From assembly GCF_041270065.1 (NCBI RefSeq), contig NZ_CP065958.1:3038001-3102000 (forward strand): 64,000 nt of DNA, read 5' to 3'. A program made the position numbers and the translations under genes. Shown here piece after piece: positions 1 to 64,000 of this stretch (position 1 is its first letter; each line of letters starts with the position of its first letter). The notes below the pieces were generated by a model. It was given only the letters and a program-made list of their open reading frames with translations. It made no database searches and was not told the DNA's origin. The stretch is from Streptomyces fradiae (GTDB lineage Bacteria; Actinomycetota; Actinomycetes; Streptomycetales; Streptomycetaceae).

Positions 1-291
1 CAGATACGGCAGCTCCTCGGGGCCGAGGACGGGCGCGGTGCGCGCGGCCTCCTCGACGGCGGCGCCGAATCCGGTGCGGCGGGCGAGGTGGAGGACGCGG
101 TCGGGGCCGAGCGAGTCGGCGAGCAGCCGCGCGGAGTCGTCGGCGCTGCCGGTGTCGGCGGCGACCACGTTCTGGACGGGGCGCTCCTGGGCGAGCAGCC
201 CGGCGAGGGCGTCCGGCAGCCAGCGGGCGCCGTCGTGGGCGACGAGCACGGCGGTGACGACGTGTCGTGGGAACTCAGGAGTTGAGGACAT
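1..291 (-). CDS. Glycosyltransferase family 2, N-terminal part (truncated by window edge)
   Basis: The first 97 codons run off the left edge. The N-terminus has a GT-A pattern: a hydrophobic beta strand (VVTAVLVAHDGARWLPDAL), then NVVAADTGSADDSARLL, the nucleotide-sugar binding region of GT2 enzymes. I chose the ATG at 291 because the conserved strand begins about ten residues later. A purine-rich GGAGGGG lies about 13 nt upstream. In Streptomyces the gene next to whiB at this locus is a large membrane glycosyltransferase, but its catalytic motifs lie outside the window. The family call is solid; the substrate is unknown. Confidence 0.75.
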   Translation of the reverse strand, partial: MSSTPEFPRHVVTAVLVAHDGARWLPDALAGLLAQERPVQNVVAADTGSADDSARLLADSLGPDRVLHLARRTGFGAAVEEAARTAPVLGPEELPYL

Positions 292-532
292 CGAGCTACG
301 GCCCCTCCGGCCGGGGGTCGCCCGGTGAAGGGCGTGGATGCGTCTCGGACGGAGGCCCACACTAGTAGCTGGCACGACAACGGTCCGCCGCCTGTGGACA
401 ACCACGGGGTGCGGACCGTTCGTTGTGTACGTCGTTGTGGACGTCGTGTACGTCGTTGCGGACGTCTTGGTATACGTCGCGGTGTACGGCGTGATGTACG
501 GCGCGGTGTACAGACGTCCTTCCAGACGTCCT
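292..532. repeat. Intergenic stretch with degenerate GTACGTCG/GGACGTC tandem repeats
   Basis: Between the glycosyltransferase and whiB (both minus strand). From about 421 to 540 the plus strand cycles through tacgtcgttg, ggacgtcgtg, tacgtcgcgg and tacggcg units, each 9-18 bp, ending in two copies of agacgtccttc just before the whiB stop codon. I see no credible gene. It may be slippage-grown spacer sequence or a transcription-end structure. Confidence 0.5.
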
Positions 533-796
533 TCAGACGGCCGCCTTCTTCAGGCGGCGGCGTTCGCGCTCGGACAGACCGCCCCAGATACCGAAGCGCT
601 CGTCGTTCTGCAGCGCGTATTCGAGGCATTCGGAGCGGACCTCGCAGGCGAGGCAGACCTTTTTCGCCTCCCGGGTCGAGCCGCCCTTCTCGGGGAAGAA
701 GGACTCGGGATCGGTCTGGGCGCACAGTGCGCGCTCCTGCCAGCCGAGTTCCTCGTCCGCGTCCTCGACCAGCAGTTCCTCGAACAACTCGGTCAT
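533..796 (-). CDS. whiB: WhiB, Wbl-family iron-sulfur developmental transcription factor
   Basis: An 87-residue Wbl protein. Four cysteines (C25, C48, C51, C57; C-X22-C-X2-C-X5-C) should bind a [4Fe-4S] cluster. The G-[IV]-W-G-G turn is GIWGG at 69-73, followed by a basic tail (RERRRLKK) for DNA contact. The sequence is nearly identical to what I recall of S. coelicolor WhiB (SCO3034), which acts with WhiA and the principal sigma factor at sporulation-septation promoters. I chose the internal ATG giving MTELFEELL; an in-frame ATG 21 nt upstream would add a non-conserved seven residues. The gene is followed by repeat-rich spacer and preceded by a long intergenic region. Confidence 0.95.
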   Translation of the reverse strand: MTELFEELLVEDADEELGWQERALCAQTDPESFFPEKGGSTREAKKVCLACEVRSECLEYALQNDERFGIWGGLSERERRRLKKAAV

Positions 797-1235
797 GTGC
801 GCCCCTCGTCCGTCCATTGCGTCCCCGTGATTGGCCGTCTTCGATCCGGGATCGATCCCGGATCAGTCCCGGCCGAACGACACGAGTGAAATTACAAGTT
901 CGTGCTCTGTGCGAGTCAAGCCGAGATCTGCTATTGGGCCCCGTATTCACTCTGCGGAACCAAGCCTATGCGGAAAGTGTTCAAATCACCAAAAACCTGA
1001 CACATGCCACGGGCCTGTCCGCACCGTCACGCCCCACACAGAAGGACGTCCGGGAGTCGAATCCTGTTGCGATTCGGCCACGGAAGCGATCCGGATCACA
1101 GTCTGATCACAAGACCCCCACCGTGTTTACGGCGCCGGTTGCTGCGCCATGTCTCCTGGTCACGCGGTGCGCAAACCTTTCTTCGCGCACTGTAACCGGA
1201 TGAGGTGAAACATTGCCGCCAAATCGGGCATTGGG
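797..1235. other. whiB upstream region, no gene seen
   Basis: About 440 bp between divergent whiB and the cysteine dioxygenase leader. The composition is more AT-rich than the flanks, as expected for promoters. It contains the 843-864 palindrome and a GATCAC-AGTCT-GATCAC direct repeat near 1095-1111. S. coelicolor whiB is known to have more than one promoter; I cannot place start sites here. Six-frame reading gives only low-complexity shadows. Confidence 0.6.
843..864. promoter_or_regulatory. Perfect 22-bp palindrome in the whiB leader
   Basis: Two abutting perfect arms, GATCCGGGATC and its reverse complement, lie 47 bp upstream of the whiB start codon. A partial third arm (GGATCAGTCCCGG) follows. 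The position suits an operator or a hairpin in the whiB 5' leader. No binding protein can be named from sequence. Confidence 0.55.
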
Positions 1236-1271
1236 TTGACAGTCGGGTGTCCCTCACGCCACTTTGGTGGC
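1236..1271 (+). promoter_or_regulatory. Promoter for a leaderless transcript starting at the Cys-rich uORF
   Basis: A perfect -35 TTGACA (1236-1241), 18-bp spacer and a -10 CACTTT (1260-1265; matches the TANNNT-type consensus at its A and final T). The expected start point, about seven bases downstream, coincides with the A of the uORF ATG at 1272, so the mRNA would be leaderless. This is inferred from spacing only. Confidence 0.55.
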
Positions 1272-1367
1272 ATGCCAGCGACCGCAGCGCTCTTCGCGAC
1301 CCACGCCCGTGGGTTCCGCCGCGCTGTCCAGACGCGTTCCTGTCGCTGTTGCTGTCCCAGCTGTTGA
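1272..1367 (+). CDS. Cysteine-rich leader peptide (31 aa uORF) upstream of cysteine dioxygenase
   Basis: A 31-codon ORF whose last eight residues are C-R-C-C-C-P-S-C before TGA: five cysteines in eight codons. It has no Shine-Dalgarno but starts exactly where the promoter at 1236-1265 should initiate. The next gene, 114 nt downstream, is a cysteine dioxygenase. Leaderless uORFs with a terminal Cys tract that respond to cysteine supply by ribosome stalling have been described in mycobacteria. By analogy this would be a cis-acting cysteine sensor coupling cysteine level to its catabolism. The ORF and Cys tract are seen directly; the attenuation role is inferred. It could be chance, but Cys is very rare in GC-rich random ORFs. 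Confidence 0.65.
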   Translation: MPATAALFATHARGFRRAVQTRSCRCCCPSC

Positions 1368-1481
1368 TGCGCGCGTTCTGCGTCTAGCGCTCCAGCCCCT
1401 TCGCGGCCGCCGTCCCGCCGCCGCTGCCTCACCCCTTGCTCTGCGACACCCCGCACTTCTGCCGAGGAACCACCGCATCCC

Positions 1482-2030
1482 ATGAACATGGACAGCGACC
1501 TTCAGATCGCCGGCGACATCCTTGAGGTCCCGCACCTCCTGCAGCCCGCCCGCGAGCACCCCGCCACCGTGGCCGAGTTCGCCGGTCTCGCCCGCGAGAT
1601 CGCCGCCGACCGCGCCCTGTGGGCCCCGTACGTCGAGTACGACGCCACCACCCGCTGGTACCACCGGCTGCGCACCGGCCCCGGCTACGAGATCTGGCTG
1701 CTCTCCTGGCTGCCCGGCCAGGGCAGCGGCCGGCACGACCACGGACAGTCCTCCGGCGTGCTCACCGTCCTGTCGGGCGAGTTGACGGAGCGTACGGAGC
1801 GGGGCGGGCGGAGCCTGGACGCGGGCGCGCAGCGCGTGTTCGCGCCCGGGTACGTCCACGAGGTCGTCAACGACTCCCTCGAACCCGCCGTCAGCCTGCA
1901 CGTCTACTACCCGGGCCTCACCGACATGCCGATGCACGAGTCGACGCGCGAGTCGCCCGAGTCGATGCACGAGTCGCTGACCTCACAGTGCGGCTCTGCC
2001 CCGACGGCCCCCGGAGTCGTCACCGCCTGA
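1482..2030 (+). CDS. Cysteine dioxygenase type I
   Basis: A 182-residue cupin enzyme that oxidises L-cysteine to cysteine sulfinate with Fe(II) and O2. The cupin motif G-S-G-R-H-D-H-G places H85 and H87, with H126 (APGYVHEV), as the Fe-binding His triad. The chain is near the bacterial family length. A repetitive C-terminal tail (STRESPESMHES) is not part of the fold. ATG at 1482 is preceded by GAGGA with a long 13-nt gap; a second ATG six bases on is possible. Position behind a Cys-rich uORF suggests cysteine-responsive expression. fbiA starts 13 bp downstream, so the transcript may continue. Confidence 0.88.
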   Translation: MNMDSDLQIAGDILEVPHLLQPAREHPATVAEFAGLAREIAADRALWAPYVEYDATTRWYHRLRTGPGYEIWLLSWLPGQGSGRHDHGQSSGVLTVLSGELTERTERGGRSLDAGAQRVFAPGYVHEVVNDSLEPAVSLHVYYPGLTDMPMHESTRESPESMHESLTSQCGSAPTAPGVVTA

Positions 2031-2043
2031 CAAACTGCATGGC

Positions 2044-3000
2044 ATGCGCATTGTGGTTCTGGCCGGTGGCATCGGTGGTGCCCGCTTCCTTCGCGGCCTC
2101 AAGCAGGCCGCGCCCGACGCGGAGATCACGGTCATCGGCAACACCGGTGACGACATCCATCTCTTCGGTCTCAAGGTCTGCCCCGACCTCGACACCGTGA
2201 TGTACACCCTCGGCGGTGGCATCAACGAGGAACAGGGCTGGGGCCGCGAGGACGAGTCCTTCACGGTCAAGGAGGAGCTCGCGGCGTACGGGGTCGGGCC
2301 CGAGTGGTTCGGCCTCGGCGACCGCGACTTCGCCACCCACATCGTCCGCACCCAGATGCTGGGCGCCGGCTATCCGCTCAGCGCCGTCACCGAGGCGCTG
2401 TGCGCCCGCTGGCAGCCCGGCGTCCGGCTGCTTCCGATGTCGGACGACCGGGTCGAGACGCATGTGGCCATCGAGGTCGACGGCGAGCAGCGGGCGGTGC
2501 ACTTCCAGGAGTACTGGGTGAAGCTGCGCGCCTCCGTCGACGCGCTGGCCGTCGTGCCGGTCGGCGCCGAGCAGGCGAAGCCCGCGCCGGGCGTCCTTGA
2601 GGCCGTCGCCGCCGCCGACCTCATCGTCTTCCCGCCGTCCAACCCGGTCGTGTCCGTCGGCACGATCCTCGCCGTGCCCGGCATCCGCGAGGCGGTCGCC
2701 GCCGCGGACGCGCCGGTCGTGGGCCTCTCCCCGATCGTCGGCGACGCGCCCGTGCGCGGCATGGCCGACAAGGTGCTCGCGGCGGTCGGCGTCGAGTCCA
2801 CGGCCGCCGCCGTCGCCCTGCACTACGGCTCCGGGCTGCTCGACGGCTGGCTCGTCGACACCGTCGACGCGGGCACGGTCGCCGACGTCGAGGCGGCGGG
2901 CATCCGCTGCCGCGCGGTGCCGCTGATGATGACCGACCTGGACGCGACGACGGCGATGGCGCGCGAGGCGCTGGCGCTCGCGGCGGAGGTCAAGGCGTGA
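2044..3000 (+). CDS. fbiA: FbiA/CofD, 2-phospho-L-lactate-type transferase of coenzyme F420 biosynthesis
   Basis: A 318-residue enzyme, the normal family length. It transfers the phospholactyl or phosphoenolpyruvyl moiety from its GDP-activated donor to the deazaflavin Fo, making (dehydro)F420-0 in the cytosol. The N-terminal signature [13 protein letters not shown] and [20 protein letters not shown] are CofD hallmarks, and the later [16 protein letters not shown] is the second conserved block. It lies only 13 bp after the cysteine dioxygenase and overlaps the fbiB start by 4 nt (GTGA), so fbiA and fbiB are translationally coupled. Identity is secure; the exact donor is known from other actinobacteria, not this sequence. 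Confidence 0.93.
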
Positions 3001-4724
3001 CGGCGGGGGCGGCAGGGACGGAAGGGCCCGCCAGGGCCGAAGGACCCGCCGGATCCGCAGGGCCCGCAGGCACTGCAGGGCCCGGCGGGGGGCCCGGCCC
3101 CGGGTGGGGCGGGCGTACGGGCGAGGCCGCGGTTGGCGCGAGCGCGTCCGGCGGAGCCGCGGGGCAGGAAGCCGGGCGTACGGGCGAGGGCAACGCGAAC
3201 GCCTCTGGCGGAGCCGCAGGGCAGGAAGGCCGGCGTACGGGCGCCGCCAGCGCAAGGGTCTCCGGCGGAGCCACGGGGCAGGACGGCAGGCGTACCGCCG
3301 ACGCCGGCGCCCCCGGCGGAGCCGCCGGGCAGGAAGCCGGGCGTACCGCCGAGGCCGACGCCAGCGCCTTCGGCGGAGCCATAGGGCAGGACGGGCACGG
3401 GGGCGGTGGCGCGGCCGCGCGGTTCGAGGTGTGGGCGCTTGACGGGGTGCCCGAGGTCGCGGCCGGGGACGACCTGGCCAAGCTGATCGCGGCCGCGACG
3501 GCGGGCCCGGGGGCCGGTCTCGTCGACGGTGACGTGCTGCTCGTCACCTCGAAGATCGTCAGCAAGGCGGAGGGGCGGGTGATCGCCGCCGCCGACCGGG
3601 AGGCGGCGATCGACGCCGAGACGGTACGGGTGGTGGCGCGGCGCGGTGCCCTGCGCATCGTCGAGAACCGGCAGGGTCTGGTGATGGCCGCCGCCGGCGT
3701 CGACGCCTCCAACACCCCCGCCGGGACCGTGCTCCTGCTGCCCGAGGACCCGGACGCCTCCGCCGCGCGGATCCGCGCCGGGCTGCGCGAGACGCTCGGG
3801 GTCGACGTCGGCGTGGTCGTCACCGACACCTTCGGGCGGCCCTGGCGCAACGGCCTCACCGACGTGGCCATCGGCGCGGCCGGCGTGCGGGTCCTCGACG
3901 ACCTGCGCGGCGCCACCGACTCCCACGGCAACGAGCTCAACGTGACCGTCACCGCCACCGCCGACGAACTGGCCGCCGCCGGGGACCTGGTGAAGGGCAA
4001 GGCGGCGGGGCGGCCGGTGGCCGTCGTCCGCGGGCTGCCGCACGTCGTCGCGGGTGACGACGACGGGACGGGCGCGCGGGCCCTGGTCCGGGACGCCGCC
4101 GACGACATGTTCCGGCTCGGCACCTCGGAGGCGGTACGGGAGGCGGTGACCCTGCGCCGTACGGTGCGGGAGTTCACCGACGACCCCGTCGACCCGGGCG
4201 CCGTACGGAGGGCCGTCGCCGCCGCCGTCACCGCGCCCGCCCCGCACCACACCACCCCGTGGCGCTTCGTCCTCCTGGAGTCCGAGGCCTCGCGCGTGCG
4301 GCTGCTCGACGCGATGCGGGACGCCTGGATCGCGGACCTGCGGCGCGACGGCAAGTCCGAGGAGTCCATCGCGCGCCGCGTCCGCCGCGGCGACGTGCTG
4401 CGCAACGCGCCGTACCTGATCGTGCCCTGCCTGGTCATGGACGGCGCCCACCACTACGGCGACCCGCGCCGGGACGCCGCCGAGCGCGAGATGTTCGTGG
4501 TCGCGGCGGGCGCGGGCGTGCAGAACCTGCTGGTGGCGCTCGCCGGCGAGCGGCTGGGCTCGGCGTGGGTGTCCTCGACGATGTTCTGTCGCGACGTCGT
4601 ACGGGAGGTGCTCGGCCTGCCGGGTGACTGGGACCCGATGGGCGCGGTGGCCGTCGGCCGCCCGGCGGCGGCACCGAAGGAGCGGGCGGTACGGGACGCG
4701 GAGACGTTCGTCGCGGTGCGGTGA
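2997..4724 (+). CDS. fbiB: FbiB, F420 gamma-glutamyl ligase fused to nitroreductase-like domain, with repeat-expanded N-terminus
   Basis: Bifunctional enzyme completing F420. The CofE-type ligase domain (from FEVWALDG, residue 143, to about 370) adds glutamates with GTP; signatures are [13 protein letters not shown] and [18 protein letters not shown]. The C-terminal FMN nitroreductase-like domain (about 380-575; [17 protein letters not shown]) reduces dehydro-F420 in actinobacterial FbiB. The start is a GTG overlapping the fbiA stop (GTGA). The oddity is a 142-residue extension before the ligase domain, mostly five degenerate repeats of about 19 residues with SGGAAGQ(E/D)-GR(R)T cores. Family members I know begin within a few residues of the ligase domain. 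Whether the extension is translated or an internal start is used cannot be told here. Confidence 0.9.
3112..3400 (+). repeat. Five tandem copies of a 51-63 bp repeat inside fbiB
   Basis: Each unit starts with gcgtac(g/c)g(g/c)cg and carries a variable middle, then the near-constant core tc(t/c)ggcggagcc(g/a)c(a/c)gggcagga. Copies begin near 3115, 3178, 3235, 3292 and 3343. Length differences are multiples of three, so the frame is kept. It translates as Ala/Gly-rich low-complexity sequence. Confidence 0.8.
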
Positions 4725-4763
4725 CGCGCGTGCGGTGACGCCCCGTGGCGACGGGCCTGCGGG

Positions 4764-5738
4764 TCAGATCCCCGTGATGTTGCCGGGCGCCATACGGGGT
4801 GCCCGGCGGGGCGGGACGCGGCCGCTGAGGAGGATCAGGCGGGCGGCGCGGTGGCGCTGGCCGGCGTACGGGGCGAGGAGGCCCAGCATCGTCGCGTCGT
4901 CGGCCGTGCGGTCGCCCGCGAGGGCCCAGCCGACGATGCCCGGGAGGTGCAGGTCGCCGGTGGTGACCTCGTCCGGGGCGCCGTTGCTGCGCTGGATGGT
5001 CTCGGCGGAGGTCCAGGGGCCGATGCCGGGGATCAGTTCGAGGCGCTTGCGGGCCTCGGCGGGCGGCATGTGCGCCGCCTCCTCCATGCGGTGGGCGACC
5101 CGCGCGGCGCGCACGACGGCGGCGGAGCGCTTGCCGTCGACGTTCGCGCGGTGCCACTCCCAGGACGGGATCATCGCCCAGGTGCGGGCGTCGGGCATCA
5201 CGTACATCCCCTCGGGCGCGGGCCCGGGCGCCGGCTCCCCGTACTTCCGGACGAGCAGCCGCCACGAGCGGTAGGCCTCGTCCGTCGTGACCTTCTGCTC
5301 CAGGATGGAGGGGATCAGCGACTCCATGACCAGACCGGTGCGGGTGAGGCGGAGGCCGCGGCGGGCGCGGTGGGTGAGCGCGAGGAGTTTGTGGCGCGGG
5401 ACGAAGGCGGCGGGGTCGTCCTCGGCGCCGAGCAGCGCGGGCAGCCGCGCCATGAGCCAGCCGCCTCCCGGGCCCCACGCCTCGGCCCGTCCGTCCGCCG
5501 CCCGGACCCGGACGGTCCCGGCGCCGTCGGGCGTCCGGCTGGCCCGCCAGACCGAGCCGTCGGCCGTCGTCCGGAAGGTGGGGTCGCCGGGGCCGCGGCG
5601 GAGGGGGCCGAGGGTGAGACCGAGGTCGAGGTCGACCAGGGCTTCCTCGGAGCTCGGTGCGGGGGCCGGGGCGGGTACGGGGACGTGGCCGCCGCGCGTG
5701 GTGGTGCGCGTGGGTCGGGGAGCGAAGCGGCCTGCCAT
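4764..5738 (-). CDS. DNA-3-methyladenine glycosylase (HhH-GPD family, AlkA-like)
   Basis: A 324-residue base-excision repair glycosylase. The helix-hairpin-helix LELIPGIGPWTS is followed by the G/P-rich loop and catalytic Asp in VTTGDLHLPGIVGWAL, the arrangement of AlkA-like HhH-GPD enzymes. Before it lies ESLIPSILEQKVTTDEAYRSWRLLV, the helical segment typical of the family. No iron-sulfur Cys cluster is present, as in AlkA and unlike EndoIII/MutY. I chose ATG at 5738 (MAGRFAPRP); the reading frame stays open upstream only as a shadow of manC. It sits 47 bp downstream of manC on the same strand and is probably cotranscribed. Confidence 0.85.
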   Translation of the reverse strand: MAGRFAPRPTRTTTRGGHVPVPAPAPAPSSEEALVDLDLGLTLGPLRRGPGDPTFRTTADGSVWRASRTPDGAGTVRVRAADGRAEAWGPGGGWLMARLPALLGAEDDPAAFVPRHKLLALTHRARRGLRLTRTGLVMESLIPSILEQKVTTDEAYRSWRLLVRKYGEPAPGPAPEGMYVMPDARTWAMIPSWEWHRANVDGKRSAAVVRAARVAHRMEEAAHMPPAEARKRLELIPGIGPWTSAETIQRSNGAPDEVTTGDLHLPGIVGWALAGDRTADDATMLGLLAPYAGQRHRAARLILLSGRVPPRRAPRMAPGNITGI

Positions 5739-5785
5739 GCGTACGAGCGTAGCGGGGCGCCCCCGAGGCCGGTCCCGCCTACCGG

Positions 5786-6868
5786 CTACTGGTCGGACGA
5801 GAAGCGGACCGCGCCCGCCGGGAGCTTCGCGTCGCACCAGACGCGGACGCCGTCGCGGAGTTCGTTGTCCGGGCCGATGTCGGCGCCGTCGCCGATGACC
5901 GCGCCGGTGAGGACGGTGCGGGCGCCGATGCGGGCGTGGGTGCCGATGAGGGAGTCGGTGATGACGGCGCCGGGTTCGACGACGGCGCCGGCGAGGACGG
6001 TCGAGCCGGTGACGCGCGCGCCGGAGCCGATGACCGCGCCGGGGCCGACGACCGTACCGCCGGTGAGCTTGGCGTCCGGGGCGACGGTCGCCGTGTCGAG
6101 GACCAGGCGGTCGCCGCAGCGGCCCGGTACGGCCGGGGACGGGGCGCGGCCGAGGACGAGGTCGGCGGAGCCGCGGACGAAGGCCTGCGGGGTGCCGAGG
6201 TCGAGCCAGTAGGTGGAGTCGACCATGCCCTGCAGGTGCGCGCCGGAGGCCAGCAGGTCGGGGAAGGTCTCGCGTTCGACGGAGACCGGCCGGCCCGCCG
6301 GGATGGTGTCGATGACCGAGCGCCGGAAGACGTACGCGCCCGCGTTGATCTGGTCGGTGACGATCTCCTCCGGCGTCTGCGGCTTCTCCAGGAAGGCCGT
6401 GACGCGTCCCGTCGCATCCGTCGGCACGAGACCGAAGGCGCGCGGGTCCTCGACCCGGGTGAGGTGCAGGGACACGTCCGCGCCGGAGGTCTCGTGGGTG
6501 GCGACGAGCGCGCCGATGTCGAGGCCGGTGAGGATGTCGCCGTTGAAGATCAGGACGGGGTCTTCGGGGCCCGAGTGGAGCCGGGAGGCGACGTTGCGAA
6601 TGGCGCCGCCGGTCCCGAGGGGCTCCTCCTCGGTGACGTACTCGATGCTCAGACCGAGCGCCGAGCCGTCGCCGAAGTACGGCTCGAAGACCTCCGCCAG
6701 GTAGGACGTGGCGAGGACGATGTGGTCCACGCCGGCGGCCCGGGCCCGGGCCAGCTGGTGCGTCAGGAAGGGGACGCCGGCCGCCGGGACCATCGGCTTG
6801 GGCGTGTTGACGGTCAGGGGACGCAGCCGGGTGCCCTTGCCACCGACCAGAAGAATCGCTTCGGTCAC
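5786..6868 (-). CDS. manC: Mannose-1-phosphate guanylyltransferase (GDP-mannose pyrophosphorylase)
   Basis: A 360-residue NDP-sugar pyrophosphorylase. The nucleotidyltransferase signature LLVGGKGTRLRPLT and TPKPMVP opens the protein. The metal-binding IFNGDILTG and the product-binding ENPQ-type region (FLEKPQTPEEIVTD) follow. The C-terminal third is a left-handed beta-helix of hexapeptide repeats (GPGAVIGSGARV and similar). It makes GDP-mannose for protein O-mannosylation, PIMs and wall glycans. Start is GTG at 6868 with GGAAG upstream. It matches S. coelicolor SCO3039 (manC) in context. A less specific nucleotidyltransferase role is possible, since substrate specificity is not readable from motifs. 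Confidence 0.85.
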   Translation of the reverse strand: MTEAILLVGGKGTRLRPLTVNTPKPMVPAAGVPFLTHQLARARAAGVDHIVLATSYLAEVFEPYFGDGSALGLSIEYVTEEEPLGTGGAIRNVASRLHSGPEDPVLIFNGDILTGLDIGALVATHETSGADVSLHLTRVEDPRAFGLVPTDATGRVTAFLEKPQTPEEIVTDQINAGAYVFRRSVIDTIPAGRPVSVERETFPDLLASGAHLQGMVDSTYWLDLGTPQAFVRGSADLVLGRAPSPAVPGRCGDRLVLDTATVAPDAKLTGGTVVGPGAVIGSGARVTGSTVLAGAVVEPGAVITDSLIGTHARIGARTVLTGAVIGDGADIGPDNELRDGVRVWCDAKLPAGAVRFSSDQ

Positions 6869-6920
6869 CTGTCGTCTCTGCTTCCTGTCGGTCCGGTCTC
6901 ATCGCCGTGGGCGGCTCGCC

Positions 6921-6947
6921 ACGGGCGGCCGCTTTTCGGCCGCCCGT
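6921..6947. terminator. 11-bp hairpin between the PGRP amidase and manC
   Basis: ACGGGCGGCCG, loop CTTTT, then its perfect complement. It lies about 50 nt upstream of manC in the spacer after the amidase, so it may end amidase transcripts or sit in the manC leader. Ten bases further out is the perfect palindrome TGACCGGTCA (6955-6964), a possible operator. Confidence 0.6.
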
Positions 6948-7039
6948 ACGATATGACCGGTCAGTTTATGCAGATGGTTGAGTCCATGACCCCACCGACA
7001 GCCCCATCGGCGATCCCAGCGGCGATCCCGACAGCTCCG

Positions 7040-8536
7040 TCAGCTTCTTCCCTGGTACTTCGCCGAGCTGGACCGGGCGGTGCCGAGTTTGCTGTAGAGG
7101 CGTCCGCCCGGGCATTCGGTGGCGAAGCCGTCGCGGTGGCCGGAGATGGCGTTGAACTTCACCTTCCTGCCCTTTTTGTAGAGGTTTCCGCCTCCTGAGG
7201 TGAGTGTCACCTTTCCCTTCGGATTCACCCCGTGGAGCCCGAGCTTCCACGCCGTCAGCTTGGCGACGGCCGTCACGACGGCGGCCGGCGGGGTGGCGCT
7301 GCCGAAGGTGCCGAGCACCACGACGCCCATGCTGTTGGTGTTGAAGCCGAGGGTGTGGGCGCCGAGCACCGGCTTGGCGACGCCGCCGGCCCGCCCCTCG
7401 TAGATGTTTCCGCACTTGTCGACGGCGAAGTTGTAGCCGAAGTCACGCCAGCCCAGGCTCTTCACGTGGTAGCGGTAGATGCTGCGCAGCACGGAGGGGG
7501 CCTGCTTGCAGGTGTAGTTGTTGCCGGTGGCGCTGTGGTGCACGAACGCCGCCTTGATCGTCTTCGTGTAGCCGAAGGCCTTCTCCCGCATCTTCTCGTC
7601 CGCGCCCCACCCCTTACGGGTGATGATCTTCGGGCGCGGGCCGATGTACGGCTTCGCCGCGAGCGCGGCGCGGTCGGCCGTAGTGCCGGTGCCACTGCCA
7701 CTGCCAGTGCCCGCGGCGGGCGGGAGTGTGGCGAGCGTCTCCTCCCGGGTGAGGGCGGGGATGACGGTGGCGCCGAACGGGGCCTGTTCGGCGTTCGCGC
7801 CCGACGCGGCGGCCTGGGCGGAGGCCCGATCGACGTTCGGCGCGGCGGCGGGCTGGGCAGCGGCGGCCCGCGTTCCCCTCGCCCCCGCCCCGGCCGCCGG
7901 GTCCGGGTCCGGGCCGGGGTCGACCAGTTCGAGGCGCAGGCCCGCCGGGAGGGCGGTGGGGGCGGTCCGTTCCTCGGACTCCGGGGACTCCGGGCGTACG
8001 CGGACCTCGACGCCGTCCGAGTCGCCGACCCACAGCGGGGCGGTCGCCCCGTGCAGCGCGCCCGAACGGCCTTCGGCCGTGCCCGGGTCGGCGCCGTGCT
8101 CTTCGTTGTGGGTCTCCACGTCCTGCCAGTCGGACCAGGCGCCGTCCGCGGTGGCGCGGGTGCGGACCTGCACGGTGCCGTGCAGCGGGGTGCGGGCGTC
8201 GTTCCACACGACGCCCACCAGGGAGAAGGGTCTGACCTCCCGTCGGGTCAGGCCCTTCTCCCCCACCGCGCCTTCGGGCCGCCCGAAGGCGCGGCCGTGC
8301 GGCCGGGTCTCGGGGGCGGCGAGGGGTTCGAGGGGGAGCGACTGGGTCGATCCGGCGAGGTCGCCCGCCGGGTCCGCGGCCGAGTGCGTGGCCGGGTACG
8401 CGCCCGGGTCCGCGGCTGGGAGCGCCGGAGGGGCGGCTGGAGGTGCGGCCGCGCCGGCCGGGGTCGTGAGGGCGAGCGGCAGGGCCAGTGCCGCCGCGCA
8501 CGTGACGGCGATCGAGGAGGCGAGGTAGGCACGCAT
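7040..8536 (-). CDS. Secreted N-acetylmuramoyl-L-alanine amidase, PGRP family
   Basis: A 498-residue exported peptidoglycan hydrolase. The ATG at 8536 starts a Sec signal peptide (SSIAVTCAAALALPLAL, then AGAAAP). Residues about 40-300 are Ala/Pro-rich with a putative wall-binding region (PFSLVGVVWNDART). The C-terminal PGRP/Ami_2 domain begins at about 310 (RKGWGADE). Its Zn ligands are in FVHHSATG, SGHRDG and TECPG, with the conserved FGYNFAVDKCGNIYEGRAG and GAHTLGFNTNSMGVVV. It cleaves the lactyl-amide bond of peptidoglycan. A longer upstream ORF extension is rejected because it precedes the signal peptide and runs into the divergent gene. The family call is solid; substrate details are inferred. 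Confidence 0.9.
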   Translation of the reverse strand: MRAYLASSIAVTCAAALALPLALTTPAGAAAPPAAPPALPAADPGAYPATHSAADPAGDLAGSTQSLPLEPLAAPETRPHGRAFGRPEGAVGEKGLTRREVRPFSLVGVVWNDARTPLHGTVQVRTRATADGAWSDWQDVETHNEEHGADPGTAEGRSGALHGATAPLWVGDSDGVEVRVRPESPESEERTAPTALPAGLRLELVDPGPDPDPAAGAGARGTRAAAAQPAAAPNVDRASAQAAASGANAEQAPFGATVIPALTREETLATLPPAAGTGSGSGTGTTADRAALAAKPYIGPRPKIITRKGWGADEKMREKAFGYTKTIKAAFVHHSATGNNYTCKQAPSVLRSIYRYHVKSLGWRDFGYNFAVDKCGNIYEGRAGGVAKPVLGAHTLGFNTNSMGVVVLGTFGSATPPAAVVTAVAKLTAWKLGLHGVNPKGKVTLTSGGGNLYKKGRKVKFNAISGHRDGFATECPGGRLYSKLGTARSSSAKYQGRS

Positions 8537-8672
8537 GGAGCGATCGTCCGTACGGTGGGGCGGTCGCGCGCGGCGGGAGGCGGTGCGGAAACTGACGGTC
8601 CGTCGGGCCGACCGGAGGACGGTGTCACCGGTACGGCGGACCGCGCCGGGCGCCGCGCGTACGCTTGCCCGC

Positions 8673-9431
8673 GTGAACGCCAGCGACCGCACCCCTGCCG
8701 ACCTGCTGCGATCCGCGCTCGCCGCGGACCCGGCCCGCCCCTTGGTCACTTTCTACGACGACGCCACCGGTGAACGCGTGGAATTGTCGGTGGCCACCTT
8801 CGCCAATTGGGTGGCCAAGACCGCGAATCTGCTCCAGGGCGAACTGTCCGCCGCGCCCGGCGACCGGGTCGCGCTGCTGCTGCCCGCGCACTGGCAGACC
8901 GCGGTGTGGCTGCTCGCCTGCGCGTCGGTGGGCGTGACGGCGCAGATCGGCGGCGATCCGGTCGGCGCGGACTATGTGGTGGCGGGGCCGGAGGGCCTCG
9001 AGGCGGGCCTCGCCTGCTCCGGTGACCGGATCGCCCTCTCCCTCGCGCCGCTGGGGCGCCGCTTCCCGACGCCGCCCGCGGGTTACGCGGACTACGCGGT
9101 GGAGGTGCCGAGCCAGGGGGACCGGTTCGCCCCGTTCGTCCCGGTGGACCCGGACGAGGTCGCCCTCGTCGTCGACGGCACGGAACTGACGGGCGCGCAG
9201 GTGGTGGAACGGGCGCGCGCGGACGCGGGCGAGCTGGGGCTCCTCGACGGGGGCCGGGTCCTGTCCGGGCGGTCGTACGACACCTGGGCCGGCGTCTCGG
9301 CCGGGCTGTACGCGGCGCTCGCGGTGGCGGGGGGGTCGGTGGTGCTGTGCCGGAACCTGGCGGAGCTGGGGGCGGAGGGTGTGGCGAAGCGGGTGGAGAG
9401 CGAGCGGGTCACGCTCGTCCTGGCCGACTGA
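8673..9431 (+). CDS. TIGR03089-family protein (short AMP-binding-enzyme-like)
   Basis: A 252-residue protein resembling the N-terminal part of adenylate-forming enzymes (TPADLLRSAL, RPLVTFYDD, ATFANWVAKTANLLQ, PGDRVALLLPAHWQTAVWLLACASVGV). It lacks the nucleotide-binding P-loop and C-terminal lid of acyl-CoA synthetases, matching the actinobacterial TIGR03089 family of unknown function. I chose GTG at 8673 (VNASDRTPADLL). A TACGCT -10-like hexamer ends 7 nt before it, so the mRNA may be leaderless. It lies divergent to the PGRP amidase, 136 bp away. I do not assign a reaction: probable pseudoenzyme or ligand-binding protein. Confidence 0.75.
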   Translation: MNASDRTPADLLRSALAADPARPLVTFYDDATGERVELSVATFANWVAKTANLLQGELSAAPGDRVALLLPAHWQTAVWLLACASVGVTAQIGGDPVGADYVVAGPEGLEAGLACSGDRIALSLAPLGRRFPTPPAGYADYAVEVPSQGDRFAPFVPVDPDEVALVVDGTELTGAQVVERARADAGELGLLDGGRVLSGRSYDTWAGVSAGLYAALAVAGGSVVLCRNLAELGAEGVAKRVESERVTLVLAD

Positions 9432-9704
9432 GCCCCCCTGCGGGGCCTTCGGCTCCACCGCCGTGTGGGCCGCCGCACGGCCCGAGCCCCCCGCACGGCC
9501 CGAGCCCCCCCGCTCGACCTCGCCCCACCCGTACGGCCCATCGACGCGCCGCATACCCCGCGCCCCTCCCCCTCGCCGGTACATGATCGGCAGGGGGTAT
9601 CCGATGCCTTCCGCACAACCGCGCGCCGGGATCGGTCGTCTACCTCTAGGGAGGGACGGCCGGACGGTGCGACGCAGGCGCCAGTGAGGACGGACGGTTC
9701 AGAC
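9432..9704 (+). other. Intergenic region upstream of the first LCP gene
   Basis: No gene seen. It contains a direct repeat (cgcacggcccgagcccccc, two copies around 9473-9510) and a strong AGGGAGGG at 9648-9654 that precedes no in-frame start of useful length. The AGGGAGGG may be chance, or may mark an earlier start of the LCP gene than the one I chose. Confidence 0.45.
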
Positions 9705-10862
9705 GTGACGGACAGCGCGGACACGCCCGCCACCGAGGCCGGGGCGGAGGCCGGGACCGGGCGCAGGCGGCGGCATTGGCTGCGGTGGGCGGCGCTCGGC
9801 GCGGCGATCGTGGTGCTCGCCGCGGCGGGGGTCGGGTGGTGGGCGTACCGGAAGCTGGACGGGAACATCACCACGGACACCACCGCCGAGGCCGAGCTGC
9901 GCAAGTACGAGAAGGAGCGCCCCTCGCCGGCCGTGAACGCGGCGCGGAACATCCTGCTGATCGGTTCGGACACCCGGACCGGGGCGGGGAACGGGAAGTA
10001 CGGGAAGGACGAGGGCACCCAGCGCTCGGACACCACGATCCTGCTGCACATCTCGGCGGAGGGGGCGGGCGCGACCGCCGTGTCGATCCCGCGCGATCTG
10101 ATGGTGCGGATCCCCCGCTGCACGAAGGCGGACAGGACCACCACGAACGAGCAGTTCGCGCAGTTCAACTGGGCCTTCGAGTTCGGCGGCACCGCCTGCA
10201 CCATCCGCACCCTGGAGAAGCTCACGAAGATCCGGATCGACCACCACATGGTGATCGACTTCCGGGGCTTCAAGAAGATGGTCGACGCCGTGGACGGGGT
10301 GGAGGTCTGCCTCAAGGAGCCGATCGACGACCGCGACGCGCATCTGAAGCTGCCGGCCGGGCGCCAGACGCTCCACGGCGAGCAGGCGCTCGGTTTCGTA
10401 CGGGCCCGCAAGTCGATCGGCAACGGCAGTGACACCGATCGGATGGACCGGCAGCAGATGTTCCTCGGGGCGCTCGTCAACAAGGTGCAGAGCGACGGCG
10501 TCCTGCTCAACCCGACGAAGCTCTACCCGGTCCTGGACGCCGCCACGAGGTCCATCACCACCGACCCGGGGCTCGACTCGCTGCGCGACCTGTACGACCT
10601 GGCGCGGTCGATGCGGGCGATCCCGACGGAGAAGGTGCAGTTCCTGACGGTGCCGCGGCGCCCGTACTCGTACAACGCGAACCGGGACGAACTGGTGCAA
10701 CCCGCCGCCGATCAGCTCTTCGCGCGGCTGCGCGCCGACCAGCCGGTGACCGTGCACCCGGGCGGTGGCGGCACTCCGGAGCGGGCCGGGGACGGGACGG
10801 GCGCCTCCACGGCGCCCACGTTCGCGGGACGCAACGCGGCGGAGGGGGCGTGCCAGGGCTGA
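9705..10862 (+). CDS. LCP (LytR-CpsA-Psr) family wall glycopolymer ligase, 1 of 5
   Basis: A 385-residue type II membrane protein. A short cytoplasmic arm ends in GRRRRHW, then a TM helix (WAALGAAIVVLAAAGVGWWAY, about 24-45). The extracellular LCP domain follows: NILLIGSDTR, SDTTILLHIS, VSIPRDLMVRIP (conserved Arg), FRGFKKMVDAVDGVEVCL, LHGEQALGFVRARKSIGNGSD. LCP enzymes transfer lipid-linked glycopolymers to peptidoglycan. It lacks the C-terminal LytR_C domain of its neighbours. The start is uncertain: GTG at 9705 or 9684; the upstream AGGGAGGG fits neither well. It opens a run of three collinear LCP genes. Confidence 0.88.
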   Translation: MTDSADTPATEAGAEAGTGRRRRHWLRWAALGAAIVVLAAAGVGWWAYRKLDGNITTDTTAEAELRKYEKERPSPAVNAARNILLIGSDTRTGAGNGKYGKDEGTQRSDTTILLHISAEGAGATAVSIPRDLMVRIPRCTKADRTTTNEQFAQFNWAFEFGGTACTIRTLEKLTKIRIDHHMVIDFRGFKKMVDAVDGVEVCLKEPIDDRDAHLKLPAGRQTLHGEQALGFVRARKSIGNGSDTDRMDRQQMFLGALVNKVQSDGVLLNPTKLYPVLDAATRSITTDPGLDSLRDLYDLARSMRAIPTEKVQFLTVPRRPYSYNANRDELVQPAADQLFARLRADQPVTVHPGGGGTPERAGDGTGASTAPTFAGRNAAEGACQG

Positions 10863-10911
10863 GGCAGGGCCGGGGCTCAGGCAGGGCCGAGGCTGAGGCA
10901 GGGCCGAGGGG
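10860..10911 (+). repeat. Three direct repeats of about 17 bp after the first LCP gene
   Basis: The unit (c)tgaggcagggccgaggg occurs three times in a row from the stop codon of the LCP gene onward (second copy starts ctcaggc). It overlaps the TGA. It is not palindromic, so not an obvious terminator. Confidence 0.6.
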
Positions 10912-11199
10912 AACGCACCCGGCACTCACCGGAGTGGCGCGATGTGCGCGATGTGCAAGATGCGCAAAGCGAGGGCCAAGGGATGGGAGGGAATGGGAGA
11001 TGCCCGATGCGGTTTGGGCACATTGCCCGGTTGTAAGGGGCGTGGAATTTGTCACGGACGTCGCCCCACGCTGAACTGGGCGGATAGTGTGACGCGATCC
11101 GGTGCACAAGACCGCGTGGTCGCGCACTCGATGGATCGAACGACCGAGCGCCCGAGGGGGAGGCGCCTCGCGTGGCACCGACGGAGGACTCAAGTAACC
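10863..11199 (+). other. Spacer between LCP genes 1 and 2
   Basis: 337 bp without a convincing gene. It holds the direct repeats above, alternating gatgtgc/gatgcgc motifs near 10940-10970 and a relatively AT-rich stretch near 11030-11095 (GGAATTTGTCACGGACGT, GGATAGTGTGACGCG) that probably carries the promoter of the second LCP gene. ORFs reading through it are low-complexity extensions. Confidence 0.5.
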
Positions 11200-12948
11200 G
11201 TGGACGCGCACAGCCGTGGACGGGCGGACGAGATCGACCCCGCCGACCAGTGGGTACTCAACCCGCAGACGGGCCACTACGAACTGCGACTGGACCGCTC
11301 CGCTGGGCAGTCGCCGCAGGCCGCCGCCCCGTCCCAACCGCGCCCCCGCACCACCCGTGGCGCCACACCTCCCGGCCAGAGAACCCACGAGCGCGGCGAG
11401 CGCACCACCGAGGCCGCGCCGCCCGTCCCCGGGCAGCGCCGGCGCCGTGCCCCCGAGCCCGGTGACCAGCGCGGTCCGGCCGGGCGTCGCAAGCGCCGGC
11501 CGGAGAAGTCGCGCAAGAAGAAGGTCCTGATGTGGACCGGCGGCACCATGGCCTTCGTGGTCGTGGCGGGCGCCGCCGGGGCGTACGCGCTCTACAACCA
11601 CTTCGACAACAACATCAACACCATCGAGGTCGCGGGCGGCAGCGAGGGCTTCAAGAAGGACGAGGCCTTCAACGTCCTGCTCATCGGCACCGACAAGCGG
11701 ACCGGTGAGGGCAACGCCGGCTACGGGGACAAGAACAGCCCCGGCCACGCCGACACCACGATCCTCTTCCACGTCTCCAAGGACCGGACGAACGCCACGG
11801 CGATGTCCATCCCGCGCGACCTGGTCATCGACATCCCCGAGTGCGAGACGAAGCAGCCCGACGGCTCCGTCAAGAAGATCCCCGGCCAGACCGACGAGCG
11901 CTTCAACATCAGCCTCGGCCAGGCCGACCGCGACCCGGGCTGCACCATGCGCACCGTCAAGGAGATCACCGGGCTCACCGTCGACCACTTCATGATGGCC
12001 GACTTCAACGCCGTCAAGGAGATGACGACGGCCGTCGGCGGCGTGAAGGTCTGTGTGGCGAAGCCCGTCAACGACCCCAAGTCGCACCTCAAGCTGCCGG
12101 CCGGCGAGTCCACCATCCAGGGCGAGCAGGCCCTCGCCTTCGTCCGTACCCGGCACAGCTTCGGCAACGAGAGCGACCTGGACCGCATGAAGGTCCAGCA
12201 GCAGTTCCTCAGCTCGATGATCCGGCAGATGAAGTCGGACGACACGCTCACGTCGCCGACCAAGCTGTACGGCCTCGCCGACGCCGCCACCAAGGCGCTC
12301 ACCGTCGACACGGGGATAGGAAGCATCTCCAAGCTCAAGTCCCTGGCCCTGGAACTCGCCAAGATCGACACCAAGAACATCACGTTCCTGACCATGCCGG
12401 TCATCGACAACCCGAGCGAGCCCAAGCCCGTCACGGTCGTACCCGACCCCGTCGAGGCCCCGCGGCTCTTCGAGATGATGCAGTCCGACACCTCGCTCAC
12501 CGAGGTGAAGAAGAAGGAGACGGACGCCAAGAACGCCCAGGCCGCGGCCCAGGCGAAGCTTCTCCAGGGCGCCCGTTCCACCGCGCACGAGGTCCGGGTC
12601 GATGTCTACAACGGCAGCGGCAAGACCGGCGCGGCGCAGAAGACGCTCGAATGGCTCCAGAACGAGCACGGCGTGACGCGGTCGAGCAACAAGAGCAACG
12701 CCCCGGAGCCGGCGGCGAAGACCACGCTCACGTACGCGCCCAACCAGGCCGACCAGGCCCGCAAGCTCGCGGACCTGATGGGCCTGCCCGCCACGGCACT
12801 CAAGCCGGGCACGCAGGACGCCGGGGAGCGTGAGCCCATGACGCTCGTACTCGGCGCCGACTACAAGGGGGCGGGGGTGCCCCTCACCGGTCCGGCGAAG
12901 GCGCCGGAGGGTGCGCAGACGGCCGACAAGCAGGTGTGCGCCAAGTGA
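11200..12948 (+). CDS. LCP family ligase with C-terminal LytR_C domain, 2 of 5
   Basis: A 582-residue protein. Start is GTG at 11200 (VDAHSRGRAD) with GGAGGA 12 nt upstream. A disordered Arg/Pro-rich cytoplasmic region (about 1-105) contains DQWVLNPQTGHYELRL and ends in RKRRPEKSRKKK. A TM helix (about 109-132) follows, then the LCP domain: NVLLIGTDKRTGEGN, ADTTILFHVS, SIPRDLVIDIP, GGVKVCVAKPV, GEQALAFVRTRHSFGNESDLDRMK. The LytR_C domain is at about 480-570 (VRVDVYNGSGKTGAA). It should attach anionic glycopolymers to peptidoglycan outside the membrane. The first LCP gene has the same FVRxRxSxGNxSDxDRM motif, suggesting tandem duplication. Confidence 0.9.
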   Translation: MDAHSRGRADEIDPADQWVLNPQTGHYELRLDRSAGQSPQAAAPSQPRPRTTRGATPPGQRTHERGERTTEAAPPVPGQRRRRAPEPGDQRGPAGRRKRRPEKSRKKKVLMWTGGTMAFVVVAGAAGAYALYNHFDNNINTIEVAGGSEGFKKDEAFNVLLIGTDKRTGEGNAGYGDKNSPGHADTTILFHVSKDRTNATAMSIPRDLVIDIPECETKQPDGSVKKIPGQTDERFNISLGQADRDPGCTMRTVKEITGLTVDHFMMADFNAVKEMTTAVGGVKVCVAKPVNDPKSHLKLPAGESTIQGEQALAFVRTRHSFGNESDLDRMKVQQQFLSSMIRQMKSDDTLTSPTKLYGLADAATKALTVDTGIGSISKLKSLALELAKIDTKNITFLTMPVIDNPSEPKPVTVVPDPVEAPRLFEMMQSDTSLTEVKKKETDAKNAQAAAQAKLLQGARSTAHEVRVDVYNGSGKTGAAQKTLEWLQNEHGVTRSSNKSNAPEPAAKTTLTYAPNQADQARKLADLMGLPATALKPGTQDAGEREPMTLVLGADYKGAGVPLTGPAKAPEGAQTADKQVCAK

Positions 12949-13014
12949 GCCGGACCACCGTCCGGCCCCTGCGCCGCGCCTGCGGGAACGCCTGAGTCAA
13001 CAAGGAGACCTGGG

Positions 13015-14802
13015 GTGGGACAGAGCAGCGTGCGCAGGGAGGGGGCGCGGAACCGCGCCTCGCGCGCCCAAGAGGTGGGCTGGGACGACAGCCTCTACGA
13101 GGAGGGGAACACCGGTGACGGCGGTCCGGGCGGAGGCCCGGACGGGGGCCCTGGCGGCCGAATACCCCACGCCCGGCGGGCCGGCGGCGGGGACGACGAC
13201 GGCTCTACGGGTACGAGTACGGGCCCGGGTTCGGGTTCCGGTACGGGCCACCGGCGCGGCGGTTCGCGCCGGCGCGCCAGGACCAAGAAGTCCGGCAAGC
13301 GCAAGGTGCTGCGCTGGACCGCCATCGCGGTGTCGCTGCTGGTCGTCGGCACGGCCGGCGCCGGATACCTGTACTACGAGCACCTCAACGGCAACATCCG
13401 CAGCGGTGGCCGCGCGGGCGGCGAGAGCGGGGTGGAGAAGGCCGCGCCGAACGCGCTCGGCGACACCCCGCTGAACATCCTGCTCATCGGCTCCGACGAC
13501 CGTTCCGACCCCAAGAACGTGGCGCTGGGCGGCGGCAAGAAGGACGCCAACCGGCCGCCGCTCGCCGACGTGCAGATGCTGCTGCACGTCTCCGCGGACC
13601 GGAAGAACGCCTCGATCGTCTCCATCCCGCGCGACACGGTCGTCAAGATCCCCGAGTGCAAGGGTGCGGACGGCAAGAAGTACCCCGAGACCACCAACCG
13701 GCCGATCAACGAGTCGCTGGCCCGGGGCGGTCCCGGCTGCACCCTCACCACCTGGGAGAAGCTCACCGGGGTCTACATCGACCACTGGATGATGATCGAC
13801 TTCGCGGGTGTGGTCGCCATGGCCGACGAGGTCGGCGGCGTCCCGGTCTGTGTGAAGACCGGCGTCTGGGACAAGTCGACGCCCGCCGCGCCCGGCGGCT
13901 CTCATCTCAAGCTCCCCGAGGGCACCCACGACGTCAAGGGCGAGCAGGCGCTGCAGTGGCTGCGCACCCGGCACGCCTGGGGCAGCGACCAGGGCCGCGC
14001 CCAGGCCCAGCACATGTACATGAACGGGCTGATGAAGAAGCTCCAGGACCAGAACGCCTGGACCGACACCCCGCAGCTGATGGGGCTTGTCGAGACCGCC
14101 ATCGACGCCTTCCAGGTCTCCGACGAGATCGGCACGGTGAAGAAGCTGTTCGACCTGTCGATGCAGCTGAAGAACGTGAAGCTGGACCGGCTGACCACGG
14201 CCACCGTCCCGACCACCGAGTACCCGCCCAACCCGAAGGCGTGGCTCCAGCCGATCCCGTCGGCCGCCGAGAAGATGTGGTCGATGCTCCGCGACGACGT
14301 GGCCATGGACAAGAACGGCGACCCGGCAGACGGGAAGGGGAAGCCGAAGGCGTCCGCGTCCGCGAAGCCTGCGGCCACCGCCGGTGCGCCCGCCTCCCTC
14401 GCCATCTCGGTGATCAACGGCACCGCGGGCGACGGCGAGCCGGCCCAGGAGGGCCGGGCCACCGACGTCGCCAAGGAACTGCGTGACAAGGGCTTCGGCC
14501 AGGCCCAGTCCTCCCGGGAGGCCCAGCCGCGCAAGGACAGCGTGGTGTTCTACCCGAAGGGCGACGGCGACCAGGGCAAGGCCGACGCCACCTCCGTGGC
14601 CACCGCCCTCGGCCTGCCGGCCTCGGCGGTCCGTGCGGACGCCAAGGTCAGCGGCCTCACCCTGGTCGTCGGCGCCGACTGGCGCGAGGGCCGCACCTAC
14701 AAGAAGCCGACCGTGGCGGCGGGCGACCTGCCCGAGGGCGCGGACGACAAGACCGACTGCATGAGCGTCTACCCGGTCTACAAGTGGGACGGGAAGTCCT
14801 GA
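13015..14802 (+). CDS. LCP family ligase with LytR_C domain, 3 of 5
   Basis: A 595-residue protein. GTG at 13015 has an excellent AAGGAGA site 7 nt upstream, so the start is firm. The cytoplasmic region (about 1-98) is Gly-rich and carries QEVGWDDSLYEEG. A TM helix (LRWTAIAVSLLVVGTAGAGY) precedes the LCP domain: NILLIGSDDRSDPKNVAL, SIPRDTVVKIPECKG, DEVGGVPVCVKTGV, KGEQALQWLRTRHAWGSDQGRAQAQHMYM. The LytR_C domain (SLAISVINGTAGDGEP) is C-terminal. It differs from copies 1 and 2 in the WLRTRHAWGSDQGRA helix, so it probably has a different glycopolymer or lipid-carrier preference. It ends before a strong shared terminator. Confidence 0.9.
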   Translation: MGQSSVRREGARNRASRAQEVGWDDSLYEEGNTGDGGPGGGPDGGPGGRIPHARRAGGGDDDGSTGTSTGPGSGSGTGHRRGGSRRRARTKKSGKRKVLRWTAIAVSLLVVGTAGAGYLYYEHLNGNIRSGGRAGGESGVEKAAPNALGDTPLNILLIGSDDRSDPKNVALGGGKKDANRPPLADVQMLLHVSADRKNASIVSIPRDTVVKIPECKGADGKKYPETTNRPINESLARGGPGCTLTTWEKLTGVYIDHWMMIDFAGVVAMADEVGGVPVCVKTGVWDKSTPAAPGGSHLKLPEGTHDVKGEQALQWLRTRHAWGSDQGRAQAQHMYMNGLMKKLQDQNAWTDTPQLMGLVETAIDAFQVSDEIGTVKKLFDLSMQLKNVKLDRLTTATVPTTEYPPNPKAWLQPIPSAAEKMWSMLRDDVAMDKNGDPADGKGKPKASASAKPAATAGAPASLAISVINGTAGDGEPAQEGRATDVAKELRDKGFGQAQSSREAQPRKDSVVFYPKGDGDQGKADATSVATALGLPASAVRADAKVSGLTLVVGADWREGRTYKKPTVAAGDLPEGADDKTDCMSVYPVYKWDGKS

Positions 14803-14842
14803 GTCCCTAAGTCCTGGGAACCCGCGCTATCCATACGTTCCA

Positions 14843-14888
14843 TACGGCGAAGGCCGGGCCCCTTGCGAGGGGCCCGGCCTTCGCCGTA
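14843..14888. terminator. Bidirectional terminator, 20-bp perfect stem
   Basis: The arm TACGGCGAAGGCCGGGCCCC pairs perfectly across a 6-nt loop (TTGCGA). It separates the convergent LCP3 and GT2 genes and serves both strands. There is no long U tract, as is usual in Streptomyces. Confidence 0.9.
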
Positions 14889-14908
14889 CGAGTGTGGTGC
14901 GGTGCGGG

Positions 14909-15928
14909 TCAGACGGTCTCGCCGGCCTTCACCGCCGGGCGCCTGCTCGCGATGACCTTCCGCGCAAGCGCGCGCGGGCTGGTCAGGAAGCCGAAGCCCC
15001 ACGACATGTGCATGGTCGCCAGGGCCACCGGGATCTGCAGCCGGGCCTTCAGGGACAGGCCCTTGCCGGCCGGGACCGAACCCGCGGTGATCGCCGCCAG
15101 ATAGCCGGCCGGGATCACGAAGCCGAGCGGGGTGAGGGTCGCGCCGATCACGAGACCCGCGGCGATCGCGCAGACGGCGGCCGGCGGGGCGAGGTAGCGC
15201 AGGTTGATCGAGCCCTCGTGGTACCGGGCGACGACATGCCGCCAGCGGCCGTAGTCCTTGTACTGCTTGGCGAGGGCGCGGACGCTCGGCCGCGGCCGGT
15301 ACTGCACGCGCAGCTCCGGCGAGAACCAGATCAGACCGCCGGCCTCGCGGATGCGGAAGTTCAGCTCCCAGTCCTGGGCGCGGATGAACTCCACGTTGTA
15401 GCCGTCCTGCTGCTCCAGCGCCTCGCGGCGGAAGACGCCCAGGTAGACGGTCTCCGCCGGGCCGGCCGCGCCGCCCGTGTGGAAGGCCGCGTTGCCCACG
15501 CCGATCTTCGAGGTCATGGCGGCGGCGACCGCGTCCTCCCAGGCGTTCTCGCCCTCGGCGTGCATGATGCCGCCGACGTTCATCGCGCCCGTCTCCTCCA
15601 GGAGGCGCACGGCGGTCGCGATGTAGTTGGGCGACAGCATGCCGTGGCCGTCGACGCGGACCACGATCGGGTGACGGGAGGCCTTGATCGCCGCGTTCAG
15701 GGCGGCGGGCGTACGGCCGGTGGGGTTCGGCACGGTGCGGACCCGGGGGTCTTCCCGTACGAGCTCGGCGGCGATCTCGTCGGTGCGGTCCGTGGACGGC
15801 CCGAGCGCGATCACCACCTCCATCTCGCCGTCGTACTCCTGCTCCAGGATGTGGCGGACCGAGTTGCGCAGATGCCGCTCCTCGTCGAGGACCGGCATGA
15901 TCACAGACACAGGGGTATTGGCGTTCAT
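14909..15928 (-). CDS. Glycosyltransferase family 2 (membrane-associated)
   Basis: A 339-residue GT-A enzyme. VSVIMPVLDEERHLRNSV opens the Rossmann-like domain. The DxD-type metal site is VVRVDGHGMLSPNYI, the acceptor side has GGIMHAEGENAWEDAV, and the ERAQDWELN-type catalytic block is FIRAQDWELNFRIREAGG. Two hydrophobic helices (about 255-300, VCAIAAGLVIGATLTPLGFVIP) anchor the C-terminus. It resembles succinoglycan-type GT2 enzymes. I chose ATG at 15928 because the beta strand begins at residue 6; the 19-residue upstream extension is not conserved-looking. The donor sugar is unknown. Placement among LCP genes suggests it builds the glycopolymer that those enzymes attach. Confidence 0.85.
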   Translation of the reverse strand: MNANTPVSVIMPVLDEERHLRNSVRHILEQEYDGEMEVVIALGPSTDRTDEIAAELVREDPRVRTVPNPTGRTPAALNAAIKASRHPIVVRVDGHGMLSPNYIATAVRLLEETGAMNVGGIMHAEGENAWEDAVAAAMTSKIGVGNAAFHTGGAAGPAETVYLGVFRREALEQQDGYNVEFIRAQDWELNFRIREAGGLIWFSPELRVQYRPRPSVRALAKQYKDYGRWRHVVARYHEGSINLRYLAPPAAVCAIAAGLVIGATLTPLGFVIPAGYLAAITAGSVPAGKGLSLKARLQIPVALATMHMSWGFGFLTSPRALARKVIASRRPAVKAGETV

Positions 15929-16053
15929 CGGGGGCCACGTTACCGCGAACGGGGGACACGGGCGCGTGCCGCCGGCTCGCAGCACGGTGGCGCTGATCGT
16001 ATGGGCCTACGGTGCTCACGGTCCCCCTGTCGTACCAGCGGAGGTGTCCCCCG

Positions 16054-17583
16054 GTGCCCACACCGCCCCGTACGCCGCCTCGTACGCCGCCCCGTCCGGC
16101 CCGTCCGCCCCGGCCTCCGGTCCGCACCGAACCGGTCCACCGCGCTCCGGTCCGCGCCGCTCCGGCCCGCGGGCACCGGCGCCGGCCGAGCCGGCCGCGG
16201 TGGGGCATGCGGATGGCGACGACGCTGTCCGTGGTGGTGCTCGCCGCCGGGGGCATCGGGCATGCCGTGGTGACCAGCCTCGACACCGGGATCAACCGGA
16301 TCGACCCCTTCAAGGACATGAAGAACCGCCCGCAGGCCGGGCACGGCATGAACGTGCTGGTCGTCGGCACCGACGGACGCGACCGGATCACCGAGGAGGA
16401 GCGGAAGAAGTACCGGCTCGGCGGCGCCCCCTGCCACTGCACGGACACCGTGATGCTCGTGCACATCTCGGAGGACCGGGAGCGGGCGAGCGTGGTGTCG
16501 CTGCCCCGTGACTCGTACGCCGAGATGCCCGAGCACACCGACCTCACCACCGGCAAGCACCACCACGCGCACCCGGTGAAGCTGAACGCGGCGTACGCGG
16601 AGGGCGGGCCGTCGCTGACCGTGCGGACGGTGGAGTCGATGACCGGGGTGAAGATCGACCACTATCTGGAGGTCGACTTCACCAGCTTCATGCGCACCGT
16701 CGACGCGGTCGGCGGGGTGCAGATCTGCACCGCCAAGCCGCTGAAGGACTCCTACACCGGGCTCGACCTGGCCGCCGGGCCGCACGAGCTCGACGGCGGG
16801 CAGGCGCTGCAGTACGTGCGCGCCCGGCACGTCGACGGCGCCGCCGACATCGGGCGCATGCAGCGGCAGCAGAAGTTCCTGGCGGCGCTGATCGACCGGG
16901 TGACCGGCGGCGGGGTGCTGCTCAACCCGGTGCGCTTCCGCGAGGTCGCCTCCACCATGCTGAGCTCGGTCCGGGCCGACCAGGGCTTCGGCACCCAGCA
17001 GATGCTGGCCCTGGCGAAGGCGATGAACGGCTTCACGCCGGCCTCGTCGGAGTTCGTGTCCGTGCCGATCGGCGAGATGAGCTTCCCGGTGAAGGGGATC
17101 GGCTCCACGGTGAAGTGGGACGCGCCGAAGGCGCAGAAGCTGTTCCAGTCGCTGCGCGACGACCGCCCGCTCACCCCCGCCCGGCCGGCCGCGCCGAAGG
17201 GGCCGCGGCCCGTCGACGTGGACGTCGCGCCGAAGACGATCCGGGTCCAGGTCTACAACGGGACCGGCGCGGACGGACTCGGCGGCCGGGTCGACACGGC
17301 CCTGCGCGCCACCGGCTTCGACACCACCCGCGCACCGCGGACCGCGCCCGGCGGCCGCGAGCACGCCCGCACCCTCGTCGAGTACGACCCCGGCTGGGAC
17401 CGCTCGGCGAAGTCCCTGGCCGCGGCCCTGCCGGGCGCCGAGCTCCGCCCGGTGAAGGGCCAGGGCGCGACCCTGAAGGTGACGGTGGGCGCGGACTACA
17501 AGGCCGTGACGCCGGTACGGGAGCGGGAGCAGCAGACGGGGCAGTTCGAGGCGGTGCGGGGGGACCAGGTGGTGTGCCCGTAG
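16054..17583 (+). CDS. LCP family ligase with LytR_C domain, 4 of 5
   Basis: A 509-residue protein. GTG at 16054 has GGAGG at 16040-16044; an earlier in-frame GTG at 16012 lacks a site. The cytoplasmic arm is extremely Pro/Arg-rich (TPPRTPPRTPPRPARPP). A TM segment (TTLSVVVLAAGGIGHAVV) leads to the LCP domain: NVLVVGTDGRDRIT, SLPRDSYAEMP, DAVGGVQICTAKPL, GGQALQYVRARHVDGAADIGRMQRQQ. Two local oddities are GGAPCHCTDTVML and the His cluster KHHHAHPV beside the active-site loop. The LytR_C domain (IRVQVYNGTGADGLG) is at the C-terminus. It ends 13 bp from the convergent thioesterase. Confidence 0.9.
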   Translation: MPTPPRTPPRTPPRPARPPRPPVRTEPVHRAPVRAAPARGHRRRPSRPRWGMRMATTLSVVVLAAGGIGHAVVTSLDTGINRIDPFKDMKNRPQAGHGMNVLVVGTDGRDRITEEERKKYRLGGAPCHCTDTVMLVHISEDRERASVVSLPRDSYAEMPEHTDLTTGKHHHAHPVKLNAAYAEGGPSLTVRTVESMTGVKIDHYLEVDFTSFMRTVDAVGGVQICTAKPLKDSYTGLDLAAGPHELDGGQALQYVRARHVDGAADIGRMQRQQKFLAALIDRVTGGGVLLNPVRFREVASTMLSSVRADQGFGTQQMLALAKAMNGFTPASSEFVSVPIGEMSFPVKGIGSTVKWDAPKAQKLFQSLRDDRPLTPARPAAPKGPRPVDVDVAPKTIRVQVYNGTGADGLGGRVDTALRATGFDTTRAPRTAPGGREHARTLVEYDPGWDRSAKSLAAALPGAELRPVKGQGATLKVTVGADYKAVTPVREREQQTGQFEAVRGDQVVCP

Positions 17584-17596
17584 GGCATGGGACCAA

Positions 17597-18130
17597 TCAG
17601 TCCTCGTAACCCTCCGCCTTCCGCTGCTCGCGCAGTTCCCTGATCGCGCGGCGGCGGGCCAGGCGGTGGGTGCGGCGGATCTGGGCCTCCTGGTAGCGGC
17701 GCTTGTCGCGCTCGGTCTCCGGGAGGACCGGGGGGACCGGGCGCGGCTTGCCGTCGGCGTCGACGGCGGCGAAGACGAGGTAGGCGGAGCCGACCTGGGT
17801 GGCCGGCGTGGACTCGTTCCAGCGCTCGGCCATGACCCGGACGCCGACCTCCATGGAGGACCGGCCCGTCCAGTTGACCTGGGCCTTCACATGCAGCAGG
17901 TCGCCGACGCGGACCGGCTCGAGGAAGGCCATCTCGTCCATGGACGCGGTGACGGCGGGGCCGCCCGAGTGCCGGCCCGCGACCGCGCCCGCGGCGTCGT
18001 CCACCAGCTTCATGATCACGCCGCCGTGCACCGTACCGAGGAGGTTGGTGTCGTGGCTGGTCATGATGTGGCTGAGAGTGGTGCGGGAGGCGGAGGTGGG
18101 CTTGCCCGGAATAGCGCCCTGATCTGTCAT
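17597..18130 (-). CDS. Acyl-CoA thioesterase, hotdog fold (BACH/YciA-like)
   Basis: A 177-residue single hotdog domain with the acyl-CoA hydrolase signature: LSHIMTSHDTNLLGTVHGGVIMKLVDDAAG, where the helix Asp and N-terminal loop residues are catalytic in relatives. SMDEMAFLEPVRVGDLLHVKAQVNWTGRSSMEV is the second strand set. A highly basic tail (RRTHRLARRRAIRELREQRKAEG) follows. It hydrolyses acyl-CoA to fatty acid and CoA in the cytosol; chain-length preference is not readable. It sits alone between two LCP genes, convergent with one and divergent from the next. Confidence 0.85.
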   Translation of the reverse strand: MTDQGAIPGKPTSASRTTLSHIMTSHDTNLLGTVHGGVIMKLVDDAAGAVAGRHSGGPAVTASMDEMAFLEPVRVGDLLHVKAQVNWTGRSSMEVGVRVMAERWNESTPATQVGSAYLVFAAVDADGKPRPVPPVLPETERDKRRYQEAQIRRTHRLARRRAIRELREQRKAEGYED

Positions 18131-18261
18131 GCCCTCTACCTTATGCCCGCCCTTGTGGCCGGTCTCGGCGCCGTCCGGTTTGCATCAGCTTGGCAACAGC
18201 GCCGGTCCGATTTCCCACCCGCCCTGTCGGGGCGAAGCCGCGGACCGGCACACTGTTCCGC

Positions 18262-19551
18262 ATGAATGACTGGCCCGACGCCCAGCCCGAGGGACCTCGC
18301 CGGATGCGCCACGTGCAGCGCCCGCAGGTCCCCCCGCAGCAGCAGTCGTACCCCCGTGACCAGCAGAACCAGGGGTACGACCAGGGCTATGACCAGGGCC
18401 AGGGGTACGACCAGGGGTACAACCCGAACTTCACCCAGGCCCAGAACACCGGTTACGACTCCGGCTACAGCTCCGGCCAGGTGTACGGCGGCCAGCAGGG
18501 CGGCGGCCGGGGCGGCGTGCCGCCGCAGTACGCGCCCGGCGGCGGCGCTCCCGTACCCGCGCGGCCCGCGCCGAACTGGGGCAAGCGCGTCAAGATCGGC
18601 TCGATCGTGGTGGTCGTGGGCCTCCTGGCGTGGGGCATCGGCACGTACGCGTGGGCCAGCTCGCAGATGCGCAACGAGGTCGATCTGGCCAAGGTCATCG
18701 AGCGGCCGGCCGACGACGACTGCACCACGTATCTGATCGTCGGCTCGGACAGCCGCGAGGGCATGTCCGCCGAGGAGAAGAAGAAGCTCCACACCGGCTC
18801 CGCCGAGGGCAAGCGGACCGACTCGATGATGATCCTCGCGGCCTGCTCCAGCGGGAACACGATGGTCTCGCTCCCCCGTGACTCCTGGGTGACGATCCCG
18901 TCCTTCGTGGGCTCGGAGTCCGGCAAGCAGTACGCGGCCCGCGGCGGCTCCAAGCTGAACGCGGCCTACGCGATGGACGGCCCGGAGCTGCTCGTCCGCA
19001 CCGTCGAGTACAACACCGGCCTGCGCATCGACCACTACGCGGAGATCGGCTTCGCCGGCTTCGCGAACATCGTGGACGCGCTCGGCGGTGTCGAGCTGAA
19101 CATCGAGAAGGGCTTCAAGGACAAGAAGTCCGGCGCCGACTTCCAGGCCGGCACCCAGACCCTCAACGGCGAGCAGGCTTTGGCCTTCGTGCGTACCCGC
19201 TACGCCTTCGCCGAGTCCGATCTGCAGCGCACGAAGAACCAGCAGAAGTTCCTGTCGGCCCTGGCGAGCCAGGCGGCGACCCCGGGCACGATCCTCAACC
19301 CGTTCAAGCTCTACCCGACCCTCGGCGCGGGCCTGGACACCCTGATCGTGGACAAGGACATGTCGCTCTACGACCTGGGCACGATGTTCTTCGCGATGAA
19401 GGGCATCAGCGGCGGCGACGGCAAGTCGATGAACATGCCGATCAACGGCACGGCCCCGCAGAACTCCCTGAAGTGGGACATGCCGAAGGTGAAGCAGCTG
19501 GTCAAGGAGATCCAGAACGACGAGCCGGTCACGGTCACGTCGAACCGCTGA
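18262..19551 (+). CDS. LCP family ligase, 5 of 5, with Tyr/Gln repeat N-terminus
   Basis: A 429-residue protein. The cytoplasmic arm contains imperfect QGYDQGY / QGQGYDQGYN repeats (about 34-55) followed by Gly-rich sequence. A TM helix (IGSIVVVVGLLAWGIGTYAW) leads into the LCP domain: TTYLIVGSDSREGMSAEEK, SMMILAACSSGNTMVSLPRDSWVTIP, AYAMDGPELLVRTVEYNTGLRIDHYAEIGF, NGEQALAFVRTRYAFAESDLQRTKNQQKFL. No LytR_C domain. ATG at 18262 has no Shine-Dalgarno; a CACACT -10-like hexamer ends 7 nt before it, so the mRNA may be leaderless. It is followed by a good intrinsic terminator. Confidence 0.88.
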   Translation: MNDWPDAQPEGPRRMRHVQRPQVPPQQQSYPRDQQNQGYDQGYDQGQGYDQGYNPNFTQAQNTGYDSGYSSGQVYGGQQGGGRGGVPPQYAPGGGAPVPARPAPNWGKRVKIGSIVVVVGLLAWGIGTYAWASSQMRNEVDLAKVIERPADDDCTTYLIVGSDSREGMSAEEKKKLHTGSAEGKRTDSMMILAACSSGNTMVSLPRDSWVTIPSFVGSESGKQYAARGGSKLNAAYAMDGPELLVRTVEYNTGLRIDHYAEIGFAGFANIVDALGGVELNIEKGFKDKKSGADFQAGTQTLNGEQALAFVRTRYAFAESDLQRTKNQQKFLSALASQAATPGTILNPFKLYPTLGAGLDTLIVDKDMSLYDLGTMFFAMKGISGGDGKSMNMPINGTAPQNSLKWDMPKVKQLVKEIQNDEPVTVTSNR

Positions 19552-19586
19552 CGGCCAATCGCTGACGCTGACGTCTCATTCCTTCC

Positions 19587-19622
19587 GGTCGGCGCCCTGT
19601 TCGGGCGTCGACCGTTTGATTT
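19587..19622 (+). terminator. Intrinsic terminator after the fifth LCP gene
   Basis: 11-bp stem GGTCGGCGCCC/GGGCGTCGACC (one G-T pair), loop TGTTC, followed by the T-rich GTTTGATTT. It separates the LCP gene from the WXG-like/hydrolase operon. Confidence 0.85.
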
Positions 19623-19643
19623 CGTCCAGCAAATTCGGAAATC

Positions 19644-20162
19644 ATGGCGGACCGCCGCGGGGGACAGCCCGTGGACGGCGGGGACAACGGGGAGAACGGG
19701 GAGGTTCACGGGGTGCCGTGGGACGAGTGGGAGCAGCTCAAGGCGGAGACGGCGGCGCGCCAGTCGTCCTCGATGCGCCTGAACCAGGTCGCGCCGGAGC
19801 CGGGCGGCGGCGGGTACTCGGAGGACCTGAAGACCGACAAGCGGGCCTGGACGAAGGCCGGCGAGGGCGTCTCGGGCCTCAAGGACGACATCACCACGGC
19901 GCTGGGCAAGCTCGACTCGGGGCAGGCGGGACTGGGCGACGGTCAGGGGATCCAGAGCGCGGCGGCGCAGAAGGAGTTGTACGACTCCTGGAAGAAGTAC
20001 GTCGGCGACGTGAGCAGTCGCTGCGGCGCCCTGGGCGGACTGCTGACCTCGTCCGGGCACGACCTGTCGAAGCCCGACGAGACCCTCCTCGGTGAGCTCA
20101 ACGGCCTCAAGGCGCACTACGCGGACACCGAGGCCGTCGGCGGCCAGGCGAAGGAGAAGTGA
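19644..20162 (+). CDS. WXG100-like helical protein, first gene of a three-gene operon
   Basis: A 172-residue hydrophilic protein with no signal peptide. The N-terminal 45 residues (DGGDNGENGEVHGVPWDEWEQLKAET) are acidic. The rest is predicted helical with evenly spaced hydrophobics; it carries DSWKKYVGDVSSRCGALGG, which resembles the W-x-G turn region of ESX partner proteins only loosely. It overlaps the start of the next gene by 4 nt (GTGA), so the two are coupled and probably interact. I do not recognise a named family. A partner or chaperone for the downstream hydrolase is the best inference. ATG at 19644 has only a weak GGAAA site. Confidence 0.65.
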   Translation: MADRRGGQPVDGGDNGENGEVHGVPWDEWEQLKAETAARQSSSMRLNQVAPEPGGGGYSEDLKTDKRAWTKAGEGVSGLKDDITTALGKLDSGQAGLGDGQGIQSAAAQKELYDSWKKYVGDVSSRCGALGGLLTSSGHDLSKPDETLLGELNGLKAHYADTEAVGGQAKEK

Positions 20163-21979
20163 CCGCGGCCATGGATCTGGAGACCTTGCGGGCCTTCAAG
20201 CAGGCCGAGTACGAGGAGGCCGCGGACGGCTACCGGGCCGTCGGCGACATGGCCGGGGCGGCCATGGACACGGTGGAGAACCAGGTCTCCTCGGGGATCC
20301 GCGCCCGCCTGACCGGCAAGGCCGCCGAGGCCGCGCTGGGCGAGCTCAAGGAGCTGGCGAAGAACTTCCACTACGCGCAGACCGAGTGCGATCTGGTGAG
20401 CACCGCGCTGAACGGTTTCGCCTTCGACATGGCGGTCGCCAAGCGGAACCTGGACGCGGCGACGGCCGACGCCGAGGCCAACGGCTGCACCGTGAACCCG
20501 AACGGCTCGGTGACCTTCCCCGCGGGTGCGAAGCCGGGTGCCGACAAGGTCGCCGAGGGCGGCACGGTGACCGGCAGCGCCGGGGGCACCGACACCTCCG
20601 ACGCGATCGAGCGCCAGGCGATCAACATCCACCCGAACCCGTACTACGGCCGGGCCCTCGGGTACGCGAACCGGATCGCCGACGCGCTGAAGGAGGCCGC
20701 GGACGCCGACGCCAAGTGGGCGCCGAAGCTGCGGGCGCTGAAGGCGGACGACGACCTGAAGGTCTCGGACAAGGACTGGGCCGACGCCCAGTCCGACACG
20801 AGCGGCGTCCGGGAGGCTGGCGAGAGCTACCTGAACTCGCTGCCGCAGCCGCCGAAGGACGGCAGTCCGAAGGACAACTCCGCCTGGTGGAAGGGGCTCA
20901 CCCCGGAGCAGCAGGAGGCCTGGCTGGCGATGCGGCCGGACCGGGTCGGGGCGCTGGACGGCCTGCCGTCGCCGATCCGCGACGAGGCGAACCGGGTGGT
21001 GCTCGCGGAGAAGCAGGGCGCTTACCGTACCGAGCTGGATTCCATCCCGAAGCCCCCTGCCAACGAGTGGACGTGGATCACCGCCGGTATGTACCCGGCC
21101 AAGGTGCACACCGACGAGTGGATGGAGTGGGACAAGAAGTACGGGGACCGGTACCGGGAGCTCGAAGGCGCTCTGAAGGGCATGGACAGCATCCAGGCGC
21201 GCTTCGACCGGACCGGCGAGCGGGGTCTGCCCGAGGCCTACCTGCTCGGATTCAGCGCCGAGGGGAACGGCCGCGCGATCGTCGCCAACGGGAACCCGGA
21301 CACGGCAGACCACCAGGCCGTCTACGTGCCGGGCACGACGTCCAACCTGAGCGGCATCAACGGCGACATCGAGCGCATGCAGAACGTGTGGCGTGTGGCC
21401 GACGCGCAGCACAACGGCTCGGTCTCCACGATCACGTGGCTCGGTTACGACGCCCCGCAGGACATCGTGAAGGACTCGCCGTTCAGCCACTACGCCGATG
21501 ACGGCGCCCCGGCGTACAACCGCTTCATGGACGGCCTGGACGCCTCGCGCTCGGTCGACACCGATCCGCACCGCACGGCGATCGGCCACTCGTACGGCAC
21601 GACCCTCATCGGCTCGGCGGCCCGGCAGGGAGACCTGCACGCCGACGACGTGATCCTCGCGGGCAGCCCCGGCGTGCAGGTGCCGAAGGCGGAGCAGCTG
21701 GACGTCCCCAAGGGGCATGTCTGGAACGAGGAGGCCGACGGGGACCCGGTCCCGGACATCGGCCGGTTCGGACACGGTGGACTCGACTGGGACGGTCCGT
21801 TCCAGATCCCCAGTGACCCGACCTTCGGCGCCAACCAGATGGCCACCGACACCGAGGGCCACAGCGACTACTGGAAGGAAGGCACCGAGAGTCTCAAGAA
21901 CCAGGGCCTGGTCGTCGCGGGCAGCGGTGACAACGTCAAGCTGAAGCCGCCGCCCAACCTCACGCCGGGAGTGCGCTAG
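20159..21979 (+). CDS. Two-part protein: helical N-domain plus DUF1023-type alpha/beta hydrolase
   Basis: A 606-residue protein. Residues about 5-120 are helical (LETLRAFKQAEYEEAADGYRAVGDMAG, RLTGKAAEAALGELKELAKNFHYAQTECDLV), like the N-terminal regions of LXG/WXG type VII substrates. A linker and Pro-rich middle follow. The C-terminal hydrolase (about 390-600) has nucleophile S478 in GHSYG, preceded by HRTAI, then DVILAGSPGVQVPKAEQL and a likely catalytic H568 in TEGHSDYW, as in the DUF1023 family. No signal peptide. The start is GTG overlapping the previous stop; ATG at 20171 (MDLETLR) is the alternative. The lipoprotein gene begins at the next base after its stop. The substrate is unknown. 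Confidence 0.75.
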   Translation: MTAAMDLETLRAFKQAEYEEAADGYRAVGDMAGAAMDTVENQVSSGIRARLTGKAAEAALGELKELAKNFHYAQTECDLVSTALNGFAFDMAVAKRNLDAATADAEANGCTVNPNGSVTFPAGAKPGADKVAEGGTVTGSAGGTDTSDAIERQAINIHPNPYYGRALGYANRIADALKEAADADAKWAPKLRALKADDDLKVSDKDWADAQSDTSGVREAGESYLNSLPQPPKDGSPKDNSAWWKGLTPEQQEAWLAMRPDRVGALDGLPSPIRDEANRVVLAEKQGAYRTELDSIPKPPANEWTWITAGMYPAKVHTDEWMEWDKKYGDRYRELEGALKGMDSIQARFDRTGERGLPEAYLLGFSAEGNGRAIVANGNPDTADHQAVYVPGTTSNLSGINGDIERMQNVWRVADAQHNGSVSTITWLGYDAPQDIVKDSPFSHYADDGAPAYNRFMDGLDASRSVDTDPHRTAIGHSYGTTLIGSAARQGDLHADDVILAGSPGVQVPKAEQLDVPKGHVWNEEADGDPVPDIGRFGHGGLDWDGPFQIPSDPTFGANQMATDTEGHSDYWKEGTESLKNQGLVVAGSGDNVKLKPPPNLTPGVR

Positions 21980-22510
21980 ATGAAGATCAAGGCGGGCGCG
22001 TCCGCGCTCCTCCTGTCCCTCGCTTTCACGACCCTCACTGGATGCAGCATGAACGACAAGGACTCCGGCCTTCCCTCTTCGGGCATCAGCACCACGCATG
22101 ACGCGGCGGACGCGGCGGAGAAGGTCTCCAGCGAGCTCTACGACCTGGTCGGCGTCAAGGGGATGGCGACCAAGACAGGGGCCGGTGTGGGGCACTGCGG
22201 GAGCGACAAGGATCCGGAGAAGTACTTCACGGTCTTCCACCCGTGGAGCTTCGTTCCGGCCGCTCCGGCACAGCTGGAGGGCGTCATGGAGCGGCTCAAG
22301 AACGAAATGCCGAAGCATGGTTGGAAGATCGTCAGCTTCGGGCCGGACACGAGCAAGAACAAGAACGTCACCATCGTGGCCGACAACGACGCGAAGAAGT
22401 TCAGCGTCGAGATCTCCCATCACGCCAAGGACGACGAGCCGAAACTGAGCATCTTCGTCACCTCAGGCTGCTACCAGATTCCGGACGGCGAGAAGCTCGA
22501 ACGCTTCTGA
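21980..22510 (+). CDS. Lipoprotein, third gene of the hydrolase operon
   Basis: A 176-residue exported lipoprotein. The Sec signal peptide (KIKAGASALLLSLAFTTLTG) ends in the lipobox L-T-G-C with acylated C22. The mature part is a small alpha/beta domain with two further Cys (GHCGSDKDPEKYF and VTSGCYQI) that could form a disulfide. It starts directly after the hydrolase stop codon, so it is translationally coupled. I do not recognise the domain. Its partner position behind a possible type VII-type hydrolase suggests either an immunity-like inhibitor on the outer membrane face or a substrate-binding accessory. That role is inference only. Confidence 0.8.
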   Translation: MKIKAGASALLLSLAFTTLTGCSMNDKDSGLPSSGISTTHDAADAAEKVSSELYDLVGVKGMATKTGAGVGHCGSDKDPEKYFTVFHPWSFVPAAPAQLEGVMERLKNEMPKHGWKIVSFGPDTSKNKNVTIVADNDAKKFSVEISHHAKDDEPKLSIFVTSGCYQIPDGEKLERF

Positions 22511-22532
22511 GGCCGGGCACCCCGCCCGACGC

Positions 22533-22567
22533 GAACAGCCCCCGGCACGGTGTGCCGGGGGCTGTTC
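22533..22567. terminator. Bidirectional terminator, 16-bp perfect stem with GGT triloop
   Basis: GAACAGCCCCCGGCAC, loop GGT, then the perfect complement. It lies between the convergent lipoprotein gene and the acyl-CoA dehydrogenase gene. Confidence 0.92.
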
Positions 22568-22582
22568 CTTCCCGTGGGGGGG

Positions 22583-23746
22583 TTACGGGAGGTTGCGGGC
22601 CATGACGATGCGCTGGACCTGGTTGGTGCCTTCGTAGATCTGGGTGATCTTGGCGTCGCGCATCATGCGCTCGACGGGGTAGTCGCGGGTGTAGCCGTAG
22701 CCGCCGAGGAGCTGGACGGCGTCGGTGGTGACCTCCATGGCGACGTCGGAGGCGAAGCACTTGGCGGCGGCGCCGAAGAAGGTGAGGTCGCCGTCGACGC
22801 GTTCGGACTTGGCGGCGGCGGCGTAGGTGAGCTGGCGGGCGGCTTCGAGCTTCATGGCCATGTCGGCGAGCATGAACTGCACGCCCTGGAAGTCGGCGAT
22901 GGGCTTGCCGAACTGCTTGCGCTCCTTGACGTAGCCCTTGGCGTAGTCGAGGGCGCCCTGGGCGATGCCGAGGGCCTGGGCGGCGATGGTGATGCGGGTG
23001 TGGTCGAGGGTCTTCATCGCGGTGGCGAAGCCGGTGCCCTCGGCGCCGATCATGCGGTCGGCGGGGATGCGGACGTTGTCGAGGTAGACCTCGCGGGTCG
23101 GGGAGCCCTTGATGCCGAGCTTCTTCTCCGGCGCGCCGAAGGAGACGCCTTCGTCGCCCTTCTCGACGACGAAGGCGGAGATGCCCTTGGAGCGCTTCTC
23201 CGGGTCGGTGACCGCCATGACGGTGTAGTACTCGGACACGCCGGCGTTGGTGATCCACCGCTTCACCCCGTTGAGGACCCAGAAATCACCGTCGCGCACG
23301 GCGCGGGTCTTCATGCCGGCGGCGTCGGAGCCGGCGTCGGGCTCGGACAGGCAGTAGGAGAACATCGCGTCGCCCTTGGCGAGCGGGCCGAGGTACTTGT
23401 GCTTCAGCTCCTCGGAGCCGGACAGGATGACCGGGAGCGAGCCGAGCTTGTTCACCGCGGGGATCAGGGAGGACGAGCCGCAGGCGCGGGCGACCTCCTC
23501 GATCACGATCACGGTGGCCAGCGCGTCGGCGCCCGCGCCGCCGTAGGTCTCGGGGACGTGCACCGCGTGCAGGTCGGCGGCCACCAGCGCGTCCAGGGCC
23601 TCCTGCGGGAACCGGCCCTCCTCGTCCACCGCGGCCGCGAACGGCGTGATCTTCGCCTCCGCCAGCGCACGGACCGTCTCCCGGAGCATCTCGTGCTCCT
23701 CCGACGGACGATACAGATCGAAATCAGCCGAACCGGCCACCGTCAC
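22583..23746 (-). CDS. Acyl-CoA dehydrogenase
   Basis: A 387-residue FAD flavoprotein, normal family length, catalysing alpha,beta-dehydrogenation of an acyl-CoA in fatty-acid or amino-acid degradation. Both signatures are present: FSYCLSEPDAGSDAAGMKT and QLLGGYGYTRDYPVERMMRDAK. The catalytic base is E372 in QIYEGTNQVQR, the position used by short- and medium-chain enzymes and by butyryl-CoA dehydrogenases. GTG at 23746 has GGGAG close upstream. The promoter-side sequence (about 23760-23784) carries an unusual AT-rich TTAACGGTAGTTAG element. It stands alone, convergent with the lipoprotein operon. Chain length cannot be fixed from sequence. Confidence 0.9.
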   Translation of the reverse strand: MTVAGSADFDLYRPSEEHEMLRETVRALAEAKITPFAAAVDEEGRFPQEALDALVAADLHAVHVPETYGGAGADALATVIVIEEVARACGSSSLIPAVNKLGSLPVILSGSEELKHKYLGPLAKGDAMFSYCLSEPDAGSDAAGMKTRAVRDGDFWVLNGVKRWITNAGVSEYYTVMAVTDPEKRSKGISAFVVEKGDEGVSFGAPEKKLGIKGSPTREVYLDNVRIPADRMIGAEGTGFATAMKTLDHTRITIAAQALGIAQGALDYAKGYVKERKQFGKPIADFQGVQFMLADMAMKLEAARQLTYAAAAKSERVDGDLTFFGAAAKCFASDVAMEVTTDAVQLLGGYGYTRDYPVERMMRDAKITQIYEGTNQVQRIVMARNLP

Positions 23747-23761
23747 ACACTCCCACGCTTG

Positions 23762-23784
23762 CTAACTACCGTTAAGTAACTCAA
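23762..23784 (-). promoter_or_regulatory. AT-rich element upstream of the acyl-CoA dehydrogenase
   Basis: In gene orientation it reads GTTACTTAACGGTAGTTAGC, 15-38 nt before the start codon. It is conspicuous against the GC-rich background and contains spaced GTTA/TAGTTAG half-sites. It could be the promoter -10 region overlapped by an operator for a fatty-acid-responsive TetR/FadR-type repressor. The regulator is not identified. Confidence 0.4.
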
Positions 23785-23870
23785 AGGGTAGGGCGAGACC
23801 GGGCCCCGGGCCAGGGCACGACTATGCTCGGGCAGGCATTCGCCCGACCTCGACTCCTCATGGAGACCGC

Positions 23871-25208
23871 ATGGCCCTCAAGATCACCGTGATCGGCACC
23901 GGCTACCTCGGCGCCACCCACGCCGCGGCCATGGCGGAGCTCGGCTTCGAGGTGCTCGGTCTGGACGTGGTCCCCGAGAAGATCGAGATGCTGGCCGGCG
24001 GCCGGGTCCCGATGTACGAGCCGGGTCTGGAGGAGCTGCTCGCGCGGCACGTCGCCGGGATCGAGGGCTCCAGCGGCCGGCTGCGCTTCACCACCTCCTG
24101 GGAGGAGGCGGGCGCCTTCGGCGACGTCCACTTCGTCTGTGTGAACACCCCGCAGAAGCACGGCGAGTACGCGTGCGACATGAGTTACGTGGACGCCGCC
24201 TTCGCCTCGCTCGCCGGGGTCGTACGGGACGGGGCGCTGGTCGTCGGCAAGTCGACCGTGCCGGTCGGCTCGGCGCAGCGGCTCGCGGGCGTGCTGCCCG
24301 AGGGCGTCGAACTGGCCTGGAACCCGGAGTTCCTGCGCGAGGGCTTCGCCGTGCAGGACACCCTGCACCCGGACCGGATCGTGGTCGGCGTGGCCGAGGG
24401 CGTACGCGGCGAGCGGGCCGAGAAGCTGCTGCGCGAGGTGTACGCGGTGCCGGTGGCGGAGGGCTCGCCGTTCGTGGTGACCGACTACCCGACCGCCGAG
24501 CTGGTGAAGACCTCCGCCAACTCCTTCCTCGCCACCAAGATCTCCTTCATCAACGCGATGGCGGAGGTCTGCGAGGCGGCCGGCGGCGACGTGGCCAAGC
24601 TCGCGGAGGCGATCGGACACGACGAGCGGATCGGCAACAAGTTCCTGCGGGCCGGCATCGGCTTCGGCGGTGGCTGTCTGCCGAAGGACATCCGGGCCTT
24701 CATGGCGCGGGCCGGTGAGCTCGGCGCGGACCAGGCGCTGACCTTCCTGCGCGAGATCGACTCCATCAACATGCGGCGCCGCGCGTCCATGGTCGAGATG
24801 GCCCGGGAGGCGCTGGGCGGCGGCTTCCTCGGCAAGCGGGTGGCGGTGCTCGGCGCGACCTTCAAGCCCGACTCGGACGACGTCCGCGATTCGCCCGCGC
24901 TGAACGTGGCCGGCCAGATCCACCTCCAGGGCGGCCAGGTCACCGTCTACGACCCCAAGGGCATGGACAACGCGCGCCGGCTCTTCCCGACGCTGGCGTA
25001 CGCGCCCACCGCCCTCGACGCGGTGCGCGGCGCGGACGTCGTCCTCCACCTCACCGAGTGGCGCGAGTTCCGCGACGCGCTGGACCCGGCGGAGCTGGCC
25101 GAGGTCGTCTCCTCGGCCGTCATCCTCGACGGCCGCAACGCGCTGGACGCGGGGCGGTGGCGCGAGGCGGGCTGGACGTACCGGGCGATGGGCCGCCCGC
25201 GGGCCTGA
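23871..25208 (+). CDS. UDP-glucose 6-dehydrogenase
   Basis: A 445-residue NAD-dependent enzyme that oxidises UDP-glucose to UDP-glucuronate. The N-terminal Rossmann motif is ITVIGTGYLGATHAAAMAELG. CVNTPQKHGEYACDMSYVDAA, VVGKSTVPVGSAQRL and EFLREGFAVQD are conserved family blocks. The thioester Cys is C269 in GIGFGGGCLPKD, and the C-terminal lobe has LGATFKPDSDDVRDSPAL. ATG at 23871 has GGAGA upstream. UDP-glucuronate feeds uronic-acid-containing wall polymers, which fits the nearby LCP and GT genes. An NDP-sugar dehydrogenase with another hexose cannot be fully excluded. Confidence 0.9.
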   Translation: MALKITVIGTGYLGATHAAAMAELGFEVLGLDVVPEKIEMLAGGRVPMYEPGLEELLARHVAGIEGSSGRLRFTTSWEEAGAFGDVHFVCVNTPQKHGEYACDMSYVDAAFASLAGVVRDGALVVGKSTVPVGSAQRLAGVLPEGVELAWNPEFLREGFAVQDTLHPDRIVVGVAEGVRGERAEKLLREVYAVPVAEGSPFVVTDYPTAELVKTSANSFLATKISFINAMAEVCEAAGGDVAKLAEAIGHDERIGNKFLRAGIGFGGGCLPKDIRAFMARAGELGADQALTFLREIDSINMRRRASMVEMAREALGGGFLGKRVAVLGATFKPDSDDVRDSPALNVAGQIHLQGGQVTVYDPKGMDNARRLFPTLAYAPTALDAVRGADVVLHLTEWREFRDALDPAELAEVVSSAVILDGRNALDAGRWREAGWTYRAMGRPRA

Positions 25209-25298
25209 ACGGGCACCAAGAGCGCGCCGCGCTGGTGGTGCGGGTCCAGGCCCGGGAGCGGAACGCGCCCGCATGGGCGCCGTCCCGTGTGCCCACCC

Positions 25299-25323
25299 TC
25301 CCCCTGGCTTCGCCGGGGGGACC
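25299..25323. terminator. Hairpin between UDP-glucose dehydrogenase and the dipeptidase-like gene
   Basis: TCCCCC-T-GGC-TTC-GCC-GGGGGGA: an 8-bp stem with one bulged T and a 3-nt loop, followed by ACCCCCACGCC. The same kind of TCCCCC...GCTTCGCC...GGGGGGACCCCCA hairpin is, from memory, widespread in Streptomyces intergenic DNA, so it may be a dispersed repeat as well as a terminator. Confidence 0.6.
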
Positions 25324-25360
25324 CCCACGCCCTGCGGGACGAATGCCCACAACGGGACGG

Positions 25361-26290
25361 CTACGCCGCTCTCAGCCGCGTCACCCGCGATCTGAACTCC
25401 GTGTCCCGCAGCGCGCGTGTGATGTTGCCGTGGGACAGGGAGACCAGGTCCGACGCCGGCCAGTCGCGGCGGAGGAGTTCCGCGAAGAGCGGGACGTAGC
25501 CGGTGGGCGGGTGTTCCGCGTGGGAGAGGCCCAGGGAGCGGGGGCCCGCGAGGGCGCGGAGGCGGTCGAGGGTGTCGGCGGTGGCCGAGACGTCGGGGGT
25601 GACCGGCACCATGCACACGCCGTCCTTCTCGCCGAGGAGGCTCAGCACCTCGTCCGGCATGCCGTCCGGGTCCGCCCGGGTGAGCAGGACCGGGGCCCGG
25701 CTCACCGCGAGGGTCTGGCGGACGGTGTCGGTGTCGGCGCCGGCCAGGTCGATGGCCAGGCCGAGCCGGTTCATCTCGCGTACCGCCTCGCGGGCGAAGC
25801 GGTCGTAGCGGGTGAGGCTCACCGCCCGTACGCCGAGCGCGTGGTACGCCCGGAGCGTGGCGGGCGAGCCGCCGACGGCCGACCAGCTCACCGGTCCGAG
25901 GACGACGGCGACCCGGCCGCAGTTGCGGGCGTGGTCCATCTCGGAGGTGGTGTGGGCGAGGCGCAGGTCCTCGGGGCAGGCCGCCACGAGGGCGCGGACC
26001 GCGTCGATCCGGCGCAGGGTGCCGAGGACGCCCTCGTCGGCGTCGACGCGCAGGGACCAGAGCTGTGCTCCCGCCTCCGCGGCCCGTACCGGCGGAAGGT
26101 CTTCCGGGTCCGGTTCGGTGACGCGCGGCGGTTCCGTGTGCCCCTCGACGACCGGCTGCGCGGCAAGCAGCGCGCGGGCTCGGGTCGACTCGTCGAGGGG
26201 CCGGGGATGTTCGGGGGGATCGGCGTCGCCCGCCGAGACGGCGTGGGCGACGGTGAAGGTGGTGGTGGGATCGTCCAGCAGATCTGCCAT
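25361..26290 (-). CDS. Dipeptidase-family paralogue lacking metal ligands (probable pseudoenzyme)
   Basis: A 309-residue relative of the membrane dipeptidase at 26462-27694. Aligned landmarks show the fold is kept: LLAAQPVVEGHTE versus [27 protein letters not shown] versus [31 protein letters not shown] versus [40 protein letters not shown] versus [20 protein letters not shown]. The bridging Glu, both later His and the GGDYDG Asp of the active enzyme are absent or replaced, and HxD became HTE. It is therefore unlikely to be a dipeptidase. It has intact reading and good codon use, so it is probably a selected protein rather than a decaying pseudogene. It is separated from the active copy by a terminator. 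Confidence 0.7.
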   Translation of the reverse strand: MADLLDDPTTTFTVAHAVSAGDADPPEHPRPLDESTRARALLAAQPVVEGHTEPPRVTEPDPEDLPPVRAAEAGAQLWSLRVDADEGVLGTLRRIDAVRALVAACPEDLRLAHTTSEMDHARNCGRVAVVLGPVSWSAVGGSPATLRAYHALGVRAVSLTRYDRFAREAVREMNRLGLAIDLAGADTDTVRQTLAVSRAPVLLTRADPDGMPDEVLSLLGEKDGVCMVPVTPDVSATADTLDRLRALAGPRSLGLSHAEHPPTGYVPLFAELLRRDWPASDLVSLSHGNITRALRDTEFRSRVTRLRAA

Positions 26291-26399
26291 GGGTGACTCA
26301 ACTCCGTACTACTGAGGCAGTACGGCAACCGTGCCACCGCCCCCGGCGCCCGGCGCGGCGGGCTAGGCCGTCCGGGGGATGCCCGTACGAGCGACACGA

Positions 26400-26423
26400 A
26401 GGCCCCCGCCGGAGCGGGGGCCT
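26400..26423. terminator. Terminator downstream of the dipeptidase
   Basis: AGGCCCCCGC, loop CGGA, perfect complement: 10-bp stem. It lies between the dipeptidase stop (26462) and the dipeptidase-like start (26290), so the two paralogues are transcribed separately. Confidence 0.88.
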
Positions 26424-26461
26424 CACTGACGTGACGTCATATCCCGTACAGAACCGAGGCG

Positions 26462-27694
26462 TTACGCGTCGAAGCCGGCGATCGTCGCGATCGACGCGCC
26501 CCGCAGCGCCTGCTGCTCCCGCGCCACCGACTCCGCGTCGCGCAGCACCCGTACGGCGTTGGACCAGGTCAGCTTCGCCAGGTCGGCCGGCGACCAGCCG
26601 CGGACCAGGAGCTCCGCGATCAGGTTCGGGTAGCCGGCGACGTCGTCCAGGCCGGCCGGGGTGAAGGCCGTGCCGTCGTAGTCGCCGCCGATGCCGATGT
26701 GGTCGATGCCGGCGACCTCGCGCATGTGGTCGAGGTGGTCGGCGACCGTGGCGGCCGTCGCGAGCGGGCGCGGGTTCTCCGCCTCGAAGGCGCGGTGGAC
26801 GGCCATCGCGTCCGGGGTGGTGGCGAGGTGGTGGAAGCCGTGGGCGCGCATGTTCTCGTCCGCGCGGTTGGTCCACTCGACCGCGGCGGGCAGGATGAAC
26901 TTCGGCACGAAGGTCGCCATCGCCACACCGCCGTTGGCGGGCAGCCGCTCCAGGATCTCGTCCGGGATGTTGCGCGGGTGGTCGCAGACCGCGCGGGACG
27001 AGGAGTGCGAGAAGATCACCGGCGCGACGCTGGTGTCCAGCGCGTCCCGCATGGTCGACGCCGCCACGTGCGAGAGGTCCACGAGCATGCCGCAGCGGTT
27101 CATCTCGCGGACGACCTCGCGGCCGAAGGCGGTGAGCCCGTCGTGCCGGGGGTCGTCGGTGGCCGAGTCCGCCCAGTCGTTGTTCTCGTTGTGGGTGAGC
27201 GTCATGTAGCGCACGCCCAGGGTGTGCAGGGCGCGCAGGGTGGCCAGGGAGTTGTTGATCGAGTGGCCGCCCTCGGCGCCCTTGAGGGACGCGATGCGGC
27301 CCTCCTTGCGGGCCGTCTCCATGGCGTCGGCGGTCAGCGCGGGCGCGAGGTCCGCCGCGTACCGCTCGACCAGCCGGTCGACGGCGTCGATCTGCTCCAG
27401 GGTGGCGCTGACCGCGTGGTCGCCGGTCAGCCGGCCCGGCACGTACACCGACCAGAACTGCGCGCCGACGCCGCCGGCCCGCAGCCGGGCGAGGTCGGTG
27501 TGCAGGGAGGCGGACAGATCGCCGGCGATGTCGAGCTTGTCGAGGTCGTAGCCGCAGTGCTCGCGCAGGGCCCACGGCAGGTCGTTGTGCCCGTCCACGA
27601 CCGGGGTCGCGGCGAGCAGTTCGCGCGCCTCGGCGAGGCGGTCCGAGGCCTGCGCCCCGCTCGTACCCGCCCCGCTCGTACCCGCCGCGCTCAC
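26462..27694 (-). CDS. Membrane dipeptidase (renal dipeptidase family, M19)
   Basis: A 410-residue zinc dipeptidase. All M19 metal and catalytic residues are visible: H36 and D38 in [10 protein letters not shown], bridging E141 in KGAEGGHS, H209 in LVDLSHVA, H230 in [10 protein letters not shown] and the Asp in [11 protein letters not shown]. Despite the family name there is no signal peptide, so it is likely cytosolic, hydrolysing dipeptides. The GTG start at 27694 overlaps the purE stop by 4 nt (GTGA), so it is translationally coupled to purK-purE. The first ~15 residues ([16 protein letters not shown]) are a short repeat. A diverged paralogue follows it. Confidence 0.9.
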
Positions 27695-28245
27695 TTGGCG
27701 AACCCGAACGCGCCCGCGCCCTCGACCTTCTGCCGCAGCCGCTTGCCCTTCTCCGTCGCCTGGTCGTTGAGCTCCTGCTGGAACTCCTTCATCCGGGCGA
27801 GCAGTTCGGGGTCGTGCGCGGCGAGGATCCGGGCGGCGAGCAGACCCGCGTTGCGCGCGCCGCCGACCGAGACGGTCGCGACCGGCACACCGGCCGGCAT
27901 CTGCACGATGGAGAGGAGGGAGTCCATGCCGTCGAGGTACTTCAGCGGCACCGGCACCCCGATCACCGGCAGCGGGGTGACGGAGGCGAGCATGCCCGGC
28001 AGATGGGCCGCGCCGCCGGCGCCCGCGATGACCGCCTTGAGTCCGCGGTCGGCGGCCTCCTCGCCGTACGCGATCATCTCGCGCGGCATGCGGTGCGCGG
28101 AGACGACGTCGACCTCGTACGGGATCTCGAACTCGTCCAGGGCCTGCGCGGCGGCCTCCATGACGGGCCAGTCCGAGTCGGACCCCATCACGATGCCGAC
28201 GAGCGGGCTCGACGAGTTCACATTCGACGCGGCCGGATTACTCAA
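27691..28245 (-). CDS. purE: PurE, N5-carboxyaminoimidazole ribonucleotide mutase
   Basis: A 184-residue purine-pathway enzyme converting N5-CAIR to CAIR. Class I PurE motifs are present: [25 protein letters not shown] (catalytic His), [14 protein letters not shown] and [20 protein letters not shown] chose TTG at 28245 because GAGGGA lies 7 nt upstream and the codon overlaps the purK stop; a GTG at 28221 is the alternative but lacks a site. Coupled to purK before it and to the dipeptidase after it. A C-terminal Lys-rich tail ([13 protein letters not shown]) is usual for actinobacterial PurE. Confidence 0.92.
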
Positions 28246-29395
28246 CGATCGTCCCTCGCAGGTAGTCGGCGGCGTGGCGGGCGCGCTCCAGCACCTCGTC
28301 CAGGTCGTCGCCATAGGTGTTGACGTGGCCCACCTTGCGGCCCGGCTTCACGTCCTTGCCGTACATGTGGATCTTGAGCTGCGGGTCCCGGGCCATGCAG
28401 TGCAGATACCCCTGATACATGTCCGGGTAGTCGCCACCCAGAACATTGCACATCACGGTCCACTTCGCGCGGGGGCGCGGGTCGCCCAGCGGAAGGTCGA
28501 GCACGGCCCGGACGTGGTTGGCGAACTGCGAGGTGATCGCGCCGTCCTGGGTCCAGTGGCCGGAGTTGTGCGGGCGCATGGCGAGCTCGTTGACGAGGAT
28601 CCGCCCGTCGCGGGTCTCGAACAGCTCCACGGCCAGGTGGCCGACCACGTCGAGCTCCTTGGCGATCCGCAGCGCCAGCTCCTGCGCCTGCCCGGCCAGC
28701 TCGTCGGAGAGCTCGGGGGCGGGCGCGATCACGGTGTCGCAGACGCCGTCGACCTGACGGGACTCGACCACCGGGTAGGCCACCGCCTGGCCGTGCGGGG
28801 AGCGGACGATGTTCGCGGCGAGCTCGCGCGCGAAGTCGACCTTCTCCTCGGCGAGCACCGCCACGCCCGCCTTGAAGGCGTCGTGGGCGTCCTCCTCGGA
28901 GCGCACGAACCACACGCCCTTGCCGTCGTAGCCGCCGCGCACGGTCTTGAGGATGATCGGGAAGCCGTCGCCCCCGCCCTCCCCCGCGCCCTCCGCGGCG
29001 AACGCGACGGCGTCGGCCGGGTCGGCCACGATGCGGTGGCGCGGGCTGGGCGCGCCGATCTCGTCGAGCTTCGCCCGCATCACCCCCTTGTCCTGGGCGT
29101 GCGCGAGGGCCGCGCGGCCCGGGCGGACGACGACGCCGTCCGCCTCCAGGGTCGCGAGGTGCTCCGCGGGCACGTGCTCGTGGTCGAAGGTGATCACGTC
29201 ACAGCCGCGCGCGAAGTCACGCAGCGTGTCCAGGTCGCGATAGTCGCCGAGAACGACTTCACTCACCACCTGGGCCGCCGAGTCCTGCGGGGTGTCACTG
29301 AGGAGCTTGAACTGGATGCCGAGCGGGATGCCTGCCTCGTGCGTCATACGAGCGAGCTGACCGCCGCCGACCATGCCGACTACCGGGAACGTCAC
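28238..29395 (-). CDS. purK: PurK, N5-carboxyaminoimidazole ribonucleotide synthetase
   Basis: A 385-residue ATP-grasp enzyme that makes N5-CAIR from AIR, bicarbonate and [20 protein letters not shown] is the N-terminal PurK signature. [40 protein letters not shown] and [16 protein letters not shown] are further family blocks. Start is GTG at 29395. There is no separated Shine-Dalgarno (AGAGG abuts the GTG), while TACCCT ends 6-7 nt upstream, so a leaderless mRNA is possible. It heads the purK-purE-dipeptidase unit and is divergent from the GtrA gene. Confidence 0.93.
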
Positions 29396-29582
29396 CCTCT
29401 TAGGGTATCCGCACAAGTTCCGGAGCCTCGTCCGGCTGTGTCTTGTCACAGCCGGGGTGTGCTCGCACACGGATCGCGCACATCCCGGGCGGGTGTGCGG
29501 AGGGCTGGTTAGCATGGCTGGGTTGACGCCGCCACGGCGTCGGCCGGAACGCCTCCGGAACGGACAGGACAGAGCGATCACG

Positions 29583-30107
29583 ATGAGTGAACCCGGCGCG
29601 CTGCGCACGCGAGTGGACCGGCTCGTCCGCGAGGTCGCCAAATTCGGCGTGGTCGGCGGTCTGGGCGTCCTGGTGAACCTGCTCGTCTTCAACCTGGTGC
29701 GCCATGTCACCGAGCTTCCGGTGGTGCGGGCGAGCATCATCGCCACCGTCGTGGCGATCCTCTTCAACTACGTGGGGTTCCGCTACTTCACGTACCGCGA
29801 CCGCGACAAGTCCGGCCGTACGAAGGAACTGGTGCTGTTCCTGCTGTTCAGCGCGGTCGGCCTGGTGATCGAGAACGGCGTGCTCTACACGGCGACGTAC
29901 GGCTTCGGCTGGGACACCCCGCTGCAGAGCAACTTCTTCAAGTTCTTCGGCATCGGCGTCGCGACCCTGTTCCGCTTCTGGTCGTACCGCACCTGGGTGT
30001 TCCAGGCGCTGCCGGCGAAGGAGGCGGTGCAGGCCGCCGAATCGTTCCTGGAGCAGGCGCCGCGGCAGGCCACCCGGGCCGGCCGCAAGCAGCCCGACCG
30101 GGTCTGA
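29583..30107 (+). CDS. GtrA-family membrane protein
   Basis: A 174-residue integral membrane protein with four predicted TM helices: FGVVGGLGVLVNLLVFNLV, ASIIATVVAILFNYVGFRYF, LVLFLLFSAVGLVIENGVLY and FFKFFGIGVATLFRFWSYRTWVF. NYVGFRYFTYRD and RFWSYRTWVF are GtrA signatures. Family members assist transfer of sugars linked to polyprenyl phosphate across the membrane, which would fit the wall-glycopolymer genes nearby. ATG at 29583 follows a weak AGGACAGAG site; longer upstream extensions are rejected because they precede the first helix with Arg-rich shadow sequence. It ends 18 bp from the convergent histidine kinase gene. Confidence 0.85.
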   Translation: MSEPGALRTRVDRLVREVAKFGVVGGLGVLVNLLVFNLVRHVTELPVVRASIIATVVAILFNYVGFRYFTYRDRDKSGRTKELVLFLLFSAVGLVIENGVLYTATYGFGWDTPLQSNFFKFFGIGVATLFRFWSYRTWVFQALPAKEAVQAAESFLEQAPRQATRAGRKQPDRV

Positions 30108-30125
30108 GACCGCCGATCACGGCTG

Positions 30126-31397
30126 CTACCGGACAGGGCGCTCCGGCTCCGGTTCCGTACGGCTTCTGACCTCGCGGCTCAGGAAGAGCGCGAACACCGG
30201 CGGATGCTGCTGGAGCAGTTCGAGGCGCCCGCCGTCCGCCTCCGCGAGGTCGCGGGCCACCGCGAGGCCGATGCCCGTCGAGGAGCGACCGCTGACCGCC
30301 CGCTCGAAGATCCGCGCCCCGAGGTCCACGGGCACGCCCGGGCCCTCGTCCGTGACCTCGATCACCGACTGGTTGCCGGTGACCCGGGTGCGCAGGGCGA
30401 CGGTGCCGCCGCCGTGCATCAGGGAGTTCTCGATCAGCGCGGCCAGGACCTGGGCGACCGCGCCGGGGGTGCCGACGGCCCGCATGCCCTGCTTGCCGGA
30501 GTGCACGATCGCCCGGCCCGCACTGCGGTAGGCCGGCCGCCACTCCTCCAGCTGCTGCTTGACGACCTCGTCGAGGTCGAAGGCGACCGCGGAGCCGGTC
30601 CGCGGGTCGCGCGAGTTGGTGAGCAGCCGCTCGACGACGTCGGTGAGCCGCTCCACCTGGGTGAGCGCGATCGTCGCCTCCTCCCGGACCGTCTCCAGGT
30701 CGTCGGCGACGGCGACCTCCTCCAGGCGCATGGACAGCGCGGTGAGCGGCGTACGGAGCTGGTGGGAGGCGTCGGCGGCGAGCCGGCGCTCGGCGGTGAG
30801 CATCCGCGCGATCCGCTCGGCGGAGGCGTCCAGGACGTCCGCGACCCGGTCGAGCTCGGGCACCCCGTACCGCTTGTGCCGGGGCCGCGGATCGCCGGAG
30901 CCGAGCCGCTCGGCGGTCTCGGCGAGGTCGGTGAGCGGGGAGGCCAGCTTGTTGGCCTGCCGTACGGCGAGGAGCACCGCGGCCACCACGCACAGCAGCG
31001 CCACGGCCAGGATGATCAGCAGGGTGCGGCGCACCTCGGTCATGACGACCGAACGGGCCTCCTCGACGACCACGGTCTCGCCGCGCTCGCCCTCGGCGAA
31101 GCCGCGGATGACGCTGCCGCCGGGGCGGGAGCCGATCTCGATGGGGTCGCGGCCGGGGATGCGGATGATCGCGTACCGCCGGCCGCCGCTCTGGTCGGCC
31201 AGGATGTCCGGGTTGACGGGTTCGCCGCCGATCAGCCGGCTGTCGATGATGGAGGCGATCCGCACCGCCTCCGTGTCCACCCGCTCCTGGGCACTGGACG
31301 AGACCGTGCGGGTCTCCACGATCAGGAGCGAGCCGCCGAAGACGGCGATGACGACGAGCACCACGGCGAGCGTGGAGTTGATCAGACGGCGGCGCAC
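30126..31397 (-). CDS. Two-component sensor histidine kinase
   Basis: A 423-residue HK. TM1 is at about 7-28 and TM2 at about 122-145, with a ~95-residue extracellular sensor between them. A HAMP domain follows (KLASPLTDLAETAERLGSGD). Phospho-acceptor H212 lies in ASHQLRTPLTAL. The HATPase domain has the N box QVLAALIENSLMHG, VTDEGPGVP and GIGLAVARDLAEADGG. The extracellular part has no recognisable ligand domain. Start is GTG at 31397. The cognate response regulator is 100 bp upstream on the same strand, separated by tandem repeats. The C-terminal tail (RSRTEPEPERPVR) is low complexity. Confidence 0.92.
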   Translation of the reverse strand: MRRRLINSTLAVVLVVIAVFGGSLLIVETRTVSSSAQERVDTEAVRIASIIDSRLIGGEPVNPDILADQSGGRRYAIIRIPGRDPIEIGSRPGGSVIRGFAEGERGETVVVEEARSVVMTEVRRTLLIILAVALLCVVAAVLLAVRQANKLASPLTDLAETAERLGSGDPRPRHKRYGVPELDRVADVLDASAERIARMLTAERRLAADASHQLRTPLTALSMRLEEVAVADDLETVREEATIALTQVERLTDVVERLLTNSRDPRTGSAVAFDLDEVVKQQLEEWRPAYRSAGRAIVHSGKQGMRAVGTPGAVAQVLAALIENSLMHGGGTVALRTRVTGNQSVIEVTDEGPGVPVDLGARIFERAVSGRSSTGIGLAVARDLAEADGGRLELLQQHPPVFALFLSREVRSRTEPEPERPVR

Positions 31398-31412
31398 GGG
31401 ACGGGATCAGCC

Positions 31413-31509
31413 TTCTCGGACCAGCTCTTCATCGGACCAGCTCTTCATCGGACTAGCTCTTCTCGGACTAGCTCTTCTCGGACCAGCTCTTCTCGGACTA
31501 GCTCTTCTC
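31413..31509 (-). repeat. Six tandem copies of a 15-16 bp repeat spanning the response-regulator stop
   Basis: The plus-strand unit tcggac(c/t)agctcttc(a) recurs six times between the histidine kinase start and the 3' end of the response regulator. The innermost copy is the last codons of the regulator (EKS-stop), and three further copies repeat that TAG in the same frame. So the gene's tail, with its stop codon, has been amplified downstream. Confidence 0.9.
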
Positions 31510-32175
31510 GAAGCGGAAGCCCACACCCCGGACGGTGGAGATGTAGCGCGGGTTGGCCGCGTCGTCGCCGAGCTTCTTGCGCAGCCAGGAGATGTGCATG
31601 TCGAGGGTCTTGGTGGAGGACCACCAGGTGGTGTCCCAGACCTCGCGCATCAGCTGGTCGCGGGTGACCACCCGGCCCGCGTCGCGGACCAGGACCCGCA
31701 GCAGGTCGAACTCCTTGGCGGTGAGCTGGAGCTCCTCGTCGCCCATCCAGGCGCGGTGCGACTCGACGTCGATCCGCACGCCGTGGGTGGTCGGCGCGAC
31801 GGCCGGCTCGGCGGCGCCGCGCCGCAGCAGGGCCCGGACCCGGGCGAGCAGCTCGGCGAGCCGGAACGGCTTCGTCACGTAGTCGTCGGCGCCGGCGTCG
31901 AGGCCCACCACCGTGTCGACCTCGTCGGCGCGGGCGGTGAGCACCAGGATCGGCACCGTGTGCCCGTCGGCGCGCAGCCGGCGGGCGACCTCGAGTCCGT
32001 CCATGCCGGGCAGGCCCAGGTCGAGCACGACCAGGTCGACCCCGCCCTGGAGTCCGGCGTCGAGCGCGGTGGGGCCGTCCTCGCGCACCTCGACCTCGTA
32101 CCCCTCCCGCCGCAGGGCGCGGGCCAGCGGTTCCGAGATGGATGCGTCGTCCTCGGCGAGCAGTACACGGGTCAT
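31498..32175 (-). CDS. OmpR/PhoB-family response regulator
   Basis: A 225-residue regulator. The receiver has the acidic pocket (AEDDASI), phospho-acceptor D52 in VVLDLGLPGMDG, T80 and K102 (VTKPF). The winged-helix DNA-binding domain (about 130-225) shows LQLTAKEFDLLRVLVRDAG, TRDQLMREVWDTTWWSSTKTLDMHISWLRKKLGDD and ISTVRGVGFRFE. The C-terminus EKS is repeated in the spacer. ATG at 32175. It pairs with the downstream kinase. The target promoter is unknown; the divergent POT transporter, 435 bp away, is a candidate. Confidence 0.94.
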   Translation of the reverse strand: MTRVLLAEDDASISEPLARALRREGYEVEVREDGPTALDAGLQGGVDLVVLDLGLPGMDGLEVARRLRADGHTVPILVLTARADEVDTVVGLDAGADDYVTKPFRLAELLARVRALLRRGAAEPAVAPTTHGVRIDVESHRAWMGDEELQLTAKEFDLLRVLVRDAGRVVTRDQLMREVWDTTWWSSTKTLDMHISWLRKKLGDDAANPRYISTVRGVGFRFEKS

Positions 32176-32610
32176 GAGGTGATGGTAGTCCGCACCGGCA
32201 CGGTGCCGGGGCGTGATCCACAGGGGTGGACCACCCCCCTTTGATCTTGGTCTGGAATTTGCTCATGACCTTGGAATGAAGGAAGTTGGTTCCATAGTCG
32301 CCTGTGATCCATCTCTCAAGTCCTTCCATATCCGGCAGTGTCGTGTCGTATGGTGTCGAGAGTTCTGTAGCGGTAAACGGGGACCTTTGGCCGGGTTGGT
32401 ACGCCAAGCACGCCAAGGGTCTCTTTTCTGCACGAGGCGGCCGTCGGCGGTCTCGAGGACAGTGAATGACCTGTGGGCCGGGTCCTGCGACGCGCTGACG
32501 CGTCAGGGCGTGGATCCCGGAGGGGTGCGACCGCTCCCCGCCGGTGCCGGCCTCCCCCACCGGGCGCACCCCGCTCACAAAGCGCGCGTCCCGACAGAGC
32601 AAGGATCGAC
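32176..32610. other. Intergenic region between response regulator and POT transporter
   Basis: 435 bp, noticeably less GC-rich than the genes (for example 32250-32420). No gene recognised. It has palindromic GGGGTGG-A-CCACCCC at 32223-32237, a CCGGCAC-GGTGCCGG element at about 32195-32210, a direct repeat acgccaag-c-acgccaag at about 32401-32418 and GACGCG-CTGA-CGCGTC at 32489-32504. It must hold both divergent promoters; I found no convincing riboswitch. Confidence 0.5.
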
Positions 32611-34131
32611 ATGGCGTCGAGCATGACGACGGCTTCGACCGGGATGCCCCGGTACCAGAAGACGTTCCTCGGGCACCCCCGAGGTCTGACCACCCTCTTC
32701 TTCACCGAGATGTGGGAGCGCTTCTCCTACTACGGCATGAGGGCCCTGCTGGTGTACTACCTGGTCTCCGGTGGCGTCGACGCCGCCAAGGGGAGCCAGG
32801 GCGGCGGTCTCGCCATGACGGCCGCGACGGCCACGGCGATCTACTCCGTGTACGTGTCGATGGTCTACCTGATGGCCATGCCCGGCGGCTGGTTCGGTGA
32901 CCGCGTGTGGGGCGCCCGCAAGACGGTCGCCATCGCCGGTTTCGTGATCATGGCCGGTCACATCTCCCTCGCCCTGCCGGGCCAGGCGATGTTCTTCGTG
33001 GGTCTGGCGCTCGTCGCCGTGGGTTCGGGTCTGCTCAAGGCCAACATCTCGACGATGGTCGGCCACCTCTACAACGGCCCGGACGACCCGCGCCGTGACG
33101 GTGGCTTCACGCTCTTCTACATCGGCATCAACCTCGGCGCCTTCGTCTCGCCGCTCCTCATCGGCACCATCGGCAAGGAAGTCAACTGGCACGTGGGCTT
33201 CGCCCTCGCCGCCGTCGGCATGGGCCTCGGCCTCGCCGTCTTCCTCGCCTTCGGCAAGAGCCTCAACCCGAAGAGCAGCGAGGTCCCGAACCCGCTGTCC
33301 GCCGAGGAGCGCAGGAACGTCCTCGTCAAGGTCTGCCTGGTCGTGGTCGCCGCCGCCGTGTTCTACGGCGCGGTCGTCGCCCTCGGCCTGTACACCCTGA
33401 ACTGGGCCCTGGTCCCGCTGACCCTGGCCGGTCTGATCATCCCGATCGCCGTCCTGGCCCGGATCAAGCGCGACAAGGACCTCGACAAGGCCGAGCAGTC
33501 CAAGGTCTCCGGCTACATCTGGTTCTTCGTCGCCGCCGCCGTCTTCTGGATGATCTACGACCAGGGTGGCTCGACCCTGTCGCTGTTCGCCGACGACAAG
33601 ACCGCCGACACGATGTTCGGCCTCGGCTTCTCCGCCACCTGGTACCAGTCGCTGAACCCGCTCTTCGTGATGGCGCTCGCCCCGGTCTTCGCCTGGCTGT
33701 GGCTGTGGCTCGCCCGCCGCAACAAGGAGCCCAACACCATCGTGAAGTTCGCGATGGGCATCGTCGCGGTCGGCGCGTCGTTCTTCATCTTCATCGTCCC
33801 GATGAACATGGCCGGCGACGGCACCCTGGTCTCCCCGATGTGGCTCGTCTCGATCTACATGATCCAGACCATCGGTGAGCTGTGCCTCTCCCCGGTCGGC
33901 CTCTCCGTCACCACGAAGATGGCGCCGAAGAAGTACGCATCCCAGATGATGGGTGTCTGGTTCCTCGCCGTCACCGCCGGTGACTGCACCACCGGTCTGC
34001 TCTCCATCGCGGGCGTGGACCTCAACGGAACCGGGATCATCGCGTTGCAGGCCACACTGGCCGTGGTCGCCGGATTCGCGATCTACATGTACCGCAACAA
34101 GGTCCAGGCGCTCATGGGCGACGTCCACTGA
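32611..34131 (+). CDS. POT/PTR2-family proton-coupled oligopeptide transporter
   Basis: A 506-residue MFS-type transporter with 12 or more TM helices. The helix-1 E-x-x-E-R motif is FFTEMWERFSYYGMRALLVYYL, the proton-coupling signature of the family. DRVWGARKTVAIAGFVIMAGH and FTLFYIGINLGAFVSPLLIGTIG are the PTR2 signatures. It imports di- and tripeptides with protons. ATG at 32611 follows AAGGA at 5 nt spacing. The divergent two-component system may regulate it. A 16-bp hairpin terminates it. Confidence 0.93.
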   Translation: MASSMTTASTGMPRYQKTFLGHPRGLTTLFFTEMWERFSYYGMRALLVYYLVSGGVDAAKGSQGGGLAMTAATATAIYSVYVSMVYLMAMPGGWFGDRVWGARKTVAIAGFVIMAGHISLALPGQAMFFVGLALVAVGSGLLKANISTMVGHLYNGPDDPRRDGGFTLFYIGINLGAFVSPLLIGTIGKEVNWHVGFALAAVGMGLGLAVFLAFGKSLNPKSSEVPNPLSAEERRNVLVKVCLVVVAAAVFYGAVVALGLYTLNWALVPLTLAGLIIPIAVLARIKRDKDLDKAEQSKVSGYIWFFVAAAVFWMIYDQGGSTLSLFADDKTADTMFGLGFSATWYQSLNPLFVMALAPVFAWLWLWLARRNKEPNTIVKFAMGIVAVGASFFIFIVPMNMAGDGTLVSPMWLVSIYMIQTIGELCLSPVGLSVTTKMAPKKYASQMMGVWFLAVTAGDCTTGLLSIAGVDLNGTGIIALQATLAVVAGFAIYMYRNKVQALMGDVH

Positions 34132-34162
34132 CGTCCGACTGACGCTGTAGCTGTACGGCTCT

Positions 34163-34197
34163 GAGGGCCGCCGCACCGAACCGGTGCGGCGGCCCTC
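34163..34197. terminator. Bidirectional terminator, 16-bp perfect stem
   Basis: GAGGGCCGCCGCACCG, loop AAC, perfect complement, then CGCC. It separates the convergent POT transporter and the surface-protein operon. Confidence 0.92.
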
Positions 34198-34209
34198 CGC
34201 CTTTTCCGC

Positions 34210-35607
34210 CTACCTGCGCAGGCGGGCCCACGGGGTGAAGGTGAACACCGCGCCGCCGAGCAGGATCACCGTGCCGGCGACCAGGGCGAGGGCGCGCAGG
34301 GCGCCGCCGTCGTCGGCGCCGGTGTCGGCGAGGCCGCCACCACCGGAGCCGGACGTGGTGGACGCGCCGCCGTCCCCGCTGCCGCCGGCCGCGCCGCCCG
34401 CCTGCTTCTCGGTGTCCAGGGTCAGCGAGGCCTGGACGGAGCCCTTGACCTCGCAGGGGATGACGATCGGCGAGCCGCCGAGCGAGACGCTGATGGTCAG
34501 CTTGCCGGGGCTCAGCGTGGCCTTGCCGCTCGCGCCCGGCTTGTAGGTGCCGGTCATGTCGGTCAGGTCGACCGGCTTGCCCGCCTCCAGGGGCTCGGGG
34601 TTGGGCGCGCCGGTGACGGTGACCGTGCCGCTGTCCGCGCCGCCGATCTTCACCGCCATCGAGGGCTTGAGGGCGCCCTTGGGGAGGGCGGCCGGGCTGT
34701 TCATGACGCCCTTGGCGGTCTTGACGGTGAGGGCGTAGGAGCCGCCGTTCTTCTTGGCGTTGATGGTCACCTTGGAGTTGATGGACGCCGGGCCGGGGGC
34801 CTGGCAGGCGAAGGCGACGGAGACCTCCTTGCCGGGGAAGTCGGTCTGGCCGCCGGAGCCGCCGGAGCTGCCGCCGGAGGTCGAGCCTCCCGCCGTGGTG
34901 CCGCCTGCGGTGCTGCCGCCGCTGGTGGTCGTACCGCCACTCGTCGTCGTACCACCGCTGGTCGTCGTACCACCGCTGGTCGTCGTACCACCGCTCGTGG
35001 TCGTACCACCGGACGAGGAGCCGCCACCGGACGAGGAGCCGCCGCCACCGCCGTCCGTCACCTTGATCGTGGCGCCGACCGCGACCGTCTCCTTCGGGGA
35101 GCACTTGGTGTCCGTCGACATCGGCTTGGAGACGTTGATCGTGTACTTGTCGGGCGTCAGCGTGATCTCGCCCGCCTTCTCCAGCTTCAGCTTGCCCTTC
35201 ATGTCCGGCAGGACCATCGGGCTGTTCTTCGGGATCGGCGGGTTCTGCCGGGGGCCCTCCATGGTCAGGGTGCCGCTCGCCGCGCCGCCGATCTTGATCA
35301 CGCCGGTCGGCTTCACCGTGTCCTTGTCGAGGTCGAGGATGTCCGGGTTCTTGGACGCGGCCTCGACCGTCTTCCAGACCACCTCGACCTCGTCGCCGAC
35401 CTTGGCCTCCGCGGGCGCGGTGATCTGCACCTTGGTGGTGCCCTGGACCGGCGGAAGGCCGGAGATGGCGGGCGGGATGCACTCGGTCTTGTACGAGACC
35501 TCCGCCGCCAGGGCGGGTGCGGCGGTCAGCAGGATCCCCGCCCCGCCGAGGATCAGCGCGACGCCCGTCGCACCGATCCTCCGTGTCGTCGTGCGTGTCG
35601 TACTCAC
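34210..35607 (-). CDS. Secreted surface protein with two copies of a repeat domain and an LADTG sorting signal
   Basis: A 465-residue exported protein. A signal peptide (GATGVALILGGAGILLTAAPALA) is followed by domain A (about 36-175). A Ser/Gly/Thr linker follows with five SGGTTT hexapeptides. Domain B (about 230-390) comes next, then a Gly/Ser linker and LADTG. A TM helix (ALALVAGTVILLGGAVF) and WARLRR tail complete a sortase signal. LAxTG is the class E pentapeptide used by Streptomyces. Domain B shares KGVMNSPAALPKG, KIGGADSGTVTVTGAPNP and DMTGTYKPGASGKATLSPGK with the single-domain protein at 37456. GTG at 35607 overlaps the previous stop (GTGA). Domain function is unknown to me. Confidence 0.8.
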   Translation of the reverse strand: MSTTRTTTRRIGATGVALILGGAGILLTAAPALAAEVSYKTECIPPAISGLPPVQGTTKVQITAPAEAKVGDEVEVVWKTVEAASKNPDILDLDKDTVKPTGVIKIGGAASGTLTMEGPRQNPPIPKNSPMVLPDMKGKLKLEKAGEITLTPDKYTINVSKPMSTDTKCSPKETVAVGATIKVTDGGGGGSSSGGGSSSGGTTTSGGTTTSGGTTTSGGTTTSGGTTTSGGSTAGGTTAGGSTSGGSSGGSGGQTDFPGKEVSVAFACQAPGPASINSKVTINAKKNGGSYALTVKTAKGVMNSPAALPKGALKPSMAVKIGGADSGTVTVTGAPNPEPLEAGKPVDLTDMTGTYKPGASGKATLSPGKLTISVSLGGSPIVIPCEVKGSVQASLTLDTEKQAGGAAGGSGDGGASTTSGSGGGGLADTGADDGGALRALALVAGTVILLGGAVFTFTPWARLRR

Positions 35608-36644
35608 GCCTGTCCCTTCGTCGTCGGACTGGTCTCTGACGGTGCGGAGTCAGGGGTGAACCACGGCAGGACCGCCGTCGGTTCGGATACGGATACAGAG
35701 GCGGGGGCGGGGGCAGGTGTACGGCCACGGGCCCGGCGGCCCCGGGGGACGAAGGCCGCCGCCGGGCGGACCCGGTCCACGACCGCCATGCCGATACGGA
35801 AGAGGGCGGCCGGGACGACGAGCGCGAGCAGCACCCAGAACAGGGTCACGCCCCAGGGGCGACCGACGCCCCAGGACTGCTCGACGAGGACCTTGCCGCC
35901 GAAGCGCACGGAGACCTGGTAGTCGCCGTGCGCGCCGGCGGTCAGCTCGACCGGCAGTCTGACCAGGGCCTTGCGGCCGGGTTCGATCGTGCCGCGCCAC
36001 TGGCGCTCCTCGTACTGCGGCGCGAACACCCCGTGGCTGGTGCCGACTTCGAAGACGGGGTCCTTGACCGGTGTCTGGCCGAGGTTGCCGAGGGTCACGA
36101 CGACCTCGCGCCGGGCCGGGGCGCCGAACCACACCAGGACCCCGCTCGAACCCTCCAGGCGGGCCGAGGTGAGAACGGCGAGCCGGCCCGTGCCGGTGGT
36201 CTCGGGCAGCGGGGCGGTGGGGTGGCCGGCGACCGCGAACGCGGCGTCCACGGCGTCCTGTTGGCCGGTCACCCCGGCCACGTGCACCACGCAAGGGCAG
36301 GGCACGGGTGGTTCGGCGACGGGCAGTTTCGCGCTGAAGGAGCCCTTGGCGTCGACCGTGGCCGCGCGGCCGTCGGTGTTGGCGCAGGAGTTGGTGCCGC
36401 CGATGACGCCCTTGCCGGGCGCCGACTGTCCGCAGACCAGCAGCATGAGCAGGGCGCCCGGCTTCCAGCCGGAGCCGCTGACGGTGATCTCGCCGCCCTT
36501 GCCGCCCTCGGCCTGCGAGAGCGCGACCCGGGGCGCCTCGGCGGCCGTGGCGGTGGCCGGCAGCAGGGCGAGTGGCAGGACGAGCAGGAGCGCGGTGAGC
36601 AGTGCGGTGATCAGCGCGCCCGCCGCCGTACGCAGGTACGTCAT
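35604..36644 (-). CDS. Exported membrane-anchored protein of the surface operon
   Basis: A 346-residue protein. A signal peptide or TM (ITALLTALLLVLPLALLPATATA) is followed by a ~110-residue Ig-like/wall-type domain (VALSQAEGGKGGEITVSGSGWKPGALLMLLVCG, with CxNT and PCPC cysteines). A second beta-rich domain follows (VVVTLGNLGQTPVKDPVFEVG...RGTIEPGRKALVRLPVEL). A C-terminal TM (VTLFWVLLALVVPAALFRIG) leads to a cytoplasmic tail. GSGWxPG is common in actinobacterial neocarzinostatin-like or adhesive Ig folds. ATG at 36644 overlaps the previous stop (ATGA), and its own stop overlaps the next start. It is probably a membrane scaffold for the sortase substrates. No enzyme motif seen. Confidence 0.75.
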   Translation of the reverse strand: MTYLRTAAGALITALLTALLLVLPLALLPATATAAEAPRVALSQAEGGKGGEITVSGSGWKPGALLMLLVCGQSAPGKGVIGGTNSCANTDGRAATVDAKGSFSAKLPVAEPPVPCPCVVHVAGVTGQQDAVDAAFAVAGHPTAPLPETTGTGRLAVLTSARLEGSSGVLVWFGAPARREVVVTLGNLGQTPVKDPVFEVGTSHGVFAPQYEERQWRGTIEPGRKALVRLPVELTAGAHGDYQVSVRFGGKVLVEQSWGVGRPWGVTLFWVLLALVVPAALFRIGMAVVDRVRPAAAFVPRGRRARGRTPAPAPASVSVSEPTAVLPWFTPDSAPSETSPTTKGQA

Positions 36645-37456
36645 CGTCTCCTCCGTCGTATCGCGTACGTGGCCGTGCCCGCCGTCGCGAGGAGGGCGGC
36701 CGCCAGACCACCGACGCCCGCCGGGGAGGCGAAGGAGGCGTCCGCGCGGGCGGTCGCGGGCGCCGCGCCGGGGGCGGCGGCCGTCAGGCGCACGGTGACC
36801 GAGTCGAGCGCGGGCGGGTCGGGCCAGGGGTCGGTGCGGGTGACGCGTTCGCCGGGGCGCAGGGTGACCGGCAGGGCCTGCGCGGGGCGGTCCAGGACGG
36901 TGCCGAAGAGGCCCTCGGCGCGTACGGCGAGGCGCGGGGCGAGCACGGTGTTGCCGCGGTTGACCAGGGTGTAGCGCAGGGTGCACCGGGTGCCGGAGCG
37001 CTCCACGCGCACGTCCTCGACGGTCAGCGCGGCCAGCCGGGGCCCGCTCACCCGCAGGTGGAGCGGGACGACGGTGGCGTGCCCGGCGGCCTCGGCCCGT
37101 ACCGCACCGCGGTGCTCCCCGGGCGGGGTGTCGGCGGTGACGGTGACGGCGAAGGGCACGTCCGCGCGGGTACGGGCGGGCACGGTCACGGTCGTGGCGG
37201 CGAAGGCGACGGGCGCGCCGCCCTGGCCGGTGAGGCGGACGGTGAGCGGGCGCGGGGCGGGGTTGGTGACGGAGAGGGTGTCCTGCAGGACACTGCCGGC
37301 GGCGCCCTCCAGATAGACGTACGGGCGGCCGGCGGCGGGCGCGGCGGTCCAGGCCCCGGCGTCGGCCCTGGCGCCCGCGTCGGCGTGGGGCGGCGGGGCG
37401 GCCGCGAGCACGCCGAGAAGGGCGACTGCCCCGAGGCCCGCCCGTACCCCCCGCAT
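36641..37456 (-). CDS. Exported beta-sandwich protein with C-terminal TM (WxL/DUF916-like)
   Basis: A 271-residue protein. The signal peptide (AGLGAVALLGVLAAAPPPHADA) is followed by two Ig-like beta sandwiches: residues about 45-140 (VTNPAPRPLTVRLTGQGG...VPARTRADVPFAV) and 145-230 (VNRGNTVLAPRLAVRAEGLFGTVL). A TM (GVGGLAAALLATAGTATYAI) and RRRRR tail end the chain. The layout resembles DUF916/WxL-interacting proteins that tether surface complexes in Firmicutes, but I see only fold-level similarity. ATG at 37456 shares one base with the previous stop (TGATG); TTG one codon earlier is possible. Confidence 0.7.
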   Translation of the reverse strand: MRGVRAGLGAVALLGVLAAAPPPHADAGARADAGAWTAAPAAGRPYVYLEGAAGSVLQDTLSVTNPAPRPLTVRLTGQGGAPVAFAATTVTVPARTRADVPFAVTVTADTPPGEHRGAVRAEAAGHATVVPLHLRVSGPRLAALTVEDVRVERSGTRCTLRYTLVNRGNTVLAPRLAVRAEGLFGTVLDRPAQALPVTLRPGERVTRTDPWPDPPALDSVTVRLTAAAPGAAPATARADASFASPAGVGGLAAALLATAGTATYAIRRRRR

Positions 37457-38181
37457 CAACGTGCCGTGTGCCGGGCCGAGCGCCGGGTGAGCCAGAGCAC
37501 TCCGGCCGTGCCGGTCAGCAGCACGGTGCCGCCGAGGGTGCCGAGCGCGGTGGCGGAGTCGAGGGGCCCGGTCTTGGGCAGCTGCCCGCCGCCCGAGTCC
37601 GTACCGCCGGAGGAGCCGGGGTCGTCGGACCCACCGGAACCGCCTCCGGACCCTCCCGAGGCGGTCACGTCCAGCTCCAGGGCGGGCTTGGGGCTGTTGG
37701 TGGGCTTGCAGGTGGCGGCGTCCATGCCGAGCGCGTGGACGATGAGCGTGCCGGCCGTGAAGGTGACCTTGCCGCTCTTCTTGGGCGTGTACGTGCCCGT
37801 CAACTGCCCGATCTTGATGGGGGTGTTGGGCGGGATCGCGACCGCGTTCGGCACGCCCTTGACCTGCACCTTGCCGCTGTCGGCGCCGCCGAGCACCAGC
37901 TCGGCGCGCGGGGTCATGACCCCCTTGGGCAGCTCGACCGGGCTGTCCGAGACGCCCTTCTCGAAGGACATGGTGATCGTGTACGAGCTTCCGCTCTTCT
38001 CGGCCTTGATGTCGACGGGCGAGACGGCGCTCTTGGGACCGATCTTCGTCTCGCAGGCGTAGTCGACGTCGACGACGGTGGCGTGGGCGGCGGGCGCGGA
38101 GACCAGCACGGCCGAGCCGGCCACCGCCACCGTCGCCGTCAGCGCACGGGCCACTCTTCTCCGGTTCGGCACGTTCGGCAC
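37456..38181 (-). CDS. LPXTG-anchored surface protein, single repeat domain
   Basis: A 241-residue exported protein, first gene of the four-gene operon. The signal peptide (ARALTATVAVAGSAVLVSAPAAHA) is followed by one copy (about 35-170) of the domain found in the LADTG protein: KGVSDSPVELPKG, VLGGADSGKVQVKGVPN, LTGTYTPKKSGKVTFTAG. A Gly/Ser linker, LPKTG, a TM (TALGTLGGTVLLTGTAGVLWL) and RRSAR complete a sortase signal. LPxTG differs from the LAxTG of its partner, so two sortase classes may act. I chose GTG at 38181 (VPNVPNRRR) since GAGGG is 8-9 nt upstream; GTG at 38190 lies too close to that site. Confidence 0.8.
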   Translation of the reverse strand: MPNVPNRRRVARALTATVAVAGSAVLVSAPAAHATVVDVDYACETKIGPKSAVSPVDIKAEKSGSSYTITMSFEKGVSDSPVELPKGVMTPRAELVLGGADSGKVQVKGVPNAVAIPPNTPIKIGQLTGTYTPKKSGKVTFTAGTLIVHALGMDAATCKPTNSPKPALELDVTASGGSGGGSGGSDDPGSSGGTDSGGGQLPKTGPLDSATALGTLGGTVLLTGTAGVLWLTRRSARHTAR

Positions 38182-38217
38182 CTCAAGCACCCCTCACCGC
38201 ACTCACCACAGCATTGC

Positions 38218-38242
38218 TGACGGTTCATCAGATTGGCCGTCA
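38218..38242. promoter_or_regulatory. Inverted repeat upstream of the surface operon
   Basis: TGACGG and CCGTCA arms separated by 13 bp, 37 bp upstream of the operon start. In gene orientation TTGACG forms a good -35 hexamer embedded in one arm, so a protein bound here could block or recruit polymerase. Confidence 0.45.
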
Positions 38243-38290
38243 AGGTACGCCCGGTGCCTTGTGGAGGGAAGAGAGAGCGTTGTGAAAGTC

Positions 38291-38722
38291 CTATGCGGGG
38301 GCGGCGAGTTCCGCCCAGACCGTCTTGCCCGGGGCGCCCGGGACCCGGTCGATGCCCCAGGCGCGGCAAAGCCGCTGCACGATGAACATCCCGTGTCCGC
38401 CCGGGCGGCCGGCCCGGTGCGGGGTGCGCGGGGCGGGCTGGCCGGCGCCTCGGTCGGCGACCTCCAGGCGCAGCACCTCGGCGAGGCGCAGCACGCGCAG
38501 GCTCTCCGGGCCCTCGGCGTGCAGGCAGGCGTTGGTGACCAGTTCGGAGACGACGAGGAGGACGTCCTCGGCGGCGGCCCGGCGATCCGCGGTGGCGGCC
38601 GGCAGCCAGCCCCACTCGTGGAGCAGCTGCCTGGTGAAGTCGCGGGCGAGCGGAACGGTGCCACTGGCCGACCCAAGGGCGAGGGTGCGGACCTCGGGGT
38701 CGCCGGAGGCGGTCTCCTTCAA
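38291..38722 (-). CDS. prsI: Anti-sigma factor, HATPase/serine-kinase (RsbW/PrsI type)
   Basis: A 143-residue GHKL ATPase-fold protein. The N box is LLVVSELVTNACLHAEG, the G1 box VADRGAGQP and the G2 box GGHGMFIVQRL. Such proteins bind SigB-type sigma factors and phosphorylate the STAS antagonist. TTG at 38722 has GAGGTGA 5 nt upstream. It lies 127 bp from the STAS gene on the same strand, with the sigma gene divergent beyond. The order matches my memory of the S. coelicolor sigI locus; the symbol is given on that basis and should be tested. It could alternatively act on another sigma factor. Confidence 0.75.
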   Translation of the reverse strand: MKETASGDPEVRTLALGSASGTVPLARDFTRQLLHEWGWLPAATADRRAAAEDVLLVVSELVTNACLHAEGPESLRVLRLAEVLRLEVADRGAGQPAPRTPHRAGRPGGHGMFIVQRLCRAWGIDRVPGAPGKTVWAELAAPA

Positions 38723-38849
38723 CGCTTCACCTCACCGATACCGATGCAATCGCTTGACGAGTTCAGGACAGGGGCCCGGCGGGCCGGGGTCGGGGACGCC
38801 GGGCGGAGGCGGAGGGCCGTGCGCCCGGGCCGTGCGCTCGGCCGGCTGC

Positions 38850-39233
38850 TCAGCCGGGATGCGGGAGCGCGGATTCGAGCGTGTCGTGGAGGGTGAAGAC
38901 GGCCTCCGCCCCGGTGATCTCGAAGACCCGCGCGACCGGCGGCCGCATCGCGGCCAGATGGACCCCGCCACCGCCGGCGTCCGCCCGGAGCCGGGCGGCC
39001 AGCAGGACGTTCAGTCCGGTCGAGTCGCAGAACTCGAGGCGTGAGCAGTCGAGTACGAGGCGTGTACGACCCTCGTCGAGCGCGTGGTCGAGTGGCGCAC
39101 GCAACAGTTCGGCGGTGTGGTGATCGAGCTCACCCACGGGGGTGAGCACCTCGCTCGCCCCCACGGTCCGGACCTCGACCCGAAACCGTTCGGGTGCGCT
39201 GCCGATGTGCTGGCGGTACATGCGTCGAACCAT
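38850..39233 (-). CDS. arsI: STAS-domain anti-sigma factor antagonist (RsbV/ArsI type)
   Basis: A 127-residue STAS protein. The core is EVLTPVGELDHHTAELLRAPLDHAL, then RLVLDCSRLEFCDSTGLNVLLAARLRADAGGGGVHLAAM, where the Ser of CDST is the usual phosphorylation site. It should bind the unphosphorylated anti-sigma partner and release the sigma factor. The start is uncertain. ATG at 39233 (MVRRMYRQ) is given. ATG at 39221 has a TATGGT -10-like box exactly 7 nt upstream and could begin a leaderless mRNA. It is divergent from the sigma gene with a 182-bp shared control region. Confidence 0.8.
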   Translation of the reverse strand: MVRRMYRQHIGSAPERFRVEVRTVGASEVLTPVGELDHHTAELLRAPLDHALDEGRTRLVLDCSRLEFCDSTGLNVLLAARLRADAGGGGVHLAAMRPPVARVFEITGAEAVFTLHDTLESALPHPG

Positions 39234-39415
39234 ACAAGCGCACCCGCGTGCACCGCACACAAGCTCCACCGCAATACATACCAAAGCAGACAATTGCCAC
39301 TTGCAACCATCAGGGTCGAGCAGGTAGGGCTAGTAAGGACCACATTTCCCACGGCCGGCTTCGGAGGCGCCGCACACCGCAGCAGAGACACAGAGACCAC
39401 CACTGGAGGAGACCC

Positions 39416-40276
39416 ATGTCCCCCCGCCTCGACGACGTATCCCTCGTACCCCTCGAGGTGGCGGAACGCGCGGAACTGCCGCACATCCCGCCCCTCGACG
39501 AGATCGCGCCGCTCGACGCGCGCGCCCTCTCGAAGAACCTCTTCGCCCGGCTGGGCGACCTGGAGGAGGGCACCCACGAGTACGCGTACGTCCGCAACAC
39601 CCTGATCGAACTCAACCTGGCCCTGGTCAAGTTCGCCGCCTCGCGGTTCCGCACCCGCAGCGAACCGATGGAGGACATCGTCCAGGTCGGCACCATCGGC
39701 CTCATCAAGGCGATCGACCGCTTCGAACTGGCCCGCGGCGTCGAGTTCCCCACCTTCGCGATGCCGACGATCATCGGCGAGATCAAGCGCTTCTTCCGCG
39801 ACACCTCGTGGTCGGTGCACGTCCCGCGCAGGCTCCAGGAGCTCCGCCTCGACCTGGCCAAGGCCGGCGACGAACTCGCCCAGCGCCTGGACCGGGCGCC
39901 CACCGTCGACGAGCTGGCCCGCGAACTGGGCATCGGCACCGACGAGGTCGTCGAGGGGATGGCCGCGGCCAACGCGTACACCGCGAGCTCGCTGGACGCC
40001 CCGCCGGAGGAGGCCGAGTCGGACGGCGGCGCGACGCTCGCCGACCGGCTCGGCTACGAGGACCACGGCCTGGAGGGCATCGAGTACGTCGAGTCGCTCA
40101 AGCCGCTGATCGCCTCGCTGCCGGCCCGCGAACGCCGCATACTGTCGCTGCGCTTCACGGCCGGGCTGACCCAGTCGGAGATCGGCGAGGAGCTGGGCAT
40201 CTCGCAGATGCACGTGTCGCGGCTGCTGTCGCGGACGCTGGCGCGACTGCGCAGGGGCCTGACGGCGGAGGAGTAG
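39416..40276 (+). CDS. sigI: RNA polymerase sigma factor, SigB/SigF/SigG subfamily
   Basis: A 286-residue group 3 sigma factor. Region 2 has LIELNLALVKFAASRFR, EDIVQVGTIGLIKAIDRFELARGVEFPTFAMPTIIGEIKRFFRD. Region 3 has RLQELRLDLAKAGDELAQRLDRAPTVDELARELG. Region 4 has LSLRFTAGLTQSEIGEELGISQMHVSRLLSRTLARLRRGL. Length is typical. ATG at 39416 has GGAGGAG 5 nt upstream, so longer ORF versions are rejected. It should be held by the neighbouring anti-sigma factor and released by the STAS protein. The sigI symbol rests on locus similarity with S. coelicolor (my recollection). It likely controls osmotic or developmental stress genes, by family. Confidence 0.88.
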   Translation: MSPRLDDVSLVPLEVAERAELPHIPPLDEIAPLDARALSKNLFARLGDLEEGTHEYAYVRNTLIELNLALVKFAASRFRTRSEPMEDIVQVGTIGLIKAIDRFELARGVEFPTFAMPTIIGEIKRFFRDTSWSVHVPRRLQELRLDLAKAGDELAQRLDRAPTVDELARELGIGTDEVVEGMAAANAYTASSLDAPPEEAESDGGATLADRLGYEDHGLEGIEYVESLKPLIASLPARERRILSLRFTAGLTQSEIGEELGISQMHVSRLLSRTLARLRRGLTAEE

Positions 40277-40294
40277 GGGAGGAGCGGGGGGCGC

Positions 40295-40918
40295 ATGCGG
40301 AAGTCACTGATCGGTACGGGCCGTTCGGCCGATGTGTACGAGGCCGGGGACGGCCGGGTCCTGCGGCGCTACCGCGACGGCGGCGACGCCGCACCGGAGG
40401 CCCGGATCATGCGGGAGCTCGCCGCGCACGGCTACCCCGTGCCGGCGGTGGCCCGCGCGGAGGGCCCCGACCTCCTCATGGAACGCCTCACCGGCCCCAC
40501 CCTCCTGGACGCCGCCGTGACCGGCACGGTCACCCCGGAGGCGGCGGGCGCCCTGCTCGCGGACCTCCTCGTCCGCCTCCACGCGACCCCGTGGATCCAT
40601 CTGGACCTGCATCCCGGCAATGTCGTCCTCACCCCGGCGGGCCCCGTCGTCATCGACTGGCGCACCGCCCGCCAGGGCCCGGCGGGCCTGGACCGCGCGA
40701 TGTCCGCCCTCCTCCTCGCGGAAGCCGCCCTCTCCCCCGCCCCCTACGCCCCCGGCGCCCACACCGCCCTGACCACCCTCCTCACCCACCTCCCCACCCC
40801 GGTCACCCCGTACGTCGCGCAGGCGACCGCCCTCCGGTCCCAGGACCCACACCTGTCGAAGGCGGAACGCGCGTCGATCCCGGCGGCCGGGGAGCTCATC
40901 GTCACCCTGGCCGGGTAG
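40295..40918 (+). CDS. Small APH-like kinase fold protein
   Basis: A 207-residue phosphotransferase-fold protein, 18 bp after the sigma gene. It starts SLIGTGRSADVYEAGDGRVLRRY (a glycine-rich loop without a clear beta-3 Lys). WIHLDLHPGNVVLTPAG carries the catalytic Asp and Asn of the HxDxxxxN loop, and VVIDWRTARQG the metal-binding Asp. That matches aminoglycoside/choline-kinase-like enzymes in a minimal form (families are usually 260 or more residues). ATG at 40295 follows a GGGGAGGAG tract. The substrate is unknown. Cotranscription with the sigma gene is possible. Confidence 0.75.
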   Translation: MRKSLIGTGRSADVYEAGDGRVLRRYRDGGDAAPEARIMRELAAHGYPVPAVARAEGPDLLMERLTGPTLLDAAVTGTVTPEAAGALLADLLVRLHATPWIHLDLHPGNVVLTPAGPVVIDWRTARQGPAGLDRAMSALLLAEAALSPAPYAPGAHTALTTLLTHLPTPVTPYVAQATALRSQDPHLSKAERASIPAAGELIVTLAG

Positions 40919-40924
40919 CCGCTT

Positions 40925-41089
40925 CTACCAGCCGATCCGCGCCTCGCCGAGCAGTTCGAACCCGGCGAGGCCGGCCAGCTCCCGGACCCGCTCGGGCGGG
41001 CAGCGCTTGTCGGCGTGCAGGGAGACGGTGTGCGTGCGGGGTAGGCCCGCGCATGTCCCATGCCGCCAATCTCGCGCGCGAGCGGTCAC
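40925..41089 (-). pseudogene. Short ORF resembling the C-terminal end of a lost gene
   Basis: A 54-codon minus-strand frame from a possible GTG at 41089 to TAG. The last 37 residues (SLHADKRCPPERVREL, then AGLAGFELLGEARIGW) have the composition and codon bias of a real protein, while the first 17 do not. There is no ribosome site. It looks like a 3' remnant of a deleted gene between the kinase-like gene and the next CDS, but a small functional protein is not excluded. I do not recognise the family. Confidence 0.35.
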
Positions 41090-41203
41090 CGATGCGGTTG
41101 GATATCACGGTGCTTCACGCCGCTCACGCCCGCGCCACCGGCCCGGCCGGTTTCCGGTAGCCCGCCAGGAGAGTCCTGGTGGTCGCTGCCGGAGGAGTGC
41201 CCC

Positions 41204-41518
41204 GTGTCGCGTACCGCCCATCACATCCCGCCCGCCCACGCCGAGCGGCCCGAGCGCCCCGGCGCGCCCTGGCATGTCGTGGTGCTCCGCGACCCGCGCC
41301 GCGGGACCCGCCGCGAGGTCGCGTTCCGTTCCTTCCCCCGCCACCAGCACGACGCCACGGTCGGCCGCTGGGCGGCCGTCGAGGAACGCCGTGCCCGCGC
41401 CCGCCTCCGTACCGCCCTGGCCGCCGCCGTACACCTGGCGAACACCGACCCGGCGGCGACGGACACCGTCGACATCCCGCCGTTCCGTCACCGCCGCTCG
41501 GGGCTGTGGCTGGCGTGA
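41204..41518 (+). CDS. Conserved-looking hypothetical protein, 104 aa
   Basis: GTG at 41204 has GGAGGAG 7 nt upstream. The protein is polar and His-rich at its start (SRTAHHIPPAHAERPERP), then WHVVVLRDPRRGTRREVAFRSFPRHQHDATVGRWAAVEERRARARLR and PFRHRRSGLWLA. No signal peptide, TM helix or known motif. Codon use is typical of the genome. It lies 9 bp from the convergent nucleotidyltransferase. I do not recognise a family. Confidence 0.6.
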   Translation: MSRTAHHIPPAHAERPERPGAPWHVVVLRDPRRGTRREVAFRSFPRHQHDATVGRWAAVEERRARARLRTALAAAVHLANTDPAATDTVDIPPFRHRRSGLWLA

Positions 41519-41527
41519 GGGCGCGGC

Positions 41528-42268
41528 TCAGGCTCGCTGCGGCCGCATCAGTTCCAGGTCCTCGCCCCAGGCGTCGAGGACCGCGCCGTGGCCGGCCGCG
41601 CGGGCGGCGGATTCCACGCGGGCGAAGAGGGTGCGCTGGAGGGTCGGGGCGGGGGTGGTCGCGAGGCGGGTCAGGAGCGGGAGGAGGTCCGTGGCCGGCC
41701 AGTCGGGGAGGGGGTGACGGGTCAGCTCCCATTCCAGGTACTTGTTGTACGGGCGGGGGCGGCGGGCCAGGGTGAAGAGGAGGTCCAGGAGGTGGGAGAG
41801 GCTGTCCGTGGCGTCCAGGTGGGCGGCGAGCGGGTGGCCGTCGCGGGCGTTCTTCAGGGAGCGGTAGTGGGAGTTGGCGTAGGCGTCGAGGAAGTCCGGG
41901 GCGAGGCGGGCGGACTCCGCCTCCGTGAGGACGGCCTTCGCGGCGAGGATCGCGGCGATCTCCCCGTCCAGACGGTCCAGGACGACCCGCGCCCGGGCGA
42001 GCGCGTAGCGCTCGAAGCCCGGCATGCCCACCGCCCGGAAGGCGCTCAACGACAGGACGACCAGGTCGAGTTCGGGGGTGCGGTGGCCCGCGAAGCGGGT
42101 GAGGCCGGAGGGTGTGTCGTCGGCGAGGACGACGTAGAGGTCGTGGTCCGAGTGGGCCGTGGGCATGCCCTCGTGGGCCTGGGAGCCCTTGAGGACGAGG
42201 CCCACGACCGCCGGGTCGGCCGAGGCCAGGAGGAGGAACTCCTCGTACGTCACAGAGTGCCCACGCAC
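41528..42268 (-). CDS. Nucleotidyltransferase-superfamily protein (MNT-like)
   Basis: A 246-residue protein. The pol-beta-type motif VVGLVLKGSQAHEGMPTAHSDHDLYVVLAD has G-S and D-x-D (SDHDLYV), and the third acidic residue is in ELDLVVLSLSAF. The C-terminal half is helical (SLSHLLDLLFTLARRPRPYNKYLEWELTRHP), like the four-helix domains of kanamycin-nucleotidyltransferase relatives. It probably transfers a nucleotide to a small molecule or protein; the substrate is unknown. ATG/GTG at 42268 lies 19 nt inside the preceding PCD-VOC gene, so the two are coupled. Confidence 0.75.
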   Translation of the reverse strand: MRGHSVTYEEFLLLASADPAVVGLVLKGSQAHEGMPTAHSDHDLYVVLADDTPSGLTRFAGHRTPELDLVVLSLSAFRAVGMPGFERYALARARVVLDRLDGEIAAILAAKAVLTEAESARLAPDFLDAYANSHYRSLKNARDGHPLAAHLDATDSLSHLLDLLFTLARRPRPYNKYLEWELTRHPLPDWPATDLLPLLTRLATTPAPTLQRTLFARVESAARAAGHGAVLDAWGEDLELMRPQRA

Positions 42269-42921
42269 GCCTCGTTGCCCTCCGGGTCCGCCAGGACCCA
42301 GTGGGAGGGAGCGTGTTCGGCGGTGACGAGGCGGCCGCCGGCGGCGAGGGCGGCGGCGATGCGGGGTTCGGCCTCGTCGTGGGGGACCCAGACGTCGATG
42401 TGGAGGCGGTTGCGCTGGGGGCGGGGGGCGTCCATCTGCTGGAAGTAGAAGGGGGCGTTGCGGCGGTGCGGGTCGATGAGGTCCTCCGGGCTGCCGGCGC
42501 GGTGGGCGTAGCCGAGGAGGGCGCTCCAGAAGGGGGTGACCGCGGGGATGTCGAGCGCGTCGATGGTGACCTGGGCGCCGGTGAGGGCCGACGGGTCGGC
42601 GGTGAGGCCGAGTTCGGCGGCCAGGGCCGAGATGCGGCGGGCGAGTTCGGGGTCGCCCTCGGTCAGGCCGTACAGCTCGTCGGTGGCCGTGATCAGGCGG
42701 ACCGTCACGCCGTCGGGCCGCAGGTCCACGTCGGGTGCGCGCTCGGGCGAGCCGGGCAGGGTGGCGAGGGCGGACACGAAGGCGGCGCCCTCGGCGAAGG
42801 TGCCGGTGCGGTAGTACGCGCAGGCTCCCTCGCCCAGGACCCGCCAGTCGTCCAGGCCGGACTCCTCGCGGAAGCTGCTCGGCCGGATCTTCTTCGGAGG
42901 CGTCTGCGGAGTCGTCGTCAT
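42250..42921 (-). CDS. Fusion of a degenerate pterin-carbinolamine-dehydratase domain and a VOC/glyoxalase domain
   Basis: A 223-residue protein. Residues about 15-105 (LDDWRVLGEGACAYYRTGTFAEGAAFVSALA...PDVDLRPDGVTVRLIT...YGLTEGDPELARRISALAAELGL) follow the PCD fold order, but the two catalytic His of true dehydratases are D and R/L here. Residues about 110-223 are a VOC half (VTIDALDIPAVTPFWSALLGYA, RNRLHIDVWVPHDEAEPRIAAALAAGGRLVT, WVLADPEGNEACVG), with the HID and E metal positions. I chose ATG at 42921 (MTTTPQTPPKK); the frame upstream is a shadow of hutI. Function unknown. It overlaps the nucleotidyltransferase start. Confidence 0.7.
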   Translation of the reverse strand: MTTTPQTPPKKIRPSSFREESGLDDWRVLGEGACAYYRTGTFAEGAAFVSALATLPGSPERAPDVDLRPDGVTVRLITATDELYGLTEGDPELARRISALAAELGLTADPSALTGAQVTIDALDIPAVTPFWSALLGYAHRAGSPEDLIDPHRRNAPFYFQQMDAPRPQRNRLHIDVWVPHDEAEPRIAAALAAGGRLVTAEHAPSHWVLADPEGNEACVGTL

Positions 42922-42944
42922 GGGCGCCGAGGTTAGCGGCGCCC

Positions 42945-44192
42945 TCAGACGGTCCGCACGCCCTTTCGCCAGACCTCCGCGACCAGCGGCACGCCCGGCC
43001 GGTACGCCAGGTGCACGTGCGACGGCGCGTCGAGGACGATCAGGTCCGCGCGGGCGCCGGGGGCGAGCCGGCCCACGTCGGTGCGGCGCAGCGCCGCCGC
43101 GCCGCCGGCCGTCGCGGACCACAGCGCCTCGTCGGGCGTCATCAGCATGTCGCGGACGGCGAGCGCGATGCAGAAGGGCATCGAGGAGGTGAAGGACGAG
43201 CCGGGGTTGCAGTCCGTGGACAGCGCGACGGTCACGCCCACGTCGAGCAGCCGCCGCGCGTCCGGCCACTCGGCGCGGGTGGAGAACTCGGCGCCCGGCA
43301 GCAGCGTCGCCACCGTGTTGCCCTGCGCGAGCGCGTCGATGTCGGCGTTCGTGAGGTGGGTGCAGTGGTCGGCGCTCGCCGCGTCCAGCTCGACCGCGAG
43401 CTGCACGCCGGGGCCGTACGTCAGCTGGTTGGCGTGCACCCGGGCCTGCAGGCCCTTCGCCTGGCCGGCCTTGAGGATCGCCCGGGCCTGGTCGCCGTCG
43501 AAGGCGCCCTTCTCGCAGAACACGTCGACCCAGCGGGCGTAAGGCGCGCAGGCGTCCAGCATCGCGCCGGTCACCAGCTTCACGTACCCGGCCGGGTCGT
43601 CCGCGTAGTCCGGCGACACGATGTGCGCGCCGAGGTAGGTGACCTCGTCGGTGTGCTCGGCGGCGATGCGCAGCGCGCGGGCCTCGTCCTCGACGGTGAG
43701 GCCGTAGCCGGACTTGGTCTCGAAGGTCGTGGTGCCCTGGCGCAGCGCCTCCCACATGTAGCGGGCGACGTTGGCGGACAGCTCGGCGTCGGTGGCGGCG
43801 CGGGTCGCGGCGACGGTGGTGCGGATACCGCCCGCCTTGTACGCCTGGCCGGACATCCGGGCGTTGAACTCGGCCGTCCGGTCGCCCGCGAAGACGAGGT
43901 GGGAGTGGGAGTCGACGAAGCCGGGGATCACCGCCCGGCCGCCGACGTCGACCCGGTTGTCAGTGGCCGGTGCTTTGCTTGTCTCACCGACCCAGACGAC
44001 GCGGTCGCCGTCGACGACGACGGCCGCGTCCTGGATCAGACCGAGTGGCGAACCATCACCGAGGGAGGGGTCGTTGGTGACGAGACTGGCAATGTTGGTG
44101 ATCACCGTGGCGGTCGCCGCCACGGCGCTGTTCGCGCTCGTGGGGCCGGAGCTCGCCGCCGGGTTGTTCGTCGCCGCGGGGCCCTTGTTCAT
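42945..44192 (-). CDS. hutI: Imidazolonepropionase, HutI
   Basis: A 415-residue amidohydrolase that opens 4-imidazolone-5-propanoate to N-formimino-L-glutamate, third step of histidine degradation. [14 protein letters not shown] is the metal-binding HxH block. GGGI-type motif [38 protein letters not shown] and [16 protein letters not shown] are HutI hallmarks. The N-terminal 30 residues ([20 protein letters not shown]) are a low-complexity extension; [18 protein letters not shown] is where relatives start. ATG at 44192 has AAGGAGAG with a long gap. It follows hutF across a repeat-filled 80-bp spacer. Confidence 0.93.
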
Positions 44193-44217
44193 GGTGAGGC
44201 GTCTCTCCTTCAGTCAG

Positions 44218-44272
44218 CTCGGTCGTCAGCTCGGTCGTCAGTTCGGTCAGCTCAGCCGGCTCGGTCGTCAGC
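44218..44272 (-). repeat. Short tandem repeats in the hutF-hutI spacer
   Basis: Plus-strand units agctcggtcgtc and agttcggtcagctcagccggctcggtcgtc recur four to five times in 55 bp, ending at the hutF stop codon. The core is gctcggtcgtca. They resemble in position, not sequence, the repeats after the response-regulator gene. Confidence 0.75.
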
Positions 44273-45610
44273 TCAGCCGCGCAGGGCGGCGATCGAATCC
44301 GCGAGGGCCCGGGCCACGTCGGGAACGGATACGTGGGTCCCGTCCCGGACGACCTGCCGGCCGCCCACGATCGTGTGCCGCACGTCCGCGGCCGACGCTG
44401 CGAATACCGCCGTCTCGGCTGCCAGACGCGGTACCGGTCCCGCTGTCCTGACGGAGTCGAGCGCGATCGTCGTGAAGTCGGCGAGCGCGCCCGTCTCCAG
44501 GCGGCCGGCGTCGGGCCGGCCGAGGGCCGCGTGGCCGTCCGTCGTGGCCGCGCGGAGCAGCGCCGCCGCGGTCCAGTGGCCGCGGGTCCTGGTCCGCAGG
44601 CGCTCGTTGAGCTCCATCGCGCGCGCCTCCTCCAGGAGGTCGATGACGGCGTGGCTGTCGCTGCCGAGCGAGAGGGGGGACCCGGCCCGCTGGAGGGCGA
44701 CGGCGGGGCCGATGCCGTCGGCGAGGTCGCGTTCGGTGGTCGGGCACATGCAGGTGCCGGTGGCCGTCGAGCCGATCAGCGCGATGTCGGCGTCCGTCAT
44801 GTGGGTGTTGTGGACGCCCACGGTGTGCGCGCCGAGCACGCCGTGGTCGGCGAGCAGCTGGGTCGGGGTGCGGCCGTGGGCCGCCTGGCAGGCCTCGTTC
44901 TCCGCGGTCTGCTCGGAGAGGTGGACGTGCAGCGGGGCCTGGCGGTCCTGGGCCCAGCGGGCCACGGTCGCCAGCTGGTCCGCGGGGACGGCGCGCACGG
45001 AGTGGATGGCGGCGCCGATCCGTACGCCGTCGCGTTCCTTGAGCGCCGAGACCCGCTCGGCCCAGGCGTCGGCCGTCCCGTCGGAGAAGCGGAGCTGGTG
45101 CTGCTCGGGGGCGGCGCCGAAACCGGAGGAGAGGTAGGCGGTGTCGAGGAGGGTGATACGGATGCCGGCGTCGGCGGCGGCCGCGATCAGGGCCTCACCC
45201 ATGGCGTTGGGGTCGGCGTAGGGGGTGCCGCCGGGCGCGTGGTGGAGGTAGTGGAACTCGCCGACGGCGGTGATGCCGGCGAGCGCCATCTCCGCGTACA
45301 CGGCGCGGGCGAGCGCGAAGTAGCTGTCGGGGGTGAGCCGCTGGGCGACGCCGTACATGACCTCGCGCCAGGTCCAGAAGGTGCCGCTGCCGACCTGGAC
45401 GGTGCCGCGCAAGGCCCGGTGGAAGGCGTGCGAGTGGGCGTTCGCCAGGCCCGGGATCGTCAGGCCGCGCAGGACGACCGCGCCGGGCGGCGGGGTCTCG
45501 GCCCCGGTCCGTACGGCGGTGATCCGGCCGTCGGCCGCTTCGAGCACCACGCCCGGCTCGACGTGGGTGTCGAGCCAGGCGTGCTCCAGCCAGTACGTCG
45601 TCACCTGCAC
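44273..45610 (-). CDS. hutF: Formimidoylglutamate deiminase, HutF
   Basis: A 445-residue amidohydrolase of the TIGR02022 type. It converts N-formimino-L-glutamate to N-formyl-L-glutamate and ammonia. LTIPGLANAHSHAFHRALRG carries the HxH metal site. FHYLHHAPGGTPYADPNAMGEAL, VGVHNTHMTDADIALIGSTGT-type and CPTTERDLADGIGPAVAL plus SLGSDSHAVIDLLEEARAMELNERLRTRTRG match HutF. The GTG start at 45610 overlaps the upstream amidohydrolase by 10 nt; an in-frame GTG six bases later gives a GTGA overlap. It sits between hutI and the M20 gene. Confidence 0.9.
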   Translation of the reverse strand: MQVTTYWLEHAWLDTHVEPGVVLEAADGRITAVRTGAETPPPGAVVLRGLTIPGLANAHSHAFHRALRGTVQVGSGTFWTWREVMYGVAQRLTPDSYFALARAVYAEMALAGITAVGEFHYLHHAPGGTPYADPNAMGEALIAAAADAGIRITLLDTAYLSSGFGAAPEQHQLRFSDGTADAWAERVSALKERDGVRIGAAIHSVRAVPADQLATVARWAQDRQAPLHVHLSEQTAENEACQAAHGRTPTQLLADHGVLGAHTVGVHNTHMTDADIALIGSTATGTCMCPTTERDLADGIGPAVALQRAGSPLSLGSDSHAVIDLLEEARAMELNERLRTRTRGHWTAAALLRAATTDGHAALGRPDAGRLETGALADFTTIALDSVRTAGPVPRLAAETAVFAASAADVRHTIVGGRQVVRDGTHVSVPDVARALADSIAALRG

Positions 45611-46893
45611 GCGAGGCCCTCCAGTACGTCGGCGAGTGCGTGGACGCCCGCCACGCAGTCGTCCTCGGCCGCGAACTCGGCCGGGGAGTGCGAGACGCCC
45701 GTGGGGTTGCGCACGAACAGCATGGCGGTCGGGATCGAGGCGGACAAAATACCCGCGTCGTGTCCGGCGCCGGTGCCGAGAACCGGGACCTTGGTGCCGG
45801 TGGAGTCGGCGAGCAGCCGGCTCAGCTCCTCGCGCAGGGCGTGCCCGAACTCGACGACCGGCGTGAACGACTCGCGTACGACGGCGAGGTCGACGCCCCG
45901 GCGGACGGCGTGGTCGCGGGCGGCGGCCTCGATGCCGGCGACGACGGCGTCCAGGGACTCCTGGTCGGCGGCGCGGGCGTCGAGCCAGCCGCGGACGAGC
46001 GAGGGGATGGCGTTGACGCCGTTGGGCTCGACGGCGATCTTGCCGAAGGTGGCGACGGCGCCCGCGAGTTCGGCCTCGCGGCGGGCCGCGAGGACGGTCT
46101 CGGCGTACGGCAGCATGGGGTCGCGCCGGTCGACGAGCCGGGTGGTGCCGGCGTGGTTGGCCTCGCCGTGGAAGTCGTACCGCCAGCGGCCGTGCGGCCA
46201 GATGGCGGAGGCGATGCCGACGGGGTCGCCGGACAGGTCGAGGGCGCGGCCCTGCTCGACGTGGAGCTCGACGAAGGCGCCGATGCGGGCGAGCCGCTCA
46301 GGGTCGTGGCCGATGGCCTCGGGGTCGTAGCCGGCGGCCTCCATGGCCTGCGGCAGCGAGATCCCGTCCGCGTCGCGCAGCTCGAAGGCCTTCTCCTTGG
46401 TCAGCTGGCCGGAGGTGAGCCGGGAGCCGACGCAGGCGAGCCCGAAGCGGGCGCCCTCCTCGTCGCCGAAGTTGACGATGGCGAGGGGCCGCTTGAAGGA
46501 GACGCCGCGGGCGCGGAGTTCGTCGAGGGCGGCGAAGGCGGACACGACGCCGAGCGGGCCGTCGAAGGCGCCGCCGTCGGGCACGGAGTCCAGGTGGGAG
46601 CCGGTGACGACGGCGTCGCCCGCGGTGGGGTCGCCGAGCCAGGCCCACTGGTTGCCGTTGCGGTCGGTCTCGACGTCGAGCCGGCGGGCCTCGGCCTGCA
46701 TCCGGAACCAGAGGCGGCAGTCGGCGTCGGCGGGGGTCCAGGCGTAGCGGCGGTAGCCGCCGGAGTCCGCGTTGCGGCCGATTCCGTGGAGGCTGCGCCA
46801 CATGGCGTGGAACGAGGGGGAGTCCCCCCGCCCCGCCGAGGCGGCCCGGGCGGAGCCGCGGGGCGCCTCGGCGGCGTCGTGGGACGAGGTCAC
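45601..46893 (-). CDS. M20-family allantoate/N-carbamoyl amino acid amidohydrolase, in the hut operon
   Basis: A 430-residue binuclear-metal amidohydrolase. [22 protein letters not shown] carries the His and bridging Asp. [11 protein letters not shown] has the catalytic and metal Glu pair, [11 protein letters not shown] a further metal His, and [12 protein letters not shown] the final His. The annotation family is allantoate deiminase/ureidoglycolate/L-carbamoylase. Its place between hutU and hutF, both overlapping, suggests it hydrolyses N-formyl-L-glutamate, as no HutG is present in the cluster; that is inference. GTG at 46893 overlaps the hutU stop by 4 nt. Confidence 0.82.
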
Positions 46894-48554
46894 GCGGAAT
46901 CACCCTCGCGCATCGGGACGCGGACGCCCTTCTCGTCGGCGACCCGCTCGGCGATGTCGTAGCCGGCGTCGACGTGGCGGATGACGCCCATGCCCGGGTC
47001 GTTGGTGAGCACGCGGCGGATCTTCTCGCCGGCGAGCTTGGTGCCGTCGGCGACGGAGACCTGGCCGGCGTGGATGGAGCGGCCCATGCCGACGCCGCCG
47101 CCGTGGTGGATGGAGACCCAGGAGGCGCCGGAGGCGACGTTGACCATGGCGTTGAGCAGCGGCCAGTCGGCGATGGCGTCGGAGCCGTCGAGCATGGCCT
47201 CGGTCTCGCGGTACGGGGAGGCCACCGAGCCGCAGTCGAGGTGGTCGCGGCCGATCGCGAGCGGGGCGGCGAGGGTGCCGTCGGCGACCATGTCGTTGAA
47301 CATGGCGCCGGCCTTGTCGCGCTCGCCCTGGCCGAGCCAGCAGATGCGGGCGGGCAGGCCCTGGAAGTGGACGCGCTCGCCGGCCATCTTGATCCAGCGG
47401 TGCAGCGACTCGTTCTCCGGGAAGAGGTCGAGGATCGCCTTGTCGGTCTTGTGGATGTCGGAGGCCTCGCCGGACAGGGCGGCCCAGCGGAACGGGCCCT
47501 TGCCCTCGCAGAACAGCGGGCGGATGTAGGCGGGGACGAAGCCGGGGAAGGCGAAGGCGCGGTCGTAGCCGGCCAGCTGGGCCTCGCCGCGGATGGAGTT
47601 GCCGTAGTCGAAGACCTCGGCGCCGGCGTCCATGAAGCCGACCATGGCCTCGACGTGCTTGGCCATGGACTCGCGGGAGCGCTGGGTGAACCCGGCCGGG
47701 TCCTTGGCGGCGGCGTCGGCCATGTCCTCGAAGGCGACGCCGATCGGGAGGTACGACAGCGGGTCGTGGGCCGAGGTCTGGTCGGTCACGATGTCGATGG
47801 GCGCGCCCTCGGCAAGCATCTGCGGGAGCAGCTCGGCGGCGTTGCCGAGGAGGCCGATGGAGAGCGGGCGGCGGGCGTCGCGGGCCTCGGTGGCGAGCTG
47901 GAGGGCGTGGGCGAGGTTGTCGGCCTTGACGTCCAGGTAGCGGTGCTCGATGCGGCGCTCGATGGCGCGCGGGTCGACGTCGATGCAGATGGCGACGCCG
48001 TCGTTCATGGTGACGGCGAGCGGCTGGGCGCCGCCCATGCCGCCGAGACCGGCGGTGAGGGTGATGGTGCCGGCCAGGGTGCCGCCGAACTTCTTCGCGG
48101 CGACGGCGGCGAAGGTCTCGTAGGTGCCCTGGAGGATGCCCTGGGTGCCGATGTAGATCCAGGAGCCGGCGGTCATCTGGCCGTACATGGTGAGTCCGAG
48201 GGCCTCAAGGCGCCGGAACTCCTCCCAGTTGGCCCAGTCGCCGACCAGGTTGGAGTTGGCGATGAGGACGCGCGGGGCCCACTCGTGGGTCTGCATGACG
48301 CCGACCGGGCGGCCGGACTGGACCAGCATGGTCTCGTCCTGCTTGAGGGTCTTCAGGGTGCGGACCATGGCGTCGAAGGAGCGCCAGTCGCGGGCGGCCT
48401 TGCCGGTGCCGCCGTAGACGACGAGCTTGTCGGGGTGCTCGGCGACCTCGGGGTCGAGGTTGTTCTGGAGCATCCGGAGGGCGGCCTCCTGCTGCCATCC
48501 CAGGGCGCTCAGTTCCGTACCGCGCGGTGCCCGTACGGGTCGGGGTCCTGACAT
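46890..48554 (-). CDS. hutU: Urocanate hydratase, HutU
   Basis: A 554-residue NAD-dependent enzyme, standard length, hydrating urocanate to imidazolonepropionate. [18 protein letters not shown] opening ([23 protein letters not shown]), [53 protein letters not shown]-binding [13 protein letters not shown] and [13 protein letters not shown] are urocanase blocks. The catalytic Cys lies in [19 protein letters not shown] at 48554 has GAGGAGG upstream. It heads the hutU-M20-hutF-hutI series. No histidine ammonia-lyase gene is in the window. Confidence 0.95.
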
Positions 48555-48582
48555 GGCGGTGCCTCCTCGAATGTGGTTCAGA

Positions 48583-48609
48583 TATTCACATCCTGACCGC
48601 CTGAATAGA
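48583..48609. promoter_or_regulatory. Candidate operator upstream of hutU and the divergent decarboxylase
   Basis: TATTCA (48583-48588) and TGAATA (48602-48607) form an inverted repeat with 13 bp between them, in an AT-rich stretch of the 103-bp divergent region. The minus-strand 9-mer TCTATTCAG (48601-48609) also occurs upstream of the RpiR regulator (51422-51430), hinting at a shared regulator. Confidence 0.45.
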
Positions 48610-48657
48610 CTTAGTCAACAGCTGCGCGTCCGACCCGCCGGGTGGTGCCATGGACGC

Positions 48658-50064
48658 ATGACGCTCTCCGTACGCGACCGGGCCGTCCGCGCCGCCGTCG
48701 AGCAAGGCCTCCTCTCCCCCGCCGAGCCCGTCACCGCACTCCTCGACGTGACCGGCATCCGCGCCTCCGCCGCCGCCCTGACCAGCGCATTCATCGCCGT
48801 CACCAGCGCTCCCGTGCTGCATGCCTTCGCCGTCAAGGCCTGCCCGCTGGTGCCCGTGCTCCGGCTCCTGTACGAGTCGGGGCTCGGCGTCGAGGTCGCG
48901 AGCCCCGGCGAGCTGGCGCTCGCCCGCGCCGCCGGGATCCCGCCCTCCCGCACCGTCCTCGACTCCCCCGCCAAGACCCACGCCGAGCTGCGCCAGGCCC
49001 TCGCGCTCGGCATCGCGGTCAACGCCGACAACCTCCAGGAACTGGCCAGGCTGGACGCCCTGGTCGCCTCCGCGCCCACCGCCTCGCCGCTCGGACTGCG
49101 GGTGAACCCGCAGGTCGGCGCCGGTTCCATCGGCGCGCTCTCCACCGCGACCGCCACCTCCAAGTTCGGCGTGGCGCTGCGCGACGAGGGCGCCCGCGAG
49201 GCCGTCGTGCAGGCCTATCTGGACCGCCCCTGGCTCACCCGCCTTCACACCCACACCGGCTCCCAGGGCATCCCGCTCGCCCTGATGGCCGAAGGCGTCG
49301 CCGCCGCGTACGCGCTCGCCGAGGAGATCAACGCCAAGGCCGGCCGGCAGCAGATCGACACCCTCGACATCGGCGGCGGGCTCCCGGTCAACTTCGCCTC
49401 CGACGAGGAGACCCCGACCTACGCCGACTACGCCCGGCTGCTCGCCGAGACCGTCCCCGGACTGCTCGACGGGCGCTACGCGCTGGTCACCGAGTTCGGG
49501 CGCTCCCTGCTCGCCAAGCACGGCACCGTCCTGGCCCGGGTCGAATACACCAAGACCTCCGGCGGCCGCCCCATCGCCGTCACCCACGCGGGCGTCCAGA
49601 TCGCCACCCGCACCGTCTACGCGCCCGAGTCCTGGCCACTGCGGATCCTCGCGTACGACGCCGAGGGCCGGCCCCGCACCGGCGAGCCGGTCGTCCAGGA
49701 CGTGGCCGGGCCCGCCTGCTTCGCCGGGGACCTGCTGGCCACCGGCCGCGCCCTGCCGCTGCTGCGCCCCGGCGACGTGGTGGCGGTGCCGGACACCGGC
49801 GCCTACTACTTCGCCCACCACTACGCGTACAACAGCCTGCCCCGGCCCGCCGTGCACGGATTCACCCCGACGGACGACGGCGGGACGGTCTTCGTCACCG
49901 TGCGCCCCGCCCAGACCCTCGACGAGATCGTGGCCGAGTCCGGCGGCGCCCGGTCCGGCGTCCTGGTGCACGAACCGATGCGCGATCCGGTGCGCGATCC
50001 GACCAACGAACCGACGCGCGATCCGATGCGCGACCGGGCGCCGGATGCTGACATGGAGGCATGA
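48658..50064 (+). CDS. Fold-III PLP-dependent decarboxylase (diaminopimelate/ornithine decarboxylase family)
   Basis: A 468-residue alanine-racemase-fold enzyme. The PLP Lys is in VLHAFAVKACPLVPVLRLL. GVEVASPGELALARAAG, LHTHTGSQG, ETLDIGGG-type IDTLDIGGGLPVNF, TEFGRSLLAKHG, GPACFAGDLLA (catalytic Cys) and PDTGAYYFAHHYAYNSL complete the site. This is not the main lysA-like form: it lacks the typical lysA N-terminus and its substrate is unclear. The last ~30 residues are a repeat of (M/V/T)RDP units. ATG at 48658. Its stop overlaps the start of the SRPBCC gene (ATGA), and it is divergent from hutU. Confidence 0.82.
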   Translation: MTLSVRDRAVRAAVEQGLLSPAEPVTALLDVTGIRASAAALTSAFIAVTSAPVLHAFAVKACPLVPVLRLLYESGLGVEVASPGELALARAAGIPPSRTVLDSPAKTHAELRQALALGIAVNADNLQELARLDALVASAPTASPLGLRVNPQVGAGSIGALSTATATSKFGVALRDEGAREAVVQAYLDRPWLTRLHTHTGSQGIPLALMAEGVAAAYALAEEINAKAGRQQIDTLDIGGGLPVNFASDEETPTYADYARLLAETVPGLLDGRYALVTEFGRSLLAKHGTVLARVEYTKTSGGRPIAVTHAGVQIATRTVYAPESWPLRILAYDAEGRPRTGEPVVQDVAGPACFAGDLLATGRALPLLRPGDVVAVPDTGAYYFAHHYAYNSLPRPAVHGFTPTDDGGTVFVTVRPAQTLDEIVAESGGARSGVLVHEPMRDPVRDPTNEPTRDPMRDRAPDADMEA

Positions 50065-50540
50065 CAGCTGGCACCTCCGTCGTCGTGGAACGCCGTGTCG
50101 CCGCCTCGCCCGGCCGCGTCTGGGAGTCGATCACCGACCTCCCCGAGCTGCCGCGGCTGCTCTCCGGCGTCGAGAAGGTCGAGGTGCTCACCGAGGGCGG
50201 CTTCGCGGTGGGCACCCGCTGGCGCGAGACCCGGCGGATGCTCGGCAAGGCCGCCACCGAGGAGATGACGGTGACCGTCTGCGAACCGCCCGAGCGGTAC
50301 GTCACGGTCGCCGACTCCCACGGCATGCACTACGTCTCCGAGCTCACCCTCCACCCCGAGGGCCCCGCGGCGGCGGCCACCGCGACCGTCCTGCGCATGA
50401 CCTTCACGGCCCGCCCCTCCCTCGACCGCAACCCGGGCGTGCTGACCCGGCTCCTCAACCGGTTCGGCTCACGGGCGGTCGCCCGCGCCCTCGGCAAGGA
50501 CCTGGACGAGATGGCGCGGGCGGTGGAGAGCCGGGGCTAG
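50061..50540 (+). CDS. SRPBCC-family ligand-binding protein
   Basis: A 159-residue START/Bet v1-like helix-grip protein: VVVERRVAASPGRVWESITDLPELPRLLSGVEKVEVLTEGGFAVGTRWRETRRM, then VSELTLHPEGPAAAATATVLRMTF and a C-terminal helix (ALGKDLDEMARAVES). Such proteins bind hydrophobic ligands in the cytosol and rarely act as enzymes. ATG overlaps the decarboxylase stop by 4 nt, so the two are coupled and probably work on related ligands. A 6-bp hairpin follows before the convergent RpiR gene. Confidence 0.82.
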   Translation: MTAGTSVVVERRVAASPGRVWESITDLPELPRLLSGVEKVEVLTEGGFAVGTRWRETRRMLGKAATEEMTVTVCEPPERYVTVADSHGMHYVSELTLHPEGPAAAATATVLRMTFTARPSLDRNPGVLTRLLNRFGSRAVARALGKDLDEMARAVESRG

Positions 50541-50542
50541 AA

Positions 50543-50558
50543 CCCGTCGAAGGACGGG
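50543..50558. terminator. Short hairpin between SRPBCC and RpiR genes
   Basis: CCCGTC, loop GAAG, GACGGG: a 6-bp perfect stem in the 20-bp gap between two convergent genes. It is small but well placed. Confidence 0.6.
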
Positions 50559-50560
50559 CC

Positions 50561-51394
50561 CTAGTCGACGAACAGGCCGCGCGCCGCCGCCTTCGTGTCG
50601 AACTCCTCCAGGCGGGCCTGGGCGTCCGGCAGCTCGTCGGCCATCGCCTCCAGGAGCACCCGGCCGAGCAGCATCGGGGCGCAGGCGGTGTCGAAGGCGA
50701 GGCCGGTGCCGACGGCGGCCGGGATGAGCAGGTCGCTGTGGGCGGCGACGGGGGCGAAGGCGGACTCCGCGACGGTCACCACCTGCAGGCCGGCCGCCCG
50801 CGCGTGGGCGAGGGCGTCGACGACCTCGCGCGGGTGCCGGGGCAGCGCGAAGCACAGCAGGGCCGAGGCCCCGGCCCGTACGGCCGCGTCGATGCGGTCG
50901 TCGAGCATCGAGCCGCCCTCGTCGAGCAGCCGGACGTCCGGGTGCACCTTGCCGGCGAAGTACGCGAAGCCGCGGGCCTGCGAGGAGGCGGCGCGCAGCC
51001 CGAGCACGGGCAGCGGGCGCGAGCCGGCGAGCAGCCGCCCGGCCCGCTCGACCGGGGTCGGGTCGGCGAGCAGCGCGGCGAGGTGCTTGAGGTTCTCGAT
51101 CTCGCCGAGCACGGCCTGCTGGTACTCGTTGTGCTCGGTGTGCTCCTCGGCGACCGCGGGCACGCTGTCGCGCAGGTGCTTGCGCAGCGCCGGGTAGCCG
51201 TCGAAGCCGAGGGCCACGGCGAAGCGGGTCACGGAGGGCTGGCTCACGCCGGCGAGCTCGGCCAGTTCGACGCTGGACAGGAAGGGCACGTCGGCGGCGC
51301 GGCGCACCATGCAGTGCGCGATGCGGCGCTGGGTCGGTGTGAGCCGGTGCCCCTCGAAGAGCGCCTGCAGCCGTCCGGCCGGGCTGTCGCTCAT
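50561..51394 (-). CDS. MurR/RpiR-family transcriptional regulator
   Basis: A 277-residue regulator. The N-terminal HTH (about 12-80) is LTPTQRRIAHCMVRRAADVPFLSSVELAELAGVSQPSVTRFAVALGFDGYPALRKHLR. The SIS sugar-phosphate-binding domain spans about 125-260 (GLRAASSQARGFAYFAGKV, GASALLCFALPRHPREVVDAL, VVTVAESAFAP). In SIS regulators the effector is a phosphosugar, but RpiR proteins near hut genes in actinobacteria have been proposed to respond to other ligands. ATG at 51394. The shared 9-mer with the hutU promoter suggests it may control hut and itself. Confidence 0.88.
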   Translation of the reverse strand: MSDSPAGRLQALFEGHRLTPTQRRIAHCMVRRAADVPFLSSVELAELAGVSQPSVTRFAVALGFDGYPALRKHLRDSVPAVAEEHTEHNEYQQAVLGEIENLKHLAALLADPTPVERAGRLLAGSRPLPVLGLRAASSQARGFAYFAGKVHPDVRLLDEGGSMLDDRIDAAVRAGASALLCFALPRHPREVVDALAHARAAGLQVVTVAESAFAPVAAHSDLLIPAAVGTGLAFDTACAPMLLGRVLLEAMADELPDAQARLEEFDTKAAARGLFVD

Positions 51395-51441
51395 GCCTGC
51401 CGTCCCCCTTCCACCCGTCCATCTATTCAGTCACCTGGAAC

Positions 51442-51461
51442 TCTGCATGAGGATATGCAGA
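51442..51461. promoter_or_regulatory. Inverted repeat upstream of the RpiR regulator
   Basis: TCTGCAT and ATGCAGA arms, 6-bp spacer GAGGAT, 48 bp before the start codon. It is a good candidate for the regulator's own binding site. Confidence 0.5.
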
Positions 51462-51515
51462 CAGGCAAGCAGAGGACGGGGAGAAGGGCGGGCGCGAAGG
51501 CCGGGGGAAAGTTGC

Positions 51516-51568
51516 GCGGGGACCGCCGCACCCCCGTTTCCGGGGGGCGGGACGACGGCGGTCCCCGC
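51516..51568. terminator. Nested hairpins after cystathionine beta-synthase
   Basis: Outer arms GCGGGGACCGCCG / CGGCGGTCCCCGC, 13 bp perfect, enclose an inner CCCCCG-TTTC-CGGGGG stem (51531-51546). Together they make a very stable structure about 210 bp past the CBS stop codon. Distance and strength suggest a terminator or insulator; a cruciform binding site is possible. Confidence 0.6.
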
Positions 51569-51779
51569 GAGGGACACGGGCCCGGGTCAGGGCCGGTCCG
51601 CGTCCGGCGGCGTCGTCTGGAGGTCCGGGAGCCGCTCCGGAGATCCGTGACGCCGACGGGTAAGACTCTGCCGTGGCCTTGTTAAGGGGGTGCTGCGGGT
51701 ACGTGTCGCGCTCGTACCGTTTGCGCGAACGGACCCGAAGCGGACCCGCGGCGGCCCCGCGGCACCCCCTTACCGGGCC

Positions 51780-53174
51780 TCAGTGCTGGCGGCCGCCGCC
51801 GCTCGCGGCGAGGAAGGCCAGCAGGTCCTGGCGGCTGACCACACCGGTCGGCTTGCCCTCGACGAGCACGATCGCCGCGTCCGCGTCGCCGAGCACCGAC
51901 ATCAGGTCGGCGACCGGCTCGCCCGAGCCGACCTGCGGCAGCGGGGCGGACATGTGGTCCTCCAGCGGGTCCTCCAGGGACGCCTTCTGGGTGAACAGCG
52001 CGCTCAGCAGCTCGCGCTCGACGACCGAGCCGACGACCTCGGCGGCCATCACGTCGGGGTGGCCGGCGCCCGGCTTCACGATCGGCATCTGGGAGACGCC
52101 GTACTCGCGCAGCACCTCGATGGCCTGGCCGACGGTCTCGTCCGGGTGCATGTGGACGAGCGAGGGCACGTCGCCCGACTTGTGGGTCAGGACGTCGGCG
52201 ACGGTGGCGGAGGAGGTGTCCTCCAGGAAGCCGTAGTCGGCCATCCACTCGTCGTTGAAGATCTTCGACAGGTAGCCGCGGCCGGAGTCCGGCAGCAGCA
52301 CCACCACGACGTCGTCGGGGCCGAGCTCCTTGGCGACCTCCAGGGCGGCGACGACCGCCATGCCGCAGGAGCCGCCGACGAGCAGGCCCTCCTCCTTGGC
52401 GAGGCGGCGGGTCATCTGGAAGGAGTCCTTGTCGGACACCGCGACGATCCGGTCGGCGACGTTCTGGTCGTAGGCGGTCGGCCAGAAGTCCTCGCCGACG
52501 CCCTCGACCAGGTACGGGCGGCCGGAGCCGCCGGAGTACACCGAGCCCTCCGGGTCGGCGCCGATGACCTGGACCTTGCCCTTGGAGGCGTCCTTCAGGT
52601 AGTTGCCGGTGCCGGAGATGGTGCCGCCGGTGCCGACGCCCGCGACGAAGTGGGTGATCTTCCCCTCCGTCTGCTCCCACAGCTCGGGACCGGTGGTCTC
52701 GTAGTGCGAGCGCGGGTTGTTCGGGTTCGAGTACTGGTCGGGCTTCCAGGCGCCGGGGGTCTCCCGCACCAGCCGGTCCGACACGTTGTAGTACGAGTCC
52801 GGGTGCTCGGGGTCGACCGCCGTCGGGCAGACGACGACCTCGGCGCCGTACGCCCGCAGCACGTTGATCTTGTCCGTGGACACCTTGTCCGGGCAGACGA
52901 AGATGCACTTGTAGCCCTTCTGCTGGGCCACGATCGCCAGGCCGACGCCGGTGTTGCCGGACGTGGGCTCGACGATGGTGCCGCCGGGCTTGAGCGCGCC
53001 GCTCTCCTCGGCAGCCTCGATCATGCGCAGGGCGATGCGGTCCTTGACCGAGCCGCCCGGGTTGAAGTACTCGACCTTGGCCAGGACGGTCGCCTGAATG
53101 CCGGCGGTGACGCTGTTGAGCTTCACCAGCGGGGTGTTGCCGACGAGGCTGATCATCGAGTCGTGGAATTGCAC
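51780..53174 (-). CDS. cbs: Cystathionine beta-synthase with C-terminal CBS pair
   Basis: A 464-residue fold-II PLP enzyme. VGNTPLVKLN, PLP Lys K44 in YFNPGGSVKDRIALRM and the phosphate loop PTSGNTGVGLAIVAQQKGY, with GVGTGGTISGTG, match cystathionine beta-synthase and O-acetylserine sulfhydrylases. Residues about 340-464 form a CBS-domain pair (VADVLTHKSGDVPSLVHMHPDETVGQAIEVLREYGVSQMPIV; PVADLMSVLGDADAAIVLVEGKPTGVVSRQDLLAFL), which favours a regulated cystathionine synthase. It condenses serine and homocysteine in transsulfuration. ATG at 53174. It is divergent from the SGNH hydrolase gene. Confidence 0.9.
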   Translation of the reverse strand: MQFHDSMISLVGNTPLVKLNSVTAGIQATVLAKVEYFNPGGSVKDRIALRMIEAAEESGALKPGGTIVEPTSGNTGVGLAIVAQQKGYKCIFVCPDKVSTDKINVLRAYGAEVVVCPTAVDPEHPDSYYNVSDRLVRETPGAWKPDQYSNPNNPRSHYETTGPELWEQTEGKITHFVAGVGTGGTISGTGNYLKDASKGKVQVIGADPEGSVYSGGSGRPYLVEGVGEDFWPTAYDQNVADRIVAVSDKDSFQMTRRLAKEEGLLVGGSCGMAVVAALEVAKELGPDDVVVVLLPDSGRGYLSKIFNDEWMADYGFLEDTSSATVADVLTHKSGDVPSLVHMHPDETVGQAIEVLREYGVSQMPIVKPGAGHPDVMAAEVVGSVVERELLSALFTQKASLEDPLEDHMSAPLPQVGSGEPVADLMSVLGDADAAIVLVEGKPTGVVSRQDLLAFLAASGGGRQH

Positions 53175-53299
53175 CGTAGTCTCCGGGGTCTCCGTAATGG
53201 TGCAGCCAGCGTATTCCGTGGAATGCGTAGCCGGAGCCGCTTACGGGGCAGGAGTAACCGAGACGGCTCGGATGCGGCCTGAAGGAGGTGGCGGCCCGG

Positions 53300-54364
53300 A
53301 TGTCCAGGGCGAGGGTGGCGCGGCGGATCGCGGCGGGCGCGGCGTACGGCGGCGGGAGCATCGGTCTGCTCGGTGTGGCGGCCGTGGGCGTGCTGCTCGC
53401 CGAGGTCGCGCTGGCCAAGAAGTCGGTCGGGGGCGGGGTGGCGCCGCTGCCGCCCGGGTCGGACGGCCGGTACGGGCGGGAGTTCGGCCCCGAGGAGCCG
53501 CTGCGGCTGGCCCTTCTGGGTGATTCCACGGCGGCCGGGCAAGGGGTGCGGCGGGTCGGGCAGACCCCGGGGGCGCTGATCGCCTCGGGGCTCGCGGCGG
53601 TGGCCGAGCGCCCGGTGGACCTGCGGAACGTGGCGCTGTCCGGGGCGCGCTCGGACGACCTGGAGCGGCAGGTGTCACTGCTGCTCGCCGCGCCGTCGGG
53701 TCCCCCGGACGTGTGCGTGATCATGATCGGCGCGAACGACGTCACCCACCGGATGCCGGCCACCCAGTCCGTGCGCTGTCTGTCGGCGGCCGTACGGCGG
53801 CTGCGCACGGCCGGCGCCGAGGTGGTGGTGGGCACCTGCCCGGATCTCGGCACCATCGAGCCGGTCTACCAGCCGCTGCGCTGGCTGGCCCGGCGGGCCT
53901 CGCGGCAGCTCGCGGCGGCCCAGACGATCGTGGTGGTCGAGCAGGGCGGGCGGACGGTGTCGCTCGGCGACCTGCTCGGGCCGGAGTTCGCGGAGAACCC
54001 GCGCGAGATGTTCGGCGTGGACAACTTCCACCCCTCCGCGGAGGGGTACGCGACGGCGGCGATGGCGGTCCTTCCGACCGTCTGCGCGGCGCTCGGGGTC
54101 TGGCCGGAAGCCGACCGGCTCGACGTGGCGCGCCGCGAGAACATGCTGCCGGTGGCGAAGGCGGCGGCGGAGGCGGTCCGGGAGGCCGGCACCGAGGTCA
54201 CCGGCGCCCGGGCGCCCTGGGCGCTGCTCAAGCACCGCAGGCGGCGCCGGCTGCCGCTGCCGGGCGGCACCCCCGTACCGGAGGAGCACGGGCGGGAGAA
54301 CGGACACGGGACCGGGCGGGACAATGGACAGCGGGACACCTCCGCACCCCTCCCCCAGGACTGA
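53300..54364 (+). CDS. SGNH/GDSL-family hydrolase, membrane-anchored
   Basis: A 354-residue protein. The N-terminal RARVARRIAAGAAYGGGSIGLLGVAAVGVLLAEV is an uncleaved signal anchor. Block I has nucleophile S76 in LALLGDSTAAGQG, block III is MIGANDV and block V VDNFHPSAEGYAT with the catalytic Asp and His. The C-terminal ~70 residues are charged and low complexity (HRRRRRLPLPGGTPVPEEHGRENGHG). It probably acts as an exported esterase or lipase. ATG at 53300 has AGGAGG at 53283-53288; the GTG inside that site is too close to be used. Confidence 0.85.
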   Translation: MSRARVARRIAAGAAYGGGSIGLLGVAAVGVLLAEVALAKKSVGGGVAPLPPGSDGRYGREFGPEEPLRLALLGDSTAAGQGVRRVGQTPGALIASGLAAVAERPVDLRNVALSGARSDDLERQVSLLLAAPSGPPDVCVIMIGANDVTHRMPATQSVRCLSAAVRRLRTAGAEVVVGTCPDLGTIEPVYQPLRWLARRASRQLAAAQTIVVVEQGGRTVSLGDLLGPEFAENPREMFGVDNFHPSAEGYATAAMAVLPTVCAALGVWPEADRLDVARRENMLPVAKAAAEAVREAGTEVTGARAPWALLKHRRRRRLPLPGGTPVPEEHGRENGHGTGRDNGQRDTSAPLPQD

Positions 54365-54475
54365 GCGGGCGCTTAGAAAAGAGGTCCGCATCACACACCG
54401 TGGCCGGTGACCCGCGCGGTACGTGCAGGTAACTTCCCTTTCTGTCCGCCCACTCCGCATCCTCCTGGAGCCGTG

Positions 54476-55696
54476 ATGCCCGAAGCCGTCATCGTCTCGA
54501 CCGCCCGCTCCCCGATCGGCCGGGCCTTCAAGGGCTCCCTGAAGGACCTGCGGCCCGACGACCTCACCGCCACGATCATCCAGGCCGCCCTCGCCAAGGT
54601 CCCCGAGCTGGACCCGCGCGACATCGACGACCTGATGCTCGGCTGCGGTCTGCCCGGCGGTGAGCAGGGCAACAACCTGGGCCGCATCGTGGCCGTGCAG
54701 ATGGGCATGGACCACCTGCCGGGCTGCACGATCACCCGCTACTGCTCCTCCTCGCTGCAGACCTCCCGCATGGCGATGCACGCGATCAAGGCGGGCGAGG
54801 GCGACGTCTTCATCTCGGCCGGTGTCGAGATGGTGTCCCGCTTCGTGAAGGGCAACTCGGACTCGCTGCCCGACACGCACAACCCGCTCTTCGCCGACGC
54901 CGAGGCCCGTACGGCCGCCGTCGCCGCCTCCGAGGGCTCCACCTGGCACGACCCGCGCGAGGACGGCCTGGTCCCCGACGCGTACATCGCCATGGGCCAG
55001 ACCGCCGAGAACCTGGCGCGCTGGAAGGGCGTCACCCGCCAGGACATGGACGAGTTCGGCGTCCGCTCGCAGAACCTGGCCGAGCAGGCCATCAAGAACG
55101 GCTTCTGGGAGCGCGAGATCACCCCGGTGACGCTCCCGGACGGCACGGTCGTGTCGAAGGACGACGGCCCGCGCGCCGGCGTCACCCTGGAGGGCGTCTC
55201 CGGCCTGAAGCCGGTCTTCCGCCCCGACGGCCTGGTCACCGCCGCCAACTGCTGCCCGCTGAACGACGGCGCCGCCGCGCTGGTGATCATGTCGGACACC
55301 AAGGCGCGCGAGCTGGGCCTGACCCCGCTGGCCCGGATCGTCTCCACCGGCGTCTCCGGCCTGTCCCCCGAGATCATGGGCCTGGGCCCGGTCGAGGCGT
55401 CGAACCAGGCGCTCAAGCGCGCCGGTCTCACCGCGAGCGACATCGACCTGGTCGAGATCAACGAGGCCTTCGCCGCGCAGGTCATCCCGTCCTACCGCGA
55501 CCTGGGCTTCGACCTGGACAAGGTGAACGTCAACGGTGGCGCCATCGCCGTCGGCCACCCCTTCGGCATGACGGGTGCCCGCATCACCGGCACCCTGATC
55601 AACAGCCTCCAGTTCCACGACAAGCAGTTCGGTCTGGAGACCATGTGCGTGGGCGGCGGCCAGGGCATGGCCATGGTCATCGAGCGCCTGAGCTAA
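54476..55696 (+). CDS. Acetyl-CoA C-acetyltransferase (thiolase)
   Basis: A 406-residue thiolase. The nucleophile is C90 in [30 protein letters not shown] is the conserved NEAF loop, catalytic H361 is in [10 protein letters not shown] and C391 in [30 protein letters not shown] is the N-terminal block. It makes or cleaves acetoacetyl-CoA or longer 3-ketoacyl-CoA in the cytosol. ATG at 54476 has CTGGAG 5 nt upstream. It ends before a strong terminator. Assignment to biosynthetic or degradative class is not certain. Confidence 0.92.
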
Positions 55697-55724
55697 CCGC
55701 CCCGCGTCCAAGCCGTGACCGAAT

Positions 55725-55767
55725 CTCCCCCAGGATGTGACATACATCCCGGGGGAGAGTTGTTTTC
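55725..55767 (+). terminator. Rho-independent terminator after the thiolase
   Basis: 14-bp stem CTCCCCCAGGATGT/ACATCCCGGGGGAG with one A-C mismatch, loop GACAT, followed by AGTTGTTTT. It is the best U-tract terminator in the window. Confidence 0.93.
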
Positions 55768-55909
55768 CCAGGTCACAGGGGTTTCGGGACTAAACACCCG
55801 GCCCAAATACCTGTCCATTTCGTGACGTAATGCACTGACAGGACGCGCGACCTCAGGACACTCTGATGTAGGAAGTCGGGGGGATCGACTCGGAATCGGG
55901 AGTACGTCA

Positions 55910-56866
55910 GTGAGCGCTCTGTCTCTTGCCCTGCTGGTGACCACCGCCGCTGCCACGGCCGTGGGCGCCGCGGCCCTGCACTCCGCCCACGCTCTCCGTA
56001 AGCAGATCATCGCATTGCGTGGCGAGATCGCAACCGCGCAGGGCGCGTCCGTCCCCCAGCAGGCCCGCGAGACGCCCGCCGCCGAGATACGGGCCGCGGT
56101 CGCCGAGGCCCTGGCCGAGGAGCGCGAGCGCGAGCTGGCCGAGGCGCGCGCCTTCTGGGCCGCGCAGGAGGCCCGGGACGCCGCCGACGCCCCGTCGCTG
56201 CTCGGCGGCCTCGCCGGCCCCGGCGAGGACGGCCCCTACTTCGTCCCGCGCCAGGCCGACTTCACGGGCCTGGAGGCGATGGCCCTGGAGGCCATGGAGG
56301 CGGAGGCCGCCGCGCTCGACGGCCCGGGCCGCGAGGCCGCGCTGCAGGACCCGACGGAGCTCCTCGACGCCTTCGACACGTTCGACACCTTCGAGACCTT
56401 CGACGAGTTCCCCGAGCTCGCCGGTGAGCTCGCGGGCGAGCTGACCGGTGAGCCGGCCGGCGCCGGCGAGTACCCCGAGGACTCCCCCGAGCTGGCCGCC
56501 GCCCGCCGTCGGCACCCCTCGCACCCGGACTTCGTGCCGGTCCGCACGCCCGTGGTCACCGACCACGAGCGCACGGTGGCGCGGCTTGAGGAGCTGGCCG
56601 ACACCCGTACGGCGCTGACCGACGTCCGTCCCGGCCCGCTGGGCACCCTGGACGTGTACGTGTTCGCCGACGGCACCACGCTGTGCATGACCCCGGGCCA
56701 CCGCGAGACCGCCGAGCGGCTCGCCGGTGCCCTGCGCGCCGGACAGACCCCCGTCCTGCTCGGCGGCTCGGGCGTCTCCGGCGCCTACGCCCTGACCTTC
56801 TCCTGCGGCGAGGCGCCCGAGGACAACGTCTACATCCTCGCGGACCGCGTGATCGCCAGCCTGTAG
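55910..56866 (+). CDS. Membrane-anchored coiled-coil protein of unknown function
   Basis: A 318-residue protein. An N-terminal TM (LSLALLVTTAAATAVGAAAL) precedes a coiled coil (about 50-95; IRAAVAEALAEERERELAEARAFWAAQEARD). An acidic repeat follows with FDTFDTFETFDEFPELAGELAGELTGE. A C-terminal alpha/beta domain (about 205-318) carries ELADTRTALTDVRPGPLGTLDVYVFADGTTLC, HRETAERLAGALRAGQTPVLLGG and SCGEAPEDNVYILADRVIASL. No enzyme motif seen. GTG at 55910 with GGGAG about 10 nt upstream. It stands alone between the terminator and convergent small gene. I do not recognise the family. Confidence 0.65.
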   Translation: MSALSLALLVTTAAATAVGAAALHSAHALRKQIIALRGEIATAQGASVPQQARETPAAEIRAAVAEALAEERERELAEARAFWAAQEARDAADAPSLLGGLAGPGEDGPYFVPRQADFTGLEAMALEAMEAEAAALDGPGREAALQDPTELLDAFDTFDTFETFDEFPELAGELAGELTGEPAGAGEYPEDSPELAAARRRHPSHPDFVPVRTPVVTDHERTVARLEELADTRTALTDVRPGPLGTLDVYVFADGTTLCMTPGHRETAERLAGALRAGQTPVLLGGSGVSGAYALTFSCGEAPEDNVYILADRVIASL

Positions 56867-56902
56867 GGCCCCTGGGGGCGCCGTACGGCCCCTACAGGCC
56901 CC

Positions 56903-57232
56903 CTACAGGCCCGCGCGGGCCTGTGCCGCCCGTACGAGTTCCACGGCCTCGTCCAGGTCCCCTCCGGGGGCTCCTGCCGGGGCCGTACGCATACTTTCGG
57001 CCAGATCCGCGGCGGCGACCGCGAGTTGGTCGGCGACCACGAACACCCCGGCGTCGGGCATGGTCCGGGGCTCCCGCTCCGGGTCCTCCAGACGCTGCGC
57101 CCGGGCCGCCAACTCCCTGGCCAGCGCGAGGCCCTCGGCGGCGGCACCGCGCTGGAGGCGGCTCTGCGGGGCGGCCCGCAGCCGGTCGGCGAAGCGCTCG
57201 GCGGCGGCGGTCAGTTCGGTCGTATCGCGCAC
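56903..57232 (-). CDS. Small helical hypothetical protein, 109 aa
   Basis: An all-helical protein: TELTAAAERFADRLRAAPQSRLQRGAAAEGLALARELAARAQRLED and PDAGVFVVADQLAVAAADLAESM, DLDEAVELVRAAQARAGL. No Cys, TM or known motif. Codon use matches neighbours and the start (ATG at 57232) is followed by typical actinobacterial sequence. It is convergent with the coiled-coil gene; a direct repeat ccctacaggcc sits between them. I do not recognise the family. Confidence 0.6.
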   Translation of the reverse strand: MRDTTELTAAAERFADRLRAAPQSRLQRGAAAEGLALARELAARAQRLEDPEREPRTMPDAGVFVVADQLAVAAADLAESMRTAPAGAPGGDLDEAVELVRAAQARAGL

Positions 57233-57331
57233 CCCGCGACCCTACGCGCCGTCCGGGGACCATTGCCAACGGGCGAACGCTCGGGCACGGTGACGTGAAG
57301 GAGCACAGGCACAACGCGTCCGGAGGCGCCG

Positions 57332-57562
57332 ATGTCCCGCACATTCTCCGAAGAGACCCATCGCAATCTGCTGGCCCGCATCCCCCGTTGCACCGGTCGT
57401 GAGGTGTCCGACTGGCTGAAGGCCGTCGAGGAGGGTCCGTCCCTCATCCGTTTCGAGGAGAAGGTCAGCTGGCTGCGCGGCGAGCACGGGCTCGCCTACG
57501 GGCACGCCAAGGCGATCATCCACGAGTACGACCTGCGGAGGGCCGCCCGCCGCATGCTCTGA
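57332..57562 (+). CDS. DUF4287-like small protein, 76 aa
   Basis: A compact helical protein: SEETHRNLLARIPRCTGREVSDWLKAVEEGP, then RFEEKVSWLRGEHGLAYGHAKAIIHEYDLRRA. The TGxxxxxWxxxL...WLRxxHGLxxGHAxAIVHE pattern is that of DUF4287 proteins. Function is unknown. ATG at 57332 with GGAGG at -7 (tccggaggcgccg). Conserved domain and good codon use make it real. Confidence 0.8.
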   Translation: MSRTFSEETHRNLLARIPRCTGREVSDWLKAVEEGPSLIRFEEKVSWLRGEHGLAYGHAKAIIHEYDLRRAARRML

Positions 57563-57586
57563 CCCGCCGGTCGGAGCCCACTCCCC

Positions 57587-58459
57587 TCAGTTGACGTGCC
57601 GGCCGAGGAAGTCGCGGACCAGCTCCGCGATCTCCTCGCCGTGCGTCTCGAGGGCGAAGTGCCCGGCGTCGAGGAGATGGATCTCGGCGTCCGGCAGATC
57701 GCGGGCGAAGGCCTCGGCGCCGGCCGGGCCGAAGATCTCGTCGCCGCGGCCCCAGGCGGCGAGCAGCGGCGGCCGGTGGGTGCGGAAGTACTCCTGGAAG
57801 GCCGGGTAGCCGTCCAGGTTGAACTGGTAGTCCCAGAACAGCTGGAGCTGGATCTCCTGGTTGCCCGGCCGGTCGAGGCCTGCCTGGTCGAGGGTCCAGG
57901 CCTCCGGGCCGATCCGGTCCAGCCGGTCGGCCGGCACACCGTGGGTGTACTGCCAGCGGGTGGCCTCGGGGGTGAGCAGCGCGCGCACCCCGTCCTCGTT
58001 GGCCTCGCGGTCCTTGGCGTGGGCGAAGAGCACGTCCCAGAAGGGCGTGAAGCCTTCCAGGTAGGCGTTGCCGCTCTGGGTGACGATCGCGGTGACCCGC
58101 TCGGGGTGCCGGGCGGCGATGCGCAGGCCGATGGGTGCGCCGTAGTCCTGGATGTAGAGGGCGAAGCGGTCGGCGCCGAGCCGGTCGAGCAGCTTCAGGG
58201 TGATCTCGGTGAGCTTCTCGAAGCTGTAGTCGAAGGCGTCCACGGCGGGCGCGGCGGAGGCGCCGAAGCCGATGTGGTCGGGTGCGATCAGGTGGTACGA
58301 GTCGGCGAGCGCGGCCATCAGGCCCCGGTACATGTGCGAGCTGCTCGGGAAGCCGTGCAGCAGCACCAGGGTGGGGCGCGAGGGGTCGCCGGCCTCCCGG
58401 TAGAAGACCTCAAGGCCGTCGATGTTCTCGGTGCGGGCGCGCAGGGCGAATGCGGACAT
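57587..58459 (-). CDS. Alpha/beta hydrolase, haloalkane dehalogenase/epoxide hydrolase-like
   Basis: A 290-residue enzyme. The oxyanion motif is VLLHGFPSSSHMY. The nucleophile is the Asp of LYIQDYGAPIGLRIA, an Asp-type elbow as in dehalogenases and epoxide hydrolases, not the Ser of esterases. The acid is in WGRGDEIFGPAGAEAF and the general base His is in LLDAGHFALETHGEEI. ATG at 58459. It is divergent from a TetR regulator, with two palindromic operators between them. Expression is therefore probably induced by an unknown xenobiotic or metabolite. Confidence 0.88.
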   Translation of the reverse strand: MSAFALRARTENIDGLEVFYREAGDPSRPTLVLLHGFPSSSHMYRGLMAALADSYHLIAPDHIGFGASAAPAVDAFDYSFEKLTEITLKLLDRLGADRFALYIQDYGAPIGLRIAARHPERVTAIVTQSGNAYLEGFTPFWDVLFAHAKDREANEDGVRALLTPEATRWQYTHGVPADRLDRIGPEAWTLDQAGLDRPGNQEIQLQLFWDYQFNLDGYPAFQEYFRTHRPPLLAAWGRGDEIFGPAGAEAFARDLPDAEIHLLDAGHFALETHGEEIAELVRDFLGRHVN

Positions 58460-58477
58460 GGGACCTCCCCGGACGGT

Positions 58478-58495
58478 GGAGAACGATCGTTCTCC
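58478..58495. promoter_or_regulatory. Perfect palindromic operator (TetR site 1)
   Basis: GGAGAACGATCGTTCTCC is an 18-bp perfect palindrome 19 bp upstream of the hydrolase start. It is the same motif as the site at 58513. Confidence 0.85.
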
Positions 58496-58512
58496 CGATG
58501 CCCTGTAGAGTA

Positions 58513-58530
58513 GGAGAACGATGGTTCTCC
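58513..58530. promoter_or_regulatory. Near-perfect palindromic operator (TetR site 2)
   Basis: GGAGAACGATGGTTCTCC differs from site 1 by one base. Its centre is 35 bp from the first, and it lies 33 bp before the TetR start. Together the sites cover both divergent promoters. Confidence 0.85.
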
Positions 58531-58562
58531 CCGCAAGGGCGCTTTCCGAGGAGTGATCGGTG

Positions 58563-59123
58563 ATGGACGCGGAGACCGCGGAGCTGAAGCTCCTTCAGAC
58601 GGCCGAGACGCTGTTCGACGAGAAGGGCGTCCAGGCCGTCGGCATGGACGCCATCCGCGGCGCCTCCGGGGTCTCCCTCAAGCGCCTCTACCAGCTCTTC
58701 CCGTCCAAGGACCATCTGGTCTGGGCGGTCCTGGAGCGCCGCGACAAGGCGGTGCGCGAGGCCATCGCCGCCCATGGCGCCACCCACGCCACCACCCCGT
58801 ACCAGCGGGCCCTCGCGGTCTTCGACTATCTCGGCGCCTGGTTCGCCGAGCCCGACTTCCGGGGCTGCGCCTTCATCAACACCTTCGGCGAGATGGGCGG
58901 CATCTCCCCCGACATCGCCGGCCTCGCCCGCGGCCACAAGCAGGCCCTGCGGGACTACTTCGCCGAGCAGACCGGGGCCATGAACGCCCCGCCCGCCCTC
59001 GCCGACCAGCTCGCCCTGCTCGCCAACGGCGCCATGGTCGTGGCCGGCATCAACGGCACCTCCGAGCCGGCCGCCCAGGCCAAGGACGCGGCGCGGGTGC
59101 TGCTCGACGCGTACGTGGACTGA
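58563..59123 (+). CDS. TetR-family transcriptional regulator
   Basis: A 186-residue repressor. The HTH is at about 8-50 (KLLQTAETLFDEKGVQAVGMDAIRGASGVSLKRLYQLFPSKDHLVWAVL), and the C-terminal ligand domain is helical (CAFINTFGEMGG; LALLANGAMVVAGINGT). ATG at 58563 has GAGGAG at -9; a GTG just before is also possible. The two GAGAACGATCGTTCTC operators upstream make it the likely regulator of itself and of the divergent hydrolase gene. The effector is unknown. Confidence 0.9.
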   Translation: MDAETAELKLLQTAETLFDEKGVQAVGMDAIRGASGVSLKRLYQLFPSKDHLVWAVLERRDKAVREAIAAHGATHATTPYQRALAVFDYLGAWFAEPDFRGCAFINTFGEMGGISPDIAGLARGHKQALRDYFAEQTGAMNAPPALADQLALLANGAMVVAGINGTSEPAAQAKDAARVLLDAYVD

Positions 59124-59141
59124 GCGACACCGGGGAACGCG

Positions 59142-59176
59142 GAAGGGCCCGCCCGGCGGATGCCGGACGGGCCCTT
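59142..59176. terminator. Bidirectional terminator between TetR and Bax-inhibitor genes
   Basis: GAAGGGCCCG-C-CCGGC, loop GGAT, GCCGG-A-CGGGCCCTTC: a 15-bp stem with one mismatch serving two convergent genes. Confidence 0.88.
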
Positions 59177-59205
59177 CTCAGTTCACGCCGTGGTCACACG
59201 GTGCG

Positions 59206-60096
59206 TCAGTCGTCGCCCTGCAGGATCGACAGCAGGCGCAGGAACTCCATGTAGATCCACACCAGCGTCATGGTGAGACCGAAGGCCGCCAGCCAGGACT
59301 CCTCGCGCGGAGCGCCGTAGGTGATGCCGTCCTCGACCTGCTTGAAGTCCAGGGCCAGGAAGCAGGCGCCCAGGATGATGCCGATGACGCCGAACATGAT
59401 GCCGAGGCCGCCGCTGCGGAAGCCCAGGCCGTCACCGCCGCCGAAGACGGCGAACAGCAGGTTGACCGCCATCAGCAGCACGAAGCCGATCGCGGCCGCC
59501 ATCACGAAGCCGTAGAAGCGGCGGGTGACGCGGATCCAGCGCATCTTGTAGGCGATCAGCACACCGGCGAAGACCGCCATGGTGCCGAGCACCGCCTGCG
59601 CGACCACGCCGTCCGCGATGTACGTCGACACCGCGGCGGAGATCACGCCGAGGAAGACGCCCTCGAAGGCCGCGTAGCCGAGGATCAGCGCGGGGACCGG
59701 CTTGCGCTTGAAGGACTGGATGAGCGACAGGACGAGGGCAACCAGACCGGCGCCGACGCCGATGGCGTACGACTTGTTCAGGTTGGCCGGGTCGACCGGC
59801 AGCAGCAGCCAGGACAGCACGGCGGTCACGACGACGGTGCCGAGCGTGATCGCCGTACGGCTCACCACGTCGTCGATCGTCATCACATTGCCGCGCACCT
59901 GCTGCGGCGCGCCGAACTGCGTGTCCTGCGGCGCGTACGGGTTGGTCGCGTACGGGTTGGCGGCACCCTCGGCGTAAGGGTTGCCGGTGGCGTACGGGTT
60001 GGTTCCGACGCCCCCGGCCTGCGGCTGCTGCGCGCCCGCGTAGGCGTTGTCGCGGCTGAACCCCCGTCGCGAGAAGACCGGGTTGCTGCTCCTCAT
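59206..60096 (-). CDS. Bax inhibitor-1/YccA-family membrane protein
   Basis: A 296-residue integral membrane protein with seven predicted TM helices. The cytoplasmic N-terminus (about 1-75) has repeated NPYA units (NPYATGNPYAEGAANPYATNPYAPQ). Helices include AITLGTVVVTAVLSWLLLPV, SYAIGVGAGLVALVLSLI, AAFEGVFLGVISAAV and LGIMFGVIGIILGACFLALDF. The terminal ...FLALDFKQVEDGITYGAPREESWLAAFGLTMTLVWIYMEFLRLLSIL is the family's diacidic C-terminus. Bacterial members conduct ions, probably calcium; the role here is unknown. ATG at 60096 has GGAGGAG upstream, so longer versions are rejected. Confidence 0.9.
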   Translation of the reverse strand: MRSSNPVFSRRGFSRDNAYAGAQQPQAGGVGTNPYATGNPYAEGAANPYATNPYAPQDTQFGAPQQVRGNVMTIDDVVSRTAITLGTVVVTAVLSWLLLPVDPANLNKSYAIGVGAGLVALVLSLIQSFKRKPVPALILGYAAFEGVFLGVISAAVSTYIADGVVAQAVLGTMAVFAGVLIAYKMRWIRVTRRFYGFVMAAAIGFVLLMAVNLLFAVFGGGDGLGFRSGGLGIMFGVIGIILGACFLALDFKQVEDGITYGAPREESWLAAFGLTMTLVWIYMEFLRLLSILQGDD

Positions 60097-60240
60097 CTCA
60101 CTCCTCCATGGCCGCACTGCGCGGCCTTGCGTCAAGAGTAATAGGAAGGCAAAAGGAACTCCCTCGTGCTCGGGGAGGATCTTTATACGATCGTGTCGAG
60201 CGGGAGTCGGCCGAGGCGGCGCCGCGAGGGCGCCGAGGAG

Positions 60241-60322
60241 TGCCCGGAACCGGATTCGAACCGGTACGGCCCGAAGGCCAGCGAGGTTTAAGCTCGCCGT
60301 GTCTGCATTCCACCATCCGGGC
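60241..60322 (-). tRNA. bldA: tRNA-Leu(UAA), the bldA tRNA
   Basis: An 82-nt type II tRNA on the minus strand. Acceptor GCCCGGA pairs with TCCGGGC, discriminator A, no encoded CCA. Anticodon stem GCGAG/CTCGC holds loop CTTAAAC with anticodon TAA, so it reads UUA. The long variable arm GGCCTTCGGGCC and T arm ACCGG-TTCGAAT-CCGGT complete it. In Streptomyces this is the only tRNA for UUA, and bldA controls aerial growth and antibiotic pathways through rare TTA codons. A CTGAAC-17-TAGGCT promoter lies upstream. The neighbours (ABC exporter) also match my memory of the bldA locus. Confidence 0.93.
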
Positions 60323-60735
60323 GTGCGCGAAGCTCCGCGTTGGCACAGGAGCCTATCGGGGCGCGTTCGCCCGTTCAGTCGAACGCTGGCCCGATGTTGT
60401 CTTATTTTATTGACACCTGAGGGTGCGTCAGCGCAGGTGGGGGGCCTTGTGACGAAGTGTGACCAGGGTCGCGCCAGCAAAGACGAGGGGGGTGGAATGA
60501 CGAAAACTCGCCGCCGAACAGGGCGGGACTCCGTCACCTTCCCGGGTGCCCTCCACGGCGGCCTCCGCACCGGTCCGGCGTCTCGGGGTCACCGTCATAC
60601 CTCAGGATGACGGGGCGGCCCGGCGGTCCGACTCCAGAGGGCCCCTCGAACGGGCACGTGGACGGACGTCCCGGCGCGGTACGAACGACACGATGGAGTG
60701 GTTCCCGAATCGTCGCAGTGACAGGAGTCGCCGTC
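60323..60735. other. bldA / ABC exporter divergent control region
   Basis: 413 bp without a gene. It contains the bldA promoter, an AT-rich island (cttattttattgaca, about 60401-60415) unusual for this genome, a TTGACA at 60410-60415 and a GTGACGAAGTGTGACCAG repeat near 60448-60466. The exporter's promoter probably lies here. ORFs crossing it are Arg/Pro-rich shadows. Confidence 0.55.
60350..60378 (-). promoter_or_regulatory. bldA promoter
   Basis: In minus-strand orientation -35 CTGAAC (60378-60373) and -10 TAGGCT (60355-60350) are separated by 17 bp. Transcription would start about 20 nt before the mature tRNA 5' end at 60322. The match is good for a housekeeping promoter. No experimental start site is known to me. 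Confidence 0.6.
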
Positions 60736-61506
60736 GTGACCACCACCCCCACCGTGCACCGCTCGACCGCGGTGGCCGCCCGTGCCACCGACCTCAGCAA
60801 GGTCTACGGATCGGGCGAGACCCAGGTGGTCGCCCTCGACCGGGTCAGCGTCGACTTCGGGCAGGGCGAGTTCACCGCGATCATGGGCCCCTCGGGCTCC
60901 GGCAAGTCGACCCTGATGCACTGCGTCGCCGGCCTCGACTCCTTCTCCTCCGGCTCGGTCCGGATCGGCGGCACCGAGCTCGGCAGCCTCAAGGACAAGC
61001 AGCTCACCCAGCTCCGCCGGGACAAGATCGGCTTCATCTTCCAGGCGTTCAACCTGCTGCCGACGCTCACCGCGCTCGAGAACATCACGCTGCCGATGGA
61101 CATCGCGGGCCGCAAGCCCGACAAGCAGTGGGTGCAGCAGGTCATCGACATGATCGGCCTGTCCGGGCGGCTGAGCCACCGCCCCAACCAGCTCTCCGGC
61201 GGCCAGCAGCAGCGCGTGGCGGTGGCCCGCGCCCTGGCCTCCAAGCCCGAGATCATCTTCGGTGACGAGCCGACCGGAAACCTCGACTCGCGCTCCGGCG
61301 CCGAGGTCCTCGGCTTCCTGCGCAACTCGGTGCGCGAACTCGGCCAGACCGTGGTGATGGTGACCCACGACCCGGTCGCCGCCTCCTACGCGGACCGCGT
61401 GATCTTCCTGGCGGACGGCCGGATCGTCGACGAGATGCTCCACCCGACGGCGGACGGCGTGCTCGACCGCATGAAGGCCTTCGACGCCAAGGGCCGCACG
61501 AGCTGA
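60736..61506 (+). CDS. ABC transporter ATPase, LolD/MacB type
   Basis: A 256-residue ATP-binding subunit. Walker A is IMGPSGSGKSTLMHCVAGLD, the Q loop FQAFNLLPTLTALEN, signature LSGGQQQRVAVARAL, Walker B IIFGDEPTGNLDSRSG and the H loop MVTHDP. ATDLSKVYGSGETQVVALDRVSV and the NLLPTLTALENI block are typical of FtsE/LolD/MacB exporters. GTG at 60736 has AGGAG 9-10 nt upstream. The permease gene follows after 65 bp, so together they form a mechanotransmission-type exporter for an unknown lipid, peptide or protein. Confidence 0.92.
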   Translation: MTTTPTVHRSTAVAARATDLSKVYGSGETQVVALDRVSVDFGQGEFTAIMGPSGSGKSTLMHCVAGLDSFSSGSVRIGGTELGSLKDKQLTQLRRDKIGFIFQAFNLLPTLTALENITLPMDIAGRKPDKQWVQQVIDMIGLSGRLSHRPNQLSGGQQQRVAVARALASKPEIIFGDEPTGNLDSRSGAEVLGFLRNSVRELGQTVVMVTHDPVAASYADRVIFLADGRIVDEMLHPTADGVLDRMKAFDAKGRTS

Positions 61507-61571
61507 GCCCGGGGCCCCGGGCCCGTCTCCTCCCCGTCCGCCGTCCCACCTTCCGTACCCAGGACACCTCC

Positions 61572-64000
61572 ATGTTCCGTACCGCCCTGCGCAATGTGCT
61601 CGCGCACAAGGCCAGGCTGCTGATGACCGTGCTCGCCGTGATGCTCGGCGTGGCCTTCGTCTCCGGCACCCTGGTCTTCACCGACACCCTGTCCAACGCC
61701 TTCCGCAACCAGTCGGCCAAGAGTTACGACCAGGTCGCCGTGGCCGTCAGCGCCGCCCCGAACCAGAAGGACCCCAACTCCACGCCCGGCCTGTCCGAGC
61801 AGACCCGGCAGAAGATCGCCGCGCTCGACGGCGTCGCCGACGCCACCGGCCGCGTCAGCGGCTTCGCCGGCGTGCCGGACAAGGCCGGCAAGCTGATCGG
61901 CACCGGCTGGTCCAACAAGGGCGGCAACTTCGCCCCCGGCAAGGACGGCAAGGACTCCGCGTACGCCTTCACCACCGGCCAGGGCCCGGTGAAGGACGAC
62001 GAGATCGCGCTCGACAAGGAGACCGCCGCCAAGGGCGGTTACCAGGTCGGCGACCAGGTCCGGGTGGCCACCAACGGCCCCGTCGAGACCTACACCCTCG
62101 CCGGTGTCTTCACCACCGAGGACGGCGCCGTCAACGCGGGCGGCAGCCTCGTCCTGTTCGACACCGACGTCGCCCAGAAGCTGTTCCTGCGGCCCGGGTT
62201 CTTCTCCGACATCAGCGTCAGCGCCAAGGCCGGCGCCGACGCGGACAAGATCCTCGCCGCAGTGAAGCCGGTCGTCGGCGACACCGCCGACGCCCAGACC
62301 GGCAAGGAGCTCGCCGACCAGCAGGCCAAGGACATCGAGGCCGGGCTCGGCGCGCTCAACCAGATGCTGCTCGGCTTCGCCGCCATCGCGCTCTTCGTCG
62401 GCATCTTCCTGATCTCCAACACCTTCACCATGCTGGTCGCCCAGCGCACCAAGGAGCTCGCGCTGATGCGCGCCGTCGGTGCCTCGCGCAAGCAGATCAC
62501 CCGCTCCGTGCTCATCGAGGCCGGTCTGGTCGGTCTGGTCGCCTCGGCCATCGGCTTCGTCCTCGGCATCGGGCTCGCCGCCGGACTGCGCTCCGGCATG
62601 AACGCCTTCGGGCTCAAGGTCCCCGCGGGCGAGCTGGTCATCGGCGCCACCCCGCTGGTCTCGGCGCTCGCCGTCGGCATCCTCGTCACCGTGCTCGCCG
62701 CCTGGCTGCCGGGCCGCCGCGCCGCGAAGATCCCGCCGGTCGCCGCGATGAGCAGCGTCCACGCGGTCGCCACCACCAAGTCTCTGGTCGTCCGCAACAC
62801 CATCGGCGCGATCGTCACCGCGCTCGGCGTGGGCGCCATCGCCCTCGGCGCCTCCAAGGGCGGCGACGACGGCCGGATGATGATCGCCGGCGGTGCCTTC
62901 CTGGCCCTCATCGGCGTGATCGTGCTGATCCCGCTGCTCTCCCGTCCGGTGATCGCGCTGTCCCGCCCGGTCCTCAAGGCCTTCGGCGTGGCCGGCACGC
63001 TGGCCGGTCTCAACGCGGTCCGCAACCCGCGCCGCACCGGCGCCACCGCCTCCGCGCTCGCCATCGGGCTCACCCTGGTCACCGGCCTCTCGGTGCTCGG
63101 CGCCACGGTCGGCTCGGCCGTCGACCGGATGACGACCGACCAGATCAAGGCCGACTACATGATCACCATGGCGAGCGGCGAGGGCCTCAACCAGGCCGCG
63201 CTCGACGCCGTGAAGAAGACCCCGGGCGCCACCGCCGTCTCCCCGCAGCAGGCCGGCTGGGTCCAGGTGAAGGGGACCTTCAAGTCCGTCTCCGGCGTCA
63301 CCCCGGGCGACATCGAGAAGGTGCTCAACGTCAAGGTCGTCAACGGCTCCCTCGGCACCCTCGCCGCAGGTCAGGTCGCGGTCGACGACAAGACCGCCGA
63401 CAAGCAGGGCTGGAAGGTCGGCTCGAAGCTGCCGGTGGAGTACTCGGACAAGAAGAAGGGCGAGCTGACGGTCGGCGCGGTCTACGAGGCCAGCGAGTTC
63501 GTCTCGCCGCTGATGCTCGACACCAAGGTGCTCAACGCGCACGACCCCAAGCCGTACATCCCGCAGATCTTCGTGAAGATGGACGGCGGCCCGTCGGCCG
63601 CGGCCGAGAAGGCCGTGACGAAGTCGCTCGGCGATAACCCGGCCATGACGGTGATGGACCAGAAGGACATCCGCGACCAGTTCGGCGGCGTCATCAACAT
63701 GATGCTGAACATCATGTACGGCCTGCTGGCGATGGCCCTGATCATCGCGGTGCTCGGGGTCGTCAACACCCTGGCGATGTCGGTCTTCGAGCGGCAGCAG
63801 GAGATCGGCATGCTGCGGGCGATCGGTCTCGACCGGCGCAGGGTGAAGCGGATGGTGCGTCTGGAGGCCGTGGTCATCTCGCTGTTCGGCGCGGTGGTCG
63901 GCATCGCCCTCGGCTCCTTCCTGGGCTGGGCGATCGGCGAGACCCTGAGGGCCAGCCTGCCGGACTACGCGCTCGTCCTGCCCTGGGGCCGGATCGGGAT
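61572..64000 (+). CDS. FtsX/MacB-family ABC permease (C-terminus beyond the window)
   Basis: 809 codons are present and the frame is open at the right edge. An N-terminal TM (LLMTVLAVMLGVAFVSGTLVF) precedes an extracellular domain (about 40-250). A FtsX TM block (MLLGFAAIALFVGIFLISNTFTMLVAQRTKELALMRAVGASRKQI) follows, and further helices to about 445. A second copy of the layout follows: TM, extracellular domain (about 530-700), then ALIIAVLGVVNTLAMSVFERQQEIGMLRAIGLDRRRVKRMV. The duplicated FtsX repeat is typical of long actinobacterial permeases. ATG at 61572. It works with the ATPase before it. Confidence 0.92.
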   Translation, partial: MFRTALRNVLAHKARLLMTVLAVMLGVAFVSGTLVFTDTLSNAFRNQSAKSYDQVAVAVSAAPNQKDPNSTPGLSEQTRQKIAALDGVADATGRVSGFAGVPDKAGKLIGTGWSNKGGNFAPGKDGKDSAYAFTTGQGPVKDDEIALDKETAAKGGYQVGDQVRVATNGPVETYTLAGVFTTEDGAVNAGGSLVLFDTDVAQKLFLRPGFFSDISVSAKAGADADKILAAVKPVVGDTADAQTGKELADQQAKDIEAGLGALNQMLLGFAAIALFVGIFLISNTFTMLVAQRTKELALMRAVGASRKQITRSVLIEAGLVGLVASAIGFVLGIGLAAGLRSGMNAFGLKVPAGELVIGATPLVSALAVGILVTVLAAWLPGRRAAKIPPVAAMSSVHAVATTKSLVVRNTIGAIVTALGVGAIALGASKGGDDGRMMIAGGAFLALIGVIVLIPLLSRPVIALSRPVLKAFGVAGTLAGLNAVRNPRRTGATASALAIGLTLVTGLSVLGATVGSAVDRMTTDQIKADYMITMASGEGLNQAALDAVKKTPGATAVSPQQAGWVQVKGTFKSVSGVTPGDIEKVLNVKVVNGSLGTLAAGQVAVDDKTADKQGWKVGSKLPVEYSDKKKGELTVGAVYEASEFVSPLMLDTKVLNAHDPKPYIPQIFVKMDGGPSAAAEKAVTKSLGDNPAMTVMDQKDIRDQFGGVINMMLNIMYGLLAMALIIAVLGVVNTLAMSVFERQQEIGMLRAIGLDRRRVKRMVRLEAVVISLFGAVVGIALGSFLGWAIGETLRASLPDYALVLPWGRIG

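Follow-up and report, generated by a model that had tools for sequence, protein, structure and literature searches.

The cysteine dioxygenase (CDO) gene of the window (the whole stretch of 64,000 nucleotides that was analyzed) is preceded by a short open reading frame (ORF) with a Cys-rich end, which recurs before the CDO genes of other Streptomyces. We read this ORF as a leaderless cysteine-sensing leader, in which scarcity of Cys-tRNA would free the CDO start from pairing with the Cys codons and thereby turn CDO on, and we assign this reading a probability of about 0.55. The leader probably uses ribosome stalling to switch CDO on at low cysteine. Ribosomes would load on the 5'-terminal AUG of the leader, pass a conserved hairpin, and reach the Cys tract just 5' of the TGA stop codon. 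As RNA, the Cys codons would pair with the CDO start (codons 2-7 in Streptomyces, and the Shine-Dalgarno (SD) sequence in several sister genera) and keep CDO closed. When Cys-tRNA is scarce, ribosomes would dwell on these codons, the tract could no longer pair, and CDO would be translated. With low cysteine as the ON state, the leader would work like the mycobacterial polycysteine attenuators, and CDO would be grouped with sulfur-acquisition genes.

Leader ORF, promoter geometry and target gene

The sequence-only reading had placed a Cys-rich ORF of 31 codons ahead of a gene that degrades cysteine. The ORF is present, ends with TGA, and is conserved across the family, and the gene behind it is a CDO gene, its protein matching the Pfam family CDO_I (E = 1.9e-20, 73.5 bits, with a cut-off of 23). 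Its relatives in the PDB carry the name cysteine dioxygenase (best E = 1.4e-11), NCBIfam gave no match for the protein, and the genome holding the window contains one CDO match. The CDO of S. coelicolor is reportedly active on cysteine. Ergothioneine dioxygenase, briefly considered as the identity of the enzyme, was set aside because no relevant literature was found. The coordinates of the features are collected in Table 1.

Table 1. Positions of the leader, its RNA elements and the CDO gene in the window.
Feature	Position	Strand	Basis
-35 box TTGACA	1236..1241	+	sequence; TTGAC kept at 36-37 nt before the leader ATG
-10-like box CACTTT, ending six bases 5' of the leader ATG	1260..1265	+	sequence; predicted
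Leader ORF with the Cys tract, 31 codons and a TGA, predicted to be leaderless	1272..1367	+	sequence and conservation
Stem A, conserved hairpin within the leader ORF 5' of the Cys tract	1284..1327	+	compensatory pairs, pooled with hairpin C
Cys tract (C R C C C P S C), which may sense cysteine and act as antisense to the CDO start	1341..1364	+	
Hairpin C, AGCUG of the leader end (1359-1363) with CAGCC of the spacer (1393-1397)	1359..1397	+	
SD sequence of CDO, GAGGAA	1464..1469	+	sequence; conserved in alignment A2
CDO gene, 182 aa	1482..2030	+	Pfam CDO_I
AUG and codons 2-7 of CDO, predicted to pair with the Cys tract	1482..1502	+	

The leader encodes the peptide MPATAALFATHARGFRRAVQTRSCRCCCPSC, with the C-terminus SCRCCCPSC. 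It starts with the ATG at 1272 and stops at a TGA (1365-1367) 114 nt before the CDO start. The claim of a good promoter stood for the -35 box, which is perfect, but not for the CACTTT box 18 nt downstream of it, which agrees with TATAAT at two of six positions; a consensus promoter scan of 1000-1600 called no promoter. Rfam at gathering thresholds gave no match within the window. In 119 of 121 Streptomyces loci, TTGAC starts 36-37 nt 5' of the leader ATG, and an SD-like motif 5' of this ATG is found in none of the 121. Judged by sequence, the layout is thus of the leaderless type that had been proposed, with the putative transcription start at the leader ATG and no SD sequence.

A search of the same genome with a leader profile returned the window leader with an E value of 1.1e-12, and the next of the 25 matches had 0.06. 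Six other matches were translated, and none of them carried a Cys tract. A second match of the leader peptide in this genome (L002) is antisense to an EF-hand-like gene and was judged to be due to chance.

Conservation within Streptomycetaceae

All 392 Streptomyces genomes searched have a CDO match. The 121 loci that we compared come from the genome of the window, 40 of the 392 genomes, and 80 named records (the best 80 of 401 loci); both sets are biased to the strongest CDO matches and partly overlap, leaving 108 distinct mRNAs. The leader finder considered ORFs starting with ATG and having at least three Cys in the last 16 positions, and took the best one. A leader with a Cys tract, 29-38 codons long, is present at all 121 loci, so that the proposed search of other Streptomyces revealed no loss of the tract. 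Every leader stops with TGA, and the last residue is Cys in 118 and Arg in three. The number of Cys residues ranges from 3 to 7, with 5 or 6 in 101 of the leaders. The Cys-TGA motif stays in the leader frame at all 121 loci, and the spacer to CDO falls into all three mod-3 classes (48/37/36).

There are two main flavors of the leader, MPATxAPSATHARGFRRAVQARCCCCCPSC and MLANLALTSTRTAGSHGAARARCSCCCCSSC, and the N-terminal part varies between clades. One clade has alternating Cys residues (RCICTCTCSSC and alike) and keeps the Cys while the sequence has changed. A divergent locus of the same genus (L154) has the weaker tract CRCPRGCHTPC. In other genera of the family, a Cys leader was found at 19 of 21 loci (not at L139 and L146), and 16 of the 19 end with Cys-Arg. 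The Cys-rich leader is not due to chance. It combines a Cys cluster with a downstream cysteine-metabolism gene, as polycysteine attenuators do.

Predicted pairing of the Cys tract with the CDO start

The Cys tract resembles (GCTGTT)n, and CDO codons 2-7 (AACAGCGACAGCGAC in the most frequent type) are complementary to it. Among the Cys codons of the leaders there are 513 TGT and 158 TGC, compared with 17 TGT and 117 TGC in the long ORFs of the window. Synonymous recoding of the leader side according to the codon usage of the window weakened the duplex in 76 of 77 distinct pairs (median z -2.7), and recoding of the CDO side did so in 77 of 77 (median z -1.6). When the tract was recoded, its modeled share of the CDO start fell from 0.59 to 0.29, being lower in 35 of 36 mRNAs. 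Partition functions of the 108 mRNAs gave a mean pairing of the region from the CDO AUG to codon 7 of 0.58 with the tract, 0.04 with the spacer, and 0.002 with the 5' part of the leader. For the mRNA of the window itself, the predicted probability that the CDO start pairs with the tract is 0.49.

A consensus fold of 24 aligned leaders recovered six pairs of the helix between the tract and CDO. Besides the window, this alignment (A2) contains 23 of the 80 named loci, with lengths of at most 270 nt and identities below 95% where lengths are equal. In the helix, 96.5% of the cells are paired, as opposed to 17-67% in slid registers. Covariation was not found in this helix; it hardly varies, and no change on both sides was seen. 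Matched tracts and CDO starts had a modest advantage over pairs swapped between species, 2 of 200 swaps being as good. Of the three CDO start types, only MNSDSD was the best partner of the tracts that occur with it (40 of 41, compared with none of 15 for MNMDSD and none of 13 for MNSDND), and the start type switches about five times on the tree of the 80 loci. When 90 windows of the CDO gene were ranked by duplex energy, the CDO start had a median rank of 8, which is not decisive.

Among the 19 leaders of other genera, seven were modeled. The tract is predicted to pair with the SD sequence at 0.61-0.69 in five of them and at 0.57 in a sixth, and the seventh (L135) shows no such pairing and a value of 0.26 with the CDO start. 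The leader suggests that one stretch of codons serves as sensor and RNA lock at once.

Modeled ribosomes and the sign of the response

Since the predicted partner of the Cys codons is the CDO start or the SD sequence, a ribosome held on these codons should open CDO. We modeled the ribosome with an assumed footprint of 12 nt behind and 16 nt ahead. The CDO start is free at 0.31 without a ribosome and at 0.50 once a ribosome occupies the first Cys codon, an increase seen in 102 of 108 mRNAs. The corresponding values are 0.51 for a ribosome in the middle of the tract, 0.39 at the leader stop, and 0.31 on stem A. The stall at the first Cys codon does not raise the freedom of the SD sequence (mean 0.57 to 0.54). 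In the window's own mRNA, the effect on the CDO start is small (0.45 to 0.51 upon stalling, and 0.32 with a ribosome at the stop). In five of the seven modeled leaders from other genera, a ribosome in the middle of the tract lifts the freedom of the SD sequence by at least 0.2. From this anatomy, CDO would be ON at low Cys-tRNA.

The same sensing leader could in principle have the opposite sign: at plentiful cysteine, ribosomes would clear the tract, and this would turn CDO on, for example by a stop-coupled step or by Rho acting in the C-rich spacer. Such a sign would suit an enzyme that degrades cysteine, and induction at plentiful cysteine was what the sequence-only reading had expected. Against it, the modeled ribosome on the tract opens rather than closes the CDO start, and no intrinsic terminator was seen in 1000-1600. 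Published transcriptomes bear on the sign as well. Two genes of S. coelicolor, SCO3035 and SCO5772, are presumably CDO genes. In a study of H2O2 treatment, whose figures, like the others cited below, are mRNA levels of whole genes and not leader effects, SCO5772 and SCO3035 are induced 8.0- and 6.5-fold and called hypothetical (PMC4991794). According to the same study, 28 genes rise upon the treatment, none of them in an hbpS-senS-senR mutant, and the induced genes include SCO6097-6102, SCO4164 and SCO2910 for cysteine biosynthesis and SCO6094-6096 for sulfonate uptake (PMC4991794). SCO3034 is given as whiB in a further report (PMC4255298); therefore, SCO3035 should by its position be the orthologue of the window CDO. 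Because the response of SCO3035 needs HbpS-SenS-SenR, it may be transcriptional, which we count against a stalling mechanism.

Two CDO genes of S. shaoguanensis stay low up to 48 h and are raised at 96 h, and its cysD/NC/C/H genes are lowered at 24-48 h and raised at 96 h (PMC12763843). In Streptomyces sp. SCUT-3, cdo1 and cdo2 are reported to be up 50- and 8-fold in Cys-rich feather medium (PMC7181669). This rise can be read as induction by plentiful cysteine, but the cdo genes of SCUT-3 are not tied to the present locus. As the tract closes the CDO start or SD sequence in the models, and CDO moves together with cysteine-biosynthesis genes in two of these transcriptomes, the expected sign is not supported, and we regard induction at plentiful cysteine as unlikely. 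As a separate observation, the 28 genes in Table 1 of the H2O2 study are, as listed there, mostly sulfur genes, of which several kinds are preceded by Cys leaders in the genome of the window (PMC4991794).

There is no clear physiological reason for making a cysteine-destroying enzyme at low cysteine, and this counts against our preferred reading, in which stalling at low Cys-tRNA opens CDO. If that reading is true, the wiring of a cysteine-destroying enzyme for production when cysteine is short would be a paradox amenable to testing.

CDO loci outside the family

In a search across the class, 54 of 118 genomes had CDO, and eight of these belong to the genus. The set from outside the family consists of 42 CDO loci from 41 of 46 CDO-bearing genomes, with five genomes left out. 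An upstream ORF with at least three Cys in its last 8 residues is present at six of the 42 loci, in contrast to none of 42 antisense controls. Three of the six (L172, L183 and L188) were attributed to chance, having GTG starts 197-277 nt before the match and no visible promoter.

The other three leaders look real from their sequences. The leader of L167 is MTGLLLVVRATSGAGGRCCRCC, and those of L175 and L176, which belong to one genus, are MRCCC. In all three, a promoter-like sequence at the leaderless distance is visible by eye. They are unrelated in sequence to the family leader and come from two other families. The MRCCC codons of L175 and L176 are predicted to pair with the CDO start at 0.42-0.43, with the SD sequence pairing with the short spacer at 0.39-0.40. 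For the tract of L167, the models give hardly any pairing with the CDO start (0.02). At L180, from the same genus as L175 and L176, MQSCR with one Cys left stands at the same place. We count both of these loci against the stalling model. Because there are three believable leaders among the 42 loci, most CDO genes beyond the family are without such a leader, and this also counts against the model. We tentatively propose, with less than even confidence, that actinomycetes gained unrelated Cys leaders before CDO more than once, with CDO as part of a low-cysteine response for sulfur acquisition; in these bacteria CDO would then serve sulfur salvage or redox defense and not the disposal of surplus cysteine.

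Hairpins and a possible leader acting only as RNA

When stem A and hairpin C are pooled, 92.5% of the cells are paired, as opposed to 32-43% in slid registers. In 19 cells both sides had changed, which is above all of 500 shuffles; counted by pairs, four changed on both sides, which is within the shuffles (176 of 500), and the shuffles show more additional pair types. Hairpin C has a pairing probability of about 0.41 in 31 mRNAs and is abolished by a modeled ribosome at the leader stop. It links the region of the last Cys codon to the conserved spacer element GCTCCAGC. Two other elements were discarded. A switch taken from the consensus fold, in which the spacer element GCUCCAGC would pair with the SD sequence, has a probability of about 0.01 in 31 single mRNAs, and the 3' arm of stem A was not seen to act as an anti-SD, the 5' part of the leader holding the 0.002 of CDO-start pairing given above.

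The conservation of stem A would also suit a device in which hairpins and the pairing of the tract with the CDO start tune CDO translation, the Cys residues being a by-product of (GCUGUU)n and ribosome movement on the leader mattering at most for melting the hairpins or the pairing. Pairing likewise favors TGT. Third codon positions of the Streptomyces leaders are no more variable than the other positions; the leader thus lacks the codon pattern of a conserved peptide, and no conservation of the peptide itself is visible. However, the reading frame is kept in 121 of 121 loci, the clade with alternating Cys retains them in spite of its changed sequence, and a Cys cluster likewise closes the unrelated leaders of two other families. 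We therefore consider a device acting only through RNA quite unlikely. A functional small Cys-rich peptide beside CDO, binding metal or taking part in redox binding for example, is very improbable, since the prevalence of five or six Cys is offset by the variable N-terminal part, a Cys number of 3-7, leaders as short as MRCCC, and the failure of the tested peptides to match Pfam or NCBIfam.

Relation to known leader families

Mycobacterial polycysteine leaderless ORFs reportedly follow a logic in which low Cys-tRNA is the ON state. The likeness to these ORFs, which had been pointed out from the sequence, extends to the whole build and is family-wide before CDO: a short ORF of the leaderless type, Cys codons near its end, and a cysteine-metabolism gene next to it. 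As in mycobacteria, a ribosome on the Cys codons is predicted to free a downstream start. In contrast to the mycobacterial ORFs, the window leader differs in sequence, contains a conserved hairpin, and has as its target an enzyme that degrades cysteine. Leader-peptide attenuation of the trp/his type also employs a leader ORF in which codons for the amino acid concerned are abundant. Unlike that type, no intrinsic terminator was found here, the predicted control is at the translation start, and the target is catabolic. A Cys-rich uORF before cysA2 is described in an earlier study (Shell 2015, PMC4633059). No description of the present CDO leader was found in the open-licence literature. Within this literature the leader class is new, and its position before a CDO gene is unexpected. 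It is probably the same kind of device as the mycobacterial polycysteine attenuators, and would extend cysteine sensing by ribosome stalling to a new class in a genus whose metabolism has received much study.

Of the leader families in NCBIfam, NF042933 and NF042936 are the mycobacterial polycysteine families Ms5788A and Ms4527A. Neither these two nor NF042934 ('putative leader peptide', cis_reg_atten) matched the window leader or five typed relatives at E values up to 1. NF042934 leaders have a motif of the [HV]-[VM]DLxR...C type and few Cys, whereas the window leader is without this motif. NF042934 matches the genome of the window at eight sites, five above the cut-off and three slightly under it (C1:2892081, 6475738, 893070, 4570094, 4289221, 3339883, 480753 and 706359), and 14 control genomes have none over the cut-off. 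By eye, the genes behind these eight leaders are CysO-like, sulfite-reductase-like, ABC-permease, isopenicillin-synthase-like, rhodanese, symporter-like and flavin-reductase-like genes and one unnamed gene, so that the leaders mostly stand before apparent sulfur-acquisition genes. The leader ahead of the rhodanese gene is also over the cut-off of NF042933 (45.5 bits, with a cut-off of 45). At seven sulfur-gene stretches of this genome, no poly-Cys ORF of the CCxC or CxCC type was found, and a motif search of the same stretches found an NF042934-type leader at two.

A second CDO paralog, absent in the genome of the window, occurs in other Streptomycetaceae. At 14 of its 19 loci, a Cys-containing short ORF lies at leaderless spacing from TTGAC. 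At these loci (L214-L232), the short ORF, such as MTDTCVRLWRRVHMDLVRYAGCVCRPSC, is 133-385 nt upstream of the tblastn CDO match. The genus-type leader of this paralog scores 37.1 bits for NF042934 (cut-off 27), and two examples from other genera score 20.9 and 24.8 bits, under the cut-off. A scan for dense Cys misses the leaders of this paralog, which have few Cys.

Neighboring genes

The neighbors of the leader and CDO are a WhiB gene (533-817, minus strand) and, downstream of CDO, CofD and F420-ligase genes. In the stretch from 2028 to 2046, cofD begins 13 nt past the CDO stop, and a -10-like CAAACT is located seven bases 5' of its ATG. Because of this box, cofD may own a leaderless start.
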